Source of the DNA: Prevotellaceae bacterium
GTDB lineage: Bacteria; Bacteroidota; Bacteroidia; Bacteroidales; Muribaculaceae
NCBI GenBank assembly: GCA_021772015.1
Contig: JAETNS010000002.1
Coordinates: 124,001 to 188,000, forward strand
Length of the DNA stretch: 64,000 nucleotides
Direction: 5' to 3'
A program made the translations under genes and the position numbers. How positions within the stretch are numbered: the stretch's first letter is position 1; each line of letters begins with the position of its first letter. The notes beneath the pieces are model-generated. The model saw only the letters and a list, made by a program, of their open reading frames with translations, made no database searches and was not told the DNA's origin. Shown here piece after piece: positions 1 to 64,000 of this stretch.

Positions 1-1165
1 CGGCGATCTGCGGGAAGAAGATAGCCGGGCCGAAAGGGGTCACGGGGTTTTTCTCGGTGATTAGTTTGGCGCGCTGGGGATCGGCAACGTCGTAAAGTAT
101 CGCCAGTGACTCGCCGAGAGTCTCGGCGCGGGGATTCATTATCAGGTTGTCGCGGCCGTAGAGATACATTCCGTAATACCCCTTGTCGCTGAGCCACAAT
201 TGGTCGTTGATGGCTTCTGCCATTTTGGCGGATCTGTCGGCATAGATGCGCGCGTCACCTTCGAGGCCGAGAATGGAGGCCATCTCGGAGAGTGTCTTCC
301 AGGCCTGGGCGTGGACGATAGATGTGCCCAACGCCTCGCTCCGGTATATGTCGGCGGTCTGCATCCAACGGGGGTAGCTTTGCTCGCGCCAGTCGATGAA
401 GGAGGTCTCACCACGTACCAGGCCGGTCTCCCGGTCGTATATGGTCGCGTAGTCATCTTCGAGTGATTTCTTCACGATCGGGTAGATGCGGCGGAGCCAT
501 GTCTGGTCTCCGGTGGCCTTGTAAACCTCGAAGGCCGCTATCCCCCATATCTGGCGGTCGGAGCTGACAGGCCACGCGCCGCCGGAACCGGTGTCCTGAA
601 TGATCGTCCCGTTGGGGGAAATCTTGTGTTCGAGCGATATGCGCGACACTTCAGGCTGCAGCATTGCCATCGACAGGATGATCGAGTAGCTTACATCGCG
701 GGTCCATACTCCGGGCCATTCCTTGCCGGTGCGGAGGGTTGAGTCAGGCTCGATGGCATTGACCATCTCGTCGAGGCCCATGTTGAATATGGCGTTGTGG
801 AGGGTGTTGGATGATGTCAGGCGCGGATAAGCCGAGATGTCATTTTTCAGATGCCATTCCTTGTCGATCGGCATGGGATATCCCGGAGCCGAGGCGTAGT
901 CTGATATTATTGTCGTGTCGTCGGGGGCGTATGCTTTGAATGGTCCCTGGAAAATAGTGTCTGCCACCCAGCGGTATGCCGGAGTCTCAAGTATCAGGCC
1001 ATTCATGGTGAAGTCGGCCTGCTCCTCGACGGGGACGGCTTTCTCTTTTTTCTTGGCCGCAGTATGTGCGGGGCAAGAGATCACCAGGGCGGCAACCATG
1101 ACAAGCACGGAGAATGAAGACAGATGGAGAGGAAAGCGGGTAGGTGTTCCTGATTTGTGCAGCAT
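1..1165 (-). CDS. six-hairpin (MGH1-like) glycoside hydrolase, 3' end truncated by window edge
   Basis: Manual minus-strand reading from ATG at 1165 (MLHKSGTPTRFPLHLSSFSVLVMVAALVISCPAHTAAKKK...) stays open to position 1; contains EWPGVWTRDVSYSIILSMAMLQPE and GGAWPVSSDRQIWGIAAFEVYKATGD, typical of the six-hairpin glycosidase fold; N-terminal signal peptide. Confidence 0.72.
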   Translation of the reverse strand, partial: MLHKSGTPTRFPLHLSSFSVLVMVAALVISCPAHTAAKKKEKAVPVEEQADFTMNGLILETPAYRWVADTIFQGPFKAYAPDDTTIISDYASAPGYPMPIDKEWHLKNDISAYPRLTSSNTLHNAIFNMGLDEMVNAIEPDSTLRTGKEWPGVWTRDVSYSIILSMAMLQPEVSRISLEHKISPNGTIIQDTGSGGAWPVSSDRQIWGIAAFEVYKATGDQTWLRRIYPIVKKSLEDDYATIYDRETGLVRGETSFIDWREQSYPRWMQTADIYRSEALGTSIVHAQAWKTLSEMASILGLEGDARIYADRSAKMAEAINDQLWLSDKGYYGMYLYGRDNLIMNPRAETLGESLAILYDVADPQRAKLITEKNPVTPFGPAIFFPQIA

Positions 1166-1431
1166 ATGTGAGGTGTGGGGGGAATCAGCTCAAGTAAGTT
1201 AATAGAAATAACCGGCCATTCGCCTGGCCGTGCGTAAAATGTTTAGATTAAGGCTGAAACATGCTACCCACCGGAGAAGGTCGCGGTTTCAGCCTACAAA
1301 TATAACGCCTTTTTTACAAATTGTTTCAATTCTTCAGGATATTTTTTTGGAAGCTCCCCGTGATTTTTCGTAATTTTGCAGAAAGGCCGTCAGGCCACCT
1401 GTGTTTGTAAACGATAAAGACCATCATAAGT

Positions 1432-3087
1432 ATGAACATTTCTGCAAGACTGATTCTGGGGGGCGCGATAGCTGCCGCCGTTGCCACGGGGTCTCTGATG
1501 ACCGCCGAGGCGTGTACCAGCCTTGTCGCCGCCAAAGGGGCGACAACCGACGGGTCTGTCCTGGTGACTTACGCCGCCGACTCCCACAACCTTTACGGGG
1601 AGCTCTACCGCCAGCCGGCCGCCGACCATCCCAAGGGGACGATGCGCCCCGTGATAGAATGGGATACCAACAAGCGGCTGGGGGAGATCCCGGAGGTGGA
1701 ACACACCTATTCCACAGTGGGAAACATGAACGAGCATGGTCTTGTGATCGCCGAAAGCACCTGGGGTGGCCGCGAGGAGCTGGCCGGGACAGGACTGATC
1801 GACTACGGGTCGCTGATATACATAACATTGCAGCGGGCAAAGACCGCCCGCGAGGCGATAAAGGTGATGACCCGGCTTGTCAAGGACTACGGCTACGCGT
1901 CGGAGGGTGAATCCTTCTCGATAGCCGATCCCGACGAGGTGTGGATCATGGACCTTATCGGCAAAGGGAAAGCGGGAAAAGACGCAGTCTGGGTTGCCCG
2001 GCGAGTGCCCGACGGCTATATCTCGGGGCACGCCAACCATCCGCGGATCCATAAGTTCCCTCTCAAGGACAAGTCGGGGGAGACGATCTACAGCCCCGAC
2101 GTGGTCAAGTTCGCCCGTTCACAGGGATATTTCGACGGCAAGGATGAGGAGTTTGACTTCTCGAAGGCTTATGCCGTGACCGATTTCGGGGCATTGCGCG
2201 GTTGTGACGCGCGCGTCTGGAGCTACTTCAACAAGTTCTCAAAAGGCATGGATGAATATCTCCCCTGGATCGACCGCGCCGAGGGGGAACCGATGCCGTT
2301 GTGGGTCAAGCCTGACTCGCTGCTGACAGCCGACGACCTGAAATGGATGATGCGCGACCATTTCGAGGGCACGCCTTACGACATGACGACTGATGTGGGA
2401 GCCGGGCCGTTCAAGGTCCCCTACCGCTGGAGGCCGATGGAGTTTGAGGTGGATTCGGTCAAGTATGTCCATGAGCGCGCGATCGCGACCCAGCAGACCG
2501 GCTGGAGCTTCGTGGCGCAGCTGCGCAAGGATCTGCCCGATTACCTGCGTGGACTGCTCTGGTTCGGGACAGATGATGCCAACACCTGTGTGTATCTCCC
2601 GGTTTTCTGCTCTGTGACCGAGATCCCGCTACAGCTTGGCCACGGCGACACCAACACGTTTGACCGCAACTCCAACTTCTGGATGAATAGTCTGGTGGCC
2701 AATCAGGCTTATAACCGTTACAGTCAGATGATTCCCGATATCCGCAAGGTTCAGAAGGGGCTGGAAGACTCGATCGCGGTCGATGTCAACAAGGCGATAG
2801 TGGAGCTTCCGCAGTTTGCCCGCGAGGACGCGGTCGCGCTTACCAATGACCTGCTGGCCATCTGGGCTGGGAAGGCTACCGACTCCTACCGTGACCTGGC
2901 GACATTCCTGTTTGTGAAGTTCATGGACGGGAATATCAAGAAGCAGGCTCCTGACGGGTCTTTCCTGCGGACCGAGGAGGGGATTCCCGCCTATCCTGAT
3001 TTCGGGGGCTACGATGATCCCCGATATTTCGAGAATATAGCCAAGACCACGGGAGACCGGCTCAAGGTCAGGGAGATAAGATATTAA
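1432..3087 (+). CDS. C69 family dipeptidase (PepD-like)
   Basis: ORF 551 aa; signal peptide then CTSLVAAKGATTDGSVLVTYAADSHN, typical N-terminal Cys nucleophile of peptidase family C69. Confidence 0.9.
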   Translation: MNISARLILGGAIAAAVATGSLMTAEACTSLVAAKGATTDGSVLVTYAADSHNLYGELYRQPAADHPKGTMRPVIEWDTNKRLGEIPEVEHTYSTVGNMNEHGLVIAESTWGGREELAGTGLIDYGSLIYITLQRAKTAREAIKVMTRLVKDYGYASEGESFSIADPDEVWIMDLIGKGKAGKDAVWVARRVPDGYISGHANHPRIHKFPLKDKSGETIYSPDVVKFARSQGYFDGKDEEFDFSKAYAVTDFGALRGCDARVWSYFNKFSKGMDEYLPWIDRAEGEPMPLWVKPDSLLTADDLKWMMRDHFEGTPYDMTTDVGAGPFKVPYRWRPMEFEVDSVKYVHERAIATQQTGWSFVAQLRKDLPDYLRGLLWFGTDDANTCVYLPVFCSVTEIPLQLGHGDTNTFDRNSNFWMNSLVANQAYNRYSQMIPDIRKVQKGLEDSIAVDVNKAIVELPQFAREDAVALTNDLLAIWAGKATDSYRDLATFLFVKFMDGNIKKQAPDGSFLRTEEGIPAYPDFGGYDDPRYFENIAKTTGDRLKVREIRY

Positions 3088-3121
3088 AACAAGGTTTCTT
3101 CGGGCTTGCGCCCTCACACAA

Positions 3122-3159
3122 CGCCAAAGCCTTGGTGGTTTAAAGCCTTGGCTTTGGCG
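3122..3159 (+). terminator. hairpin downstream of C69 peptidase gene
   Basis: CGCCAAAGCC...GGCTTTGGCG inverted repeat. Confidence 0.45.
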
Positions 3160-3175
3160 GCTTGAAATTCATATT

Positions 3176-3206
3176 GGCGGCCTGATTTTCCGAGGCCGCC
3201 TCTTTT
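3176..3206 (+). terminator. rho-independent-like hairpin
   Basis: GGCGGCCT-GATTTTCCG-AGGCCGCC followed by TCTTTTAT. Confidence 0.5.
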
Positions 3207-3233
3207 ATGACAATTATGAAGCGATAAGGATTT

Positions 3234-3719
3234 ATGAGAAGCGATAAGGATTTGGAAGGGCTGTCATTGCTTGGCAGCAAGGCGACGGAGTATCTGACGG
3301 ATTACGCTCCGCAGGTGTTGGAGACATTCGACAACAAGCATCCCGAGAGGCGGTATCTGGTCAGCTTTGTCTGCCCGGAGTTCACCTCGCTGTGTCCGAA
3401 GACCGGGCAGCCTGATTTCGCCAAGATAATAATAAATTACATCCCCCGGCAGAGGATGGTCGAGAGCAAGAGTCTGAAACTTTACCTGTTCTCGTTTCGC
3501 AACCACGGGGATTTCCATGAGGATTGTGTTAACATAATCCTCAACGATCTCCGGGAGTTGATGGATCCCTGGTATATCGAGGTGTTGGGGATTTTCACTC
3601 CGAGGGGTGGGATCGCCATCCACCCGTTTGCCAACCATGCCGACCAGTCGTCGCCTGAAATGGTAGCTCTGGCGAAGAAAAGGCTGGCGGCTGCGTTTGA
3701 GCGGGCTACGGGGGAGTAG
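3234..3719 (+). CDS. queF: NADPH-dependent 7-cyano-7-deazaguanine reductase
   Basis: [29 protein letters not shown]...[21 protein letters not shown] signature of QueF. Confidence 0.95.
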
Positions 3720-3784
3720 ACAGCTTTCCTTCCCTTTCATTGTTTCCCTCGCTTCGCTCGTGGAACAGAACTGGGCGGGGCGGG

Positions 3785-5005
3785 TCAGGCGAGTTTGCGG
3801 GAGAGGAAGAACCGGCGGGTGAAAAAGAGGAGCAGGAGAGTACCGGCTGTCTGGGAAGCGGCTGTGAACCAGAAGGCGGCGGAATAGCCGAGGTATTGGC
3901 TGAGGATCCCTCCCAGGAGGATGCCGAGGCCCATGCCGACATCCCAGGAGGTGAGGATGGAGGAGTTGGCGGTGCCGCGTTGGTCATGGCGGGCGACTGA
4001 TATGAACATGTTGAGGAAAGCCGGATACATGCGGCCGTTGCCAAGGCCGATGAGAATTGCTGAGAGATAGAAGGCCCAGATGCCCGGAGCGAGTGCGAAC
4101 AGCGTGTAGCCGACAGTGCTGATTATCGCCCCCTCAAGGGCGTTTTCGGTCAGCTTCCCTTTTCGCAGGGCTTTAGCGCCGTAGAGGCGGGAGACGAAGA
4201 GGCCTGTGGAAAGCAGGGCGAAGAAGAGTCCTGTCCCGTCTACAATTCCCAATTGCTCCTTGCCGTAAAGGGCGACATAGTTGGCCATCACTCCCCAGCA
4301 AAGCCCGAAGAGAAGAATGTTGACAGCGAGCATCCACGCGCGGGTCAGGAAGAAATGGTCCATGCTGAGATGAGGTTTCCCCTCTACCGGCTTGCGGTAA
4401 GGTATGCGGATGGCTGTCGAGCACCAGAAGCCGAGCAGGGCAACAGCCAGCGATATCCAGAAAAGAAGCATGAAATTGCCGGTCGCGCCGTATACCCATA
4501 TTCCCGCCGAGGGGGCTATGGCCATCGCCAGGTTGTTGCTCAACCCATAAAAGCCGATCCCCTCGTTGCGCCGCGAGGAGGGGAGGACATCGACCGCCAC
4601 GGTCGAATTGGCCACAGTGGTCGCCCCGAAGGGCAATCCGTGTATCGTCCTCACAATGGCAAACATGAGCAGCGTTCCGGCCCCGACATAGCCGGTGAAG
4701 CAGATGAAGAAAAAGAAGAAACAGATCATCAAGACCTTCTTCCGATTGAAACTGTCGACGATGAATCCGCTGAACGGCCTGACGATCAGGGCCGCCACGA
4801 CGTAGCCCGACAAGACCAGTCCGATCATGTCCTTGTCGGCACCGAACTGCGCGTCGAGATATATCGGCAGCAGCGGGGTAAGAAGGTAAAATGAGAAGAA
4901 AAGCATGAAATTGCCCGCCATTGCTATGCAGTAGTCGCGGTTCCACAGCTTTTCGAGAGGCTTGTGGCCATTCTCCGGCTTGGGTGTCTCGAGAGGTTTT
5001 TCCAT
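3785..5005 (-). CDS. MFS transporter
   Basis: 406 aa, multiple hydrophobic helices; YVVAALIVRPFSGFIVDSFNRKKVL MFS motif. Confidence 0.88.
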   Translation of the reverse strand: MEKPLETPKPENGHKPLEKLWNRDYCIAMAGNFMLFFSFYLLTPLLPIYLDAQFGADKDMIGLVLSGYVVAALIVRPFSGFIVDSFNRKKVLMICFFFFFICFTGYVGAGTLLMFAIVRTIHGLPFGATTVANSTVAVDVLPSSRRNEGIGFYGLSNNLAMAIAPSAGIWVYGATGNFMLLFWISLAVALLGFWCSTAIRIPYRKPVEGKPHLSMDHFFLTRAWMLAVNILLFGLCWGVMANYVALYGKEQLGIVDGTGLFFALLSTGLFVSRLYGAKALRKGKLTENALEGAIISTVGYTLFALAPGIWAFYLSAILIGLGNGRMYPAFLNMFISVARHDQRGTANSSILTSWDVGMGLGILLGGILSQYLGYSAAFWFTAASQTAGTLLLLFFTRRFFLSRKLA

Positions 5006-5137
5006 ATGAATGGTAAAAATAAGCCTGCAAAGTTAGTGAAAACCCCTTGGGAATGAGCCTTATTAACTTTTATTTGCATTGCGAGGTAATAATCACCGCC
5101 GTTCGGCGTTAAGGATATAGACACAATTGGATCTCAC

Positions 5138-6511
5138 ATGAATATCAGCATATTTGGACTTGGATATGTCGGCTGCGTGGGGGCTGCCTGTTTCGCCTCT
5201 ATGGGACACAAGGTCACCGGCGTTGACGTATCCCCCACCAAAGTAGGCCTCATAAACTCCGGCCGCCCGACGATTATAGAGCGCGACATAGAGGAGCTAT
5301 GCCGCAAGGGGCATGAGGCCGGATTGCTTTCCGCTACCTCCGATGTCATGGAAGCGGTCTGCTCCACCGACATATCCTTCATCGCAGTCGGCACTCCCGG
5401 CTCGGGACACGGTCATCTCGATCTCTCATATATATATGGAGTGGCACGCGAGATCGGAGAGGCCCTCGCCGGCAAGGAAGGCTTCCATGTAATCGCCATC
5501 CGCAGCACCGTCATGCCCGGCACGAACAAGAAGGTCTCCGCCATAATCGCCGAGGCTTCGGGAAAGATACCCGGCGAGGATTTCGCCGTGGTCTCCAATC
5601 CCGAATTCCTGCGCGAAGGGACCTCCGTCCATGATTTCATGAATCCCCCCTTGACATTGGTCGGCACCGACTCTCCCCGCGCCGCCGCCATGATGGAGGA
5701 GCTTTACCGGGATCTTCCCGCAGAGTATGTCTCGACCGACATACCTGTCGCCGAGATAATGAAGTATGTCAACAATACTTTCCACGCCCTGAAGATCGTC
5801 TTCGGCAACGAGGTCGGGGCGATATGCAAGTCTCTCGGCATCGATTCCCACAAGGTCATGGATATCTTCTGCCGTGACCGGCAGCTCAACATATCCCCAT
5901 ACTACTTCAAGCCCGGCTTCGCCTACGGCGGCTCATGCCTTCCGAAGGACACCAACGCTCTGCGCGCCCTGGCCGCAGACAACTATGTGGATGTCCCGGT
6001 GATCAACCATATCGAGAAAAGCAACCATGCCCACCGCAACCGCGCCCTGGAGCTGATAATGGCCCAGGGGAAGAGGAAGATCGGCATACTTGGTCTTAGC
6101 TTCAAGGCGGGAACCGACGACTTGCGTTGCAGTCCCATAGTCGAGGTCATCGAGTCGCTGTTGGGAAAAGGTTTCGAGATCTCGATTTATGACAGGAATG
6201 TGGAGGTAAGCCGCCTGACAGGCACCAACCGCGAGTTCATAATGAGCAAGATACCCCACCTGCAGCATTTTGTCACCGACGATCTTGACGCGGTGGCCTC
6301 CGGGGCGGATGTGCTTGTCGTGACCAACCGGGAGAAGGAGTTTGCCGATATCCCCGCCCGTTATCCCGGCAAGACGATCATAGATCTGGTCAGGATGTGG
6401 GACACCCTTGATTACGACGGTCATTACGACGGTCTGGCCTGGGCTCCCATAAATTCCAATCCGGTACAGGAGAAGGAAATCGAGAAGGATTTCCGCAAAT
6501 GCCTGTTCTGA
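5138..6511 (+). CDS. nucleotide-sugar dehydrogenase (UDP-glucose / GDP-mannose 6-dehydrogenase family)
   Basis: N-terminal Rossmann MNISIFGLGYVGCVGAACFASMGHKVTGVDV; catalytic FKPGFAYGGSCLPKDTNAL. Confidence 0.93.
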   Translation: MNISIFGLGYVGCVGAACFASMGHKVTGVDVSPTKVGLINSGRPTIIERDIEELCRKGHEAGLLSATSDVMEAVCSTDISFIAVGTPGSGHGHLDLSYIYGVAREIGEALAGKEGFHVIAIRSTVMPGTNKKVSAIIAEASGKIPGEDFAVVSNPEFLREGTSVHDFMNPPLTLVGTDSPRAAAMMEELYRDLPAEYVSTDIPVAEIMKYVNNTFHALKIVFGNEVGAICKSLGIDSHKVMDIFCRDRQLNISPYYFKPGFAYGGSCLPKDTNALRALAADNYVDVPVINHIEKSNHAHRNRALELIMAQGKRKIGILGLSFKAGTDDLRCSPIVEVIESLLGKGFEISIYDRNVEVSRLTGTNREFIMSKIPHLQHFVTDDLDAVASGADVLVVTNREKEFADIPARYPGKTIIDLVRMWDTLDYDGHYDGLAWAPINSNPVQEKEIEKDFRKCLF

Positions 6512-6536
6512 TTTGTTGAGACCGGCGGAAAGTCTG

Positions 6537-8462
6537 ATGGGAAAGTTGTCATGGTATCTCAACCGCCTCAAGGCGATGTCGCCTCGTGAGGTGGTCTGGC
6601 GCGTAGAGCAGAAGCGTCTGCAGCGACGCGAGATGAGGGAGTTCAAGGAAAAGAAATCGGTCCTTGAGCCGCTTTATCCCGGGGTCGGGATGCCGCTTGC
6701 TAAAGCGGCCGGGAACCCCTCGCTTCGCTCGGGAACCGGACTCGCCTCTTGGATTTCAGGGGCAACAGCCGAGTCCGCAGGAACAGCCGAGACCACAAAA
6801 GGAGAAAGCCTCAGGAGGGCTTTGAAAGGCGTAAAGGAGGCAGATCCGGGTGCTGACGAGGCGATACGGCTTCTCGGAGCATTCGACTATAAGGATTACG
6901 CCACCGACTGGCACGCGGGGTTCACTACTCCCGCGCGCTGGCCACTTGTGCCAAGCTACAGGCTCTGTTACAAGCAGCGCGACGATATCGGCGACGCGAG
7001 GATCAACTGGGAGCTGAACCGCCACCGCCAGTTTGTCAGGCTCGCCGTGGCGGGCAATATTACCCGTCTGGAGGCACTGGTTGATGACTGGGCGCGCCTT
7101 AATCCATTCCTCTGGGGAATATCCTGGACTTCGCCGATGGAGATCGCCCTGCGGTCGATCTCCTGGATGACTGCGGCGCGGGTCATCATGGCTGATGATC
7201 CTTGGATGAAAGAGAATGAGCCGTCGCCGAATGACCGCCTTGTCGGCAAGCTGCTGACAGGCGCGGCCAACATGACAGAATATCTGACGCGCCATATGAG
7301 CGGCTTCTCATCGGCCAACAACCACCTCATAGTCGAGGCGGCGGCTGTCGCTCTGGCGGGATTCCTGTTTGACAACAGCCAATGGACAGAATCGGCTCTG
7401 GAGATCCTTGACAGGGAGCTGGAGCGTCAGGTAAGCCCTGACGGCGCGGATCTCGAAAGCTCGCTGCATTATCACGGGTTTGTCCTGGAAGCTTATCTTC
7501 TGGTATGGCGCGAAATGAAATCGCATGGAAGGGATGTCAGTGACCTGTGGCGCGACCGGCTTGGCAAGATGGCATTGTTTGTCGGCAGCAGCCGTGTGGA
7601 TAAAAGGCAGTGGTGTGTGTTCGGCGACGACGACGAGGCCCGCATAATGGATGCCGGATTCGGTGACAGCGATTATTATGAATATCTCCTTGACCTGTAT
7701 GGGGAGGTTTCCGGTGTTGACATAAAGGATCATAGGTTTTCCGGGCCGGGTCATCGCGTATTCCCGTCAGGAGGCTACAGTTTCATGCGCCGGGGAGGGA
7801 TGTTTGTCGGCATAGACCATGCGCCGCTGGGATTCGGCTCCATCGCCGCCCACGGCCACAATGACATATTGAGCTTCCAGCTATTTTCTCATGGAAAGCC
7901 TGTTCTGGTTGATTCGGGGACATACCTCTACCACACCGACCTGGTGCGCCGCAATCTTTTACGGTCGACACGCATGCACAACACTGTGCTGATCAACGGT
8001 ATGGAGCAGTCGCAGATGCTTGGCCCGTTTCTTTGGGGCAAAAAGGCTGAAAGCCGCCTTATAGAGAGCGGGAATTACAGGGTGGCAGCGTCTGTAAAAG
8101 GGCTTTCGGGTGTTACCCATACCCGGAGCTGGGAAATAAACTCGGAGAGTGTGGTCCGTCACGATCATCCGACATTGCCAAGCGCATATCTTTTTCAGTT
8201 TGACACTCTTACGGTCACGGACAGTTTTGACAGAGATTGTGAATGGGAAGCAAGTTTCATATTGGCTCCCGGATTGAATGTCAATGTAATAAATGAGGTT
8301 ACGGCTGAAATAGGGGGAAAGCTATCTCTGACGACCTCCAGCGGTCGTATCTCAGTTGATTCTGTTGAAATAGCTCCCGCCTATGGCAAACTCGCGCCTA
8401 CCGTCGCCATAAGGATTGTTGGCAATTCTCGCGAAAATGTCGTAACTTTGCAGTCATTGTGA
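6537..8462 (+). CDS. heparinase II/III family protein (alginate-lyase-like)
   Basis: GFSSANNHLIVEAAAVALAG, HAPLGFGSIAAHGHNDILSFQLFSHGKPVLVDSGTYLYH. ORF track starts at 6513 (TTG); ATG at 6537 (MGKLSWYLNRLKAMSPREVVWR) preferred. Confidence 0.88.
   Translation: MGKLSWYLNRLKAMSPREVVWRVEQKRLQRREMREFKEKKSVLEPLYPGVGMPLAKAAGNPSLRSGTGLASWISGATAESAGTAETTKGESLRRALKGVKEADPGADEAIRLLGAFDYKDYATDWHAGFTTPARWPLVPSYRLCYKQRDDIGDARINWELNRHRQFVRLAVAGNITRLEALVDDWARLNPFLWGISWTSPMEIALRSISWMTAARVIMADDPWMKENEPSPNDRLVGKLLTGAANMTEYLTRHMSGFSSANNHLIVEAAAVALAGFLFDNSQWTESALEILDRELERQVSPDGADLESSLHYHGFVLEAYLLVWREMKSHGRDVSDLWRDRLGKMALFVGSSRVDKRQWCVFGDDDEARIMDAGFGDSDYYEYLLDLYGEVSGVDIKDHRFSGPGHRVFPSGGYSFMRRGGMFVGIDHAPLGFGSIAAHGHNDILSFQLFSHGKPVLVDSGTYLYHTDLVRRNLLRSTRMHNTVLINGMEQSQMLGPFLWGKKAESRLIESGNYRVAASVKGLSGVTHTRSWEINSESVVRHDHPTLPSAYLFQFDTLTVTDSFDRDCEWEASFILAPGLNVNVINEVTAEIGGKLSLTTSSGRISVDSVEIAPAYGKLAPTVAIRIVGNSRENVVTLQSL
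8447..8454 (+). promoter_or_regulatory. Bacteroidetes-type -7 box (TAACTTTG) for the GT4 gene, inside the 3' end of the heparinase gene
   Basis: gtcgTAACTTTGcag matches TAnnTTTG. Confidence 0.45.
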
Positions 8463-8506
8463 TTTTTCCGGCTTCCACATGCCGCGATTTCACAGGTGAC
8501 TGCCTT

Positions 8507-9703
8507 ATGGATCGAAAAATTCTCATCATAGTCGAAAACCTCCCCGTACCGTTCGACACGCGCGTATGGCAGGAGGCCACAACCCTTGTCCGCGAGGGGT
8601 ACACCGTCTCCGTTATCTGCCCCAAAGGGAAGGGCTACAACCAAGAGTATGAATTGCTCGAAGGGGTACATATCTATCGTCACGATCTCCCCAAAGAGGG
8701 GAACGGCCCGATAGGATATGCCCGGGAGTATTTCTCCGCCTTGTGGCATGAATACCGACTCGCCCGGAAGATATACAGGGAGAGGGGGTTCCATGTCATC
8801 CACGGCTGCAATCCGCCTGATAATATCTATATGGTGGCGGCCCGTTTCAAGGGTAAAGGGGTCGACTATGTGTTTGACCATCATGACATCTGCCCGGAAC
8901 TTTATGAGGCGAAGTTCGGGAAGACCACCGGCCCGCTGTACAAGAGTCAGCTCTGGCTTGAACGCAACACCTACCGTCATTGCGACTTCGCGTTCGTGAC
9001 CAACGAGAGTTACCGCAAGATCGCCATCGAGCGTGGCGGGATGTCGCCCGACAGGGTACATGTCTTGCGCAGCGGTCCAAGGCTCGAACGCCTTAAGATC
9101 CAGCCGGCCAAGCCGGAGATCAAACGTGGTAAAAAACACATGGTCGGTTATCTTGGGGTCATAGGCCAGCAGGAAGGGATCGAATACCTCCTTGAGGCAG
9201 CCCGTTACCTTCGCGACGAAAAAGGGCGCGACGACATATTCTGGGGAATCGTCGGTGGAGGACCTCACCTCGAAGCCCTGCGCAGACAAAGTCAGGAAAT
9301 GGGTCTGGGTGACATCGTCGAGTTCACCGGCCGTGTTTCCGACGAGGTGATGCTCGATTACCTCAACACCGCCGATGTATGCGTCAACCCCGACGAATAC
9401 AACGCCATGAACGACAAGTCGACCATGAACAAGGTGCTGGAATACATGGCCCTGGGCAAGCCGATCGTGCAGTTCGACCTGACGGAAGGAAAATATTCGG
9501 CCCGCGACGCGTCGCTTTACGCCGAGCGCAACAATGCCCGAGACCTCGCCGAAAAGATCGCCGAGCTGCTTGATGATCCTGCCCGTCGCGAGACGATGGG
9601 GGCTTTCGGACGCGAACGTATACTTAATGAATTAAGCTGGGACCACACTTCCCGCTCCCTCATAGAGGCATACGATGAGTATTTCCGCCGTCGCGGACTG
9701 TGA
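8507..9703 (+). CDS. glycosyltransferase family 4 protein
   Basis: MDRKILIIVENLPVPFDTRVWQEATTLV; GVIGQQEGIEYLLEAARYL; EYMALGKPIVQFDL GT4 motifs. Confidence 0.9.
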   Translation: MDRKILIIVENLPVPFDTRVWQEATTLVREGYTVSVICPKGKGYNQEYELLEGVHIYRHDLPKEGNGPIGYAREYFSALWHEYRLARKIYRERGFHVIHGCNPPDNIYMVAARFKGKGVDYVFDHHDICPELYEAKFGKTTGPLYKSQLWLERNTYRHCDFAFVTNESYRKIAIERGGMSPDRVHVLRSGPRLERLKIQPAKPEIKRGKKHMVGYLGVIGQQEGIEYLLEAARYLRDEKGRDDIFWGIVGGGPHLEALRRQSQEMGLGDIVEFTGRVSDEVMLDYLNTADVCVNPDEYNAMNDKSTMNKVLEYMALGKPIVQFDLTEGKYSARDASLYAERNNARDLAEKIAELLDDPARRETMGAFGRERILNELSWDHTSRSLIEAYDEYFRRRGL

Positions 9704-9724
9704 TACCGGATGATAAAGACACTT

Positions 9725-9765
9725 GAAACCCCGTCGGCGATAATCATGGCCGGCGGGGTTTCATA
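9725..9765 (+). terminator. terminator after GT4 gene
   Basis: GAAACCCCGTCGGC...GCCGGCGGGGTTTC followed by ATATTTTT. Confidence 0.7.
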
Positions 9766-9829
9766 TTTTTAGAGATTGTCTAAATTTCTTCCAAGAGATT
9801 TTCAGACAATCTCTTAATGATCAAAAGAA

Positions 9830-12800
9830 TCAGGGAACGAGGATCTTTATTGCCGGATTGGCGGGAACGGCAACAACATACACACCGGCAGCTACGGGTA
9901 TAACTGTCTCGCCGGCGGCCACACCGCCATTGAACAGGATTTTACCGTCGGTGGCTGTCACCGTCATATGGGTCTCATCCACGGATGTCAGTATGATACG
10001 TCCGGGGGCGGCGCAGACTTCCATTCCGTCGACGGAGGTGGCGGATATGCCGGATGTCGGGATGACATCAGCACGGTTGGATAGGGGATGGAGACCGCCG
10101 TAGCTCTTCTCGGCTGCCACATAATATGTCGCCCCCTCCCGATGGTTGTCGGTATATTCTGTGGCGGCAACGCCCGAGGCGATCACCTCCCCGTCACGGA
10201 TGACACTGTAGGTCAAGGATGAAGCATCGGCCTGGGCCGGAGTGTAGCTGATGTCGTCGAGTTGCAGACCGAATATGTCCTTGCTGACATACCGTATCGC
10301 GAAATAACGTGCATCGGACGGCAGGGTGAAGTTTACATCTTCCCAGTAGGGTACTTTCCCTTCTTCCCCTTCCTTGGTCATGAAGGTGGAGATGAGGGTG
10401 AAATCCTCAGGTGAGTTCCCGGTCGAGGAGGAGTAAAGCTCTATTACCTCGCGGCCATAGTTGTAATTGATCGGCCTGACGAAGAAGCTCACATCCGAAC
10501 CTCCCTTGACTTCGGGAGAGATCAGCCAGTCATCCGCGCTGACATTGTAGTCATACGGACAGAATACGATCAGCGAGCGGTTGGAGCCCATGTAACCGGC
10601 GTATATAACGTCGAAACCGGCATCCTGGTAATCCCATACCTGCCAAGCTTTCTTCTGCCCCATGCCGGGATAGGAGACGGCGGCAAAACCGATTGTCCGC
10701 TCTCCGTCGCGGTCAAGGTTGGTGAAAAGACCGAGCGACTCGCTGTAATCCCAGCTTGGGAGGTACTCACAGTTGAAATCCCCTTCATCAACCGAAGGAG
10801 CAGACCATGTGAGTCTGACAGACGCGGAGCCGTCGACACGTTGGGCTTCGAGATCGCGGACCACATACTCGTTCTGGGCTATCAGCGATGTTTCTCCGAA
10901 TAGGGTATTGTTATCCATGTCGCCGTCACCGTCGACGAGGATCGTTATGTCGTAGACCAGAGCTCCTTCCATTCCGGCATCGAGCACGACATCATACACA
11001 AGATCTGTTGTCTGTCCCGGTTCGAGGGTTATATCCGCTCCCGGACGGGTCGCTTCGGGGAATGAGACAACATCACCCGTCATGGATGTGAAGTTCAGTT
11101 CGGGGATGGTGAAAGTGAGGGTCTCGCGGCCGTAGTTGGATGCCCTGAAGTTCCATGTGGCTTCCTTCTGGGCGGTCATGACGGGATGAACGGATATCTC
11201 GCGCAAGGTCAGTTCGCGGTCGAAGTAATTCTCCATGCCGTAAGCGTCGAGCATCCAGATCTCATCGTCGTTTGTGCCGTCAAAGCCGAAGTCGAGCACA
11301 GGCTCGATCCAGGTTTTGCCAATCAGTTCGGTCGGCAGCGGGAGGGAATATGTCACCCAACCGGTTTCCTCTGCGGGCTGGATCTCTCCGATCGATACCG
11401 GGCCGTCAAAAGTTAGCGCGCTTACCTGTGTCGGTGCGAAATGCGGGAAATTGTAGAGACGCAAGACCAGTCGCGCCCCCTTGTCTGTCACAGTCGAGAA
11501 TTTCGGAAGGTGGAGCGACCCGCGGGCTGCGCCCTCCTTCTGGGTGAAAGCGATCAAGGCGCGGCCCGAAGCGTTGGCGGCTTCCGGGAGAGCCTCGGCG
11601 GGATTCTCGAAGTACCAGTCAAGGGTGTAGTTCTCGCCGGGCTTGTCCATTGCCAGGGGTGACAGGGTCATCTCCCCGTTGGCGAATTCCTCCATTGCGG
11701 GAATATCGTAAGGTTTGCCGAGCATGATACCCTTTCCGACCGGCGTGGCGCATTCACCGGCGACATTGGTCGGGGTCACAGACAGATAGTGCATCGCCAG
11801 CGGATAGCTTTCAGGGATCGAGTAGACATATTCGCAGACACCTTCGGTAGATCCGACCTTGGTGTAGGAACCGCCTCCCGAGGAGTGGCGGATTACAAAT
11901 GTCATCTGCGCGGGGTCGGCGTAACCGCCGTTGGCCCCTTCGGTGGGCTGCGTCCATGTCAGGGTCATCGTCCTGTTGTCCTCGCTGCAGGTCACGACGA
12001 GATCTGTGGCGGCAGACGGAACATCCTGGCCGGTGTAGACCCGGACGGAGACGGGGTTTGAGGTACCGGCTGCGTTCTTGACCGTCACTGTCACGAGTCC
12101 ATATCCCTGTCCGTTGAGGATCTCGGTGTTGATCTTATCGCCGGGTTTGCCGGAGAGAATTTTGGTCTCTGCTGCTGTCGAGACGGAGGCCTCAAGGCTG
12201 ACAGCCTCGTCGAGGGTCTCTCCTGCCTCGTTCACGGCAGGCATTGAGAAGCTGACGATCGCCTGCTCGCTGCCCATCGGGACAGCCTCGGCTGTCAGGT
12301 CGGATACAGCCACCGGGACAGTAGTCCGGCGGCCGTCAGTCTCCACCTTGAAATCGCGCATGAAGAGATGGAATGCGTTCTTTTTGGAGGTAGCCCTCAC
12401 GGCAAGATAAGTCTTGCCGGTATGGGTGGGGGCGAAAGCGAACTCCATCGGGGTGAATGCCTCGTTGCGGATTTCAGGCGACTCGTAGATCTTGCGCATC
12501 GAGGCGATCTCGGCGGTTTCCCCTTCCCAGACTTCGAAAGTCTCGGTGAACTTGGGGCTTTCTCCCATTCCACGGACATTCACGGCGAAACGGATCATGT
12601 CGCCGGTCGAGGGGATGTTGATTGCCGGCAGTATCAGCCAGTCGTCGGCATCATTGTTGACGGAAAAGTTATAGCGTACCGCGCCGAACTGCTCGTAGTA
12701 GCTCCATATCCCCTCGTCTCCGTTGACATTTACGGTCTGGAACTCATTGAACTCTTCGGCGGTGGGCTGCATGGAGAATGGCAGCAGGTAGGTGTCTCCC

Positions 12801-14191
12801 TCGCTTACCACCTCAAGGGTTATCGCGCGGACCTCGGCTGCTCCTTCAGAGCTGAGACGCAGGTAACGGATTCCTCCGTCAGAGACGCTGACCGTGCGGC
12901 TGACGAGGGTGAAATCCTCGGCAGATTCGAGCGAGAAGAGAGGTGACTGGGCCGCGTCGACCGGGGCGTTGCCCATCGAGACATTGACGGCCTGTCCCTT
13001 GACCTCCATGGAAATCTTGACCCGCGAGTTGTCGGGAAGGATGAAGGAGGGGGTGAAGGCAGGAGTCGCGGCGGATATGGTGTATGTCTCGTCGAAAGCG
13101 ACCGGCAGATGACGGGCCGGAGCCTCGTCAGTAGCCTCCAGACGGAAATTCTTGGTCAACAGTTTGTAGCGGTTGGCCGGGGAAGAGCAGTGGAGGGCAG
13201 GGCGGTATAGGCCAGGTTCGGAGACGGCAATGACCACCGAGCGGGTATAAGTCTCGGTGCCTACCGTAGGGTCGGCGAACACTTCGGTGAAGAGCCGGGG
13301 ATCGTCGCCCTGGCCGAACAACACCTCGACTGCCTCGCCGCTACCCCAGCAGCGGGCATCGAATGAGAATTTGTAGTTGCCCGGTTCGGAAATCTCAATC
13401 TCCGGGAAGAGGAGATAGTCATCGGCATCCATCGACGCGTTGTACTCGTAGGCCATGCCAAGGTTGGAGGTGTCATATTTCCATGTCTTGCCATCCTCGT
13501 TGGCATCGATGAATTGGAAATATCTCACCTGATCGGCCTCGGGAAGCATCTCGAATGGGACTGTGAATTTCTCCTCGCCTCCACCTTTGGCTGAAATCTT
13601 CAGATTGCAGACATTCAGCGAAAGGCCGGGAGTGGGGGTGTTGCAGTGGATCATTACATAATAATCGCCCGGCGCGATGGAGAATTCTCCGTCAAGGACC
13701 CCGAAACTCATGTTGGGGACCGATGTAAAGCTGCATACGCTGACAGCGTCGGCGGCTGTCCCTGTCGGGGAAAGACAGATCTCGAAGGTCTCGGCCTTTA
13801 CAAGTTGTTTTGCTTCGACCGACAGAAGGTATTCGCCGGAGGGAGCGGTGAAGCTGACCGGCCCCATGACAAGATAGTCATCGGCGGGGATTGAAACACT
13901 CATTCCCTCGTAACATGCCGATCCGGCAGGATATCCCGACTCGTATTTCCATGTCTTCCCGTCTCCGTTTCCGTCGATGGTGGAGCAGGCATCGAATTCC
14001 GCCTTTGAAGTCAGGGGGAATTCCGCAGGCAACGCCGCGGCTGCCCTTTTCGAACGCAGCGCGGGCAATTTCCCCGCGACAATCTCCCGGAGGTCGCTGA
14101 CGGCCGTTCCCTGTCTTTCCAGAGGTACAGAGGCCGTGGAACACAGCGGCAACATGGCCGCCATGACCGCTGACAATAATGATTTGCTCAT
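9830..14191 (-). CDS. large secreted protein with tandem choice-of-anchor / jelly-roll-like modules, fibronectin-III-like domain and T9SS-like C-terminus
   Basis: Best start ATG at 14191 (MSKSLLSAVMAAMLPLCSTASV). Repeated modules DGNGDGKTWKYESGYPAGSACYEG... / DANEDGKTWKYDTSNLGMAYEYN... / NVNGDEGIWSYYEQFGAVRYN...; C-terminus KILFNGGVAAGETVIPVAAGVYVVAVPANPAIKILVP. Confidence 0.8.
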   Translation of the reverse strand: MSKSLLSAVMAAMLPLCSTASVPLERQGTAVSDLREIVAGKLPALRSKRAAAALPAEFPLTSKAEFDACSTIDGNGDGKTWKYESGYPAGSACYEGMSVSIPADDYLVMGPVSFTAPSGEYLLSVEAKQLVKAETFEICLSPTGTAADAVSVCSFTSVPNMSFGVLDGEFSIAPGDYYVMIHCNTPTPGLSLNVCNLKISAKGGGEEKFTVPFEMLPEADQVRYFQFIDANEDGKTWKYDTSNLGMAYEYNASMDADDYLLFPEIEISEPGNYKFSFDARCWGSGEAVEVLFGQGDDPRLFTEVFADPTVGTETYTRSVVIAVSEPGLYRPALHCSSPANRYKLLTKNFRLEATDEAPARHLPVAFDETYTISAATPAFTPSFILPDNSRVKISMEVKGQAVNVSMGNAPVDAAQSPLFSLESAEDFTLVSRTVSVSDGGIRYLRLSSEGAAEVRAITLEVVSEGDTYLLPFSMQPTAEEFNEFQTVNVNGDEGIWSYYEQFGAVRYNFSVNNDADDWLILPAINIPSTGDMIRFAVNVRGMGESPKFTETFEVWEGETAEIASMRKIYESPEIRNEAFTPMEFAFAPTHTGKTYLAVRATSKKNAFHLFMRDFKVETDGRRTTVPVAVSDLTAEAVPMGSEQAIVSFSMPAVNEAGETLDEAVSLEASVSTAAETKILSGKPGDKINTEILNGQGYGLVTVTVKNAAGTSNPVSVRVYTGQDVPSAATDLVVTCSEDNRTMTLTWTQPTEGANGGYADPAQMTFVIRHSSGGGSYTKVGSTEGVCEYVYSIPESYPLAMHYLSVTPTNVAGECATPVGKGIMLGKPYDIPAMEEFANGEMTLSPLAMDKPGENYTLDWYFENPAEALPEAANASGRALIAFTQKEGAARGSLHLPKFSTVTDKGARLVLRLYNFPHFAPTQVSALTFDGPVSIGEIQPAEETGWVTYSLPLPTELIGKTWIEPVLDFGFDGTNDDEIWMLDAYGMENYFDRELTLREISVHPVMTAQKEATWNFRASNYGRETLTFTIPELNFTSMTGDVVSFPEATRPGADITLEPGQTTDLVYDVVLDAGMEGALVYDITILVDGDGDMDNNTLFGETSLIAQNEYVVRDLEAQRVDGSASVRLTWSAPSVDEGDFNCEYLPSWDYSESLGLFTNLDRDGERTIGFAAVSYPGMGQKKAWQVWDYQDAGFDVIYAGYMGSNRSLIVFCPYDYNVSADDWLISPEVKGGSDVSFFVRPINYNYGREVIELYSSSTGNSPEDFTLISTFMTKEGEEGKVPYWEDVNFTLPSDARYFAIRYVSKDIFGLQLDDISYTPAQADASSLTYSVIRDGEVIASGVAATEYTDNHREGATYYVAAEKSYGGLHPLSNRADVIPTSGISATSVDGMEVCAAPGRIILTSVDETHMTVTATDGKILFNGGVAAGETVIPVAAGVYVVAVPANPAIKILVP

Positions 14192-14354
14192 CTTATAGTG
14201 TGATTGGATTGGTATTTGGGGTATTTGTTTTTGCAGAAACTGTAACTTCGCAAAGGTAAATAAAAAATTCGGCAAGTCATAGTCCGGTGATGAAAAATGC
14301 ATGAGCAAATGACCGCAAAATGCGTTGGAAATCAACGGAGAAAATCGACCGTGG

Positions 14355-14386
14355 TTTGCAGGAATCGAAAAGTTTGCGTATCTTTG
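14355..14386 (+). promoter_or_regulatory. rpsA promoter (TTTG-N20-TATCTTTG)
   Basis: TTTG at 14355-14358, TATCTTTG at 14379-14386; exact Bacteroidetes consensus spacing. Confidence 0.6.
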
Positions 14387-14570
14387 CGTCGCCTTTCAGG
14401 CAACTTTGGGAGAGGTATGCCCTGCCGTCGCCCCGCAACCCATAGTCAGTCAGCAAGTTGTGGGATGCGCGGATGCGTGTGGATGCCTGTCCGGAAGTGG
14501 GGACAAAAGGGGTGATCCCCCGCTTGCCCCGGCTTGTAATTATCTTTTTATTTATTAACCATTTAATTAA

Positions 14571-16364
14571 ATGACTGAAGAAGTTAAAAACTCTCCTATC
14601 GCTGATTTCGACTGGGATGCCTACGAGAACGGCGATACCAAGAGCGAGAGGTCGCGCGAGGAGCTTACCAAAACCTACGACGAATCGCTCAACACCGTCA
14701 AGGACAAGGATGTGATCGAAGGTACCATCATCGCCCTCAACAAGCGTGAGGCTGTGGTTAACATCGGTTACAAATCAGACGGTATCATCCCCATGAACGA
14801 GTTCCGCTACAACCCCGACATCAAGGTCGGCGACGTGGTGGAGGTCTTCATTGAGAACCAGGAGGACAAGAAGGGCCAGCTTATCCTGTCCCACCGCAAG
14901 GCCCGCGCTTCCCGCAGCTGGGAGCGTGTCAACCAGGCTCTCGAAAACGACGAGATCATCAAGGGTTACATCAAATGCCGCACCAAAGGCGGCATGATCG
15001 TCGATATCTTCGGTATCGAGGCGTTCCTGCCCGGATCGCAGATCGACGTGAAGCCCATCCGCGACTACGATATCTTCGTGGGCAAGACCATGGAGTTCAA
15101 GGTTGTGAAGATCAATCCCGAATTCAAGAACGTCGTTGTTTCCCACAAGGCTCTTATCGAAGCCGAGCTTGAGCAGCAGAAGCGCGAGATCATCGCCAAG
15201 CTCGAGAAAGGCCAGGTGCTCGAGGGAACAGTCAAGAATATCACCACCTACGGTGTGTTCATCGACCTTGGCGGTGTGGACGGTCTTATCCACATCACCG
15301 ACCTCTCATGGGGCCGCGTGAACCACCCCGAAGAGGTTGTGCAGCTTGACCAGAAGCTCAATGTCGTTATCCTCGATTTCGACGACGAGAAGAAGCGCAT
15401 CGCTCTGGGTCTCAAGCAGCTCATGCCCCATCCCTGGGATGCTCTGGCTGCCGAGCTCAAAGTCGGTGACAAGGTCAAGGGTAAAGTTGTCGTCATGGCT
15501 GACTACGGCGCGTTTGTCGAAGTCGCTCCCGGTGTGGAAGGTCTTATCCACGTCAGCGAGATGTCATGGTCGCAGCACCTGCGTTCAGCTCAGGATTTCC
15601 TGAAAGTAGGCGACGAGGTTGAAGCCGTCATCCTGACCCTCGACCGCGAGGAGCGCAAGATGAGCCTCGGTCTCAAGCAGCTCAAGCAGGATCCGTGGGA
15701 GGATATCGAGATCAAATACCCCGTCGGGTCGAAGCATACCGCCAAAGTCCGCAACTTCACCAACTTCGGCGTGTTTGTCGAGATCGAAGAGGGTGTGGAC
15801 GGCCTGATCCATATCTCCGACCTCTCCTGGACCAAGAAGGTTAAACATCCTTCGGAATTCACCAAGATCGGTGCTGACATCGAAGTAGTCGTTCTCGAGA
15901 TCGACAAAGACAACCGTCGTCTCTCCTTGGGCCACAAGCAGCTTGAGGAGAATCCCTGGGAAGTGTTCGAGACCATCTTCACCCCCGGTTCGATCCATCA
16001 GGGAACCATCATCGAGATGCTTGACAAGGGTGCTGTCGTTCAGCTCCCCTACGGTGTCGAAGGTTTCGCCACTCCCAAGCACCTCGTCAAGGAGGATGGC
16101 AGCCAGGCCAAGGTTGACGAGAAGCTCGACTTCAAGGTGATCGAGTTCAACAAGGACTCCAAGCGCATCATCCTCAGCCACAGCCGCATCTTCGAGGATG
16201 CCAACAAGCCCGAACGCGCAGAGGCTCCCCGCAAGGCAGCCAAGCGTGCCGACCGTCCCCGCAAGGAGGAGACCCCGATGATCTCCACTCCGGTGGAGAA
16301 GACCACCCTTGGCGACATCGAGGCTCTGGCAGCTCTCAAGGAGAAGCTCTCAGGCAAGGCATAA
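14571..16364 (+). CDS. rpsA: 30S ribosomal protein S1
   Basis: 597 aa with repeated S1 motifs (GTVKNITTYGVFIDLGGVDGLIHITDLSWGRVNHPEE, VEGLIHVSEMSWSQ, VDGLIHISDLSW). Confidence 0.97.
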   Translation: MTEEVKNSPIADFDWDAYENGDTKSERSREELTKTYDESLNTVKDKDVIEGTIIALNKREAVVNIGYKSDGIIPMNEFRYNPDIKVGDVVEVFIENQEDKKGQLILSHRKARASRSWERVNQALENDEIIKGYIKCRTKGGMIVDIFGIEAFLPGSQIDVKPIRDYDIFVGKTMEFKVVKINPEFKNVVVSHKALIEAELEQQKREIIAKLEKGQVLEGTVKNITTYGVFIDLGGVDGLIHITDLSWGRVNHPEEVVQLDQKLNVVILDFDDEKKRIALGLKQLMPHPWDALAAELKVGDKVKGKVVVMADYGAFVEVAPGVEGLIHVSEMSWSQHLRSAQDFLKVGDEVEAVILTLDREERKMSLGLKQLKQDPWEDIEIKYPVGSKHTAKVRNFTNFGVFVEIEEGVDGLIHISDLSWTKKVKHPSEFTKIGADIEVVVLEIDKDNRRLSLGHKQLEENPWEVFETIFTPGSIHQGTIIEMLDKGAVVQLPYGVEGFATPKHLVKEDGSQAKVDEKLDFKVIEFNKDSKRIILSHSRIFEDANKPERAEAPRKAAKRADRPRKEETPMISTPVEKTTLGDIEALAALKEKLSGKA

Positions 16365-16391
16365 TCCGGTCTGCTCATAAGTTTACAATAC

Positions 16392-16430
16392 GCAGGCGTT
16401 TCCGACTTGGTCGGATGCGCCTGCTTTTTT
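16392..16430 (+). terminator. rpsA terminator
   Basis: GCAGGCGTTTCCGACTTGGTCGGATGCGCCTGC followed by TTTTTT. Confidence 0.75.
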
Positions 16431-16695
16431 ATGGGAAAAATGATTTGTTGACCGAAATGCCCCAGCTTCACAATCGGTTTGTAGGAACGTCTACACCTTT
16501 TTGTAAAATCGGATAAATTGTCATAACAAAGGGTTTACAATGTTGTTACTTTTGAGCATTCTTTAGTATATTTGACTAATTTTGTAATCGTAAGAAAAAG
16601 GTCATACCGACATCACCTGGCTTACAATGCGCTGTGCATTCCTCCGAACCGCCGGCGCAGTAACAATCATTCATGCGACAAAGTCGCCATAAGCA

Positions 16696-17109
16696 ATGCC
16701 TGATTTTACCAGTTATCCTTTAAATGCAGTCGACGGTCAAATGACCGCGAGGATTCTTGTCGTGGACGCAGACACAAGCGTCAGCGACATGATCCGTGAC
16801 AATTTTGTGGGTGAGGGATATGTGGTTGAGAATTGCATCACCGGCGACGACACATATAACATAGACCTTTCGCAATACAAAGTCGTGCTGCTTGACCTGG
16901 GGATTGATGACAACAGCGGTCTGGGGCTGGTCGAGCAGATAAAGCAGATATATGATCCCGGCGAGGTGGCTGTCATCGCCTATTCAGTCAGGATGTCGCC
17001 CGAGACCATAATACAGGCCCTAAACGCCGGGGCTGACGATTACCTCATCAAGCCATTCTCCATCCGCGAGCTGAAAGCCCGCGTCCGCTCCGTCCTGCGC
17101 CGCCGGTGA
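16696..17109 (+). CDS. response regulator, receiver domain only
   Basis: ARILVVDADTSVSDMIRDNF...KVVLLDLGIDDNSGLGLVEQIK...GADDYLIKPFSIRELKARVRSVLRRR; ends after the REC-wHTH linker. Confidence 0.88.
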   Translation: MPDFTSYPLNAVDGQMTARILVVDADTSVSDMIRDNFVGEGYVVENCITGDDTYNIDLSQYKVVLLDLGIDDNSGLGLVEQIKQIYDPGEVAVIAYSVRMSPETIIQALNAGADDYLIKPFSIRELKARVRSVLRRR

Positions 17110-17265
17110 TATGTGTTCTCTTGCCATATCAAGTCTTTTTCTTATGTCAGGCAAAGTCATATAGATGTCTGGTAGAACAGTTTCTAAGGATGTTGTGTTC
17201 AAATGATAGATAGGTACTGCCGATAGTCGGACATGAAACTTCCGATAAGAAAAATACGTGTAAAA

Positions 17266-17297
17266 TTTGTTGCAGAGCAATAAATGATCTATATTTG
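17266..17297 (+). promoter_or_regulatory. promoter TTTG-N20-TATATTTG
   Basis: TTTG 17266-17269 and TATATTTG 17290-17297, upstream of the small ORF at 17340. Confidence 0.55.
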
Positions 17298-17339
17298 CAG
17301 ATACATTATAATTGTCAATATAATCTCTAAAAAACAGAC

Positions 17340-17504
17340 ATGAAAGCGCTTAAGAAAACAACCTTGCTGATAGCCTCCATGTCAAAGGGGAGCAGCAAAA
17401 AAGAGATTGATAAACCGAGGCCGCGCTACATAAGACTTAAAACAGTTACCGATGAAGAGCGGCAACATCTCCGGGTTCAGTCCTATAAATATCTTCTTCC
17501 GTAA
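17340..17504 (+). CDS. small basic hypothetical protein (54 aa)
   Basis: ATG at 17340: MKALKKTTLLIASMSKGSSKKEIDKPRPRYIRLKTVTDEERQHLRVQSYKYLLP*; well-placed promoter upstream. Below ORF-track length cutoff. Confidence 0.5.
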   Translation: MKALKKTTLLIASMSKGSSKKEIDKPRPRYIRLKTVTDEERQHLRVQSYKYLLP

Positions 17505-17506
17505 AT

Positions 17507-18061
17507 ATGTGTCAGGCTTATTATGAGCCCGGTTTTATTATGCGGCGCACCGATCCGTCCTCGCGTCGCATTATTGATTTATGGACATTTAGATCCTCGA
17601 AAAGTAATAAGAGGTATATAGTGGAAGTGGAGGGTTTTGAAAATGAATTTTATGGATTGAAATTCTATTGGAAAGGAGTGGAGAAAAGCAAAAATAGGTA
17701 TTCGCTTCTTACAAATGATTACGAGCCAAGGATTATTGTGAGATCTTGCATTGAGGTAATGTTAAAGTATTATCGTAAAAATAATCTGGTGTCATTCGGA
17801 TTTGTCGCCGCTCCTGATCTTGACGATGATATTCGAGGTAAGAAAATTGATAAACATAGTGGCAGCCGGAGGTTTAGATTTTATCAACGTATGATGGTAA
17901 GTCTTTTTGGTCCTGAAACATTTCTTCAGGCTTCCGATACAACTTTTACAATTTATCTAATGATAAACAGGTGTCAATTATCAACAGGGATTATCACGGT
18001 GAAAGGAATTGAGGACAAGTTGAACCAGACTTATTTTGGGGATTATGTGATCAATGAGTAA
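17507..18061 (+). CDS. hypothetical protein (184 aa), Bacteroidetes conserved type
   Basis: Open frame directly after the 54-aa ORF; AT-rich relative to flanks; no recognised catalytic motif. Confidence 0.65.
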   Translation: MCQAYYEPGFIMRRTDPSSRRIIDLWTFRSSKSNKRYIVEVEGFENEFYGLKFYWKGVEKSKNRYSLLTNDYEPRIIVRSCIEVMLKYYRKNNLVSFGFVAAPDLDDDIRGKKIDKHSGSRRFRFYQRMMVSLFGPETFLQASDTTFTIYLMINRCQLSTGIITVKGIEDKLNQTYFGDYVINE

Positions 18062-18092
18062 CCGGGTGATAAAAGCCGGGTATAAGAATATA

Positions 18093-18135
18093 AAATCGGC
18101 CCGACAATCATATCATATGATTGTCGGGCCGATTT
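18093..18135. terminator. bidirectional terminator-like perfect palindrome
   Basis: AATCGGCCCGACAATCATAT-C-ATATGATTGTCGGGCCGATT: 20-nt perfect arms between convergent transcripts. Confidence 0.7.
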
Positions 18136-18140
18136 GTTGG

Positions 18141-18214
18141 TCGGGGTGAGAAGACTCGAACTTCCGACCTCCACGTCCCGAACGTGGCGCGCTAACCAAC
18201 TGTGCTACACCCCG
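18141..18214 (-). tRNA. tRNA-Pro(CGG)
   Basis: RC: CGGGGTGTAGCACAGTTGGTTAGCGCGCCACGTTCGGGACGTGGAGGTCGGAAGTTCGAGTCTTCTCACCCCGA; cloverleaf with anticodon CGG. Confidence 0.95.
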
Positions 18215-18408
18215 AGATGCCTTGCGTTTCCGCTGGTAAAACTCGACCTTTCCCCGCTTCGGGAGGATGGTTTCTCGTTTAGAGGCTTGCAAAGGTAATA
18301 CTTTTTTCCGGATTGTGGATGTATGTGGCCTGATTTTTTTTCGTTTATCTGCAAATTAGCGTTAACAAGGGGGTGAAATCGAAAAAAAACAGTAACTTTG
18401 TGGCTTGA

Positions 18409-18592
18409 TAAGTAACTGGTCAAAATTATTTTATGTTTTGCCGAGGGGATTTTTGAGAGGATTTTCATCAAGGAGGAATGAGCGTAGCGAGCTACGCGAT
18501 TGACGACGAGATGGAAAGACGCCAAAAAGCCGCCGGGAAAACATTGAAATAATGAGATCAGTAAATAAAAATAATTTCGAACAGTTACTTAT
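18409..18592. repeat. MITE-like inverted-repeat element upstream of pyrG
   Basis: Left arm ATAAGTAACTGGTCAAAATTATTTT (about 18409), right arm AAAATAATTTCGAACAGTTACTTAT (about 18568-18592), near-perfect inverted arms. Confidence 0.6.
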
Positions 18593-18623
18593 TATTTATC
18601 GCACAATTCATTCACCATCATTC

Positions 18624-20261
18624 GTGGAAACTAAATATCTCTTTGTGACCGGCGGCGTAGTTTCTTCCCTTGGGAAGGGGATCATTTCCTCGTCGCTCGC
18701 CTGCTTGCTGAAAGCCCGTGGCTATCGCGTTACCATCCAGAAGTTTGACCCGTACATCAATATCGATCCGGGTACTCTGAATCCGTATGAGCATGGGGAG
18801 TGCTATGTGACCGTGGACGGTCACGAGGCAGACCTCGACCTTGGCCATTACGAGAGGTTCACCAACATACAGACCACCCGCGCCAACAATGTCACCACCG
18901 GGCGTATCTACCAGAGCGTGATAGACAAGGAGCGTCGTGGCGATTATCTGGGCAAGACCGTCCAGATCGTGCCTCATATCACGGATGAGATAAAGCGCGC
19001 CGTAAAGCAGCTTGGCCGCACCGGGGAGTTTGACTTCGTGATCACGGAGATCGGGGGAGTGGTCGGCGACATCGAGTCGCTGCCTTTCCTTGAGGCAGTC
19101 CGTCAGCTTCGGTGGGAGCTGGGACAGAACAGCCTTTGTGTCCATCTGACCTATGTCCCTTATATCGCAGCCGCCAAGGAGCTGAAGACCAAGCCGACGC
19201 AGCACTCTGTCAAGAAGCTCCAGGAGTTGGGAATCCAGCCCGATGTGCTTGTGCTTCGTACGGAACATCCCATCAACACGGAGGTCCGCCGCAAGATCGC
19301 CCTTTTCTGCAATGTCGCCCCCGATGCAGTCTTCCAGTCGATCGATGTGCCGACGATCTACGAGGTGCCGTTGAAAATGCATGAGCAGCATCTCGACGAG
19401 GTCGTGCTGCGCAAGACCGGCGTGACCCCGGAAGGGGAACCGCATATGGCTCCCTGGCTCCATTTCCTCGACAAGCTCCACGCCGCCACCAAGCCGGTGA
19501 CCATCGGCCTTGTCGGGAAGTATGTCGAGCTTCAGGACGCTTACAAGTCGATCAACGAATCGCTTTTCCAGGCTGCCACTTACAATGACCGCAAGCTGAT
19601 CCTCAAATATATCCATTCGGAAAAGCTCAACGAGCAGAATGTCGACGAGTTGCTGTCGCCGCTTGACGGCGTGCTGGTGGCTCCGGGTTTCGGCCAGCGC
19701 GGCATAGAAGGGAAATTCGTGGCTTTGAAATGGGCCCGCGAGCATGATGTGCCGACCCTCGGAATATGCCTGGGCATGCAGTGCATGGTCATCGAATTTG
19801 CCCGCGACGTGTTGGGGATGGCAGATGCCAACTCCACGGAGATGGATCCCTCGACCACCCACAACGTCATCGACCTTATGGAGGAGCAAAAGAGCATCTC
19901 CAATATGGGAGGCACGATGAGGCTCGGTGCCTACGAGTGTCAGCTTCGTCCCGATTCCCTGGCCGCAAAGGCTTATGGCCAGACGATAATCAGCGAGCGT
20001 CACCGCCACCGCTTCGAGTTCAACGACGACTACCGCAAGACCTTCGAGGAGGCAGGCATGAGCTGTGTGGGAGAGAATCCGCGCACCAAGCTTGTCGAGG
20101 TTGTCGAGATACCGGGCAAACGTTGGTTTGTCGGCACACAGTACCATCCAGAGTATTCCTCGACGGTATTGAATCCCAATCCGCTTTTCCTGAGCTTTGT
20201 CAGCGCGGCAATCAGCTATGCCGACGAGAAGACTGAAAAAACAGTCGAATCAGAGAAGTAA
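18624..20261 (+). CDS. pyrG: CTP synthase
   Basis: VETKYLFVTGGVVSSLGKGIISSSLACLLKARGYRVTIQKFDPYINIDPGTLNPYEHGECYVTVDG; GATase domain GICLGMQCMVIEFARDV. GTG at 18624 fits the family start; ORF-track ATG at 18552 would translate the upstream repeat. Confidence 0.95.
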   Translation: METKYLFVTGGVVSSLGKGIISSSLACLLKARGYRVTIQKFDPYINIDPGTLNPYEHGECYVTVDGHEADLDLGHYERFTNIQTTRANNVTTGRIYQSVIDKERRGDYLGKTVQIVPHITDEIKRAVKQLGRTGEFDFVITEIGGVVGDIESLPFLEAVRQLRWELGQNSLCVHLTYVPYIAAAKELKTKPTQHSVKKLQELGIQPDVLVLRTEHPINTEVRRKIALFCNVAPDAVFQSIDVPTIYEVPLKMHEQHLDEVVLRKTGVTPEGEPHMAPWLHFLDKLHAATKPVTIGLVGKYVELQDAYKSINESLFQAATYNDRKLILKYIHSEKLNEQNVDELLSPLDGVLVAPGFGQRGIEGKFVALKWAREHDVPTLGICLGMQCMVIEFARDVLGMADANSTEMDPSTTHNVIDLMEEQKSISNMGGTMRLGAYECQLRPDSLAAKAYGQTIISERHRHRFEFNDDYRKTFEEAGMSCVGENPRTKLVEVVEIPGKRWFVGTQYHPEYSSTVLNPNPLFLSFVSAAISYADEKTEKTVESEK

Positions 20262-20289
20262 GTAACCCTAATCAACTGATTACCAAGAA

Positions 20290-22407
20290 ATGGATAAAAA
20301 TACACTGACCGGGCTGGTGCTGATGGGAGTGCTGATCTTCGGCTTCATGTGGATGAACAACAGCAAGCAGAAGCAGCTCCAGCAGCAACAACAGGAACAG
20401 GCCGAAGCCGCCGCCAAGTCTGACGCACAGACTGCCCCGGTACTTGGAGCGGATTCCCTCGACAGGGGGGAAATCGCCGCCATCCCCGCCATCATGCGTG
20501 AGATAGGGGCTTCCTCCGAATCGTCGGATTCAACCGCCCGCTACACATATAAGACCGACAAAGTAAACCTTTCGTATGACGGGAACATTGTCAGCGGTAC
20601 GGTAAAGGCTGCTGACACGATTTTCCCGTATGAGGCCGTATCGACAGGCCGCTTCGGCGACAATGTGACGCTGACCACGCGCAACGAGGCTGTCGCGAAC
20701 CTGCGCGAGGCGCTTCAGGACGCGCAGCGTTACGGCTCATTCGCCCGTTACCGCAGCGGCAAAGCGGAGACTGTCGCCCTCAAAAATTCCCGGCTGAGTC
20801 TCGAACTGACAAGCCGTGGCGGTTATATCTCGCGCGCCACTCTGCTCGATTACAAGACATATCTCCCTGAAAACGAGCATTCCAACGTCATCGATACCGC
20901 TGATGTGGAGATCTGCCGTCCGGGCTGCAATGAGTATTCTTTCGAACTGCTTTCCGCATCACGGCGATTCAACACCGCCGACCTGTATTTCACTCCCCGC
21001 CAGGTCAGCGACTCGGTAGTGGAGATGACCCTTGACCTCGGGAACGGGGCTATGTGGGGGCTGCGTTACACACTCCCCGAAGACAGCTACGTTGTCAACA
21101 TGGAGGTGTTCCAGAAAGGAATGCAGAAGATCATCCCTCCGTCAGTGGCCACCGCCACCTTTGTCTGGAAGCAGACGATGGGGCGCAACGAGCGCGGGCG
21201 TACTTTTGAGGAGCGCAATTCCGGACTTTATTACAAATATCTCGGTGATTCCCCCGACGATCTATCCGCCCAGGGAGAGAAACAGGAGTCGCTCAACCAG
21301 AAACTGAAGTGGATCGCCTTCAAGAACCAGTTCTTCTCGATGGTTATGATCCCGAGGACATGTTTCACCTCGGCCGATGTCGCCTCAAAGGACCTGAAAG
21401 ATGATCCGAAGTTTGTCAAGGACCTCGCGGCGGAGGCTGTCATGGATTACAGCTCGGAAGCCGAGACTCCCGTGTCCATCGATATTTTCATGGGTCCCAA
21501 CCTTTATCCGCTCCTCTCGTCGCTTGACAAGCAGATTCCGGGAGCCGATGAGGACTCGCTCGACCTGACAAATCTCATTCCGCTGGGATGGCCATTGTTC
21601 AGATGGATAAACACCCTGATCATCATACCGGTGTTCACATTCCTAAGCAAGTTCATCAGCTCATACGGCCTGATAATATTCCTGTTGACGGTGTTCATAA
21701 AGCTGATCCTCTTCCCCTTCACCTACAAGAGCTTCAAGTCGCAGGCCAAGATGCGCCTGCTTGCCCCGGAGATAAAGGAGATCAACGAGAAATATCCCGG
21801 TCAGGAGAATGCCATGACGCGTAACCAGAAGACGATGGCTCTCTACTCCAAGGCGGGGGCAAGCCCGATGTCGGGCTGTCTGCCGATGCTGCTCCAGATG
21901 CCGGTGCTGATCGCCATGTTCTGGTTCTTCCCCTCGGCCATCGAGCTTCGCGGCGAGCATTTCCTCTGGGCAAAGGACCTTTCGGCCCCGGACGTGATCT
22001 TCACGTTGCCCTTCTCCATCCCCTGGTATGGAAGCCATGTCAGCCTGTTCTGTCTGCTGATGACCGCCACCAACATCATCTATACCCGCATCAACATGCA
22101 GAACCAGGCTTCCTCCGGAATGCCCGGAATGAAATGGATGATGTATCTGATGCCAGTGATGTTCCTTTTCATCTTCAATGACTATGCCTCCGGCCTCAGC
22201 TACTATTACCTGCTGTCGCTGCTGATCACCATCATACAGACCTATCTCTTCCGCTACTTCACCGACGAGGAGAAGATGCGCGCCCAGATGAAGGCCAACG
22301 CCGCCAAGCCCAAGAAGAAATCGGGATGGATGGCACGCCTTGAGGAGGCACAGCGCAAGCAGCAGGCAATCCTGCGCGAGCAGCAGAAGCAACAGAAAAG
22401 GAGATGA
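20290..22407 (+). CDS. yidC: membrane protein insertase YidC
   Basis: MDKNTLTGLVLMGVLIFGFMWMNNSKQKQLQQQQ...; YGLIIFLLTVFIKLILFPFTYKSFKSQAKMRLLAPEIKEINEKYPGQ. Confidence 0.96.
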   Translation: MDKNTLTGLVLMGVLIFGFMWMNNSKQKQLQQQQQEQAEAAAKSDAQTAPVLGADSLDRGEIAAIPAIMREIGASSESSDSTARYTYKTDKVNLSYDGNIVSGTVKAADTIFPYEAVSTGRFGDNVTLTTRNEAVANLREALQDAQRYGSFARYRSGKAETVALKNSRLSLELTSRGGYISRATLLDYKTYLPENEHSNVIDTADVEICRPGCNEYSFELLSASRRFNTADLYFTPRQVSDSVVEMTLDLGNGAMWGLRYTLPEDSYVVNMEVFQKGMQKIIPPSVATATFVWKQTMGRNERGRTFEERNSGLYYKYLGDSPDDLSAQGEKQESLNQKLKWIAFKNQFFSMVMIPRTCFTSADVASKDLKDDPKFVKDLAAEAVMDYSSEAETPVSIDIFMGPNLYPLLSSLDKQIPGADEDSLDLTNLIPLGWPLFRWINTLIIIPVFTFLSKFISSYGLIIFLLTVFIKLILFPFTYKSFKSQAKMRLLAPEIKEINEKYPGQENAMTRNQKTMALYSKAGASPMSGCLPMLLQMPVLIAMFWFFPSAIELRGEHFLWAKDLSAPDVIFTLPFSIPWYGSHVSLFCLLMTATNIIYTRINMQNQASSGMPGMKWMMYLMPVMFLFIFNDYASGLSYYYLLSLLITIIQTYLFRYFTDEEKMRAQMKANAAKPKKKSGWMARLEEAQRKQQAILREQQKQQKRR

Positions 22408-22466
22408 GCCATCCGGCCCGCAACGATAACAGACCTGCCCTCGTTCTTCATTAGACAAGACGGTTT

Positions 22467-23192
22467 ATGCCCCTGCTGACAATCGACCAAGGCAACAGTT
22501 CCGCCAAGATAGCCCTTTGGGAGGGCCCGGAGCTGATCGACGAGGAGACATTCCAACGTCGTCTTCACCGCCGCGACCTTGAGGCGGTCATTGACCGCTT
22601 CTCTCCGCGCAAGGCCCTTTGCTGCTCCGTGACCGGCAACGGCGCGGAGATGGTGGCGTGGTTGTCACGCCAGGGGGTCGAGGCCCGCGAACTCTCCTGC
22701 GAGCTCCCCTTGCCGTTGGAGATAGATTACCTCACGCCGCAGACCCTCGGCCCGGACCGCATCGCGGCGGCAGTGGGCGCATGGAGCCTCTTTCCGGGCG
22801 AGAACTCCCTGGTGGTCGACATGGGGACAGCCGTCACTTATGACGTGGTGACTTCCGAAGGCCATTATGCCGGAGGAAATATCGCTCCTGGAGTCGGTAT
22901 GAGACTGAGGGCCTTGCGTAGCTTCACGGCGCGTCTGCCGGAGGTCAACGGCTATGGCGAGACCCCTGAATTCGGCAACGACACCATGACGGCCATGAGA
23001 GCCGGGGCGGTCAGGGGGGTCGCCGGGGAGATCAATTACTACCGCAGCCTTCTGCCCGAAGGGACCCGTGTGGTGCTGACCGGCGGATGGTCAAGGCGGG
23101 TGGGGTCATTCCTCGACTTCCCGGTCACGATAGACTCCTGTCTGGTGACAAAAGGCTTGTTAAGCATACTTCTATACAACGAGAAAATATGA
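22467..23192 (+). CDS. coaX: type III pantothenate kinase
   Basis: LLTIDQGNSSAKIALWEG; LTPQTLGPDRIAAAVGAWSLFPGENSLVVDMGTAVTYDVV; GGNIAPGVGMRLRALRSFTARLPEV. Confidence 0.93.
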   Translation: MPLLTIDQGNSSAKIALWEGPELIDEETFQRRLHRRDLEAVIDRFSPRKALCCSVTGNGAEMVAWLSRQGVEARELSCELPLPLEIDYLTPQTLGPDRIAAAVGAWSLFPGENSLVVDMGTAVTYDVVTSEGHYAGGNIAPGVGMRLRALRSFTARLPEVNGYGETPEFGNDTMTAMRAGAVRGVAGEINYYRSLLPEGTRVVLTGGWSRRVGSFLDFPVTIDSCLVTKGLLSILLYNEKI

Positions 23193-24451
23193 AGAAACTC
23201 TCTATATCCATCCTCGCCGCCCTCGCGTGGCTTCTGGGTTGCCAAGGGGCAAATGCCCAGAACTCGGAGATCTCCCCTTATTCCCGGTTCGGCTACGGGG
23301 CATTGTCAGACCATGCCAACGCTTCCCAGAAAGCTATGGGTGGGGTCGGACTCGCCTCCCGGTCTGGCGAATATATCAATTTCATGAACCCCGCGTCATA
23401 TGCCGCCATTGACTCGGTGACATTCCTGTTTGACATCGCCGCCACAGCCAAGACCTTGTCGACCTCCGAGACCGTCGGAGGGGTGAAGAAAAGCGGCAAG
23501 GAGTTCACCGGAGGTCTTGATTATGTGGCCTTGCAGTTTCCTGTGACCCGCTACGGCGGCATGGCGATAGGGCTTGTCCCCTACTCGCAGGTCGGCTACA
23601 AGTTCGGCAACGAGATATCCAACGGTACCAACGAACATCAAGGCTCCGGCACGCTAAACGAGCTGTTTGTCGGTCTCGCCGCCAAGCCGTTCAAGGGCTT
23701 CACTCTCGGATTGAATTTCAGCTACATGTTCGGCACATTGCTTAACGACACATATGTCTACAGTTCCTCCTCGACATCGCTTTTCGAGCGCGTGATGGAG
23801 ATCCGTGACTACAATCTACGTCTGGGAGTGCAGTACGGGCTCGATGTCAATGTCGACAACAGGGTGACTGTCGGAGTCATATATTCTCCCCGCAAGTCGT
23901 TTCATGGCCATGTATATGGTGTGAAGTATGATGTCAACCAGGACACCAAGAACGACACCATCGGCTACGGCTCCATGAAGGGACACTACGATATGCCGGA
24001 GACCTGGGGAGCCGGAATCTCATGGAACTGGAGGAAGAGCCTCACAGTCGAGGCCGACTTCACATATCAGCCCTGGAAAGATGTGAAATACCGCCTGATA
24101 GAAGGATTCGACCAGGCAGGCGCGAACAGGTTCGACAACCGCTGGAAGGCTGCTCTCGGAGCCGAATATCAGCCGGCGTTGCGCGGAAGCTACCTGCGCC
24201 GTGTGCGTTACCGTCTCGGCGGTTATTATTCAAACGACTATGTCAAGGTCGGTGACAATTCCGTCAGGGAATACGGGGTGTCGCTCGGTTTCGGTCTTCC
24301 CGCCCCCTCGACCAAGACGATGATAAACCTCTCGGTCGAGTACCGCCACCGCGCGGCCAGTCCGATGAAGCTCGTGACGGAGAATTACTTCCAGTTCACC
24401 TTGGGAGTCAATGTCAACGAGCTTTGGTTCTGGCGCAACAAGCTCCGTTGA
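23189..24451 (+). CDS. outer membrane beta-barrel protein
   Basis: ATG at 23189 (MKKLSISILAALAWLLGCQGANAQNSEISPYSRFGYG); overlaps coaX stop; aromatic/amphipathic strands to C-terminus. Confidence 0.8.
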   Translation: MKKLSISILAALAWLLGCQGANAQNSEISPYSRFGYGALSDHANASQKAMGGVGLASRSGEYINFMNPASYAAIDSVTFLFDIAATAKTLSTSETVGGVKKSGKEFTGGLDYVALQFPVTRYGGMAIGLVPYSQVGYKFGNEISNGTNEHQGSGTLNELFVGLAAKPFKGFTLGLNFSYMFGTLLNDTYVYSSSSTSLFERVMEIRDYNLRLGVQYGLDVNVDNRVTVGVIYSPRKSFHGHVYGVKYDVNQDTKNDTIGYGSMKGHYDMPETWGAGISWNWRKSLTVEADFTYQPWKDVKYRLIEGFDQAGANRFDNRWKAALGAEYQPALRGSYLRRVRYRLGGYYSNDYVKVGDNSVREYGVSLGFGLPAPSTKTMINLSVEYRHRAASPMKLVTENYFQFTLGVNVNELWFWRNKLR

Positions 24452-24506
24452 CATATTACTGCCTGTGACCGCTTCCGGCCCTTCTGAACGGTGATTCATC
24501 TGACGC

Positions 24507-25109
24507 ATGAAAGGTAATGGATTGAAAATGACACTCTTCCCCCTGACGCTGCTGGCTGTCTGTCTCGGCGGGGGTAGCGTGTTGTCTTCTTGCGGAGAGG
24601 AGAAGCGTGATACCATAGCGCTGTCAGCCGACCCGGAGACATTCCCGACGATGAAGACGATCGACGTTTCCACTACTATTTCTGATTCGGGCTATACGCG
24701 TTACCATATCACATCCCCCTTGTGGCTGATGTTCGAGGAGGCCAAGGAGCCCCACTGGAACTTCCCCCAGGGGTTGTATGTTATAAAATATGACAACGAC
24801 ATGAAGGAGAACGGTACCTTCACCGCTGACACCGCGACTTACTGGAGTCTCCAGAAAATCTGGCAGTTTGACCGCAATGTCAGGATGAGGAATGTGGATG
24901 GCGACAAGTTCCTTACCCAGCAGCTGTTCTGGGACCAGAACAGGCATAAGCTGTATTCCGACTCATTCATCCACATAGAGAGGTCTGACCGCATCATCGA
25001 AGGATATGGTTTCGAATCCAACGAGGATATGACCGAGTACACCATACGCCGTCCTTCCGGCATCTTCCCGACCTCAGATTTCGTTTCCGACCGTCAAACA
25101 AAACCATAA
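24507..25109 (+). CDS. lptC: LPS export ABC transporter periplasmic protein LptC
   Basis: Lipoprotein-like N-terminus; ...SDSGYTRYHITSPLWLMFEEAKEPHWNFPQGLYVIKYDNDMKENGTFTADTATYW. Confidence 0.85.
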   Translation: MKGNGLKMTLFPLTLLAVCLGGGSVLSSCGEEKRDTIALSADPETFPTMKTIDVSTTISDSGYTRYHITSPLWLMFEEAKEPHWNFPQGLYVIKYDNDMKENGTFTADTATYWSLQKIWQFDRNVRMRNVDGDKFLTQQLFWDQNRHKLYSDSFIHIERSDRIIEGYGFESNEDMTEYTIRRPSGIFPTSDFVSDRQTKP

Positions 25110-26377
25110 TGGACGCAACTTGGTTGATACTCACATTGATAGCCCTCGGGTTCTCGGCGTTGTTCTCCGGCATCGAGATCGCGTTTGTCACCTCCGACAG
25201 GGTGCGCGTGGAACTTGACATCCAGAAAGGAGGATTTTTAGGGCGGTGTCTGAGCCTGTTTTACTCCAATCCGAATTTCTTCATATCCACGATACTGGTG
25301 GGTAACAACATAGTGCTTGTCATCTACGGTATCGGCGCGGCCAAGATGATAGAGCCGTGGCTTGAAACCATTTTCCACAACCAGGCGTGGGTGCTGATAA
25401 GCCAGACCCTCCTTTCCACCCTTGTCATCCTCCTGACAGGAGAATTCTTCCCCAAGACGATATTCCGCATAAATCCCAACCGCTCGCTGCGGCTTGTGGC
25501 GCCTTTCACTGCGTTGCTTTATTGCCTGCTCTATCCGATATCGCTCTTCTCGACATGGATATCAAAGATGCTGATGCGTTTGTTCGGGATCAAGGACAGG
25601 GACACCAAGCTCGGCATCATATCGATGGGCGACCTAAATGAGTATCTTGAGCAGACCATCGACGAGCATGCCGACGAGCATGCCGAAGTCGAGAGGGAGG
25701 TCCAGATTTTCCATAACGCGCTCGACTTCTCGGAGACCCATCTGCGCGACTGCATGGTGCCCCGCAACGAGATCGTGGCGGTAGACATCGACGCTACCGA
25801 CCGCGAGACCCTTTCCGCGCTGTTCACATCCTCCGGCCGCTCCAAGATACTTGTCTACCGGGAGGATATCGACAATCTGCTGGGGTATATCCATGTCAGT
25901 GAGTTGTTCACCCCACAGGTCGACTGGAAAGAGCGGCTTAAGCCTGTAGTGTATGCCCCGGAGACTCTTCTGGCGAGTAAGATGATGCGTCGGCTGCTGG
26001 CCGAGAAGCGTTCGATAGCCGTCATTGTCGACGAGTTCGGGGGGACTGCGGGAATGGTTACTCTGGAAGACCTCATGGAGGAGATCTGTGGCGACATACA
26101 GGATGAGCATGATTCCACAGACATAGTCGAGAGGCAGCTTGCCCCTAATGTATGGGAGTTTTCAGGGCGCGTGGAGATCGAGCATCTCAATGAGACCTAT
26201 CATTTCGATATCCCGGAGTCTGACGACTATCAGACCTTGGCGGGATATATCCTCAACGAGACCGGCCAGATACCTCGTGAAGGGGAGGCGATCGAACTTG
26301 GTGGCCTGCGCCTCGAAGTGACCCGCAAGTCTGCCTCCCGTCTGGAACTTATCAAACTTACCGATCAAACTGTATAA
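25109..26377 (+). CDS. hemolysin-family (DUF21/CNNM-CBS-CorC_HlyC) membrane protein
   Basis: GFSALFSGIEIAFVTSDRVRVE; CBS pair; VDEFGGTAGMVTLEDLMEEICGDIQDEHD. Confidence 0.92.
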   Translation: MDATWLILTLIALGFSALFSGIEIAFVTSDRVRVELDIQKGGFLGRCLSLFYSNPNFFISTILVGNNIVLVIYGIGAAKMIEPWLETIFHNQAWVLISQTLLSTLVILLTGEFFPKTIFRINPNRSLRLVAPFTALLYCLLYPISLFSTWISKMLMRLFGIKDRDTKLGIISMGDLNEYLEQTIDEHADEHAEVEREVQIFHNALDFSETHLRDCMVPRNEIVAVDIDATDRETLSALFTSSGRSKILVYREDIDNLLGYIHVSELFTPQVDWKERLKPVVYAPETLLASKMMRRLLAEKRSIAVIVDEFGGTAGMVTLEDLMEEICGDIQDEHDSTDIVERQLAPNVWEFSGRVEIEHLNETYHFDIPESDDYQTLAGYILNETGQIPREGEAIELGGLRLEVTRKSASRLELIKLTDQTV

Positions 26378-26389
26378 ACTATATACAAG

Positions 26390-27733
26390 ATGGAAACAAT
26401 CAAAGTCAACGTGAAGGATGTCCTTCAGACCGTAACAGGCGAGCAGATCCAGGCTCTAAACCCGGAAGCCGCCGCCGCTCTTGAAAAACTCCATAAAGGG
26501 ACCGGCCTCGGTTCTGATTTCCTCGGATGGGTCAATCTCCCCTCCGAAACCCCTGAAAGCCTCGTGGCTGACATCGAGGCAGTCGCCAAAGATCTCCGCG
26601 AGAAATGTGAATTCGTTGTCGCCATCGGTATCGGCGGCAGCTACCTCGGCGCGAAAGCCGTGATAGAAGCCCTCAGCGACAGTTTCTCGTCGCTCCGCGA
26701 CAAGGGTGACGCGCGCCGTTGCAATGTGCTTTTCGCCGGACAGAATATCGGCGAGGATTATCTCAACGAGCTTCAGGATCTCCTGAAAGACAAGAATTTC
26801 GGTATCGTGGTGATCTCCAAGTCGGGAACAACCACCGAACCCGCCATCGCGTTCCGTCTGCTCAAGGAGCAGCTTGAGAAGCAGGTAGGCAAGGCCGAGG
26901 CAGCCAAGCGTATCGTGGCCATCACCGACGAGAAGCGCGGAGCTCTGCGCCAGCTCGCTACAGAAGAGGGCTACAAGACCTTTGTCATCGCCGACAATGT
27001 GGGCGGCCGGTTCTCGGTGCTTACCCCGGTTGGTCTTCTTCCCATCGCCGTTGCCGGATTCGACATCCGCAAACTCCTCGCCGGAGCCTGCCATATGGAG
27101 GCCGCCACCAAGGAGGCCAACGACGAGAATCCCAGCTTCCTCTATGCCACCACCCGCAACGCCCTCTACCGCGCCGGGAAGAAGATCGAGATCATGGTCA
27201 ACTACAACCCCAAACTCCATTATTTCGGTGAGTGGTGGAAGCAGCTCTATGGTGAGAGCGAGGGTAAAGACGGCAAGGGTATCTATCCCGCTTCCGTCGA
27301 CAACTCCACCGACCTCCATTCGATGGGCCAGTGGATCCAGGATGGGGAGCGCACTATCTTCGAGACCGTTCTTTCTGTAGAGAAAGCAGACAAGACAACC
27401 GTGATCCCATCCGACGAGGCCAACCTTGACGGGCTCAACTACCTTGCCGGCAAGCGTGTCGACGAGGTTAACAAGATGGCAGAGCTTGGCACGCGCCTGG
27501 CTCATGTCGACGGCAAGGTCCCCAACCTCCGTGTGACCATCCCCGCCCTCAAGGAGGAATACCTCGGAGAACTGATCTATTTCTTCGAGAAAGCCTGCGG
27601 CATCTCCGGCTATCTGCTTGATGTCAACCCCTTCAACCAGCCCGGAGTTGAGGCTTACAAGAAGAATATGTTCGCGCTCCTTGAAAAGCCCGGCTACGAG
27701 GCCGAGACAGCTGCTATCAAGTCGCGCATCTGA
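26390..27733 (+). CDS. pgi: glucose-6-phosphate isomerase
   Basis: [67 protein letters not shown]. Confidence 0.97.
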
Positions 27734-27755
27734 TAATCGACACAATCCAACAAGC

Positions 27756-27786
27756 AGGGCCACGGAATTCCGCGGCCCTCTTTTTT
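27756..27786 (+). terminator. pgi terminator
   Basis: AGGGCCACGGAATTCCGCGGCCCT followed by CTTTTTTT. Confidence 0.8.
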
Positions 27787-27789
27787 GGG

Positions 27790-27978
27790 GAATGGGAGTT
27801 AATGGGAAAACTGGGAGTAATGAGGAATGGGAATTATGGGAGTTGATAGGTCATGGGAATTGATGGGAAGACCGGGAATTATGGGAAGACTGCAAAGAGG
27901 CCGCTTTCGTATTAGGCGTGCATAATTCCCATAATTCCCGGTCTTCCCATTAACTCCCATAACCCATTAATTCCCATC
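27790..27978. repeat. degenerate ATGGGA(A/G)TT arrays in inverted orientation
   Basis: GGGAAGACCGGGAATTATGGG (27865-27885) and its perfect complement CCCATAATTCCCGGTCTTCCC (27928-27948), both within multi-copy ATGGGAATT-type units. Confidence 0.8.
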
Positions 27979-29231
27979 ACCCGCCTATGATAGAGAGATA
28001 GCGGGCGGCGATGATGGTGGGGGAGAAGCGGGTGGCGACCTGCTCGTGGAGAAAGGCCGGGGAGAATTCCTCGGAGGGGAGGGCGTTGGCGGTCTGGATG
28101 GCCAGTGAGAGGGCGAAAGCGAGGGATGCCGGGGTGTGGACGGGGGCGATGAAGCCGTTGACCCCATCGGTCACTATGTCGGTCTGGCCCGCGTCGCCAT
28201 AAGTCACGGGGATAGCTCCTGCTGCCATCCCTTCCATCAGGGTCGCTCCCATTGTCTCATATTTCGATGAGGAGAGAACTACTGTCGCGCGGGCGTAGAG
28301 GTCGCGCAGCGAGTCAGGAGAGAGGAGCCCGTGGTGGCGATAGGGGAGACGCAGCCGTTTCAGCTCCGAATTGTCGCGTAGCGCGCCGACAAACGCCACT
28401 TCCACATTGTCAGCCAGAGCAGGATATTCCCAGGCGAATGTGTTCAGCGCGTCTACGGCCGCCGGAAGGTCTTTTACAGGATCGTCGAGGCGCGCGGCGG
28501 CCATCACGATCAGGCGTTTGCCATTCGGTGTGATTTTTTCCCCCGGCTGGTAGAGGTCGACGGGGAAAGGATGGGGGATGACCGCGATATCCTTGCCTGC
28601 GAGAATGTCACCGGCAATGGCCTGCTCGCGCTGCCAGTTGCTGACGGCGACGAGATGTAGGTTGTCTGAGGCGAATACACGCCGTTTAAGGGCCGCGACG
28701 CTCTTCCGCAGGGTTTCCCCCCTCTTCCCTCTCTTTCCGTTGAAAAACGGGCAGAGAGCGCAGCCGGAGCCGTCAGAATAGTGTCTGCACTCTCCCGGCA
28801 GGTGGCATAGCGATGTCGCGGGCCAGAGATCGTGCATGGTGTATATCACCGGCTTTCCGGTGGCCAGTATATTGTCGAGCGAGGTAAGTGATAGAAATCC
28901 CTGTGAGGCCCAGTTCACCATCACCGCGTCAGCTTCGAGGACAAAAGGGTGACGGTCAAGGCCGACCCCGTAACGCCCGGTTGAGACTTTGAAAAGGTTC
29001 TTGCGGCTGACACCCTCCAGAAACAGTTCGGCACGTTCGGCAAGGAATGGAGGTATCCATTTGATCCTGTCGACAGCCATCACCGACGGATCACCTTTGA
29101 CAGCTCCACCCGGACGTGCCACTATCATCCGCGCGTCATGGCCTGACTCACGTAGCGCGTCGGTCAGCCGCCGGGTCACTATCGCCGCGCCGCCGAGATC
29201 GAAATTGGTTGATAACAGGGCTATTTTCATG
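27977..29231 (-). CDS. glycosyltransferase family 4 protein
   Basis: ATG at 29231: MKIALLSTNFDLGGAAIVTRRLTDALRESGHDARMIV; YTMHDLWPATSLCHLPGECRHY; SSSKYETMGATLMEGMAAGAIPVTY. Confidence 0.88.
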
Positions 29232-29249
29232 TCGGATAAAATGGCGGAT

Positions 29250-30737
29250 TCATGCCGCGCTCCTGCGGCGCGAGAATGCCCGGTTGACAAGCAGCACACT
29301 CCCTCCGAAGGCCACAAGCAGCAACGCGCGGCAGGGGAAATCGATCCAGTTGTTTCCTGTGGTGAGCGCCATCGCCGCGAGCCACAGAATAATGGCTGAA
29401 AGGAAGTATGATCCGAGTTTCCCCAGTTGGTAGCCGATAGGGTATTTGCGGTTGCCGACAAGATAGCTTGCGATCATCATGAAGCCGTAGCAGCCGAAAG
29501 CCGCCCATGCGCAGGCGATATATCCGAAACGCGGCACAAACAGTATGTTGAGCAGCAACGTCACTCCGAGTCCCATGAGCGAGAACCATGTCCCCCAGAT
29601 TGTCTTGTCTGACAGCTTGTACCATAGGGAGAGATTGAAGAATATCCCGGCGAAAAGTTCCGCCATCATTATTATCGGCACAACCCGCAACCCCTCGAAG
29701 TATTGCGGGGCGATGAAATATTTCAACACCGGCAGGAAGAACATGACGCCAAGGAAGATCAGCAGTCCGAAAGCCACGAACCAGTTCATAGCCTGGGAGT
29801 AGGATGCGTTCTTGTCCCTGCCCTCCTTCACCTCTTTGTTCTGGGCGAAGATGAAAGGCTCGTAGGCGAAACGGAACGCCTGGGTGAACATCACCATCAC
29901 TATGGCGATCTTGTAGTTGGCCCCGTAGATACCAAGTCCGGCCATCGCCTCCGCCTTGTCGGGTATGAGAATCGGGTAGAGGATCTTGTCGAGGGTCTGA
30001 TTCATGATTCCGGCGATTCCGAGGATCAGGATGGGATAACTGTAGACCAGCATCTCCTTGAGCAGACGGCCGTTGAAACGGTAGCTTGTACCGGTCAGTT
30101 CAGGGTAGAGAAGCAGCAATGTCACAAGGGAGCTGATCAGGTTGGCCAGGAAAATGTAGCCGATACCGAAACCGGGGTCATAAAACCATCCGATTGCCTC
30201 CGGGGCGGTCTTCCAGAGCCAGGGGCAGAGGAGGATGAAGAAGAGGTTCAAGCCTATGTTGAGACCGATGTTGAGGAGTTTCAGTGTGGCGAAACGGATC
30301 GGACGTTTGCGGTAGCGCAGATAGGCGAAAGGTAACGATGTGTACGCGTCAACTCCGACGGTTATGACCATCATCCATATGAAGGAGGGATGGGCCGCGC
30401 AGTCGAGCAGCCGGGCGATTTCGGGGGAGAGGATGCATCCGGCGATGATGAACAAGGTGGAGGTGGTTCCCAGTGACACAAGCCCCGTGGTGTAGACCTC
30501 CTGCGGGTCTTTCCACCGGTCATGGTTGGCGAAACGGAAGAATCCGGTCTCCATGCCATAGGTCAGGATGATCAGTGCGAGGGCGACATAGGCATATACG
30601 TTGGTCACTATGCCGTATTCCCCGGCCGCGAACATGTAGGTGTACATCGGGACGAGACACCAGTTGAGGAATCTCCCGACGATCGAGCTTACGCCGTAAA
30701 TGGCGGTGTCTTTGAAGAGTGACTTGATTGAAGCCAT
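29250..30737 (-). CDS. oligosaccharide flippase / polysaccharide biosynthesis protein (Wzx-like)
   Basis: 495 aa polytopic; MASIKSLFKDTAIYGVSSIVGRFLNWCLVPMYTYMFAAGEYGIVT. Confidence 0.88.
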   Translation of the reverse strand: MASIKSLFKDTAIYGVSSIVGRFLNWCLVPMYTYMFAAGEYGIVTNVYAYVALALIILTYGMETGFFRFANHDRWKDPQEVYTTGLVSLGTTSTLFIIAGCILSPEIARLLDCAAHPSFIWMMVITVGVDAYTSLPFAYLRYRKRPIRFATLKLLNIGLNIGLNLFFILLCPWLWKTAPEAIGWFYDPGFGIGYIFLANLISSLVTLLLLYPELTGTSYRFNGRLLKEMLVYSYPILILGIAGIMNQTLDKILYPILIPDKAEAMAGLGIYGANYKIAIVMVMFTQAFRFAYEPFIFAQNKEVKEGRDKNASYSQAMNWFVAFGLLIFLGVMFFLPVLKYFIAPQYFEGLRVVPIIMMAELFAGIFFNLSLWYKLSDKTIWGTWFSLMGLGVTLLLNILFVPRFGYIACAWAAFGCYGFMMIASYLVGNRKYPIGYQLGKLGSYFLSAIILWLAAMALTTGNNWIDFPCRALLLVAFGGSVLLVNRAFSRRRSAA

Positions 30738-30743
30738 GGAAAT

Positions 30744-30841
30744 AATTCATAATTCATAATTCATAATTCATAATTCATAGTTACTTAGCTAATTATGAAT
30801 TATGAATTATGAATTATGAATTATACGGGTTGTGAATTATG
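30744..30841. repeat. inverted pair of heptanucleotide tandem arrays (AATTCAT)5 / (AATTATG)4+
   Basis: Five AATTCAT units 30744-30778, spacer AGTTACTTAGCT, four AATTATG units 30791-30818 plus degenerate copies. Confidence 0.92.
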
Positions 30842-31871
30842 AATTGTCGAAAAGTCCTCGGTCGAAATTCAGACGGTCGATGCCGAGATGGCTCCAGGCC
30901 AGATCGGTCACCTCGCGGCCGCGAGGAGTGCGTTTTATGAATCCCTCTTTTATCAGGAAAGGCTCGTAGACCTCCTCCACTGTCCCCGCGTCTTCGCCGA
31001 GGGCTGTGGCGATGGTTGTCAGGCCGACGGGGCCGCCACGGAATTTGTTGATGATGGTGGCCAGAATCTTGTTGTCAATCTCATCGAGGCCGTAACGGTC
31101 GATGTTTAGGGCTTCGAGGGCATAGCGGGCGATTTCCGGGTCGATCGCCCCGGAGCCTTTGACCATCGCGAAGTCGCGGACGCGCCGCAGCAGGCGGTTG
31201 GCGATACGGGGGGTACCGCGTGAACGCAGGGCGATCTCATGGGCCGCCTCCCCGCTGCACTCGACATTGAGAAGCCTGGCGGAGCGCAGTATGATGCGTT
31301 CCAGGATCTCATGGTCGTAATATTCCAGATGGCAGGGGATGCCGAAGCGGGCGCGCAGAGGAGAAGTCAGCAGTCCGCTGCGGGTAGTCGCCCCTACGAG
31401 AGTGAACGGCGACAGAGTGAGCTGTACCGAGCGCGCTCCCGGGCCTTTATCGATCATGATGTCTATCCTGTAGTCCTCCATCGCCGAATAGAGATATTCC
31501 TCGACCACGGGGCTAAGACGGTGGATCTCGTCGATGAACAGCACGTCGTTCTCCTCCAGCGAGGTAAGGATTCCGGCGAGATCTCCCGGCTTGTCGAGGA
31601 CAGGGCCGGATGTGACCTTGAAGCCGACTCCAAGTTCGTTGGCGATTATGGCAGAGAGGGTTGTCTTCCCAAGACCGGGAGGACCGTAAAGGAGCAGATG
31701 GTCAAGGGCCTCCCCTCTCATACGCGCCGCCTGCACGAAGACACGCAGATTCTCGACGACTTTGTCCTGACCGGAAAAGTCATCGAAACGGCGTGGGCGC
31801 AATGCCCTTTCGAAATCGTTGTCAGAATCTGAACGCGTCGCGTCGCGGCGGATGTCGAAGTCGTCTTCCAT
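30837..31871 (-). CDS. ruvB: Holliday junction branch migration DNA helicase RuvB
   Basis: [98 protein letters not shown]. Confidence 0.97.
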
Positions 31872-31943
31872 AATCTACCGCAAAATTACGCATTTCCGGC
31901 GAGAAAATCAGCCTCGCCGGGTAGTGACTTCAAGAAAAAACTT

Positions 31944-32318
31944 TCATTCTTTTCCTGCTTCGGCTGCCTTGATCTCCTTGTCCTCCTCTTTGAGCAGATT
32001 GTCAATGTTCTCGATATAATCGAGGGAGTCGTCGAGGTAGAAGGCCAGTTCTGGGATCTTGCGGAGCTGGAAACGGACTTTCTGGCCGAGATCGTAACGT
32101 ATGGTCTTGGCGCTGCGGGTAAGGTCCTCCAGTATCTGCGGGGCTTTCGCGGAGGGGAAGATCGACAGGTATGCCTTGGCGATCGAGAGGTCGGGGCTGA
32201 CGCGGACGGCGGAGACCGATATGATTATGCCGTGGGTCTTGGCGGTCTGCAGGCGCAGGATCTCGCTAAGTTCTTTCTGGATAAGGCGTGCTATCTTGGC
32301 TTGACGGGTAGTTTCCAT
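31944..32318 (-). CDS. rbfA: 30S ribosome-binding factor RbfA
   Basis: METTRQAKIARLIQKELSEILRLQ...VSAVRVSPDLSIAKAYLSIFP...LRKIPELAFYLDDSLDYIENIDNLL; ATG at 32318 (ORF-track start at 32651 is an overextension). Confidence 0.92.
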   Translation of the reverse strand: METTRQAKIARLIQKELSEILRLQTAKTHGIIISVSAVRVSPDLSIAKAYLSIFPSAKAPQILEDLTRSAKTIRYDLGQKVRFQLRKIPELAFYLDDSLDYIENIDNLLKEEDKEIKAAEAGKE

Positions 32319-32478
32319 AATTTCAGGTTGTGGTTTTCGGTTAAACTCTTTTTGAGATATAACGCTGTCGGGTGACGCAAAGTTACGGAAAACGCTCCAA
32401 ACTTCTGATAATGTCTGCCGATTTTCACTGATTACGGTAGCTTTTGCGTAACTTTGCCCGGAAAAAACAGTAAATGAT

Positions 32479-33006
32479 ATGGAGAAAAAGACGATACTCG
32501 ACATGGGCCGTGACACGGTCGAGGGATACCGTGTTAAGAAGAAGATTCCCCTTGTAGTCGTGCTTGACAATATACGAAGTCTCAATAATATAGGATCGAT
32601 TTTCAGGACATCCGACGCGTTCAGGGTGGAGCGGCTCGCCCTTTGCGGCATAACCGCGACTCCTCCCTCCGTCGAGATCCATAAGACCGCCTTGGGGGCG
32701 GAGGACTCTGTATGCTGGAGCTACCACAAGTCCACCGCCGATGCTGTCAGGGAGCTGCAGGCGCAGGGATATAAAGTCTGCGCCCTCGAGTTGGTCAAGG
32801 GCGCAGTCAGTCTTGATGAATTTCAGGTCAGTGATGACGGCGGATATGCCATCGTCGTGGGTCACGAGGTTGACGGGGTCGCTCAGGAGGTTGTCGATAT
32901 CTGCGACAGTTGCATCGAGATCCCCCAGGAGGGAACGAAGCACTCGCTGAATGTCGCGGTCTCAACCGCTCTGGCCATCTGGCATTTCTACCTGCGGCTG
33001 CGCTGA
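32479..33006 (+). CDS. TrmH/SpoU family RNA methyltransferase
   Basis: VVLDNIRSLNNIGSIFRTSDAFRVERLALCGITATPP; AIVVGHEVDGVAQEVVDICDSCIEIPQEGTKHSLNVAVSTALAIWHF. Confidence 0.93.
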   Translation: MEKKTILDMGRDTVEGYRVKKKIPLVVVLDNIRSLNNIGSIFRTSDAFRVERLALCGITATPPSVEIHKTALGAEDSVCWSYHKSTADAVRELQAQGYKVCALELVKGAVSLDEFQVSDDGGYAIVVGHEVDGVAQEVVDICDSCIEIPQEGTKHSLNVAVSTALAIWHFYLRLR

Positions 33007-33047
33007 CCTATACACCGGTCGAAAAATTGACAGACTTCTTTAATTTA

Positions 33048-33087
33048 ACAATACGGGCCGCGCTCAAAAGTGTGGCCCGTATTGTTT
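33048..33087. terminator. bidirectional terminator
   Basis: ACAATACGGGCC...GGCCCGTATTGT between convergent genes. Confidence 0.75.
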
Positions 33088-33109
33088 GGTCATTCAGGAT
33101 TTATCTGAT

Positions 33110-34798
33110 TTATTTCTCAGGGGCGGGAGCATCGGTTGTTACGCGTTCAAGCCATTTGACCATAGAGAGCATGACGGTCATTGACAGGAGGCAGAACCCG
33201 GCGAATACGGCCCAGCACATCCACTGCTGGGGGAACTGGTTGAGCATCGTTACTCCCAAGGCGATGAAGAGGTTGCCGATAGCGGTTGATGACAGCCATA
33301 GTCCCTGGCAGATTCCCTGCAGATGCTTGGGGGCTATTTTCGACACGAACGACAGTCCGAGCGGAGAGATGAACAGCTCGGCTACGGTCAGGAAGAAGTA
33401 GGTGAGAATAAGGACATAGGGGCCGGTCTTCATCGACATCTTGACAGCCTCGTCCAAGCCCTTGAATTCCTCTCCCGAAGGATAGTTGTTGACGATAGCG
33501 ATGATGATCAGGAAGATGTATGCTAAAGCGGTGATCATCATGCCGAAGGCGATTTTCTTGGGGGTGGAGACCTCTTTCTTGCTGCGGGCGAGTGCGGCGA
33601 AGACAAACATGATTATCGGGGTGAGCACGATGACGAAGAAGGGGTTGATACATTGCCAGATCTCCGGGGCGACGTTGTCGGTGGTGACGAAGTCACGGGC
33701 GAAGACTGACAAGGCCTGTCCGTTCTGATGGAACGAGAACCAGAAGAAGACGACTACGGCGAGCACGGCGAAGAGGGCATACATGCGCTGGCGTATCTCT
33801 TTTGCGTCGCTCTGTGCTTCCTGGGCGGAGACAGTTGTGGTCTTGGCCTTCTTGACGGGGGTTGGCAACCGTTTCATTACCCAGGCGAAGACGGCCAATG
33901 AGATCAGCATGGCCACCACGGAGGCAATGAACGAGAAGTGGACTCCTGTGTTGAATATTTCAAGGTATGTCGAGCAGAAGCCGCTGTCGACAGCTCCGTT
34001 GTAACCGACTTTTCCGGCAAGCTCGGCGAGGTTGGCGGTGTCGCCGGCTGTCATGTTGCCGGCATCGTTGATGAGCTTGTGGCAGAGGCGGGGCAGGTCG
34101 GCATTATAGGCCAGGTTATGTGCTTTGAGCCAGAATTCGCGCAACAAGGGGGCGATGAAGGGGGCTACCACGCCTCCTATGTTGATGAACACATAGAAGA
34201 TCTGAAATCCGGAGTCGCGGCGGCTTTTGGCGATCTTCAATGCTTCAGGGCCTTTTTTAGCGGCTTCGGCTTCGAAATTGTCATACATCTGGCCGACGAT
34301 AGCCTGCAGGTTGCCTTTGAAGAGGCCGTTTCCGAAGGCGATCACCAACAGCGCGAAACATGTGAACACCAGTATCCAGGAGACACCGCCGTCGGTGTGG
34401 TCAGAGAAGACCGGGATGGAGAGCAGTCCATAGCCCAATGCCATAACAAGCAGTCCGGCGATGATTGTCCCTTTGTATTTCTGGGTGCGGTCGGCGATAA
34501 GTCCGCCGGGGAGGCTCAGAACATATATCAGGAAGTAGAATACGGCGTAAATCCAGCCTGCGAGGTCGTCGCTGATACCGAACTTGGAGCAGAGGAAGAG
34601 CAGCAGGACAGCGTTCATGATGTAATACCCGAAGCGTTCGCCCATGTTGGCGATCGCGGCCGGTATGAGTCCTTTGGGATGGTCGCGGCGTGCCTTGATG
34701 ATGTAGAATACTAACAGTGGCACGACAATCACCAGGATGCAGAGCAGGATCGCCAATGCCTGGTATTCCTGCCAAAAGCTGGAAATCGAGAGTAACAT
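33110..34798 (-). CDS. POT-family (proton-dependent oligopeptide) MFS transporter
   Basis: HPKGLIPAAIANMGERFGYYIMNAVLLLFL; SLPGGLIADRTQKYKGTIIAG; AELFISPLGLSFVSKIAPKHLQGICQGLWLSSTAIGN. Confidence 0.92.
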   Translation of the reverse strand: MLLSISSFWQEYQALAILLCILVIVVPLLVFYIIKARRDHPKGLIPAAIANMGERFGYYIMNAVLLLFLCSKFGISDDLAGWIYAVFYFLIYVLSLPGGLIADRTQKYKGTIIAGLLVMALGYGLLSIPVFSDHTDGGVSWILVFTCFALLVIAFGNGLFKGNLQAIVGQMYDNFEAEAAKKGPEALKIAKSRRDSGFQIFYVFINIGGVVAPFIAPLLREFWLKAHNLAYNADLPRLCHKLINDAGNMTAGDTANLAELAGKVGYNGAVDSGFCSTYLEIFNTGVHFSFIASVVAMLISLAVFAWVMKRLPTPVKKAKTTTVSAQEAQSDAKEIRQRMYALFAVLAVVVFFWFSFHQNGQALSVFARDFVTTDNVAPEIWQCINPFFVIVLTPIIMFVFAALARSKKEVSTPKKIAFGMMITALAYIFLIIIAIVNNYPSGEEFKGLDEAVKMSMKTGPYVLILTYFFLTVAELFISPLGLSFVSKIAPKHLQGICQGLWLSSTAIGNLFIALGVTMLNQFPQQWMCWAVFAGFCLLSMTVMLSMVKWLERVTTDAPAPEK

Positions 34799-34833
34799 AA
34801 CGTGAATATGATTTTTAGGGTTTATATTTCGGG

Positions 34834-35271
34834 TCAGGCTTTGCGGGATTCCTGTAATTCTTTGAAGGCGAGGGCGTAGACCCGCATCTGCTTTATCATA
34901 GCCAACAGGCCGTTGGAGCGGGTGGGCGAGAGGTGTTCCGACAGGCCGATGCGATCAATGAAATAGAGGTCCGCGTCGAGGATTTCCTGAGGGGTATGGC
35001 CTGATAGGACATCGATGAGCATCGATATTATCCCCTTTACGATTATCGCGTCGGAGTCGGCTGTGAAATTGACTTTCCCTTCGTCGTCGAGGGTAGCGTC
35101 GAGCCATACCCGGCTCTGGCATCCTTCGATAAGGCGTGAGGGGGTCTTCAGTTTCTCGTCGATCGGGGGAAGGGCGTTGCCCAGGTCGATTATGTATGCG
35201 TAACGGTCCATCCAGTCGTCAAGGCCGGATAGCTCGTCGATGATCTCGTCTTGTTTCTGGTTTATTGTCAT
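34834..35271 (-). CDS. SufE family protein
   Basis: IDELSGLDDWMDRYAYIIDLGNALPPID...LIEGCQSRVWLDATLDDEGKVNFTADSDAIIVKGIISMLIDVLSG. Confidence 0.93.
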   Translation of the reverse strand: MTINQKQDEIIDELSGLDDWMDRYAYIIDLGNALPPIDEKLKTPSRLIEGCQSRVWLDATLDDEGKVNFTADSDAIIVKGIISMLIDVLSGHTPQEILDADLYFIDRIGLSEHLSPTRSNGLLAMIKQMRVYALAFKELQESRKA

Positions 35272-35300
35272 GGGAGTTATGGGAATTATGGGAGTTGTGG
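35271..35300. repeat. ATGGGAGTT/ATGGGAATT units directly upstream of sufE-like start codon
   Basis: + strand catgggagttatgggaattatgggagttgtgggg; same unit family as 27790-27978. Confidence 0.7.
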
Positions 35301-35325
35301 GGGGAATGCAAAGAGGAGAGGGAGG

Positions 35326-36357
35326 TCAATGAGTGGCGGAGCATTGGGCTGCTTCGCGGTAGAGCAGGTTGAGTACTACCTCGGTCACTGTCCGGAGGGT
35401 CTCGCGGTCTATCGAGGCGAGATTGTCGGAGGTGGTGTGCCAGGTGGGATTGAAACTGCCTGTATGGGGATTGGCACTCTCTATTATGTCTATGCAGGGG
35501 ATTCCTGCCCTGTTGATGTAGAGGTGGTCGTCGATGACCGATCCGCCTATTGAGTTGGGGAAACGGTCGGCGAATCCTGACGCGTTGGCCAAGGCCCATA
35601 CTTTGTCGACTACCGGCTTGGCGTAGGTCTGCGAGATGTATTCCCGATGGAAGACTGCGTCTTTGCCCCCGACCATGTCGAGCAGCACGCCGTAGAGGGG
35701 GCGGTCAGTGGGGGAGTATGGCATCGCGTCGACCCATTTCTGGGTGCCGAGACACCATGTGTCCTCATCGTCGCCGCCGGAGCGTCCTGAATCTTCCAGG
35801 TCAACCAGCAGGAGATCCACGCCGAAATCTTTCAGCGGTGTGGCTTTCAGGCAACGGGCTGTCTCAAGCAGCACGGCCACACCGGAAGCTCCGTCGTTGG
35901 CTCCGTCAATCGGTGTCTGACGGTTTTCAGGTCGGGGATCCTCATCGGCCCAGGGTCTGGTGTCATAATGGGCCACAAGCAGGATGCGGTTTGAAGCTTC
36001 GGGGTTTATCCGGCCCATGATATTATAGGCGGTCAGTGCGGAGCCATCCCAGGTGGTTACGGGGGCGGTCTGGGTGATCACAGTGTCGACACTGTAAAAT
36101 TTCAGACGTTCTGTCAGATATCTGCGGCAATCTTCATGGCTCTTCGAGCCTGGCACACGCGGTCCGAAACCGACCTGTGCTGCCACGAATCCTATCAGGG
36201 AGTCTGCGTCGGCTTTGACCGGGGCATCCGCTCCGGCTTGGGCCTCGTTTTCAGTTGTGTTCCCGGTATCTTTCCCGGCATCCGCAGCTTTCCCGCCACA
36301 GGATATCAGTCCCATGATCATTGCCGTGAACATCGCCAGGATGGATTTATTCTTCAT
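35326..36357 (-). CDS. M28 family peptidase / glutaminyl-peptide cyclotransferase-like lipoprotein
   Basis: ATG at 36357 (MKNKSILAMFTAMIMGLISCGG lipobox); NRILLVAHYDTRPWADEDP...DGANDGASGVAVLLETAR; LLLVDLEDSG. Confidence 0.88.
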   Translation of the reverse strand: MKNKSILAMFTAMIMGLISCGGKAADAGKDTGNTTENEAQAGADAPVKADADSLIGFVAAQVGFGPRVPGSKSHEDCRRYLTERLKFYSVDTVITQTAPVTTWDGSALTAYNIMGRINPEASNRILLVAHYDTRPWADEDPRPENRQTPIDGANDGASGVAVLLETARCLKATPLKDFGVDLLLVDLEDSGRSGGDDEDTWCLGTQKWVDAMPYSPTDRPLYGVLLDMVGGKDAVFHREYISQTYAKPVVDKVWALANASGFADRFPNSIGGSVIDDHLYINRAGIPCIDIIESANPHTGSFNPTWHTTSDNLASIDRETLRTVTEVVLNLLYREAAQCSATH

Positions 36358-36452
36358 AATCCACAAAATTACGTTTTTTGCCATTCCCATCCAAACATCC
36401 GTCCAAAAAACGACCGTAATTCTGTGTCAGACTTGATAATTGTGGCTAAAAA

Positions 36453-37148
36453 TCACTCTTGGGTGGCGGTTTTTTTGAAGAGCAGGGTTGAAAGGGATGG
36501 GTCGGCGGAGTTTGAGAGGCAGATACGCAGGGCGTGGAGGGAGGGGCGGCTCCATAGCCGGGCTATGTCGAAGGCTACATAATACTGGCGGTCGAATGTC
36601 GGGGCTGAGGATGGGCGGAGATGGTACAGGTAGGCCGTGGGGATCGGATCGTCGGCTGTCGAGGGGTCGAGAACGAGGGCGAAACGGCGTGGCGTGGTGT
36701 CGTAACCAAGACGCAGGCGCATACATATCTTGTTTCCGGCACGCCAGGCGGCGAGCAGCCATACCGGATCGGTGTCCCAGCCTTGGATATCTTCGGAGGT
36801 CTTTGCTTCCTGGAGGGGAATGTTGGTTATGGTGGCCCAGCTGTGGATGGTTATCGGGGAGTCAGTATAGGGATGGCCGTTCAGTGGGGTGTATGCGGCG
36901 AGGATCGATGTCCCCTCTTCGGGGGCTTGGTCTCCCAAGGCTCCGGCCGGAGCGGTAAGGATGACAGGGTTGTCGCTGTCAGGTCGGTAGAGATTGAGGA
37001 CGGTCTGTTGTGAGCCGTCGGGGGAGGCGACTTCGCAGATGTCGTAAAGGGTGGCGGGATGAGGCCGGTCGCTCCCGTCGTCATGGCAGGAGGAGAGCAA
37101 CAGAAGCGGGAGCAGGGCTGATATGAGACAACGCAGGGCAGCTTTCAT
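36453..37148 (-). CDS. putative lipoprotein (NigD-like)
   Basis: MKAALRCLISALLPLLLLSSCHDDG lipobox; beta-rich sequence; family assignment tentative. Confidence 0.6.
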   Translation of the reverse strand: MKAALRCLISALLPLLLLSSCHDDGSDRPHPATLYDICEVASPDGSQQTVLNLYRPDSDNPVILTAPAGALGDQAPEEGTSILAAYTPLNGHPYTDSPITIHSWATITNIPLQEAKTSEDIQGWDTDPVWLLAAWRAGNKICMRLRLGYDTTPRRFALVLDPSTADDPIPTAYLYHLRPSSAPTFDRQYYVAFDIARLWSRPSLHALRICLSNSADPSLSTLLFKKTATQE

Positions 37149-37343
37149 TGGGACGGATTATTGGTTTCCCTCGCTTCGCTCGGGCACAGGACTTGGAGGG
37201 GACATCCCGCAGGCGATAGAGCACGATTGAAGAGAGGAAAGTAGAGAGATAGAGAGAGGGAATATAAAATAAATATAAGAAGACAGAAAATAGAGGAAGA
37301 GAATTGATAATCGGCGAAGTTTTACTTATTACCAATTATTTTT

Positions 37344-37427
37344 AATTATGAATTATGAATTATGAATTATGAATTATGAATTATGAATTATGAATTATGA
37401 ATTATGAATTATGAATTATGAATTATT
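37344..37427. repeat. heptanucleotide microsatellite (AATTATG)11 plus partial unit
   Basis: Eleven uninterrupted AATTATG units 37344-37420, then AATTATT; overlaps the lolD-like stop codon. Confidence 0.96.
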
Positions 37428-38075
37428 GACTATTTTCCCGTCGGCGATGTGGATCACGCGGTTGGAGCGGGAGGCGAGGGCTTCGTCATGGGTGACGATG
37501 ACAAAGGTCTGGTCCCTGTCGTCGCGCAGGCGGAAAAGCAGGTCGTAAAGCTCGCGGCGGTTGGCGGAGTCGAGGCTGCCTGACGGCTCGTCGGCGAGGA
37601 CTACCGCCGGGTTGTTGACAAGGGCGCGGGCGACGGCGGCACGTTGGCGTTCACCTCCCGACAGCTGGGCGGGACGGTGGGAAGCTCGCCCCGACAGGCC
37701 GAGGTAATCGATCAGTTCGGTAGCGCGGCGGAAAGCCTCGCTGCGCCGTTCACCCCCGATAAGGGCTGGCATGGCGACATTTTCGAGCAACGAGAACTCG
37801 GGGAGGAGCTGATGGAACTGGAAGACGAAGCCGATATTTTTGTTGCGGAAGCGGGCAATGGCTTTCGCGCCGAGGGAGAAGACATTTGTCCCGGAATACT
37901 CCACGGTGCCGGAGTCCGGGCGGTCGAGAGTGCCGAGGATCTGGAGGAGGGTGGTCTTCCCGGCTCCGCTGGCCCCGACGATCGAAAGTATCTCCCCCTC
38001 ACACACATCGAGGTCGACCCCCCGGAGCACCTCCAGGCGGTCGAAACTCTTGTGTATGCCCCGCATCGTGATCAT
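37416..38075 (-). CDS. ABC transporter ATP-binding protein, LolD/MacB type
   Basis: Walker [10 protein letters not shown]; signature [33 protein letters not shown]. Confidence 0.9.
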
Positions 38076-39085
38076 GTCAGCTTGTCAGCGATGCGTGATA
38101 TGGCGTATTCGGGGCGGACACGCCGGTAGAGGATATCATAGACAGCCTCTGCGATAGGCATGTAGACCTCATACTCCGTATTTATCTCATGGATGCACTT
38201 GGCTCCGTAATATCCTTCGGCGGTCTGCTCCATCTCCATGCGGGCCGCTTTCACGGAGTAACCTTTCCCGATCATGGAGCCGAAATTGTGGTTGCGCGAG
38301 AAGCGGGAGTAGGAGGTCACGAGCAGGTCGCCCAGATAGACGGAGTCGCATATCTGGCGCGGACGCGGGTTGACCGCGTCAAGGAAATGCTCCATCTCGC
38401 GGATGGCGTTGGAGACGAGCATGGCCAGGAAGTTGTCGCCCCGTTTCATGCCGTGTACGATTCCGGCGGCTATGGCGTAGATGTTTTTCATCACCCCGGC
38501 ATACTCGATGCCGTCAACGTCGGTCGACAGGATCGCGTGGCAGTTGCGGGCTCCGGGGCCGCAGAGACAGTTGCCGAATTTCTCAGCCATTTCAATGTTC
38601 TCGCATCCCACCGTCAGATATGAGGGGCGCTCCAGGGCTACCTCCTCGGCGTGGCAAGGGCCGGAGACGACGAGCGTGTGGTCGCGCTTCACGCCGAATT
38701 TCTCGATCATATAGTCTGTCACCAGCAGGTTCTCGTCGGGGACGATACCCTTGACAGCCGAGACGATGTATTTGTCGCTCAGGTCAACATCCACTTTCTC
38801 AAGGTGGCTCTTGAAATATGGGGAGGGCATGACCAGCAGTAGCGTGTCGGCCTCTGTTGCCACGTGGTTTATGTCTGACGAGAACTCGATGCGAGAGGTG
38901 TCGAAGGCAACATCGGTGAGATACGCCGGGTTATGGCCCAGGCGCATGAACTCCTCGATGCGGTCGTCGCGCCGCATGTACCATATTATTGACTCGCAGT
39001 TTTTAAGCAGGAGCTTGGCCAGGGCTGTCGCCCAGCTGCCCCCTCCCATGACGGCCACCCGTCCGGGAAAATCATTGCGTGACAT
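38072..39085 (-). CDS. gpsA: NAD(P)H-dependent glycerol-3-phosphate dehydrogenase
   Basis: [56 protein letters not shown]. Confidence 0.92.
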
Positions 39086-39105
39086 TGCTTCCGGATTAGT
39101 GGTTG

Positions 39106-40887
39106 TTATTCTTCGTTATTGGCCGGATACATCTCCAGGGCGGCAGCCACCCATCCCTTGATCTCGTCGGGCTGGGGATTCTTGAGCTGGAGCTTGTACT
39201 TCTTGTTGATTCCGAGCAGTTCCTGCTGTAGTTTGCCGGGAACGGCGGAGGCGAGGGCCTCTACGGTCAGGAATCCGGCTTTCTGTATTGGAGCCACCCA
39301 TTCGGCGGGAACGCCGATGGCGGTGAACGCCTCCTCCTTGTCGCGGCGCGCCACTTTCTCGGGGCGCATCTGGGGGAAGAGCAATACCTCCTGTATGGTT
39401 GTCTGGCCGGTCATCAGCATTACCAGGCGGTCCATGCCGATACCCATGCCGGATGTCGGGGGCATCCCGTATTCGAGGGCGCGGATGAAGTCGTGGTCGA
39501 TGATCATCGCCTCGTCGTCACCCTTTTCCGACAGTTTCATCTGCTCTACGAAACGCTCATACTGGTCGATCGGGTCATTAAGCTCGGAATAGGCGTTGGC
39601 CAGCTCCTTGCCGTTGACCATCAGCTCGAAACGCTCGGTAAGCTCCGGGTTCTCGCGGTGGCGTTTGGTAAGGGGTGACATCTCGATCGGGTAGTCGATG
39701 ATGAATGTCGGCTGGATGTATGTCCCCTCGCATTTCTCTCCGAAGATCTCGTCGATGAGCTTCCCTTTTCCCATCGTGTCGTCGACCTCGATGCCCATCT
39801 CCTTGGCGGCCGCGCGCAGCTCCTCCTCGTTCTTTCCGGCAATGTCGAAACCGGTATGCTCGAGGATAGCGTCACGCATTGTCACACGGCGGAAGGGTGC
39901 CTTGAAGCTGATCTCCTTGTCGCCGACCTTCACAGTGTCGGTGCCGTTGACCTCCATGCAGATACGTTCGAGCATCTTCTCGGTGAAGTCCATCATCCAG
40001 TTGTAGTCCTTGTAGGAGACATAGATCTCCATGCAGGTGAACTCCGGGTTGTGGGTGCGGTCCATACCCTCGTTGCGGAAGTTCTTCGAGAACTCGTAGA
40101 CCCCCTCGAAGCCGCCGACGATCAGGCGTTTGAGGTAAAGCTCGTCGGCGATACGCATGTAGAGGGGAATGTCGAGGGCGTTGTGGTGGGTTATGAACGG
40201 GCGGGCCGACGCTCCTCCGGGGATCGCCTGGAGGATGGGGGTCTCCACCTCCATGTAGCCATGCTCGTTGAAATAATTGCGCATCGAATTGAACACCTTG
40301 GTGCGCTTGATGAAAATCTCTTTGACCCCGTCGTTGACAACCAGGTCGACATAGCGGCGGCGGTAGCGAAGTTCCGGGTCGTCGAACGCGTCGTATGTCA
40401 CCCCGTCCTTGACCTTGACGATAGGCAGCGGGCGCAGCGACTTGCTAAGCACCGTCAGCTTGCGGGCGTGGATCGAGATCTCACCCGTCTGGGTGCGGAA
40501 CACGAATCCCTCCACACCCACGAAGTCGCCGATGTCGAGGAGTTTCTTGAAGACAGTGTTGTAAAGCTCCTTGTCCTCCCCGGGGCAGATCTCGTCGCGG
40601 TTGACATAGACCTGGATGCGTCCGTTGGCATCCTGCAGCTCCATGAACGAGGCCTTGCCCATGATGCGGCGACTCATAACACGGCCGGCCACGACAACCT
40701 CGCGGGGAGCCTCCGTCGGATTCCCCTCCGCGTCGGTCTCCGGGTCACGGAAATCGGCCTTTATCTCATCAGTATGGGCGTTGACGGGAAACTCCGCTGC
40801 GGGATAGGGATCGATCCCCATCGCGCGCATCTGGTCAAGTGATCCGCGTCTGACTATCTCTTGTTCGCTAAGTTCGAGAATATTCAT
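39106..40887 (-). CDS. lysS: lysyl-tRNA synthetase (class II)
   Basis: [86 protein letters not shown]. Confidence 0.97.
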
Positions 40888-41001
40888 CTGTAGAAAGATT
40901 CAAAAAGATTCCAAAATTACCGCAAAGTTAATAAATTACCCCCGAAAAACCCTGCTGAAAGCCGAAAATGTCTCCCCTCCGACAAAAAACAGCCCGAAAA
41001 T

Positions 41002-41032
41002 TTTGCGGATTGCGAAAAATCCCCTAACTTTG
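41002..41032 (+). promoter_or_regulatory. tRNA-Ala promoter (TTTG-N19-TAACTTTG)
   Basis: TTTG 41002-41005, TAACTTTG 41025-41032. Confidence 0.6.
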
Positions 41033-41044
41033 CAACGCAAAATC

Positions 41045-41118
41045 GGGGTACTAGCTCATCTGGCTAGAGCGCGACACTGGCAGTGTCGAGGTGAGCGGTT
41101 CGAGTCCGCTGTACTCCA
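41045..41118 (+). tRNA. tRNA-Ala(GGC)
   Basis: GGGGTACTAGCTCATCTGGCTAGAGCGCGACACTGGCAGTGTCGAGGTGAGCGGTTCGAGTCCGCTGTACTCCA; anticodon GGC, G3:U70 alanine identity pair. Confidence 0.95.
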
Positions 41119-41127
41119 CTCCCCATC

Positions 41128-41164
41128 AACCTGCCGACCGTTTCAAACGGCCGGCAGGTTTCGT
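41128..41164 (+). terminator. tRNA-Ala terminator
   Basis: AACCTGCCGACCGTTTCAAACGGCCGGCAGGTT followed by TCGTT. Confidence 0.65.
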
Positions 41165-41307
41165 TATTTGGCCGTCCACCGTCTCCTCGTCTTGGAGTGT
41201 TCATCAATTCCGAGCGAATAAACTTTGAACGGTGGATTATACTCTGCAAGAAACCGCCGAAGTGCAATCTAATTGCCATAAATAGCCTTAACCTCAATAA
41301 ATTTTTG

Positions 41308-41315
41308 TAATTTTG
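41308..41315 (+). promoter_or_regulatory. -7 box TAATTTTG upstream of AlbA_2 gene
   Basis: TAATTTTG, matches TAnnTTTG. Confidence 0.45.
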
Positions 41316-41337
41316 CATTTGTAATACCACTGATTAT

Positions 41338-42768
41338 ATGGCGATTGATTTAGACTACATACGGCATTTGGCTGAAAACCATGAGGGTGTTGATGTTGAG
41401 TTTAAGGAATCCACGGGCCAACTTGACCGAGGTATGGAAACTTTGTGCGGTATGCTCAATGGCGTTGGTGGTATTGTAATATTCGGCATTAAAAATTCCG
41501 GAAAGATTATAGGACAGGAAATAAGCGATAAGACAACCCGCATGATTGGTGAGGCCTTATGTCGCTTCGAGCCATCGGTGGACATCCGGCAAAAATACAT
41601 GCCGTTGCCTGATTCCGATAAACAACTGATTGTATTTGAAGCGGAGGGGAATAGCCCTGACAGACCTTATTCATACGATGGCAGACCTTACCAACGACAC
41701 GACAGTGTCACATCCGTCATGCCGCACGATAGATATTCGCGTATGATAATGCACCGTGGCGGCCTCAAATACAAGTGGGACACCTTGCCTAACGAGAATC
41801 TGAAATTTGAGGATCTTGACGAGAGTAGAATTCATTGGGCAATACGACAGGCTCTTGAATTGGGGCGGTTGAAAGATGGCGCGTACACTCGCGATCCGAT
41901 TGCTATTCTGGAAAAATTCAAGGTGCTTAAAAACGGTGTGTATAATAATGCCGCAGCTGTGCTTTTCGGCAAGGATTTCTTTTACTATCATAACTGCATC
42001 ATCCGGCTTGCCCGTTTCCGTGGCACCGACAAACGAGAGTTTATCGACAACCAACAGATTGAGGGCAACATCTTTGAGTTGCTAAACGAAGTCACTCCTT
42101 TCTTCCTGAAACATCTTTCGGTGACAAGTCGAATGGAGGGTATGTATCGGAAGGATGAACTGGAAGTACCAATAACGGCGTTGCGTGAGTGCTGTGCCAA
42201 TGCGCTGGCACACATGGACTGGAGAAAGACTGCCTCGGTCGGTGTCGCCATATATGATGACCGCATTGAGATTGAAAACGCGGGAATGCTTCCCGAAGAC
42301 ATACCGGCGGCTCAACTGGCATACGGCTCACATATACTTGAATCCCATACATCGGAACCGCCAAACGAAACAATAGCTCGCGTCATGTATTACAGTGGCG
42401 TGATCGAGCATTGGGGCAGAGGTCTGTCGATGATATTTGAAGAATGCGAACGTGCAGGACTTCCGCAGCCGACAGTGACCGATGAGAGAGGAGTGGTAAG
42501 GGTAATTTTTAAGCGCCCTGATTTATCGGCTCATAAGAATGACATGATAAATGGCACGATAAATGACATGATAAATGACACGATAAATGACAATGAAAAG
42601 TTGATATATAATCGTATCGTAGCTTCTCCGGGAATCAGTGCGGTCGCTTTGGCTGATGAGTTCGGCAAGAGTGTCAGAACTATAATGAGAGCATTGAAAC
42701 ACTTGGTAGAACTAAATATTATAGAATATCGAGGTTCTAAAAAAACAGGAGGCTATTTCAGTCTGTGA
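41338..42768 (+). CDS. AlbA_2 (Schlafen-type) / HATPase_c_4 ATP-binding putative transcriptional regulator
   Basis: ENHEGVDVEFKESTGQLDRGMETLCGMLNGVGGIVIFGIKNSGKIIGQEIS; C-terminal winged-helix IVASPGISAVALADEFGKSVRTIMRALKHLVELNIIEYRGSKKTGGYF. Confidence 0.87.
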   Translation: MAIDLDYIRHLAENHEGVDVEFKESTGQLDRGMETLCGMLNGVGGIVIFGIKNSGKIIGQEISDKTTRMIGEALCRFEPSVDIRQKYMPLPDSDKQLIVFEAEGNSPDRPYSYDGRPYQRHDSVTSVMPHDRYSRMIMHRGGLKYKWDTLPNENLKFEDLDESRIHWAIRQALELGRLKDGAYTRDPIAILEKFKVLKNGVYNNAAAVLFGKDFFYYHNCIIRLARFRGTDKREFIDNQQIEGNIFELLNEVTPFFLKHLSVTSRMEGMYRKDELEVPITALRECCANALAHMDWRKTASVGVAIYDDRIEIENAGMLPEDIPAAQLAYGSHILESHTSEPPNETIARVMYYSGVIEHWGRGLSMIFEECERAGLPQPTVTDERGVVRVIFKRPDLSAHKNDMINGTINDMINDTINDNEKLIYNRIVASPGISAVALADEFGKSVRTIMRALKHLVELNIIEYRGSKKTGGYFSL

Positions 42769-42868
42769 CACTCAATTTGCGTGTGGCTGTGATGCTGCGT
42801 GACCGTAATTGAGTTCTATTTGCCTCATACTAAAAAAGAGATTAGTAAGAATTTTAATTGAAGATTAC

Positions 42869-44218
42869 ATGTGTCGAATATCATTTCTGATGCTTCTGAT
42901 AATCATGAGCTTTCGTGTCGTGGCCTATGATTTCAAATATAAAGGGTTGTGCTACAATATTCTGTCTGAAAAAGACAGAACTGTAGAGGTGACAGAGGGA
43001 GATTATGACTCCAGATCCGAAGGAAGCTTAAGCGTGCCATCAAAAGTAAGTTACAATGGGATTTCATATAAGGTGACGACCATCGGTTACCGAGCTTTCT
43101 ACGACTGTGACGGACTGGTATCCGTGACTATCCCCAACTCTGTCTCCACCATCGGTGGGGATGCTTTTAGTGGTTGCACCGGTTTGACTTCCGTTAACAT
43201 TCCCAATTCTGTAACCATCATTGACGAGTTGGCATTCAATTATTGCACCGGTCTGACTTCTGTTGATATTCCTTCCTCTGTTGTCACCATAGGTAGTAGA
43301 GCTTTCTCTTATTGTAGTGGATTGACCTCAGTGACTGTCCCAAGCTCCGTGACCACAATCGGAGACAATCCGTTCAGTAATTGCAGCGGCCTGATCAGCA
43401 TACTCGTCGATGAGGGCAATCCATATTATAACTCGATTGACGGGATATTGTATGATAAAAATGCCTCTATTCTAATATGTTGTCCGGGTGGTAAGAAGAC
43501 AGTTAACATACCTACTTCGGTATCCACCATCGGCGGAGGTGCTTTTAGTGGCTGCAACGGTATGACATCAATTGATATCCCCGGCTCTGTAACCTCAATA
43601 GGAGACGATGCTTTCTCCGATTGCGGTGGATTGACCCATGTGTCCATTCCCGGCTCGATCTCAGTCATTGGTAATGGCATTTTCAGCTATTGCAGTGGCC
43701 TGACATCAATAGATATCCCCGACTCCGTGACCTCCATAGGGGATTATGCCTTCTTCCGGTGTGACGGGCTTAAATCTGTAATCATTCCCAACTCTGTGAC
43801 CTCTATTGGCTACGGTGCTTTTTTCTGCAAGGAACTGATATCCGTCTATTGTCATGCCGCCTTTCCTCCTGACTTGTTCAGCCCACCATTCAATGATTCC
43901 ACCTTGGAAGGTGTATTGTATGTCCCGAAAGGATGTAAAGCTGTTTATGAGACAGTCTTTCTTTGGAATGATTTCCGGCATATCGAGGAAATGGATTTCA
44001 GTGGGGTAGATGAGACAAAGACTGATAGTGACGGATTTGGTGTCTCGGTGGCAAATGGAGAGATACATATTGACAATATTGATGGGGGGACTTTTGTTGA
44101 GTTACTCGATATTTCAGGCAAGAGTGTCTTCAAAGGGCATCGCAGTGTGATATCGGGTCTTGCGAATGGGGTATATGTGGTAAAAGTAGAGGATAAAGTA
44201 AAAAAGATCCGGCTATGA
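42869..44218 (+). CDS. BspA-like leucine-rich-repeat (LRR_5) surface protein
   Basis: ATG at 42869 (MCRISFLMLLIIMSFRVVAYDFKYKGLCYNIL); repeats TSVDIPSSVVTIGSRAFSYCSGLTSV...; T9SS-like C-terminus SGLANGVYVVKVEDKVKKIRL. Confidence 0.93.
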   Translation: MCRISFLMLLIIMSFRVVAYDFKYKGLCYNILSEKDRTVEVTEGDYDSRSEGSLSVPSKVSYNGISYKVTTIGYRAFYDCDGLVSVTIPNSVSTIGGDAFSGCTGLTSVNIPNSVTIIDELAFNYCTGLTSVDIPSSVVTIGSRAFSYCSGLTSVTVPSSVTTIGDNPFSNCSGLISILVDEGNPYYNSIDGILYDKNASILICCPGGKKTVNIPTSVSTIGGGAFSGCNGMTSIDIPGSVTSIGDDAFSDCGGLTHVSIPGSISVIGNGIFSYCSGLTSIDIPDSVTSIGDYAFFRCDGLKSVIIPNSVTSIGYGAFFCKELISVYCHAAFPPDLFSPPFNDSTLEGVLYVPKGCKAVYETVFLWNDFRHIEEMDFSGVDETKTDSDGFGVSVANGEIHIDNIDGGTFVELLDISGKSVFKGHRSVISGLANGVYVVKVEDKVKKIRL

Positions 44219-44308
44219 TATCCGGCGAAGCCGATGAAACGAAATTCGCTCCTAAATGTTTATATTTCAAGAAACTTCCGTATCTTTGCGGTTATAAGAT
44301 GATTGCCT

Positions 44309-44614
44309 ATGAAGCTGATTGAACTGAACCTGCAGAGGATTTTTGAGCTTTGCCGCAAGCACAAGGTCAAGACTTTGGCTGTCTTTGGATCTATCCTCAC
44401 GGACAGGTTCAACGACCAGAGTGATGTCGACCTGTTGGTTGACTTCGAGCCTATCGATCATGACAAGTTCGATTATGTCAGCAATTATTTCGGATTGCGT
44501 GACGCTTTGGAACTCTTGTTTAATCGTAAGGTGGATTTAATTGAGGAAAAAGGTTTGAGAAATAAATATTTTATTGCAAATGTCAATCGTACAAAACAGA
44601 TGATTTATGGCTAA
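44309..44614 (+). CDS. MNT-type minimal nucleotidyltransferase (antitoxin of HEPN-MNT system)
   Basis: GSILTDRFNDQSDVDLLVDF = GSX10DXD motif; overlaps downstream HEPN ORF by 8 nt. Confidence 0.9.
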   Translation: MKLIELNLQRIFELCRKHKVKTLAVFGSILTDRFNDQSDVDLLVDFEPIDHDKFDYVSNYFGLRDALELLFNRKVDLIEEKGLRNKYFIANVNRTKQMIYG

Positions 44615-44978
44615 TGAAGAAATTCTGACATATCTTCAAGATGTATTGGATGCTATCAATGACATGCAAAGCTGTTTTGTCGGTTTTCCAAACAGATATG
44701 ATTTGTTTGAGAAAGACATGATGCGTAAATGTGTTGTCGAGCGCAAGGTTGAGATCATGGGTGAAGCCATAAACAGGATAAAAAAGGTTGATCCCTCTGT
44801 TACAGTCCCAAATGCAAGGGCGATAATTGATACACGCAACCGAATCATACATGCCTATGACAATGTGCGTCCTGATTTTTTGTGGAGCTTGGTGGTTCGC
44901 CATATTCCGGAACTGAAAAAAGATATCGTACGAATTATTGCTACACTTGATCCACAGAGAGATGATGTTAAGATATAA
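44607..44978 (+). CDS. HEPN domain toxin (DUF86 type)
   Basis: RNRIIHAY = RX4HXY motif; adjacent to MNT gene. Confidence 0.9.
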   Translation: MANEEILTYLQDVLDAINDMQSCFVGFPNRYDLFEKDMMRKCVVERKVEIMGEAINRIKKVDPSVTVPNARAIIDTRNRIIHAYDNVRPDFLWSLVVRHIPELKKDIVRIIATLDPQRDDVKI

Positions 44979-44990
44979 GATATCCCTGTT

Positions 44991-45836
44991 ATGAGGAAGT
45001 TGATGTTGATTGTGATGACGGTGGCGGGGATGGCCGGCGCTCTGGCGCAGGAGATGGGGGAGACCGGGGGCGGGAAGCCGCTGGTGGTTGCCCATCGGGG
45101 ATACTGGGACGCGCCGGGGGCGGCGCAGAATTCGCGCCGTTCGCTGGCAAAGGCTGATTCGGTGGGGGCTTACGCTTCGGAATTCGATGTGTGGAGAAGC
45201 AGCGACGGGGTGCTGTTCTGCAATCATGACAAGAAATTCAAGGGTGTCACTTTCACGGAAGCGACTTCCAAGGTTATACGAAACATTGACCTCGACAACG
45301 GGGAGAATCTGCCGTCGTTGTATTCGATGCTGTGCGAGGCGCGGAATCATCCGCGTCTGCGGCTCGTATTCGAGCTTAAGGAGCATGACGACAAGGAGGC
45401 GGAGGCGCAGGCCGTTGTCGAGAGTGTTAGGATGGTAGATGAGATGGGGCTTTCCGACAGGACCGACTACATAACTTTCTCGAAAGAGGCGTTAAGAGGC
45501 TTTGTCAACCTTGCTCCGGAGGGATCGGAGGTATATTACCTGACCGGCGACCTCACTCCGGCGCAGGTCAAGGCTGTGGGCGGAGCCGGGATAGATTACC
45601 ATATCGGAGTGTTGCGCCGTCATCCCGAGTGGGTCAGGGAGGCCCATGATCTGGGGATGAAAGTCAATGTCTGGACTGTCGATGACGCTGTCGACATCAG
45701 ATGGTGTGTGGACCAGGGGGTGGACCTGATCACCACCAACCAGCCAGTCGTTGCCGCGCAGGTGATAGCCGGAGAGTACGTGTTTGGGGAAGCTGATGAT
45801 GCCGCCACCCCTCCCAAGGGCTGTCAACCCTTATGA
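44991..45836 (+). CDS. glycerophosphodiester phosphodiesterase
   Basis: VVAHRGYWDAPGAAQNSRRSLAKADSVGAYASEFDVWRSSDGVLFCNHDKKFKGVT; VNVWTVDDAVDIRWCVDQGVDLITTNQP. Confidence 0.93.
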   Translation: MRKLMLIVMTVAGMAGALAQEMGETGGGKPLVVAHRGYWDAPGAAQNSRRSLAKADSVGAYASEFDVWRSSDGVLFCNHDKKFKGVTFTEATSKVIRNIDLDNGENLPSLYSMLCEARNHPRLRLVFELKEHDDKEAEAQAVVESVRMVDEMGLSDRTDYITFSKEALRGFVNLAPEGSEVYYLTGDLTPAQVKAVGGAGIDYHIGVLRRHPEWVREAHDLGMKVNVWTVDDAVDIRWCVDQGVDLITTNQPVVAAQVIAGEYVFGEADDAATPPKGCQPL

Positions 45837-45870
45837 ATCACCCGTTGAGGGGGTATGCGATCAGGATGGA

Positions 45871-48180
45871 TTAAAAACGGGATTTTTCCGAGTTACCGGC
45901 CCCAGTGCCTCGATAGCGGTCGCGGGTCGTGTTGAAGCGATATTGCAGTGTGAGCATCACCGAACGGCCCGTGGAGAAATTTTTCTGGACAATACGGACT
46001 GCGTCATTATACATCATCGCGTCTTTCCGGGAGGTGTCGAACAGGTCTTTTGCCTCGAGTGTCACACTGAACGAGTTGTTGAGGAATCCTTTGTAGATCT
46101 TGGCATTGACATACCAGGGTGTGTTTGACAGTTTCATGTTGTTGTCCCAGGTCGGGGTCATCAGTTGCGCGTCAACATTGAGCCAGATGTCAAACGGAAG
46201 ATGGAGGGCGTTCTGCCATTGGAAAAGGAAGCCGGGAGTGTTCATTTTCATAGACTCTCCGTTGACAGGGAGGGTGAGCCACTGCTTCATGAAGCCGACA
46301 TTCACGCGTGGCTGCCATATGCCTGCCCTGAACTGACCGCCTGCGAAAGCCTGAAAGAAGTGGCGATGGTCAAGATTGGCAGTGCGGATAATTGTAGCCT
46401 CGCCATCGGTCCCGTATGGCTCTGTGATATGGTAGACTCCATCCTTGAGGTATGTGTAGGACAACTGGGCGAAGAAATGGCCCCATTGCGCCATATATTC
46501 GACAGTCTGTATTTTTGTCGGTTTCAGATATGGGTTGCCGGTCTCGAAAGTAAGAGGGTTTATGTAGCTGACAGCTCCGTCGAGCTGGCCATAACCGGGG
46601 CGTACGGTCTTGCCGGAATAATTCAGCCCCATGCGTACAGGGCCAAACTGCGTGGCTATGTCAAGGGAGGGGAAGAGATTGTTGTAGATTTTGCTTTGGC
46701 CACTGCGGAGTTGCCCCATCTCGTAATAGTCGAATTTCACATGTTCGTAGCGCAGGCCCACACCTACATTGAACCGGCCAAATGTCTGCCCGATCTCCAC
46801 AAAGGCAGCCATGTTGCTTTCATCGACCCTGTTGTCGGCATCAGGAACTTCAGGAATGTTGGCCGAGAAGATGTTTGTGGTGCGGGTGTCGGTGTATTCC
46901 TCCCCGAACTGTATCCGGCCTCTCCAGAGAGGATGGCTTACAACCAGTTTTTCGGCAAACATCCGGTTGTGGTTGGTGGAGGAGGTGTTGACGGCGCGGT
47001 TCTCGCCCGTCAGACTAAGCTCGTCGCTCAACGAAAGTTCCCGGCTTTTATACCACAGGTAGTCTGCGTTGAAATCGATGGAGAACTTCCCTGCCTGCCC
47101 GTTGTAGTAAAGGTTGGCGTAATGTCGGGGCAGCTCTGTCGACCTGTTGTCGACATCCGAACTATAGCGGTTGATCAAGACCCCGTCCTGCCATACTTCA
47201 CTTGGAATAATGCCGGTGGTATGGTGACGGTTCCGGCTGTTCTGATAGAATGCGCCGATGCTGTGTCGGTCATTGAACATGTATGAGAAACCGATTTTCC
47301 CGGTCATGTCATTGTATGACTGTTTGCCCACCGTGCGGAAAGACTGGTTGTAAGTGCCCATCGATGTAGTTGTGATCATGTCGTTGGCCCGGTCGTCGCG
47401 GTTTCCTCCATACCACCAGCCATAGTTGGCGAACACTTCCAGTCCACGGGTGCGATACTTGAGGTCAACGGAGTTTCCCGTACGGAAATAATGCTGAAAG
47501 CCGTTGTCAGTGCGTAACGTGCCGCTGAACCCATCCCCTTTCGGCGGTTTGGTGCGGATCAGGATCACAGATTTCACATTAGCCGCGTAGGCCGCGCCGG
47601 GATTTGTGATCACAGATACATTTTTCATGTCCTGCGAGTTAAGTTGGGCGAGTTCCTGAAGGTCGTTGACTTTCCGACCGTTGATGTATATTTCGGGTGT
47701 GCCTTTTCCGAAAACCTCCAACGTCCCTCCATTGTCGACCACCATAGGCACACGGGCAAGCACATCGTTTGCCGTGCCGGCGATGGCGAGTGAGGTACCC
47801 TCGACGGTGGTGACAAGCGCATTGCCTTTCATCGTCGTGGACGGACGTGTGGCTTTTACCACGACTTCACCAAGCTCGACAGCGGCAGGCGTTAGTCTTA
47901 TCATGCCCATATCCCCGCTGGAAGTCACGGGCGCGGCATAGGTCTCATATCCGACAAATGATACTTTTACGGCAAGGTTGCCGCCGGCGTTAGTGTTTAT
48001 GGCAAACGTGCCGTCAGTGTCGGTCACCGTGCCTGTCACATATGTCGAGTCGCGGTATAACACCACGTTCACGAAGTCGAGCGCGGTCTCATTTTCTCCG
48101 ACGACCTTGCCTGTTATTTCACGGCAAAAAACCGTGGCCACTGCCGTTATGGCAATAAGAAGCGTTACAATCTTTTTCAT
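45871..48180 (-). CDS. outer membrane beta-barrel / TonB-dependent receptor-like protein with carboxypeptidase-like domain
   Basis: ITGKVVGENETALDFVNVVLYRDSTYVTGTVTDTDGTFAI; plug-like VEVFGKGTPEIYINGRKVNDLQELAQLNSQDMKNVSVITNPGAAY. Confidence 0.9.
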   Translation of the reverse strand: MKKIVTLLIAITAVATVFCREITGKVVGENETALDFVNVVLYRDSTYVTGTVTDTDGTFAINTNAGGNLAVKVSFVGYETYAAPVTSSGDMGMIRLTPAAVELGEVVVKATRPSTTMKGNALVTTVEGTSLAIAGTANDVLARVPMVVDNGGTLEVFGKGTPEIYINGRKVNDLQELAQLNSQDMKNVSVITNPGAAYAANVKSVILIRTKPPKGDGFSGTLRTDNGFQHYFRTGNSVDLKYRTRGLEVFANYGWWYGGNRDDRANDMITTTSMGTYNQSFRTVGKQSYNDMTGKIGFSYMFNDRHSIGAFYQNSRNRHHTTGIIPSEVWQDGVLINRYSSDVDNRSTELPRHYANLYYNGQAGKFSIDFNADYLWYKSRELSLSDELSLTGENRAVNTSSTNHNRMFAEKLVVSHPLWRGRIQFGEEYTDTRTTNIFSANIPEVPDADNRVDESNMAAFVEIGQTFGRFNVGVGLRYEHVKFDYYEMGQLRSGQSKIYNNLFPSLDIATQFGPVRMGLNYSGKTVRPGYGQLDGAVSYINPLTFETGNPYLKPTKIQTVEYMAQWGHFFAQLSYTYLKDGVYHITEPYGTDGEATIIRTANLDHRHFFQAFAGGQFRAGIWQPRVNVGFMKQWLTLPVNGESMKMNTPGFLFQWQNALHLPFDIWLNVDAQLMTPTWDNNMKLSNTPWYVNAKIYKGFLNNSFSVTLEAKDLFDTSRKDAMMYNDAVRIVQKNFSTGRSVMLTLQYRFNTTRDRYRGTGAGNSEKSRF

Positions 48181-48261
48181 TTCACATCAGGTTTTAATGA
48201 TTTTTCTGATGCAAAATTATGTTCGAAGGGATTTTAACTCCAAATATAAAAGTCTTAACGC

Positions 48262-48301
48262 AAGAGGTGCAACCTGCTGGAAATCAGTGGTTGCACCTCT
48301 T
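48262..48301. terminator. intergenic hairpin between two minus-strand genes
   Basis: AAGAGGTGCAACC...GGTTGCACCTCTT. Confidence 0.55.
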
Positions 48302-48340
48302 AAAAACCTTAATATGGCGTTATGTGGTCTTAACGGTGTC

Positions 48341-50008
48341 TTAACGGTCGGAGCCGCTTTGCAGGAATCTGACGATATCCTCTTTCTCGGGCACTCCGAG
48401 CTTCTTCCTTATCGATGACTTCCTGACATAGACGGTGGATGTGGTCTGGCCTGTCACCACGCTTATTTCCTTCGTCGAGAATCCGGCCACCATAAGGACT
48501 ATTATCTGTTCCTCTTTCAGGTTCAGGATATCGCCATACCTGCCGTGTAGTTTTCCGTAAAACCCGGAGTAAAGGTTGTCAATCATCCCGAAGAGATTTT
48601 CCCAGTCGACAAGGCCGCCATCGATATTTCCGTCGATGGAAGAGATCTTACGCAACATCTCGCGGTTTTGTTCGGTCGGGGTTTCCGCAACCATTTTGAT
48701 GATGCCGAGTTGCTTGAGCATGGCGTTGCGCAGTGCCGACGAATCGGTAATCTCCGATTTCGTTGTCGCAGGGGCGGACCTGTAATCATCGACCATTTTC
48801 TGCAACGCCTCGATGCGTTCCTCGTTTTCACGCTCACGCTGGCGGCGGATTATTATGATCCATGACGCGCCGGCCAGGGCCAGAAGCGTCATAAGGCTTA
48901 TTATAAGGATTATCACCGTCTTGTGTTCGCTTTCTGCTTTCAGGGCCAACGCCCTGTTCTGCTGGCGTAACGCTCCTCGCTCTGATTCCCATTGTGAGGC
49001 TTTCATACGATTGAAACGCTCGCTTTGGCGGTTGTTCAGGCCGTTTATATGCGTGAGCCGGATACGCCCGGTCTGTTTGAAGTCAATGATGGCATGAAGC
49101 AGGTTGCTGTAGCTGCGGAAATAAGCATCGTCCTCATCTCTCAGCTTGGCAGCGAGGCTGTCTGCCAGCGCGAGGTGTCTTGATGCACGGCTGATGTCGC
49201 CGGTATTCAACGCATTGATAGTATGCTGGAAATGAAGAATGTCTGACGCTCCGTTGTCAGGGCCTGCCTTTCGGAATATCTCATCGACAAGGCGGTCACT
49301 TTCGACGCTTCTGCCATTCTCGGTCAGCAACTGTGCCCGTTCAAGCTCAAACATGAAATGCTTGTCTCCCCAGTTTTTGTCGCGGGCATAGTCTATAAGC
49401 TCATCTATCAGACAAAGGGCCGAGTCAATCTCGCCGGCATATTCGTATGCCGACAGAAGCATATACCGGGCCTCGATCTTTCTCAAAGAATCAGTCTCAA
49501 GCTCATGAAGCCGTCTCGCATAAGGAATGAGCGGTCTGCCCTGATATTCGGATGCACCGAGCAATACACGGGTCCTCAATGTCTGCACCATTATCGAGTC
49601 AGGCACATTCCGTAATTCCGCGAGGGAATCAAGCATGGCCAATGCGCCGGGAGTGTCGCCCACCCAGAACTTGTACCAAGCGAGGACTATGCCGCTTCTG
49701 ATATCCCTCACGACATCTTTCCTGCGATAGTAATCATGGGCGTATCGAATAAGGGAATCACCGATCATTGACCGGTTGCGTATAATATGGCCGTAGCCTT
49801 TCAGGAAGTGATATTTCGCCCGCAGGGAGTCAATAGTTATCTCGGAGGGATCGATAGCGTCCAACATCGACAATGCGCTGTCGGGATCGGTCCGCATCAG
49901 ATTCTCGGCCCGGTCGATCTCCCTGTCATATCGTGACATCGACTTCGAGCATGATGCAATGCCCGATGAAACGACTGCCACTAAAACATATATGAATATT
50001 CTTGTCAT
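48341..50008 (-). CDS. membrane-anchored TPR protein with C-terminal LuxR-type HTH
   Basis: Lipoprotein-like N-terminus, central TM (VIILIISLMTLLALAGASWIIII), HTH LNLKEEQIIVLMVAGFSTKEISVVTGQTTSTVYVRKSSIRKKLGV. Confidence 0.88.
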   Translation of the reverse strand: MTRIFIYVLVAVVSSGIASCSKSMSRYDREIDRAENLMRTDPDSALSMLDAIDPSEITIDSLRAKYHFLKGYGHIIRNRSMIGDSLIRYAHDYYRRKDVVRDIRSGIVLAWYKFWVGDTPGALAMLDSLAELRNVPDSIMVQTLRTRVLLGASEYQGRPLIPYARRLHELETDSLRKIEARYMLLSAYEYAGEIDSALCLIDELIDYARDKNWGDKHFMFELERAQLLTENGRSVESDRLVDEIFRKAGPDNGASDILHFQHTINALNTGDISRASRHLALADSLAAKLRDEDDAYFRSYSNLLHAIIDFKQTGRIRLTHINGLNNRQSERFNRMKASQWESERGALRQQNRALALKAESEHKTVIILIISLMTLLALAGASWIIIIRRQRERENEERIEALQKMVDDYRSAPATTKSEITDSSALRNAMLKQLGIIKMVAETPTEQNREMLRKISSIDGNIDGGLVDWENLFGMIDNLYSGFYGKLHGRYGDILNLKEEQIIVLMVAGFSTKEISVVTGQTTSTVYVRKSSIRKKLGVPEKEDIVRFLQSGSDR

Positions 50009-50125
50009 TTCTCCGCTTTCACAAGACCGCGAGTTCTATGGAATACCTCTGCGTCATTCTTGACTTATAAATTAACTACGCAAAGTTAATCACTCTTTTT
50101 CCAATCCGACAAATTATTCACCTTA

Positions 50126-50300
50126 AGAAGTCATTTAAACTTTTTCTTCACAGCGATTTTTAGACTGTTTTTAGTCAGTTTTATCCGAATTTAAGGAGAG
50201 CGATGCGGGCATCGCGACCGAAAATGAGGGTAAAAATGGCTAAAAAGAGGCAAAAAGCGCAAAGAAGAAATAAGTTTAGGAAAAAGTTTAAATGACTTCT
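50126..50300. mobile_element. MITE-like element, 21-bp perfect terminal inverted repeats
   Basis: AGAAGTCATTTAAACTTTTTC at 50126-50146 and its exact complement at 50280-50300; no ORF inside. Confidence 0.6.
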
Positions 50301-50351
50301 AAAGTTAAGAACGGATTGTCTTGCCATTGAACTCTGTAAAAGACGAGAAAT

Positions 50352-50813
50352 CTATTCGCTTGCCTTGATGCGGTCAAGAGGAATCGGATAGATTATCGGT
50401 ACAGTATATCTTACCTTTTTAGGCGTGTTGTTAAGCTTGCCGGGTTCAAATTTTCCCAAACTCTTGATTGCTTGAATGGCGGCATCAATATAATCTTCCG
50501 GCACAGACCGATTTCTGATCAGTTCTATACTATTGGGGTCGATAACACCATCTTCTGAAATAGTGAAACTAACAGCAGCTCGACCTTGTATGCACTCCTG
50601 CGCTACCGGAGCGATCTTTAACATTGCGGAGTAAAGGTCATTTAGCAACCCTTCGTCGCCTCCGTTAAGATAGTAAGGCTTTTGACAGGGATCAACCCAA
50701 ATTTCCGACTTGATTACATTGGTATCTGATATGGGTGCATGCTTATTTGTTTTGCATGACAAAGGCAACAATGCAAAACACAATAGTATCAAACAGAAAG
50801 ATATAGACTTCAT
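50352..50813 (-). CDS. TonB C-terminal-domain lipoprotein (energy-transducer-like)
   Basis: Lipobox LLPLSCKT; AAVSFTISEDGVIDPNSIELIRNRSVPEDYIDAAIQAIKSLGKFEPGKLNNTPKKVRYTVPI. Confidence 0.8.
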   Translation of the reverse strand: MKSISFCLILLCFALLPLSCKTNKHAPISDTNVIKSEIWVDPCQKPYYLNGGDEGLLNDLYSAMLKIAPVAQECIQGRAAVSFTISEDGVIDPNSIELIRNRSVPEDYIDAAIQAIKSLGKFEPGKLNNTPKKVRYTVPIIYPIPLDRIKASE

Positions 50814-50876
50814 AGCGCGAATGTAGTGATTTTTAGGGCTTTTAGATAGCCCTGTTAGGGCAGGTTACCTTTGATT

Positions 50877-51914
50877 TTATTCCTCTATACCGGCTATTTT
50901 TGCCTTGACAACATCGACCTCCTTCACTAATTCGTCGGCAGAAGGGAGGTATAATTTATACTCGTTTGCCAGAATCGTGGTGTTGTCCAACGGCAATGCC
51001 ATTTTTACAAGTGTGTCGTTCTTGTTTGTGCAGAGCAGTATGCCGATGGTCGGATTCTCGTCAGCGGTTTTCTCGCAACGGTCGTAATAATTGACGTAGG
51101 TCTGCAACTGGCCGATATCCTGATGTGTCAGCTTCCCGGTCTTGATTTCGATAATGACAAACGATTTCAACAGGCGGTTGTATAACACCAGATCGGCAAA
51201 AAATTCATCATCCTCAAGCAGGATACGTTTCTGCCGGGCGACGAATGTAAACCCTTTTCCCATTTCCAGAAGAAAATCGGCAAGGTGTGAGATTATCGAG
51301 CTTTCAAGATCTCTTTCGTAATATTCCGCTTTCCTTTCCAGTCCGAGAAATTCAAGCACCATCGGATTTTTGATGATTTCCTCCGGTGCCTCAGGGATAC
51401 GTTGACCCCGTGCCACGGCAAGCACGGATTCCTTGTCATTGCTCAAAAGCAGTCTTTCGTACAACAACGAATCAACCTGTCGTTCAAGTTCCCGGCCCGT
51501 CCAACCGTTATTGACCGCTTCCAGCTCATAATATTCGCGTTTGTCTTCATCAGCAATCTGAATGAGCTTACGATATTGTGTCCAGTTTAATTGTGAACGC
51601 AGTGCGTTCACAATTGGATATGTGCGATAAAACTGCCTCGAAAAAGCTAACTGTCGATATGAAAAACCGCTGCCGTATTCCGGTTCGATCTGCCGGGCAA
51701 GATTCCTGATAAGGTATGTGCCATATTCGGCACGGTCTTTTTCCTCCTGTTCCTCTACAAATATTCGCCGACCGATGTGCCAGTACATCTGCACACGCGA
51801 AAAATCAACACTGCGTACAGCCTGTTGCCGGGCGGAGCTTATTATTTCCCTTACATCGCTTACCAGCGAGTTCAGTTTATGTTTATCTATCTCAATGGAC
51901 ATCAGAATACTCAT
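50877..51914 (-). CDS. PDDEXK nuclease domain protein (DUF1016 / YhcG type)
   Basis: SARQQAVRSVDFSRVQMYWHIGRRIFVEEQE; LDEDDEFFADLVLYNRLLKSFVIIEIKTGKLTHQDIGQLQTYVNYYDR. Confidence 0.93.
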   Translation of the reverse strand: MSILMSIEIDKHKLNSLVSDVREIISSARQQAVRSVDFSRVQMYWHIGRRIFVEEQEEKDRAEYGTYLIRNLARQIEPEYGSGFSYRQLAFSRQFYRTYPIVNALRSQLNWTQYRKLIQIADEDKREYYELEAVNNGWTGRELERQVDSLLYERLLLSNDKESVLAVARGQRIPEAPEEIIKNPMVLEFLGLERKAEYYERDLESSIISHLADFLLEMGKGFTFVARQKRILLEDDEFFADLVLYNRLLKSFVIIEIKTGKLTHQDIGQLQTYVNYYDRCEKTADENPTIGILLCTNKNDTLVKMALPLDNTTILANEYKLYLPSADELVKEVDVVKAKIAGIEE

Positions 51915-52136
51915 ATTTATTGGCTTGAGCCACTTTGAATCAATTACAAAAATAGTGAAAAATAATCACTTATTGAGTTAAATATATCATATAATTTGAC
52001 GCTGTGTCAAAATATTGCGTTTTGACACAGCGTCTATAAGAATTACATATAATTAATATCTCCTCATAGAGCCTGTAACCTATTCAGGAAACCCTGTACT
52101 CTGCCCTTTAAATCGGAGAAATGGTTCGTCAAAGCC

Positions 52137-54443
52137 TTAGAGTCTTATTTTTGTGGTTTTGACGGCAGGTATGTTTAGGATGTAGTCACCGGCTGGGAGA
52201 CCTGTGATGTGCGAGAGGTTTTTGCCGCTTCGTACCATGCGTCCTGTCATGTCGTAGACCCTTACCTCATATTCTCCCGTCAGGCCGGATATGCTGACTA
52301 CGCCATCAGCCACGGTCAGATTGACTGTTTGTGCCGCTATATCCGTGATTCCCGACTTCGGTAGCTCCTCGATATTCTTGAACTCTTTCCAGAAATGTGC
52401 AGTCCGATACTTTTCCGCGCTTCCCTCCGGTACCCGTAGCGTCGCATTTGCGTATACCCGTGAAGCGAAGGGATTATAGTATGAATAAGAGTCCCATACG
52501 CGATTCACTATCGGAGGCTCGGCAGCAAGGCAATTTACGGTAGTAAGGTCGGAGAATCCGATAAACGAGCTGTGGTCCATATACATGACACTTGCGGGGA
52601 TATTCAGCGTCTTTGCGTTGGTTTTCAGCAATGTGCCTGCTGCTATCCCTATAACGGTGTATTCCCTACCGTCAAACACCGTTTCGGGCACACTGAAGCT
52701 CTCCTCGTCGGCATTGGATGGTTTGATGGATGATGCAAGCTCGCAAGTTCCATTTTCGGAAATGATGTTGTATTCAAATTGTCCTTCAACTATTTTGTTG
52801 GGCGTTATGCAGTCGGGCGCGGTCGGAGTCCATGGGATAATGAGTTTGAATTTAGACCATTGATTGTCATTGCGATAACGGTCTATGTCGTTTTCGTCCA
52901 CAAAGAGCCGCCCCGATTCATAGGCCTGTGTCGAGAACTCTCCGGTCCCCGCGCCGTTCAAGTAGATATTTTTTATTTCCTCCGATGAACATCTGACTGA
53001 GCTTATATTATTTAGGTATAATGTAGATACGATGGAGTTCCCATTGCGAGCTCCTAAATAATATCCTACAGGTGTCTCCTTGCCTGTCTTAGGGTCAACA
53101 TATACCACATCGCGTCCAAGATAGATTGTGCGTGCGCTGCAATCGCCGTTGTGCAAATTACAGAATGGTTGTAATTCCATCGTATCGTTGGTCTTTAATG
53201 TCCCACTACCGCTTGGTATGACAAGAGTATCCATAAAATAGAAAGCACCATCCCATATCTGGCGTACTGTGGGTGGTATCCAAAGATTTCGGATAGATGA
53301 ATTATAGAAAGCCTCCCAATCAATGGTTTCCACACTCTCGGGGATGTCGATGTGGGTTATGTTCTTGCAGCCGTCAAACGCTTTACGTCCTATTGTGCGA
53401 ATAGGGTACGGCATATCTTCGGGAAATTCAAACTCTTTTTTTGCAACAGGCACTTGTCGCAATGTCAATCCTATCCGTAAGATGTACTCATACAGCACAC
53501 CATCATGGAAATAATAGTTTGGATTGCCCTCTTCTACATTGATGGCTTCAAGGTTTTCGCAATTCCCGAATACTCCGGCATCATAATCAAGCAGTGCTCG
53601 CGATAAGGTAACCTCTTTGAGATTTGAACATCCATTGAACGCCATCAGCCCAATAGCATGGGTTGAAGAGAGATTTGCGGAGGTCAATGAGCTGTTCATA
53701 AACGCCTGCCTTTCGATGTCGGTTATCTGTGACAGGTCCATTTCAGTGGCATAGCATCCCATAAATGCCTCTTTACCTATTGTAGTAATGCCCCATGGCA
53801 GTGTTACCGACTCAAAAGCCTCGCCGCATGATCTGAAACAATAATCGTTCACTTTTGTCAATCCATAGGGCAACTCCAGATTGCGTATCAACTCACCATT
53901 GAGGTGCATCCGCCCTCCGGGATTGGCGCCCGGGCCACGGAAGTCGATCTTGCACCATGCATCCAGGTCGGTAATATACAGGTCGTCGACTTCAGTAGTG
54001 GCAGAGAAGTAATCTTCTGCATTGTCGGTACCTGTAAAATATTCTTCAGCAAAAGCAGAGTGCTCAATATACCGAACCGTTGATGGGATGGTCACCGATA
54101 TGTTGGGCAGTGAATAATTGGTTAGATCGAATGCATGGGGTTCAATCCCGACCACGCCTTCCTCCATGACGACATCGCCAAGGTATGGGCTGTACCGGAA
54201 GGCATCTTCTCCGACGATTACCGGGCCATAAAGTCCGTGGCCGGGGATTGTGACACTGGTAAAGTCGTTGTAGTTGTCATCGTGGACTACGCGGGAAAAG
54301 GTGTCATAACCGCCCCAATCGTTGGGTATGTGCGCCTCCTCGAAGATTAGTCCGCTGTCGTAGTCGGTGTAACGGTCGCCCTCGGCGGCGTACATGTTCA
54401 GGGCAAGTGTAAGCACGGCGGCCAACAAAATTAGTTTTTTCAT
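52137..54443 (-). CDS. BspA-like leucine-rich-repeat surface protein
   Basis: ATG at 54443 (MKKLILLAAVLTLALNMYAAEG); LRR_5 repeats; T9SS-like C-terminus ITGLPAGDYILNIPAVKTTKIRL. Confidence 0.9.
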   Translation of the reverse strand: MKKLILLAAVLTLALNMYAAEGDRYTDYDSGLIFEEAHIPNDWGGYDTFSRVVHDDNYNDFTSVTIPGHGLYGPVIVGEDAFRYSPYLGDVVMEEGVVGIEPHAFDLTNYSLPNISVTIPSTVRYIEHSAFAEEYFTGTDNAEDYFSATTEVDDLYITDLDAWCKIDFRGPGANPGGRMHLNGELIRNLELPYGLTKVNDYCFRSCGEAFESVTLPWGITTIGKEAFMGCYATEMDLSQITDIERQAFMNSSLTSANLSSTHAIGLMAFNGCSNLKEVTLSRALLDYDAGVFGNCENLEAINVEEGNPNYYFHDGVLYEYILRIGLTLRQVPVAKKEFEFPEDMPYPIRTIGRKAFDGCKNITHIDIPESVETIDWEAFYNSSIRNLWIPPTVRQIWDGAFYFMDTLVIPSGSGTLKTNDTMELQPFCNLHNGDCSARTIYLGRDVVYVDPKTGKETPVGYYLGARNGNSIVSTLYLNNISSVRCSSEEIKNIYLNGAGTGEFSTQAYESGRLFVDENDIDRYRNDNQWSKFKLIIPWTPTAPDCITPNKIVEGQFEYNIISENGTCELASSIKPSNADEESFSVPETVFDGREYTVIGIAAGTLLKTNAKTLNIPASVMYMDHSSFIGFSDLTTVNCLAAEPPIVNRVWDSYSYYNPFASRVYANATLRVPEGSAEKYRTAHFWKEFKNIEELPKSGITDIAAQTVNLTVADGVVSISGLTGEYEVRVYDMTGRMVRSGKNLSHITGLPAGDYILNIPAVKTTKIRL

Positions 54444-54812
54444 CTCCTTTCGTGTTAAGGATGACCTTGACACCCCCGGGAGGTCTTTGATAACGGGATT
54501 AAAACGGTATGCGTGGGGTGTCTTATTGTTGCCCGTCCCACTTATAGAGGCTTCTCGCATTGCCTGTCACCGTAGAACGGACAACGCAGAAGCCCACGCA
54601 TATATGAAACAGCCCCGGCAGAGACTGCGCGTCTGCCGGACGTTGTTGCAAATTACCATAGGCATCTATCGTTGCCTCATCCTTGACGGTGACGAAATTT
54701 TGCGAGAATTCCTATAAGTCAAGAATCAAGCGTCAATAAACGCATTTCAAAAATATGTCCGCCTCCCCTCCCGCTTGGCCCACGACCCGGGCCCCTGCGT
54801 GGAGGTCGGCAG
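54444..54812 (-). ncRNA. candidate large structured RNA, copy A
   Basis: About 365 nt from promoter TTTG-N19-TAAATTTG (-7 box at 54816-54823 on -) to the LRR start codon; aligns through its length with copy B, with shared blocks and covarying helices. Confidence 0.65.
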
Positions 54813-55028
54813 CTGCAAATTTACACAAATATTCATAGACACCAAAAATATTTCATCAGTTCAATGGTAAAAGGCCTGAATTTTTCCCGGACACAGATGT
54901 GTGGCGTTCGTAACCGTGATTTCTTCATCTTCCTTCTGATCAAACTCTACGCATGAATTTTAACAGTTGGCCCTATCCATTCTTGACATATGCACCGGAA
55001 TTTCGGCTTGACCCATATAAGACACGAA

Positions 55029-55062
55029 AAAACCGCAGAACTAATTGATAGTCTGCGGTTTC
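55029..55062 (-). terminator. tRNA-Ser terminator
   Basis: AAACCGCAGACTATCAATTAGTTCTGCGGTTT on minus strand. Confidence 0.7.
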
Positions 55063-55127
55063 TTTACTTTGTAAAGCGGCTTACACCGATTTGTCCGTCT
55101 TTGACCGATTTGGGTCTTTTAAGGTTG

Positions 55128-55214
55128 CGGAAAGACAGGGATTCGAACCCTGGGTACCCGTAAGGGTACAACGGTTTTCGAGACCGTCCCGATCGACCAC
55201 TCCGGCATCTTTCC
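55128..55214 (-). tRNA. tRNA-Ser(CGA)
   Basis: RC: GGAAAGATGCCGGAGTGGTCGATCGGGACGGTCTCGAAAACCGTTGTACCCTTACGGGTACCCAGGGTTCGAATCCCTGTCTTTCCG; long variable arm, anticodon CGA. Confidence 0.96.
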
Positions 55215-55451
55215 TTGGATTCGCGTCGCCGACCATAGGGGGTGACACTTTCGTGTTTCCTGCATGGGCGGTGTTTAGACGCGTGGCTGTGTGTGGCCAA
55301 ATGCGGGGCAAAGTTACGAAGTTTTTCTTGATTTGAAAATTTTTCGGATGTTTTTTTCTCTTTTTTCAGTCGGAAGAAGCGTATTGGCCTATGGCGGCTT
55401 GCATTGTCGGATGATTGTGGTTAACTTTGCTGTTTGAACAATCATTCATCC

Positions 55452-55525
55452 ATAAGTAACCGGTCAAAATAATTTTGAACAGCTACTTATGACAGTGAGG
55501 ATGAAATAATTTTGAACAGTTAGCT
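55452..55525. repeat. compact palindromic copy of the pyrG-upstream repeat plus one extra arm
   Basis: ATAAGTAACCGGTCAAAATAATTTTGAACAGCTACTTAT followed by GAAATAATTTTGAACAGTTAGCT directly before the ribE ATG. Confidence 0.7.
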
Positions 55526-56131
55526 ATGTTTTCCGGAATAGTTGAGGAGGCTGCGGTTGTCGCTGCCTTGAATAGAGAGGGAGGGAATCTCCATCTTACG
55601 TTGCGGAGCTCGTTTGCCGACGAGCTTAAGATCGACCAGTCGGTTGCCCATAACGGTGTGTGCCTGACGGTGGTGGCATTGAATGGCGACGGCACTTACA
55701 CGGTGACGGCCATCGAGGAAACCTTGCGGCGTTCCAATCTTGGTGGGCTTGAGGTCGGTGATCTGGTGAATGTGGAGCGTTGCATGGTCATGAACGGCCG
55801 TCTTGACGGGCATATCGTCCAAGGGCATGTCGACTGCACCGCCCGCTGCGTCGATGTCGAACAGCTCGACGGGTCGGCGTACTTCAAGTTTGAGTATGAC
55901 GCTGACCGCGAGATGGCGCGTCAGGGATATGTGACCGTCGAGAAAGGCTCGGTCACAGTCAATGGCGTGAGCCTGACGGTCTGTGACTCGCAGCCTGATT
56001 CATTCCGGGTGGCCATAATACCCTACACGATGGAACACACCAATTTCTGCCGCATACAACCCGGAACAATTGTAAATCTCGAATTTGACATCATCGGAAA
56101 GTATATCGCCCGCATCGCGGCCCTTTCCTGA
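55526..56131 (+). CDS. ribE: riboflavin synthase alpha subunit
   Basis: MFSGIVEEAAVVAALNREGGNLHLTL...DGHIVQGHVDCTARC...VEKGSVTVNGVSLTVCDSQPDSFRVAIIPYTMEHTNF. Confidence 0.96.
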   Translation: MFSGIVEEAAVVAALNREGGNLHLTLRSSFADELKIDQSVAHNGVCLTVVALNGDGTYTVTAIEETLRRSNLGGLEVGDLVNVERCMVMNGRLDGHIVQGHVDCTARCVDVEQLDGSAYFKFEYDADREMARQGYVTVEKGSVTVNGVSLTVCDSQPDSFRVAIIPYTMEHTNFCRIQPGTIVNLEFDIIGKYIARIAALS

Positions 56132-56164
56132 CACCATACATTCATCCCATCCTTATATAGATTT

Positions 56165-58585
56165 ATGATATCCATGAAATTCAGAATCACAGCCACGACG
56201 GCTATCGCCATGATGTCCGTCACGGCATTCGCTTCGCTTGTCACCGAGCCTGACCAGAAACCATCCGGACCGCCACAAAGCGTCAGGGCCGAGAATGTAG
56301 GGCCGGAGGGCCGGACGGTGGTTGTCACCGCCCTTACCGACGATATCTTCCGCGTTGACAATTACCTGCCGGGGCAACAGCCGCCGCAATCCAAGACCGC
56401 TGTTGTCAGAGAGGGATTTTTCACCGGCGGCCTTATGGAGAATCCGGCGATGGGGGTGCTGACATCCCCCAACGGTACGGTAGCCACTCTCGACAAGAGG
56501 ACCGGAGCCGTGACCATCACAGCCGGAAAGGGGAAGGGGATCTATGACAACGGGGAGCGTCCGACAGACGCTTCCGGACGCAAGACTTTCTCGCTCTCCC
56601 CGATAGGAAGCGGGGACGCTTTTTATGGCGGGGGAGAGAGAGGCTACAGCCTCAATCTTGCCGGGGACACCCTGGTCATGTATAACCGTCAGAATTACGG
56701 TTACACCGGCAATGATCCCCGCATACGCCAGATGAACATCACCATGCCGCTGCTTGTGGCTCCCGAAGGTTACGGTATAATGGTCGACGACTACGCCGCC
56801 GCCGAGATGGTTACATCCAATCCGCTGACATACTCATCCGAGTCTCCCGGATCCCTATCATATTACTTCTTCGCTTCCCCCGAGGGGATGCCCGGTGTGG
56901 CCCGTCAGGTTGCTGACCTCACCGGTCATCAGGAACTTCCGCCATTCTGGTCGTTGGGATACATATCCTCGAAATACGGCTATCGCACGGAGGCCGAGAC
57001 TCTCGGTGTGGCCGACACCCTGCGCCGCGAAGGCTATCCCCTCGACGGCATGGTGCTTGACCTCTACTGGTATGGCAAGGAGCAGGACATGGGCCGTCTG
57101 GCCTGGGATCCCGACCAGTGGCCCACATACAGGAAGATGCTCGCAGACCTCAAGCAGCGCGGCGTGAACATGGTCGCCATTTCCCAGCCTTACGTTCTGC
57201 GTAATGGCCGGGGAATCGACAATTACGAGTACCTCGCCCCGCGCGGGATGTTCGGCAAAGACTCTGTCGGGAATGTCAAGGAGGTCAAGATATGGGTCGG
57301 AGAAGGAGGTATGCTCGATGTCTCCAATCCCGAGACCCGTCAGTGGCTGCGCGAGCGTTACAAGGCGTTGACCGACAGCGGTATGACCGGATGGTGGGGA
57401 GACCTCGGCGAGCCGGAAGTGCATCCCGAAGGTATGTACCATCACAATGGCCTCACCACCCGCCAGTACCACAATCTCTACGGCAACGACTGGAGCCGCA
57501 TAATCTATGACCTCTTCAAGGAGGAATATCCCGACACCCGCCTGATGACCCTCATGCGCGGCGGCACAGCCGGGCTGCAGCGGTTCTCCGTCTTCCCCTG
57601 GTCTACCGATGTCTCCCGTTCATGGGGCGGCCTTGAACCGCAGATCCGCATCATGCTCAACTCCGGGCTTAGCGGTCTGGGCTATATGAGCCATGATGTA
57701 GGCGGTTTCGCGGTCGATCCGGCCAACCCGGTCGATCCGGAACTGTATGTCCGCTGGTGCCAGCTCGGTCTCTTCTCGCCGATACTGCGCACCCACGCCC
57801 AGCAGTACGCCGAGCCTTACAAATATCCCGAACACCGCGACATATTGCTGCCGCTGATCAAGGAACGTTACCGCTGGCTTCCCTACAACTACACCCTCGC
57901 GGCAGATAACTCCCGTTTCGGACTTCCTCTGGTGCGCCCGTTAGGCTATTATGACGAGGATCCCGCGTTGCTCGACACCATAAGCGACCAGTATCTCTGG
58001 GGGCGCGACGTGATGGTGGCTCCCGTGCTGACGCAGGGGGCGACCTCCCGCAAGGTTGTCTTCCCCTCCGGCACATGGGTCGACATCAACAATCCCGCCA
58101 ACATCCACAAAGGTGGAAGCGAGGCTGTAGTGGATGCGCCCCTCTCCGTCCTGCCGCTCTTCGCCCGTGCCGGAGCGTTGCTCCCCAAGGCCGATTACAA
58201 GATGCGCAACACCGGCGACTACGATCCCTCGCGCTACACCATCGACTATTATCCTGTCGAAGGGGAATACGGTCAGACATCCTACACCCTTTTCGAGGAC
58301 AACCGCCTCTCGGCGCAGTCTCTCATGAAAGGGGAATACGCCCTGATCGACATCACTGCAGACAATACTGCCGACGGAATCCTTCTGAAAGTCGCCAAGC
58401 CCCAGATGACTTACAAGGAGATGCCGGCCCGGCGCACCCTGACATTCGTAATCCACAATGTCAGCCGTCCCGCGAAAGTCACCTCCGCTGCAAAGATCAA
58501 ACAGAGCTACGACAAGAAGACCCGTACCCTGACTGTGACCGCCTCTTCGGTTGAACTTCCTCTGGAGATCAACATTGCCAAGTAA
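56165..58585 (+). CDS. glycoside hydrolase family 31 protein
   Basis: LPPFWSLGYISSKYGYRTEAETLGVADTLRREGYPLDGMVLDLYWYG; GMTGWWGDLGEPEVHPEGMYHHNG; LNSGLSGLGYMSHDVGGF. Confidence 0.95.
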   Translation: MISMKFRITATTAIAMMSVTAFASLVTEPDQKPSGPPQSVRAENVGPEGRTVVVTALTDDIFRVDNYLPGQQPPQSKTAVVREGFFTGGLMENPAMGVLTSPNGTVATLDKRTGAVTITAGKGKGIYDNGERPTDASGRKTFSLSPIGSGDAFYGGGERGYSLNLAGDTLVMYNRQNYGYTGNDPRIRQMNITMPLLVAPEGYGIMVDDYAAAEMVTSNPLTYSSESPGSLSYYFFASPEGMPGVARQVADLTGHQELPPFWSLGYISSKYGYRTEAETLGVADTLRREGYPLDGMVLDLYWYGKEQDMGRLAWDPDQWPTYRKMLADLKQRGVNMVAISQPYVLRNGRGIDNYEYLAPRGMFGKDSVGNVKEVKIWVGEGGMLDVSNPETRQWLRERYKALTDSGMTGWWGDLGEPEVHPEGMYHHNGLTTRQYHNLYGNDWSRIIYDLFKEEYPDTRLMTLMRGGTAGLQRFSVFPWSTDVSRSWGGLEPQIRIMLNSGLSGLGYMSHDVGGFAVDPANPVDPELYVRWCQLGLFSPILRTHAQQYAEPYKYPEHRDILLPLIKERYRWLPYNYTLAADNSRFGLPLVRPLGYYDEDPALLDTISDQYLWGRDVMVAPVLTQGATSRKVVFPSGTWVDINNPANIHKGGSEAVVDAPLSVLPLFARAGALLPKADYKMRNTGDYDPSRYTIDYYPVEGEYGQTSYTLFEDNRLSAQSLMKGEYALIDITADNTADGILLKVAKPQMTYKEMPARRTLTFVIHNVSRPAKVTSAAKIKQSYDKKTRTLTVTASSVELPLEINIAK

Positions 58586-58609
58586 AGCGTTTTCCGGAAC
58601 ATATTTAGG

Positions 58610-58653
58610 ATAACAGATTTGACTATACTACATAGCATAGTCAAATCTGTTAT
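58610..58653 (+). terminator. GH31 gene terminator-like hairpin
   Basis: ATAACAGATTTGACTAT-ACTACATAGC-ATAGTCAAATCTGTTAT, 17-bp perfect arms. Confidence 0.65.
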
Positions 58654-58678
58654 AGTTATATAGGTTTTTAAAAATTAA

Positions 58679-59574
58679 GAGCTTGTTTAAAAACTAATGT
58701 GAATAAAAAAAGAACATCGGCCGATAAATCAGCCAGTTATCTTTTAAGGATTGTTTAAATAGAAGAAGAAACCTAAACAAACACAAAAAGATATGTATCT
58801 GACAGATTTGACCGATGCTCAGAAGGAATATATAAAAGGAACAATTCTCATGGGAAATTGGCGCAGCAAATATGATTTCTTTCTCATACTCGATGCGGTT
58901 GTCTATATTGATGTCAGCGGTTGCCAGTGGCGACTGTTGCCCGAGGAATATCCCAAGTGGCAGACCGTCTACTATTACTTCAGGCGATGGGGAGCGATGG
59001 ATGCTTTCGCCGAACTTGAGGACTGCCTTGTGCAGACGCTTCGTCTCAAAAGAGGCGAAGCTGCGCATCCCACAATCGGGGCGATTGACTCTCAGAGTTC
59101 CCGGCCGGCACTGCCTCGCTCGCAAAAAGGGATTGACGGCAATAAGAAAGTCAAAGGCGTGAAACGCAATATAATAACCGATAAGGACGGTGATATTCTG
59201 GAGGCTTCCACGACTCCTGCCAATGTCCATGATTCCAAACCGGCATACGCTCTTGTGGCTCTGCTCATCGTAGCTTTCCCATGGATTAGACGCATTTATG
59301 CCGATAGGGGATATCGCGGAAACTTTATCGAAAAAGCCAAGCACGATTTCGGTATTGACGTTGAAATTACCCATTCAAATTATTCAGGAAAGTTTGTTCC
59401 GGCAAAGAAGCGATGGGTTGTTGAAAGGACTTTCGCATGGCTTGAGAACTTCCGAAGGCTGTGCCGAAACTATGAAGAAACCACAGAATCGGCCAACGAA
59501 ATGCTTATGGTGGCCGCAGTCGTTATTACTCTTCGTAAACTCACTTCTGTTAACAATCATTTTTAAACAACCTC
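58679..59574 (+). mobile_element. complete IS5-family insertion sequence (896 bp)
   Basis: TIRs GAGCTTGTTTAAAAACTAATGTG / GAGGTTGTTTAAAAATGATTGTT; flanking TAA duplication at 58676-58678 and 59575-59577. Confidence 0.9.
58793..59566 (+). CDS. IS5 family transposase
   Basis: CQWRLLPEEYPKWQTVYYYFRRW; GAIDSQSSRPALPRSQKGIDGNKKVKGVKRNIITDKDG; YADRGYRG; KRWVVERTFAWLENFRRL. Confidence 0.95.
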   Translation: MYLTDLTDAQKEYIKGTILMGNWRSKYDFFLILDAVVYIDVSGCQWRLLPEEYPKWQTVYYYFRRWGAMDAFAELEDCLVQTLRLKRGEAAHPTIGAIDSQSSRPALPRSQKGIDGNKKVKGVKRNIITDKDGDILEASTTPANVHDSKPAYALVALLIVAFPWIRRIYADRGYRGNFIEKAKHDFGIDVEITHSNYSGKFVPAKKRWVVERTFAWLENFRRLCRNYEETTESANEMLMVAAVVITLRKLTSVNNHF

Positions 59575-59693
59575 TAAATGGAAAAATGACACCAAAGGGA
59601 TAAAAATCAACAACTGCCTGAAAATACGAATTGCTCCTAATATTTAACGTTTTGGATTTTGTTATATTCAAAATAATAAAGTAATTTTGTAGC

Positions 59694-60060
59694 GCAGGCC
59701 GTCTTGCAGAAGCCCCGGTCTGGGGCAAGAGGGATGGGCTGTGATAACATTATAGAAAGCGTTTATCCGCGCTGATTTCTTGACTCTCTGAAATTCTCGC
59801 AAAATTTCTTGTCAAAGTCAAGGATCGAGCAACGGTAGATGCCCGTGGATATGTAATAAGAATGCACTCTACAGAGTCTCGTTAGAGACATGTTTGGGAG
59901 CAAAATTGCATATATTAGCGTGGGCTTCTGCGTTGCCATCCGACTTTGACAGGGCAATGCGAGAAGCCTCAGAGAGTAGGATGGCAACAGATACAGATTC
60001 CTACGCTTTTCGTATATTATTATAGGCCAAAGAGGGGATGACTACGGCCTCGAGGATTAT
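59694..60060 (+). ncRNA. candidate large structured RNA, copy B
   Basis: About 365 nt from promoter TTTG(59658-59661)-N20-TAATTTTG(59682-59689) to the AbiGi-like start codon; homologous to copy A. Confidence 0.65.
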
Positions 60061-61323
60061 ATGAGTATAAACGCCAATATATTTTGGCATCAGACCAATG
60101 CCAAGGCATTTTATAAGATACTGTCATCACATTGTTTCAGATATGCATATTCAAAGGAATCTCCCATAAATATGCCGGAAGATGTAGAGTATGCTTTCCC
60201 TATGATCAGTTTCGCTCATTTGGCATTCTGCGAGTTGGAATACTATCTTGGGTCTTATGGGAACTATACTATTGGCATGAAATATGATTGGGCGGTCCAA
60301 AACGGGATAACGCCAGTTTTATATTTGTTTAAGTCATCTTCAATTAATTGTAAGGTGATTGATATTGAAAGTGTTGACGAGAGCGACCTGAATGCTTATG
60401 TCAAAAATTACCAAGGACCGTTAAAATCACGGGGATATCATAAATATAAATTTTATAATGAGAGGGAATATCGTTTCGTCCTGTCAAAAGCCAGATGTGA
60501 TACGGAGAAACTAAAATTCGTGCTTCGTCAAGATTCCCGTACAAGGGAATATGATGAGTATAAAGAAGCTCATGATAATCTATCATTATTGCCTGAGTGC
60601 TTCAATGTTAAGTTTCGCTTGGAAGATGTTGCCTACTTGATTATTCCTGAAGTTAATGGTCGGATTAAGCAGTTGTTGAAACAAATCTTTGAATCTAATC
60701 CCACTATCAAAATATTCACTATAACGGAGGCAAAGGTAAATATTCTTGGCAAGTTTAATGATGTCAAGATGACTGCAGCAGAAATAAAATCATATCAACG
60801 TAAACAGTATACAACAACTCACAAGTTTAAATTCGATTTACCACAGCGTATAGAATTTGATCCGGCCATGCGCTATATCTATCATGTTTTGATGGACTTC
60901 TCTTATGATTGGGTATGGTATAAAGGAATGGGTCATTATATCAAGGATAATAATATTAATTCGGACTTTTTCAGAAAAGATAAGATCAATCTTGAATTGG
61001 TAAAATCTAAAGATGTGGGCAAAAAAGACCTTTCCAACGCTTATCAATTAAGAGCAAATACCATTCGCATAGCAATCGATAACCGTAATTTGGGGTCTGA
61101 TGATGTCAAAATGGAGTATATCGGAGACATTATTGCGGAGAGTTTTGGCTATTCTATCATAGACTGCCGTGATGATACAATATATATTGAATATGCGCAT
61201 AAATCCAGAAGATCGATGATGCTTAAAGTCTTGATTAATTGCAATAAAAATCTGTTCATTGACTTATTGGAGACCTTACGCGACAATTTGAAAACTAATC
61301 AATATATCTACGAAAATGAGTAA
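60061..61323 (+). CDS. AbiGi-like abortive-infection family protein with extra C-terminal region
   Basis: FWHQTNAKAFYKILSSHCFRYAYSKE...PMISFAHLAFCELEYYLGSYGNYTIGMKYDWAVQNGITPVLYL...YKFYNEREYRFV resembles the AbiGi antitoxin family; about 180 residues beyond it unassigned. Confidence 0.6.
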   Translation: MSINANIFWHQTNAKAFYKILSSHCFRYAYSKESPINMPEDVEYAFPMISFAHLAFCELEYYLGSYGNYTIGMKYDWAVQNGITPVLYLFKSSSINCKVIDIESVDESDLNAYVKNYQGPLKSRGYHKYKFYNEREYRFVLSKARCDTEKLKFVLRQDSRTREYDEYKEAHDNLSLLPECFNVKFRLEDVAYLIIPEVNGRIKQLLKQIFESNPTIKIFTITEAKVNILGKFNDVKMTAAEIKSYQRKQYTTTHKFKFDLPQRIEFDPAMRYIYHVLMDFSYDWVWYKGMGHYIKDNNINSDFFRKDKINLELVKSKDVGKKDLSNAYQLRANTIRIAIDNRNLGSDDVKMEYIGDIIAESFGYSIIDCRDDTIYIEYAHKSRRSMMLKVLINCNKNLFIDLLETLRDNLKTNQYIYENE

Positions 61324-63613
61324 TACAATTATTAAAAGTCTAGGGCTGTTGATAGTGATGCTGGCGATGTCTCTCCCGATCGCTGCCTATGATTTTGAGG
61401 TCAATGGGATCTGCTATACGATTACTTCTGAATCTGACAAGACTGTTGAGGTGGTATCCAATCCTGATAGCAATTATTCAGGAACGATTATTTTGCCTGA
61501 GCGTGTGGAGTACAATGGAGGGGAATACACCGTTACAAGTATCGGGATTGAAGCATTCTACGCGTGTAAAGATTTGAAAAGTGTTCATATTTCCAATACG
61601 ATCAGTTGGATCAAAGACAGGGCCTTTAAAAATTGTGGGATTATCAATTCTATCTATGTAGGAACAGGTATTCGAAAGCTAAGTTCTAACTCCTTCCGAG
61701 ACACTCATGTAGAAAAGGTGTTTTGGCTATGCAATACTCTTCCAGAAGCCTATTATGATGAACTTTGGAGGAGTGCATCTATTAACCACTATGCAGCATT
61801 AGATTATCCATTTCTCAGTTCTATGTTCTCTGTTGATGGATTAGTGTATGTGCCAGTTAGTCCTTCTGATAAGACCTGTGATGTTGTGGATTGCGAATAC
61901 TCTTCTCAATCTACAAATCTCACTGTCCCAAAGGTTGTTGTCAATAAGGGAATTCAAATGGAAGTCAATAATATTGGCCAGAAAGCATTCTGTCATAACG
62001 AAGGTGTGGTTTCTGCACAAATTTTGAATAGCGGAAGTATTGGATGTGGAGCCTTCGAGGATTGCATTAATATGGAATTAATATCTATAGGACCAGACGT
62101 GCGGACAATAGGAAGTGAAGTTTTCCGGAATTGTTCTTCATTAAGATCCATAATAATTCCGAAAGGAGTTATGACTATTGGAGATGGAGCATTTGATTAT
62201 TGTACGTCTCTATCTGATGTGATCTTTGAGGATAGCCAATTTGGGGAGATTTCCTGGCCAATTGGGGTAACTTATTTATTAAATGATAGTGGTCCTGATA
62301 GCAGTCATTATTCTTTCTATGTTGTAGAAGGAGATGAAATTTCATGTCTGATTAAATACTCCCATAATGGAGGTTTTAATCCATCATATGTCAGTCTTGA
62401 TTTTCTTTCTTCTAGTCCTGTTGGTGGTTTGAATAATTGGTATAATGAAAACCTGATGAGTAAAGATTGCGCTGAGAATGATTCTATAGCATTTAGATAC
62501 GTATTTAAAAAGTCGGGGCTAGCAAGCTTGAGGATAGTCTCAAGGAGCAGCCTGCGAATTATTAACACGGATATCTCTATTACCGGGAACAATAATAATC
62601 TATATTTGGGAAAAGGTAAATGTCTGTATGACTACTCAGAATCATTGAGAAGCTTTTCGCCACTGTTCGAAGATTGTTCCCTTGATGATATATATGTTGG
62701 TCGGAAATTGATATATGATGCAACTCCCGGGAGTGGTTATTCTCCGTTCTATCGTAATGCTTCACTTCGCGTTGTCGAGATCTCCGACAAGGAAACTCAA
62801 ATTTACGATAATCAGTTCTACGGATGCACCGGATTGAAGACTCTAAAGCTGGGTAATAATATTCGTTTTATTGGTGATTTTGCCTTTTCGGGATGTTCGT
62901 CTCTGGATTATTTTTCCGCAGGATATCATCTAGAGAGTATTGGAAAGGAGGCGTTCTCGGATTGTATTGGGCTTACTAAATTTTACTCATATGCTCCCCT
63001 CCCACCTCTCTGTGGGGATCAGGCTTTGGACGATATAAACAAGTGGAAGTGCACACTTATGGTCCCAAACCAGAGTGCTGATGAATATAAAGCTGCTGCT
63101 CAATGGAAGGAGTTTTTCTTTGTAGATGAAATGGAGACAGTATTGGTTGCCATGATTAATCTCAATGCGGAAGAATTGGAACTTTTTATGGGAAAAACAT
63201 TCCAACTCGAAGCATCGGTTCTTCCTGTCAATGCAACAAACCAAAAGCTTTTATATACAAGTTCCAATCCCGATATTGTCTCCGTTGATGAGGGAGGACT
63301 ATTGACAGCAATTAAACCGGGAGAGACATTTATCACGGTTAATAGTGCGGATGGTAATGCTACTAAGAAATGTAAAGTTAGAGTTGCTGAAGAAGCTGGA
63401 ATGGAAAATGTGAAAGATGACAATAATTTAGTTCTGACTCGAACAGTTAATGGATATTGTGTGAATGGTGCTTTGGGTTCCATATTGGAGGTGTATTCCA
63501 TTGACGGACTCTTGCTCCAAAAGTATAGCCATTATATGGAGGATGAGATTTCACTATCTCCCGGCATTTATATCATCCGTATGGACGATCATCTCTGGAA
63601 AGTGAAATTTTGA
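61316..63613 (+). CDS. BspA-like LRR surface protein with bacterial Ig-like group 2 domain
   Basis: Signal peptide then YDFEVNGICYTITSESDKTVEVV; LRR_5 repeats; FQLEASVLPVNATNQKLLYTSSNPDIVSVDEGGLLTAIKPGETFITVNSADG (Big_2); T9SS-like C-terminus. Confidence 0.92.
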   Translation: MSNTIIKSLGLLIVMLAMSLPIAAYDFEVNGICYTITSESDKTVEVVSNPDSNYSGTIILPERVEYNGGEYTVTSIGIEAFYACKDLKSVHISNTISWIKDRAFKNCGIINSIYVGTGIRKLSSNSFRDTHVEKVFWLCNTLPEAYYDELWRSASINHYAALDYPFLSSMFSVDGLVYVPVSPSDKTCDVVDCEYSSQSTNLTVPKVVVNKGIQMEVNNIGQKAFCHNEGVVSAQILNSGSIGCGAFEDCINMELISIGPDVRTIGSEVFRNCSSLRSIIIPKGVMTIGDGAFDYCTSLSDVIFEDSQFGEISWPIGVTYLLNDSGPDSSHYSFYVVEGDEISCLIKYSHNGGFNPSYVSLDFLSSSPVGGLNNWYNENLMSKDCAENDSIAFRYVFKKSGLASLRIVSRSSLRIINTDISITGNNNNLYLGKGKCLYDYSESLRSFSPLFEDCSLDDIYVGRKLIYDATPGSGYSPFYRNASLRVVEISDKETQIYDNQFYGCTGLKTLKLGNNIRFIGDFAFSGCSSLDYFSAGYHLESIGKEAFSDCIGLTKFYSYAPLPPLCGDQALDDINKWKCTLMVPNQSADEYKAAAQWKEFFFVDEMETVLVAMINLNAEELELFMGKTFQLEASVLPVNATNQKLLYTSSNPDIVSVDEGGLLTAIKPGETFITVNSADGNATKKCKVRVAEEAGMENVKDDNNLVLTRTVNGYCVNGALGSILEVYSIDGLLLQKYSHYMEDEISLSPGIYIIRMDDHLWKVKF

Positions 63614-63687
63614 ATAGGTGATTACTTTACTGTTTTTGTCCCCGTAAGGGCTGATACCAACAATAAGGTATTGTTGCCCGTATAATC

Positions 63688-63730
63688 GACCGGCCCCGTG
63701 ACAGAATTGACCGTCGCGGGGCCGGTCTTT
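63688..63730 (+). terminator. terminator after LRR gene
   Basis: GACCGGCCCCG...CGGGGCCGGTC followed by TTT. Confidence 0.75.
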
Positions 63731-63809
63731 GTCGGGGGCTATCGCATATTGTGGGTAATTTGCTGTGAGAGGGATACAACTTGACGGAATAATGCCTAAC
63801 TTTGTGATG

Positions 63810-63920
63810 TGAAGGAGTGAGAACCATTCGGGTTCTTTCTCCCGGAACGGAAAAACCACCAGTTTATAGCGAATAAAACGTAAGCCATAAAGCAGTCCCG
63901 ACGTGAGCCGGGACTGTTTT
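63810..63920 (+). ncRNA. candidate small RNA or attenuated leader
   Basis: -7 box TAACTTTG at 63797-63804; hairpin AGAACC-ATTC-GGTTCT-like; terminator CAGTCCCGACGTGAGCCGGGACTG-TTTT at 63893-63920; no clear ORF. Confidence 0.35.
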
Positions 63921-64000
63921 GCGTTCAATGGCTTTCCATTCATTTCCGGGATAGCAATTGATGAGCGATAGATTTTTTATATCAATGGCAGTGATTGTTG

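Follow-up and report, generated by a model that had tools for sequence, protein, structure and literature searches.

The two related RNA elements described here, A and B, appear to represent a previously undescribed class of cis-acting 5′ leaders of the Bacteroidales that, judging from sequence comparison, probably works as a transcription-attenuation switch. Both elements lie in the window, the 64,000-nt stretch of a Prevotellaceae bacterium genome analyzed here, to which coordinates refer unless another record is named. The existence of the class and its role as a 5′ leader are strongly supported on comparative grounds, as is its predicted layout: a leader of ~320 nt that starts at a promoter and runs to a U tract, a same-strand gene without an additional promoter, and two competing sets of helices. 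Such a layout suggests an RNA that would snap between two shapes and so let transcription stop or continue.

A, on the minus strand (54822-54501), aligns lengthwise with B, on the plus strand (59683-60012), and blastn of the genome with B as the query recovers A at E=2.7e-15, together with further copies. The original prediction was right that the two are homologous, and the promoters that it named are also present. Its length of ~365 nt needs to be divided: the shared stretch is real but consists of a ~320-nt leader, which runs to the U tract, and of a small hairpin ahead of the start codon. Where two copies had been claimed, the genome has eight. Both elements fold far better than their dinucleotide shuffles (z-scores of -7.2 for A and -6.7 for B). 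In A, the clean U tract has been lost (54501-54520, CGCATACCGTTTT), so A may be read through constitutively. Just upstream of leader B lies an IS4/IS5-type transposase gene (DUF4096 + DDE, 58793-59566). The promoters, leaders, and downstream genes are as follows.

59657-59689, plus strand: promoter of B, TTTG (to 59661), N20, and TAATTTTG (-7 box, 59682-59689); from sequence, with TAnnTTTG upstream in the family
59693-60012, plus strand: leader RNA of B, U tract included, its putative start placed from the -7 box; from alignment, folding, blastn, and the covariance model
60061-61323, plus strand: first gene after B, AbiGi-like protein of 420 aa (Pfam PF10899, E=9.5e-15)
61316-63613, plus strand: second gene after B, overlapping the first, BspA-type LRR protein of 765 aa with a Big_2 domain (PF13306, E=9e-46)
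54816-54846, minus strand: promoter of A, TTTG (54846-54843), N19, and TAAATTTG (-7 box, 54823-54816); from sequence
54501-54815, minus strand: leader RNA of A, with the degenerate U tract; from alignment, folding, and the covariance model
52137-54443, minus strand: gene after A, BspA-type LRR protein of 768 aa starting MKKLILLAAV (PF13306, E=4.6e-45)

The family is widespread. A covariance model of 29 copies (R1), whose construction used stems 1 and 2 and the terminator but not the rod (all described below), finds the eight copies of the source genome at E<=1.3e-26. It matches 38 of 39 Muribaculaceae-like genomes, at 1 to 18 copies each, and, across the order Bacteroidales, 23 of 149 genomes (about 20 other families); outside the order, 396 sampled genomes of the phylum yield one clear member, from the same class. 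Based on a pattern scan, carriers include Paraprevotella clara, Hallella mizrahii, Phocaeicola oris, and Bacteroides caecigallinarum, as well as Parabacteroides, Prevotella, Paludibacteraceae, and Marinilabiliaceae records. One copy (L210, 415-632) lies on an 85-kb contig that IMG/VR classes as viral (IMGVR_UViG_3300021319_000137), and one weak covariance-model match (L083) was discarded as spurious. None of the covariance models of Rfam 15 matches A or B even at E<=5, and at Rfam gathering scores the window contains tRNAs only. ARAGORN finds no tmRNA, and A and B match neither tRNA nor tmRNA; likewise, no match to tmRNA, RNase P, 6S RNA, or group I or II introns is obtained with Rfam and ARAGORN. 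The family is not described in the published literature searched, a comparison that covers main-text passages of PMC8040213. That study, a screen of human microbiomes, presents many unnamed structured-RNA candidates that lie upstream of genes, some of them in Bacteroidetes; none in its main-text passages shares the architecture or gene range of the leader, and its unnamed candidates could hold fragments of the family. In total, the family is apparently undescribed and outside every known family, probably an attenuator leader whose architecture and range of genes are unusual. The comparisons proposed with the original prediction (against Rfam, across Bacteroidales genomes, and for covariation in a wider alignment, which is strong among 80 homologues) thus bear out its central idea of a paralogous structured RNA of no known class with covarying helices, now found in many families. 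What it had missed are the position of the leader before protein genes, the eight copies, the long-range rod, and the two partly incompatible folds.

The evidence for a leader begins with position. Promoter to U tract, the element spans about 310 to 325 nt around a core of ~150 to 240 nt, and in six aligned copies the -7 box lies 306 to 323 nt from the end. TAnnTTTG precedes 114 of 127 members (10.7 expected from shuffling), at a median of 87 nt from the core, and in 124 of 128 members the 10 nt after the last helix hold at least six T residues. A same-strand ORF (ATG start, >=50 codons, <=260 nt away) follows 125 of 132 different copies, most commonly 50 to 80 nt from the U tract, compared with 56 of 125 in a divergent-ORF control; between the U tract and the ATG, promoter motifs are not enriched (4 versus 4.4 expected). 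The order of promoter, leader, and gene on one strand is that of an attenuation leader, and so is the G+C-rich helix directly before the U tract and the gene. Could the ~320-nt RNA instead be the product, a stable trans-acting noncoding RNA that ends at the U tract, and could the next gene owe its expression to leak-through only? The discrete promoter, the terminator-like end, the near-constant length despite divergence in those six copies, and the very stable fold would all suit such an RNA. We nevertheless consider it improbable, given that a same-strand gene without its own promoter nearly always lies at a narrow distance, that incompatible pairing partners, unneeded in a simple RNA gene, flank the terminator, and that a conserved G-rich hairpin and complementarity to the 3′ terminator strand (T3) are found beyond the U tract.

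The genes that follow the leader are accessory genes, mostly for surface or secreted proteins (LRR proteins and lipoproteins), plus AbiGi, AbiH, DUF2971, and others. The 112 downstream proteins match 57 Pfam families, which rules out the regulon of a single-pathway riboswitch; nor is a ribosomal-protein gene found downstream, as a ribosomal-protein leader would have. BspA-type LRR_5 is the commonest family (14 as the first gene), and single or few cases are DUF2971, AbiH, a kinase, FkbH, C10 peptidase, fimbrillin, and vWA by Pfam. The downstream set further includes AbiGi and, judged by eye, a GIY-YIG-like protein. Proteins resembling DUF2971 or AbiGi seem to recur after the leader (e.g., L104, L112, L114, L118, L127, and L150), with three DUF2971 matches at E<=1e-3 in Pfam and the others judged by eye. 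The source genome has about 12 LRR_5 genes, and four of its eight leaders head an operon containing one, either directly (after A and the copy C21) or as a second, overlapping gene (after B and the copy C10). The start of the LRR gene is overlapped by a 132-aa first gene in the C10 operon (L221, 684-3571) and by the AbiGi-like gene in the window (60061-63613), which suggests translational coupling in both. The same gene list bears on whether the leader might be an RNA antitoxin in the style of type III toxin-antitoxin systems, restraining the protein encoded downstream. The order of RNA, terminator-like site, and gene is right for this, and AbiGi-, AbiH-, and DUF2971-like genes are among the targets; however, the core is single and nonrepeated instead of a tandem array of short pseudoknot repeats, the 57 families, most often surface LRR proteins, offer no shared toxin fold, and no ToxN/AbiQ-type family is among the downstream-protein matches listed. 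We regard this explanation as barely credible.

The helices of the leader, with the evidence for each, are listed below; X1, C, and X2 (and their partners X1′, C′, and X2′) are segments of the rod arms, and T5 and T3 are the two strands of the terminator helix.

59759-59770, plus strand: B, 5′ hairpin GCGTTTATCCGC, with a GCGTTTA-like motif conserved in the family (87 of 127 members)
59777-59824, plus strand: B, stem 1 (OFF), TTCTTGAC 59777-59784 with GTCAAGGA 59817-59824; covariation, own-versus-swap p=2e-17
59783-59816, plus strand: B, rod 5′ arm, X1 ACTCTCTGA 59783-59791, C TTCTCGCA 59794-59801, X2 TGTCAAA 59810-59816; duplex energies, covariation
59829-59936, plus strand: B, distal rod (candidate antiterminator), GCAACGGTAGATGCCCGTGG 59829-59848 with GCGTGGGCTTCTGCGTTGC 59918-59936, around a variable hairpin; covariation, p=2e-14
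59918-60006, plus strand: B, predicted terminator helix, T5 GCGTGGG 59918-59924 with T3 CCTACGC 60000-60006, then TTTTC; covariation, U tract in the members counted above
59932-59988, plus strand: B, stem 2 (OFF), GTTGCCATCC 59932-59941 with GGATGGCAAC 59979-59988; covariation, p=4e-16
59945-59977, plus strand: B, rod 3′ arm, X2′ TTTGACA 59945-59951, C′ TGCGAGAA 59958-59965, X1′ TCAGAGAGT 59969-59977; duplex energies, covariation
59976-60004, plus strand: B, local hairpin GTAGGA/TCCTAC, competing with T5 for T3; covariation, p=5e-9
60024-60050, plus strand: B, small hairpin a short way upstream of the start codon, AGGCC..GGCCT with a GGGGA loop (60034-60038); T3 complementarity across the family
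54681-54725, minus strand: A, stem 1, TTCTTGAC 54725-54718 with GTCAAGG 54687-54681; covariation
54687-54719, minus strand: A, rod 5′ arm, X1 ACTTATAG 54719-54712, C TTCTCGCA 54708-54701, X2 GTCACCG 54693-54687; sequence, duplex energies, covariation
54511-54599, minus strand: A, terminator-type helix, T5 GCGTGGG 54599-54593 with T3 CCCCACGC 54518-54511; covariation, alignment
54528-54585, minus strand: A, stem 2, GTTGTCCGTTCTAC 54585-54572 with GTGGGACGGGCAAC 54541-54528; covariation
54540-54572, minus strand: A, rod 3′ arm, X2′ CGGTGAC 54572-54566, C′ TGCGAGAA 54559-54552, X1′ CTATAAGT 54547-54540; sequence, duplex energies, covariation
54463-54485, minus strand: A, small hairpin preceding the start codon, GACC..GGTC with a G-rich loop; G-rich motif scan

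When all column pairs are scanned in 76 rows aligned with R1, the top covarying pairs fall in predicted helices: X1:X1′, C:C′, and X2:X2′, then GCAACG/CGTTGC and GATGCCC/GGGCTTC, all of the rod, as well as stems 1 and 2 and the local hairpin GTGGGA/TCCCAC. Nearly every copy has its own version of X1 and X2, which nevertheless remain complementary to their partners in that copy, and C:C′ is TTCTCGCA/TGCGAGAA in B and CTGGTA/TACCAG in the C10 copy. Over 121 nonredundant copies, the arms form a duplex of -34.4 kcal/mol on average with their own partners versus -17.1 kcal/mol with swapped ones, and the own pairing beats 95% of swaps in 97% of these copies. By this test, stems 1 and 2 and the distal rod are also significant (p values as listed), and the terminator helix less strongly so (p=1e-4). 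In an 80-row alignment (A6), the helices of the ON (rod) set are 86.6% paired versus 36 to 46% when slid (maximum, 45.5%), with 488 cells of double changes versus 186 shuffled, and those of the OFF set (stem 1, stem 2, and terminator) are 95.9% paired versus 38 to 47% (maximum, 47.1%), with 171 cells versus 49. These counts ignore phylogeny, and those of the OFF set lean toward its helices because R1 was built with them. The T5:T3 helix is paired in 100% of cells, in rows fetched with a pattern that covers the GCGTGGG..GTTGC strand and thereby limits its variation (T5 is partly fixed). X2 is poorly aligned in A6 (57% of cells paired), and its support is the alignment-free swap test.

This wider comparison redistributes the pairings first proposed from A and B. 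The helices TTCTTGAC/GTCAAGGA, GCGTGGG/CCCACGC, GTGGG/CCCAC, and GTTGCC..../..GGCAAC are all supported in the wide alignment, the last of these having been put forward as a possible pseudoknot. In contrast, neither GGCTTCT..GCGTTG with CAATGC..GAGAAGCC nor the inner GAAATT/AATTTC hairpin represents the covarying partners; instead, TTCTCGCA covaries with TGCGAGAA and GCAACG..GATGCCC with GCGTGGGCTTCTGCGTTGC. In the helix GGCTTCT..GCGTTG/CAATGC..GAGAAGCC, the 5′ side is constant while the 3′ side tracks the other arm (CTGGTA/TACCAG and CTTCGCAA/TTGCGAAG), so we reject it as the main pairing.

Several copies are rearranged. The 5′ arm of L026 (G012:C3:32498-32756) pairs at -23.2 kcal/mol with its own 3′ arm but at -34.2 kcal/mol with that of L029, a mismatch indicating that paralogous leaders recombine inside the element. 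L032 is a half copy from the variable hairpin onward only, and L033 is a half copy up to the variable hairpin only, whose remnant enters an ORF (VKGKAAVDARGYVI...). The element as a coding remnant was rejected, although L033 runs into an ORF, since many copies have a stop in that frame; a fixed insertion locus was likewise rejected, the copies lying mostly at unrelated sites. In L079, 1.1 kb separates two near-identical short-form leaders (1269-1414 and 2394-2539), each followed by its own copy of one secreted-protein gene, a tandem duplication of leader plus gene. Is the element, then, a mobile DNA repeat or a recombination site (folded DNA resembling attC) that carries promoters and whose RNA structure is incidental? 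Near-identical leaders before unrelated genes would fit, as would the recombination seen in the chimeric L026 and the truncated L032 and L033. Several features argue against it: one strand shows numerous conserved G-U pairs as well as compensations, the orientation relative to promoter and gene is strict, there is a U tract, and blastn of plasmid and phage collections does not find the leader. We hold this reading to be very improbable.

We return to the attenuation switch. GCGTGGG is common to the distal rod and the terminator, GTTGC to the distal rod and stem 2, and CCCAC to the terminator and the local hairpin. Because each strand has two helices to enter, the rod state would free the U tract of a terminator helix and the other state would form it; the sharing of GCGTGGG amounts to a mutually exclusive antiterminator with covariation of its own, as an attenuation leader should have. 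The comparative data thus support two partly incompatible folds: an ON fold, in which a long rod with hypervariable complementary arms would hide T5, and an OFF fold of two stems and a terminator helix. We propose that in the ON state X1-C-X2 would zip with X2′-C′-X1′ into the long rod during synthesis, that the distal rod (GCAACG..GATGCCC with GCGTGGG..CGTTGC) would sequester T5, and that the local hairpin GTGGGA/TCCCAC would occupy T3; with both strands held, the polymerase would read through. In the OFF state, stem 2 (GTTGCC..../....GGCAAC) would invade the base of the distal rod, GCGTGGG would pair with CCCACGC beside the U tract, stem 1 would re-form, and transcription would stop. Stem 1, X1, stem 2, and X2 could meet in the OFF state as a four-way junction, in which case the rod arms need not open fully.

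Energetically, the rod is the lowest-energy nested fold in 125 of 128 copies, and the best nested fold with the terminator forced costs ~15.5 kcal/mol more, in models that cannot keep the rod arms; given this cost, the OFF state would need a pseudoknotted junction or a trigger. That trigger could be a metabolite, an ion, temperature, or a protein. Were X1 and X2 to remain paired beside stems 1 and 2, in the four-armed geometry that the adjoining strands suggest, the terminator state would be the better one by roughly 7 kcal/mol (our rough estimate from summed mean helix energies). Distant short forms of about 150 nt (L076, L078, L079, L082, and L211) carry a hairpin, CTCACGCC-AAAC-GGCGTGGG, in which GCGTGGG can alternatively pair with CCCACGC-TTTTTTT; read this way, the two-fold logic is kept here in its simplest version.

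Against attenuation stand the modest covariation of the terminator helix, the pairing of T3 with the local GTGGGA in expanded forms, the poor U tract of A, and the covariation of T3 with a hairpin loop beyond the U tract, a pairing that can form only after read-through. The last hints at a later role for T3. It is the main reason for retaining the possibility, unlikely in our estimation, that the leader acts after read-through, on translation or mRNA stability, with T3 pairing to the loop of a hairpin ~26 nt before the start codon. T3 pairs better with its own downstream region than with swapped ones (-11.1 versus -9.3 kcal/mol, p=5e-7; reversed control, p=0.09), and a G-rich motif, a median of 26 nt upstream of the ATG, is present in 65 of 104 copies (20.6 expected). 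However, this pairing is short and is weak in many copies, and a purely translational device would not need a near-universal U tract right after GCGTGGG/CCCACGC.

How does the proposed attenuation switch compare with known systems? Like transcriptional riboswitches and other terminator/antiterminator leaders, it has a promoter, a structured domain, competing helices, and a U tract before the gene, but it belongs to no Rfam class, its largest covarying part is a hypervariable self-complementary rod, and its targets are dozens of unrelated accessory families instead of one pathway. It shares with T-box leaders a length of ~300 nt and alternative terminator/antiterminator pairing but has no Rfam T-box match, and no specifier or T-box sequence was noticed; among the target families listed, which are headed by LRR and other accessory domains, there is no aminoacyl-tRNA synthetase or amino-acid transport. 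Kissing RNAs of the CopA-CopT type have two stem-loops whose complementary loops can extend into a four-way junction. The leader family likewise has two such stem-loops; here, in contrast, both loops reside in one molecule, a leader and not an antisense pair, and covary as a pair in each copy. As a long shot, we speculate that the RNA is a bistable four-way junction whose two hypervariable, self-matching loops would give each copy a private address, so that each of the many leaders in a cell would switch independently (or pair with its own kind alone), and that it could be a general gate for surface and defense genes of the Bacteroidales.

An order-wide regulatory RNA without an Rfam entry, present in up to 18 copies per genome, would give dominant bacteria of the gut a further level of gene control. 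A single type of switch would link dozens of poorly understood genes for BspA-type surface proteins and phage-defense-like functions. Since the competing helices give clear mutational predictions, the trigger is directly searchable.
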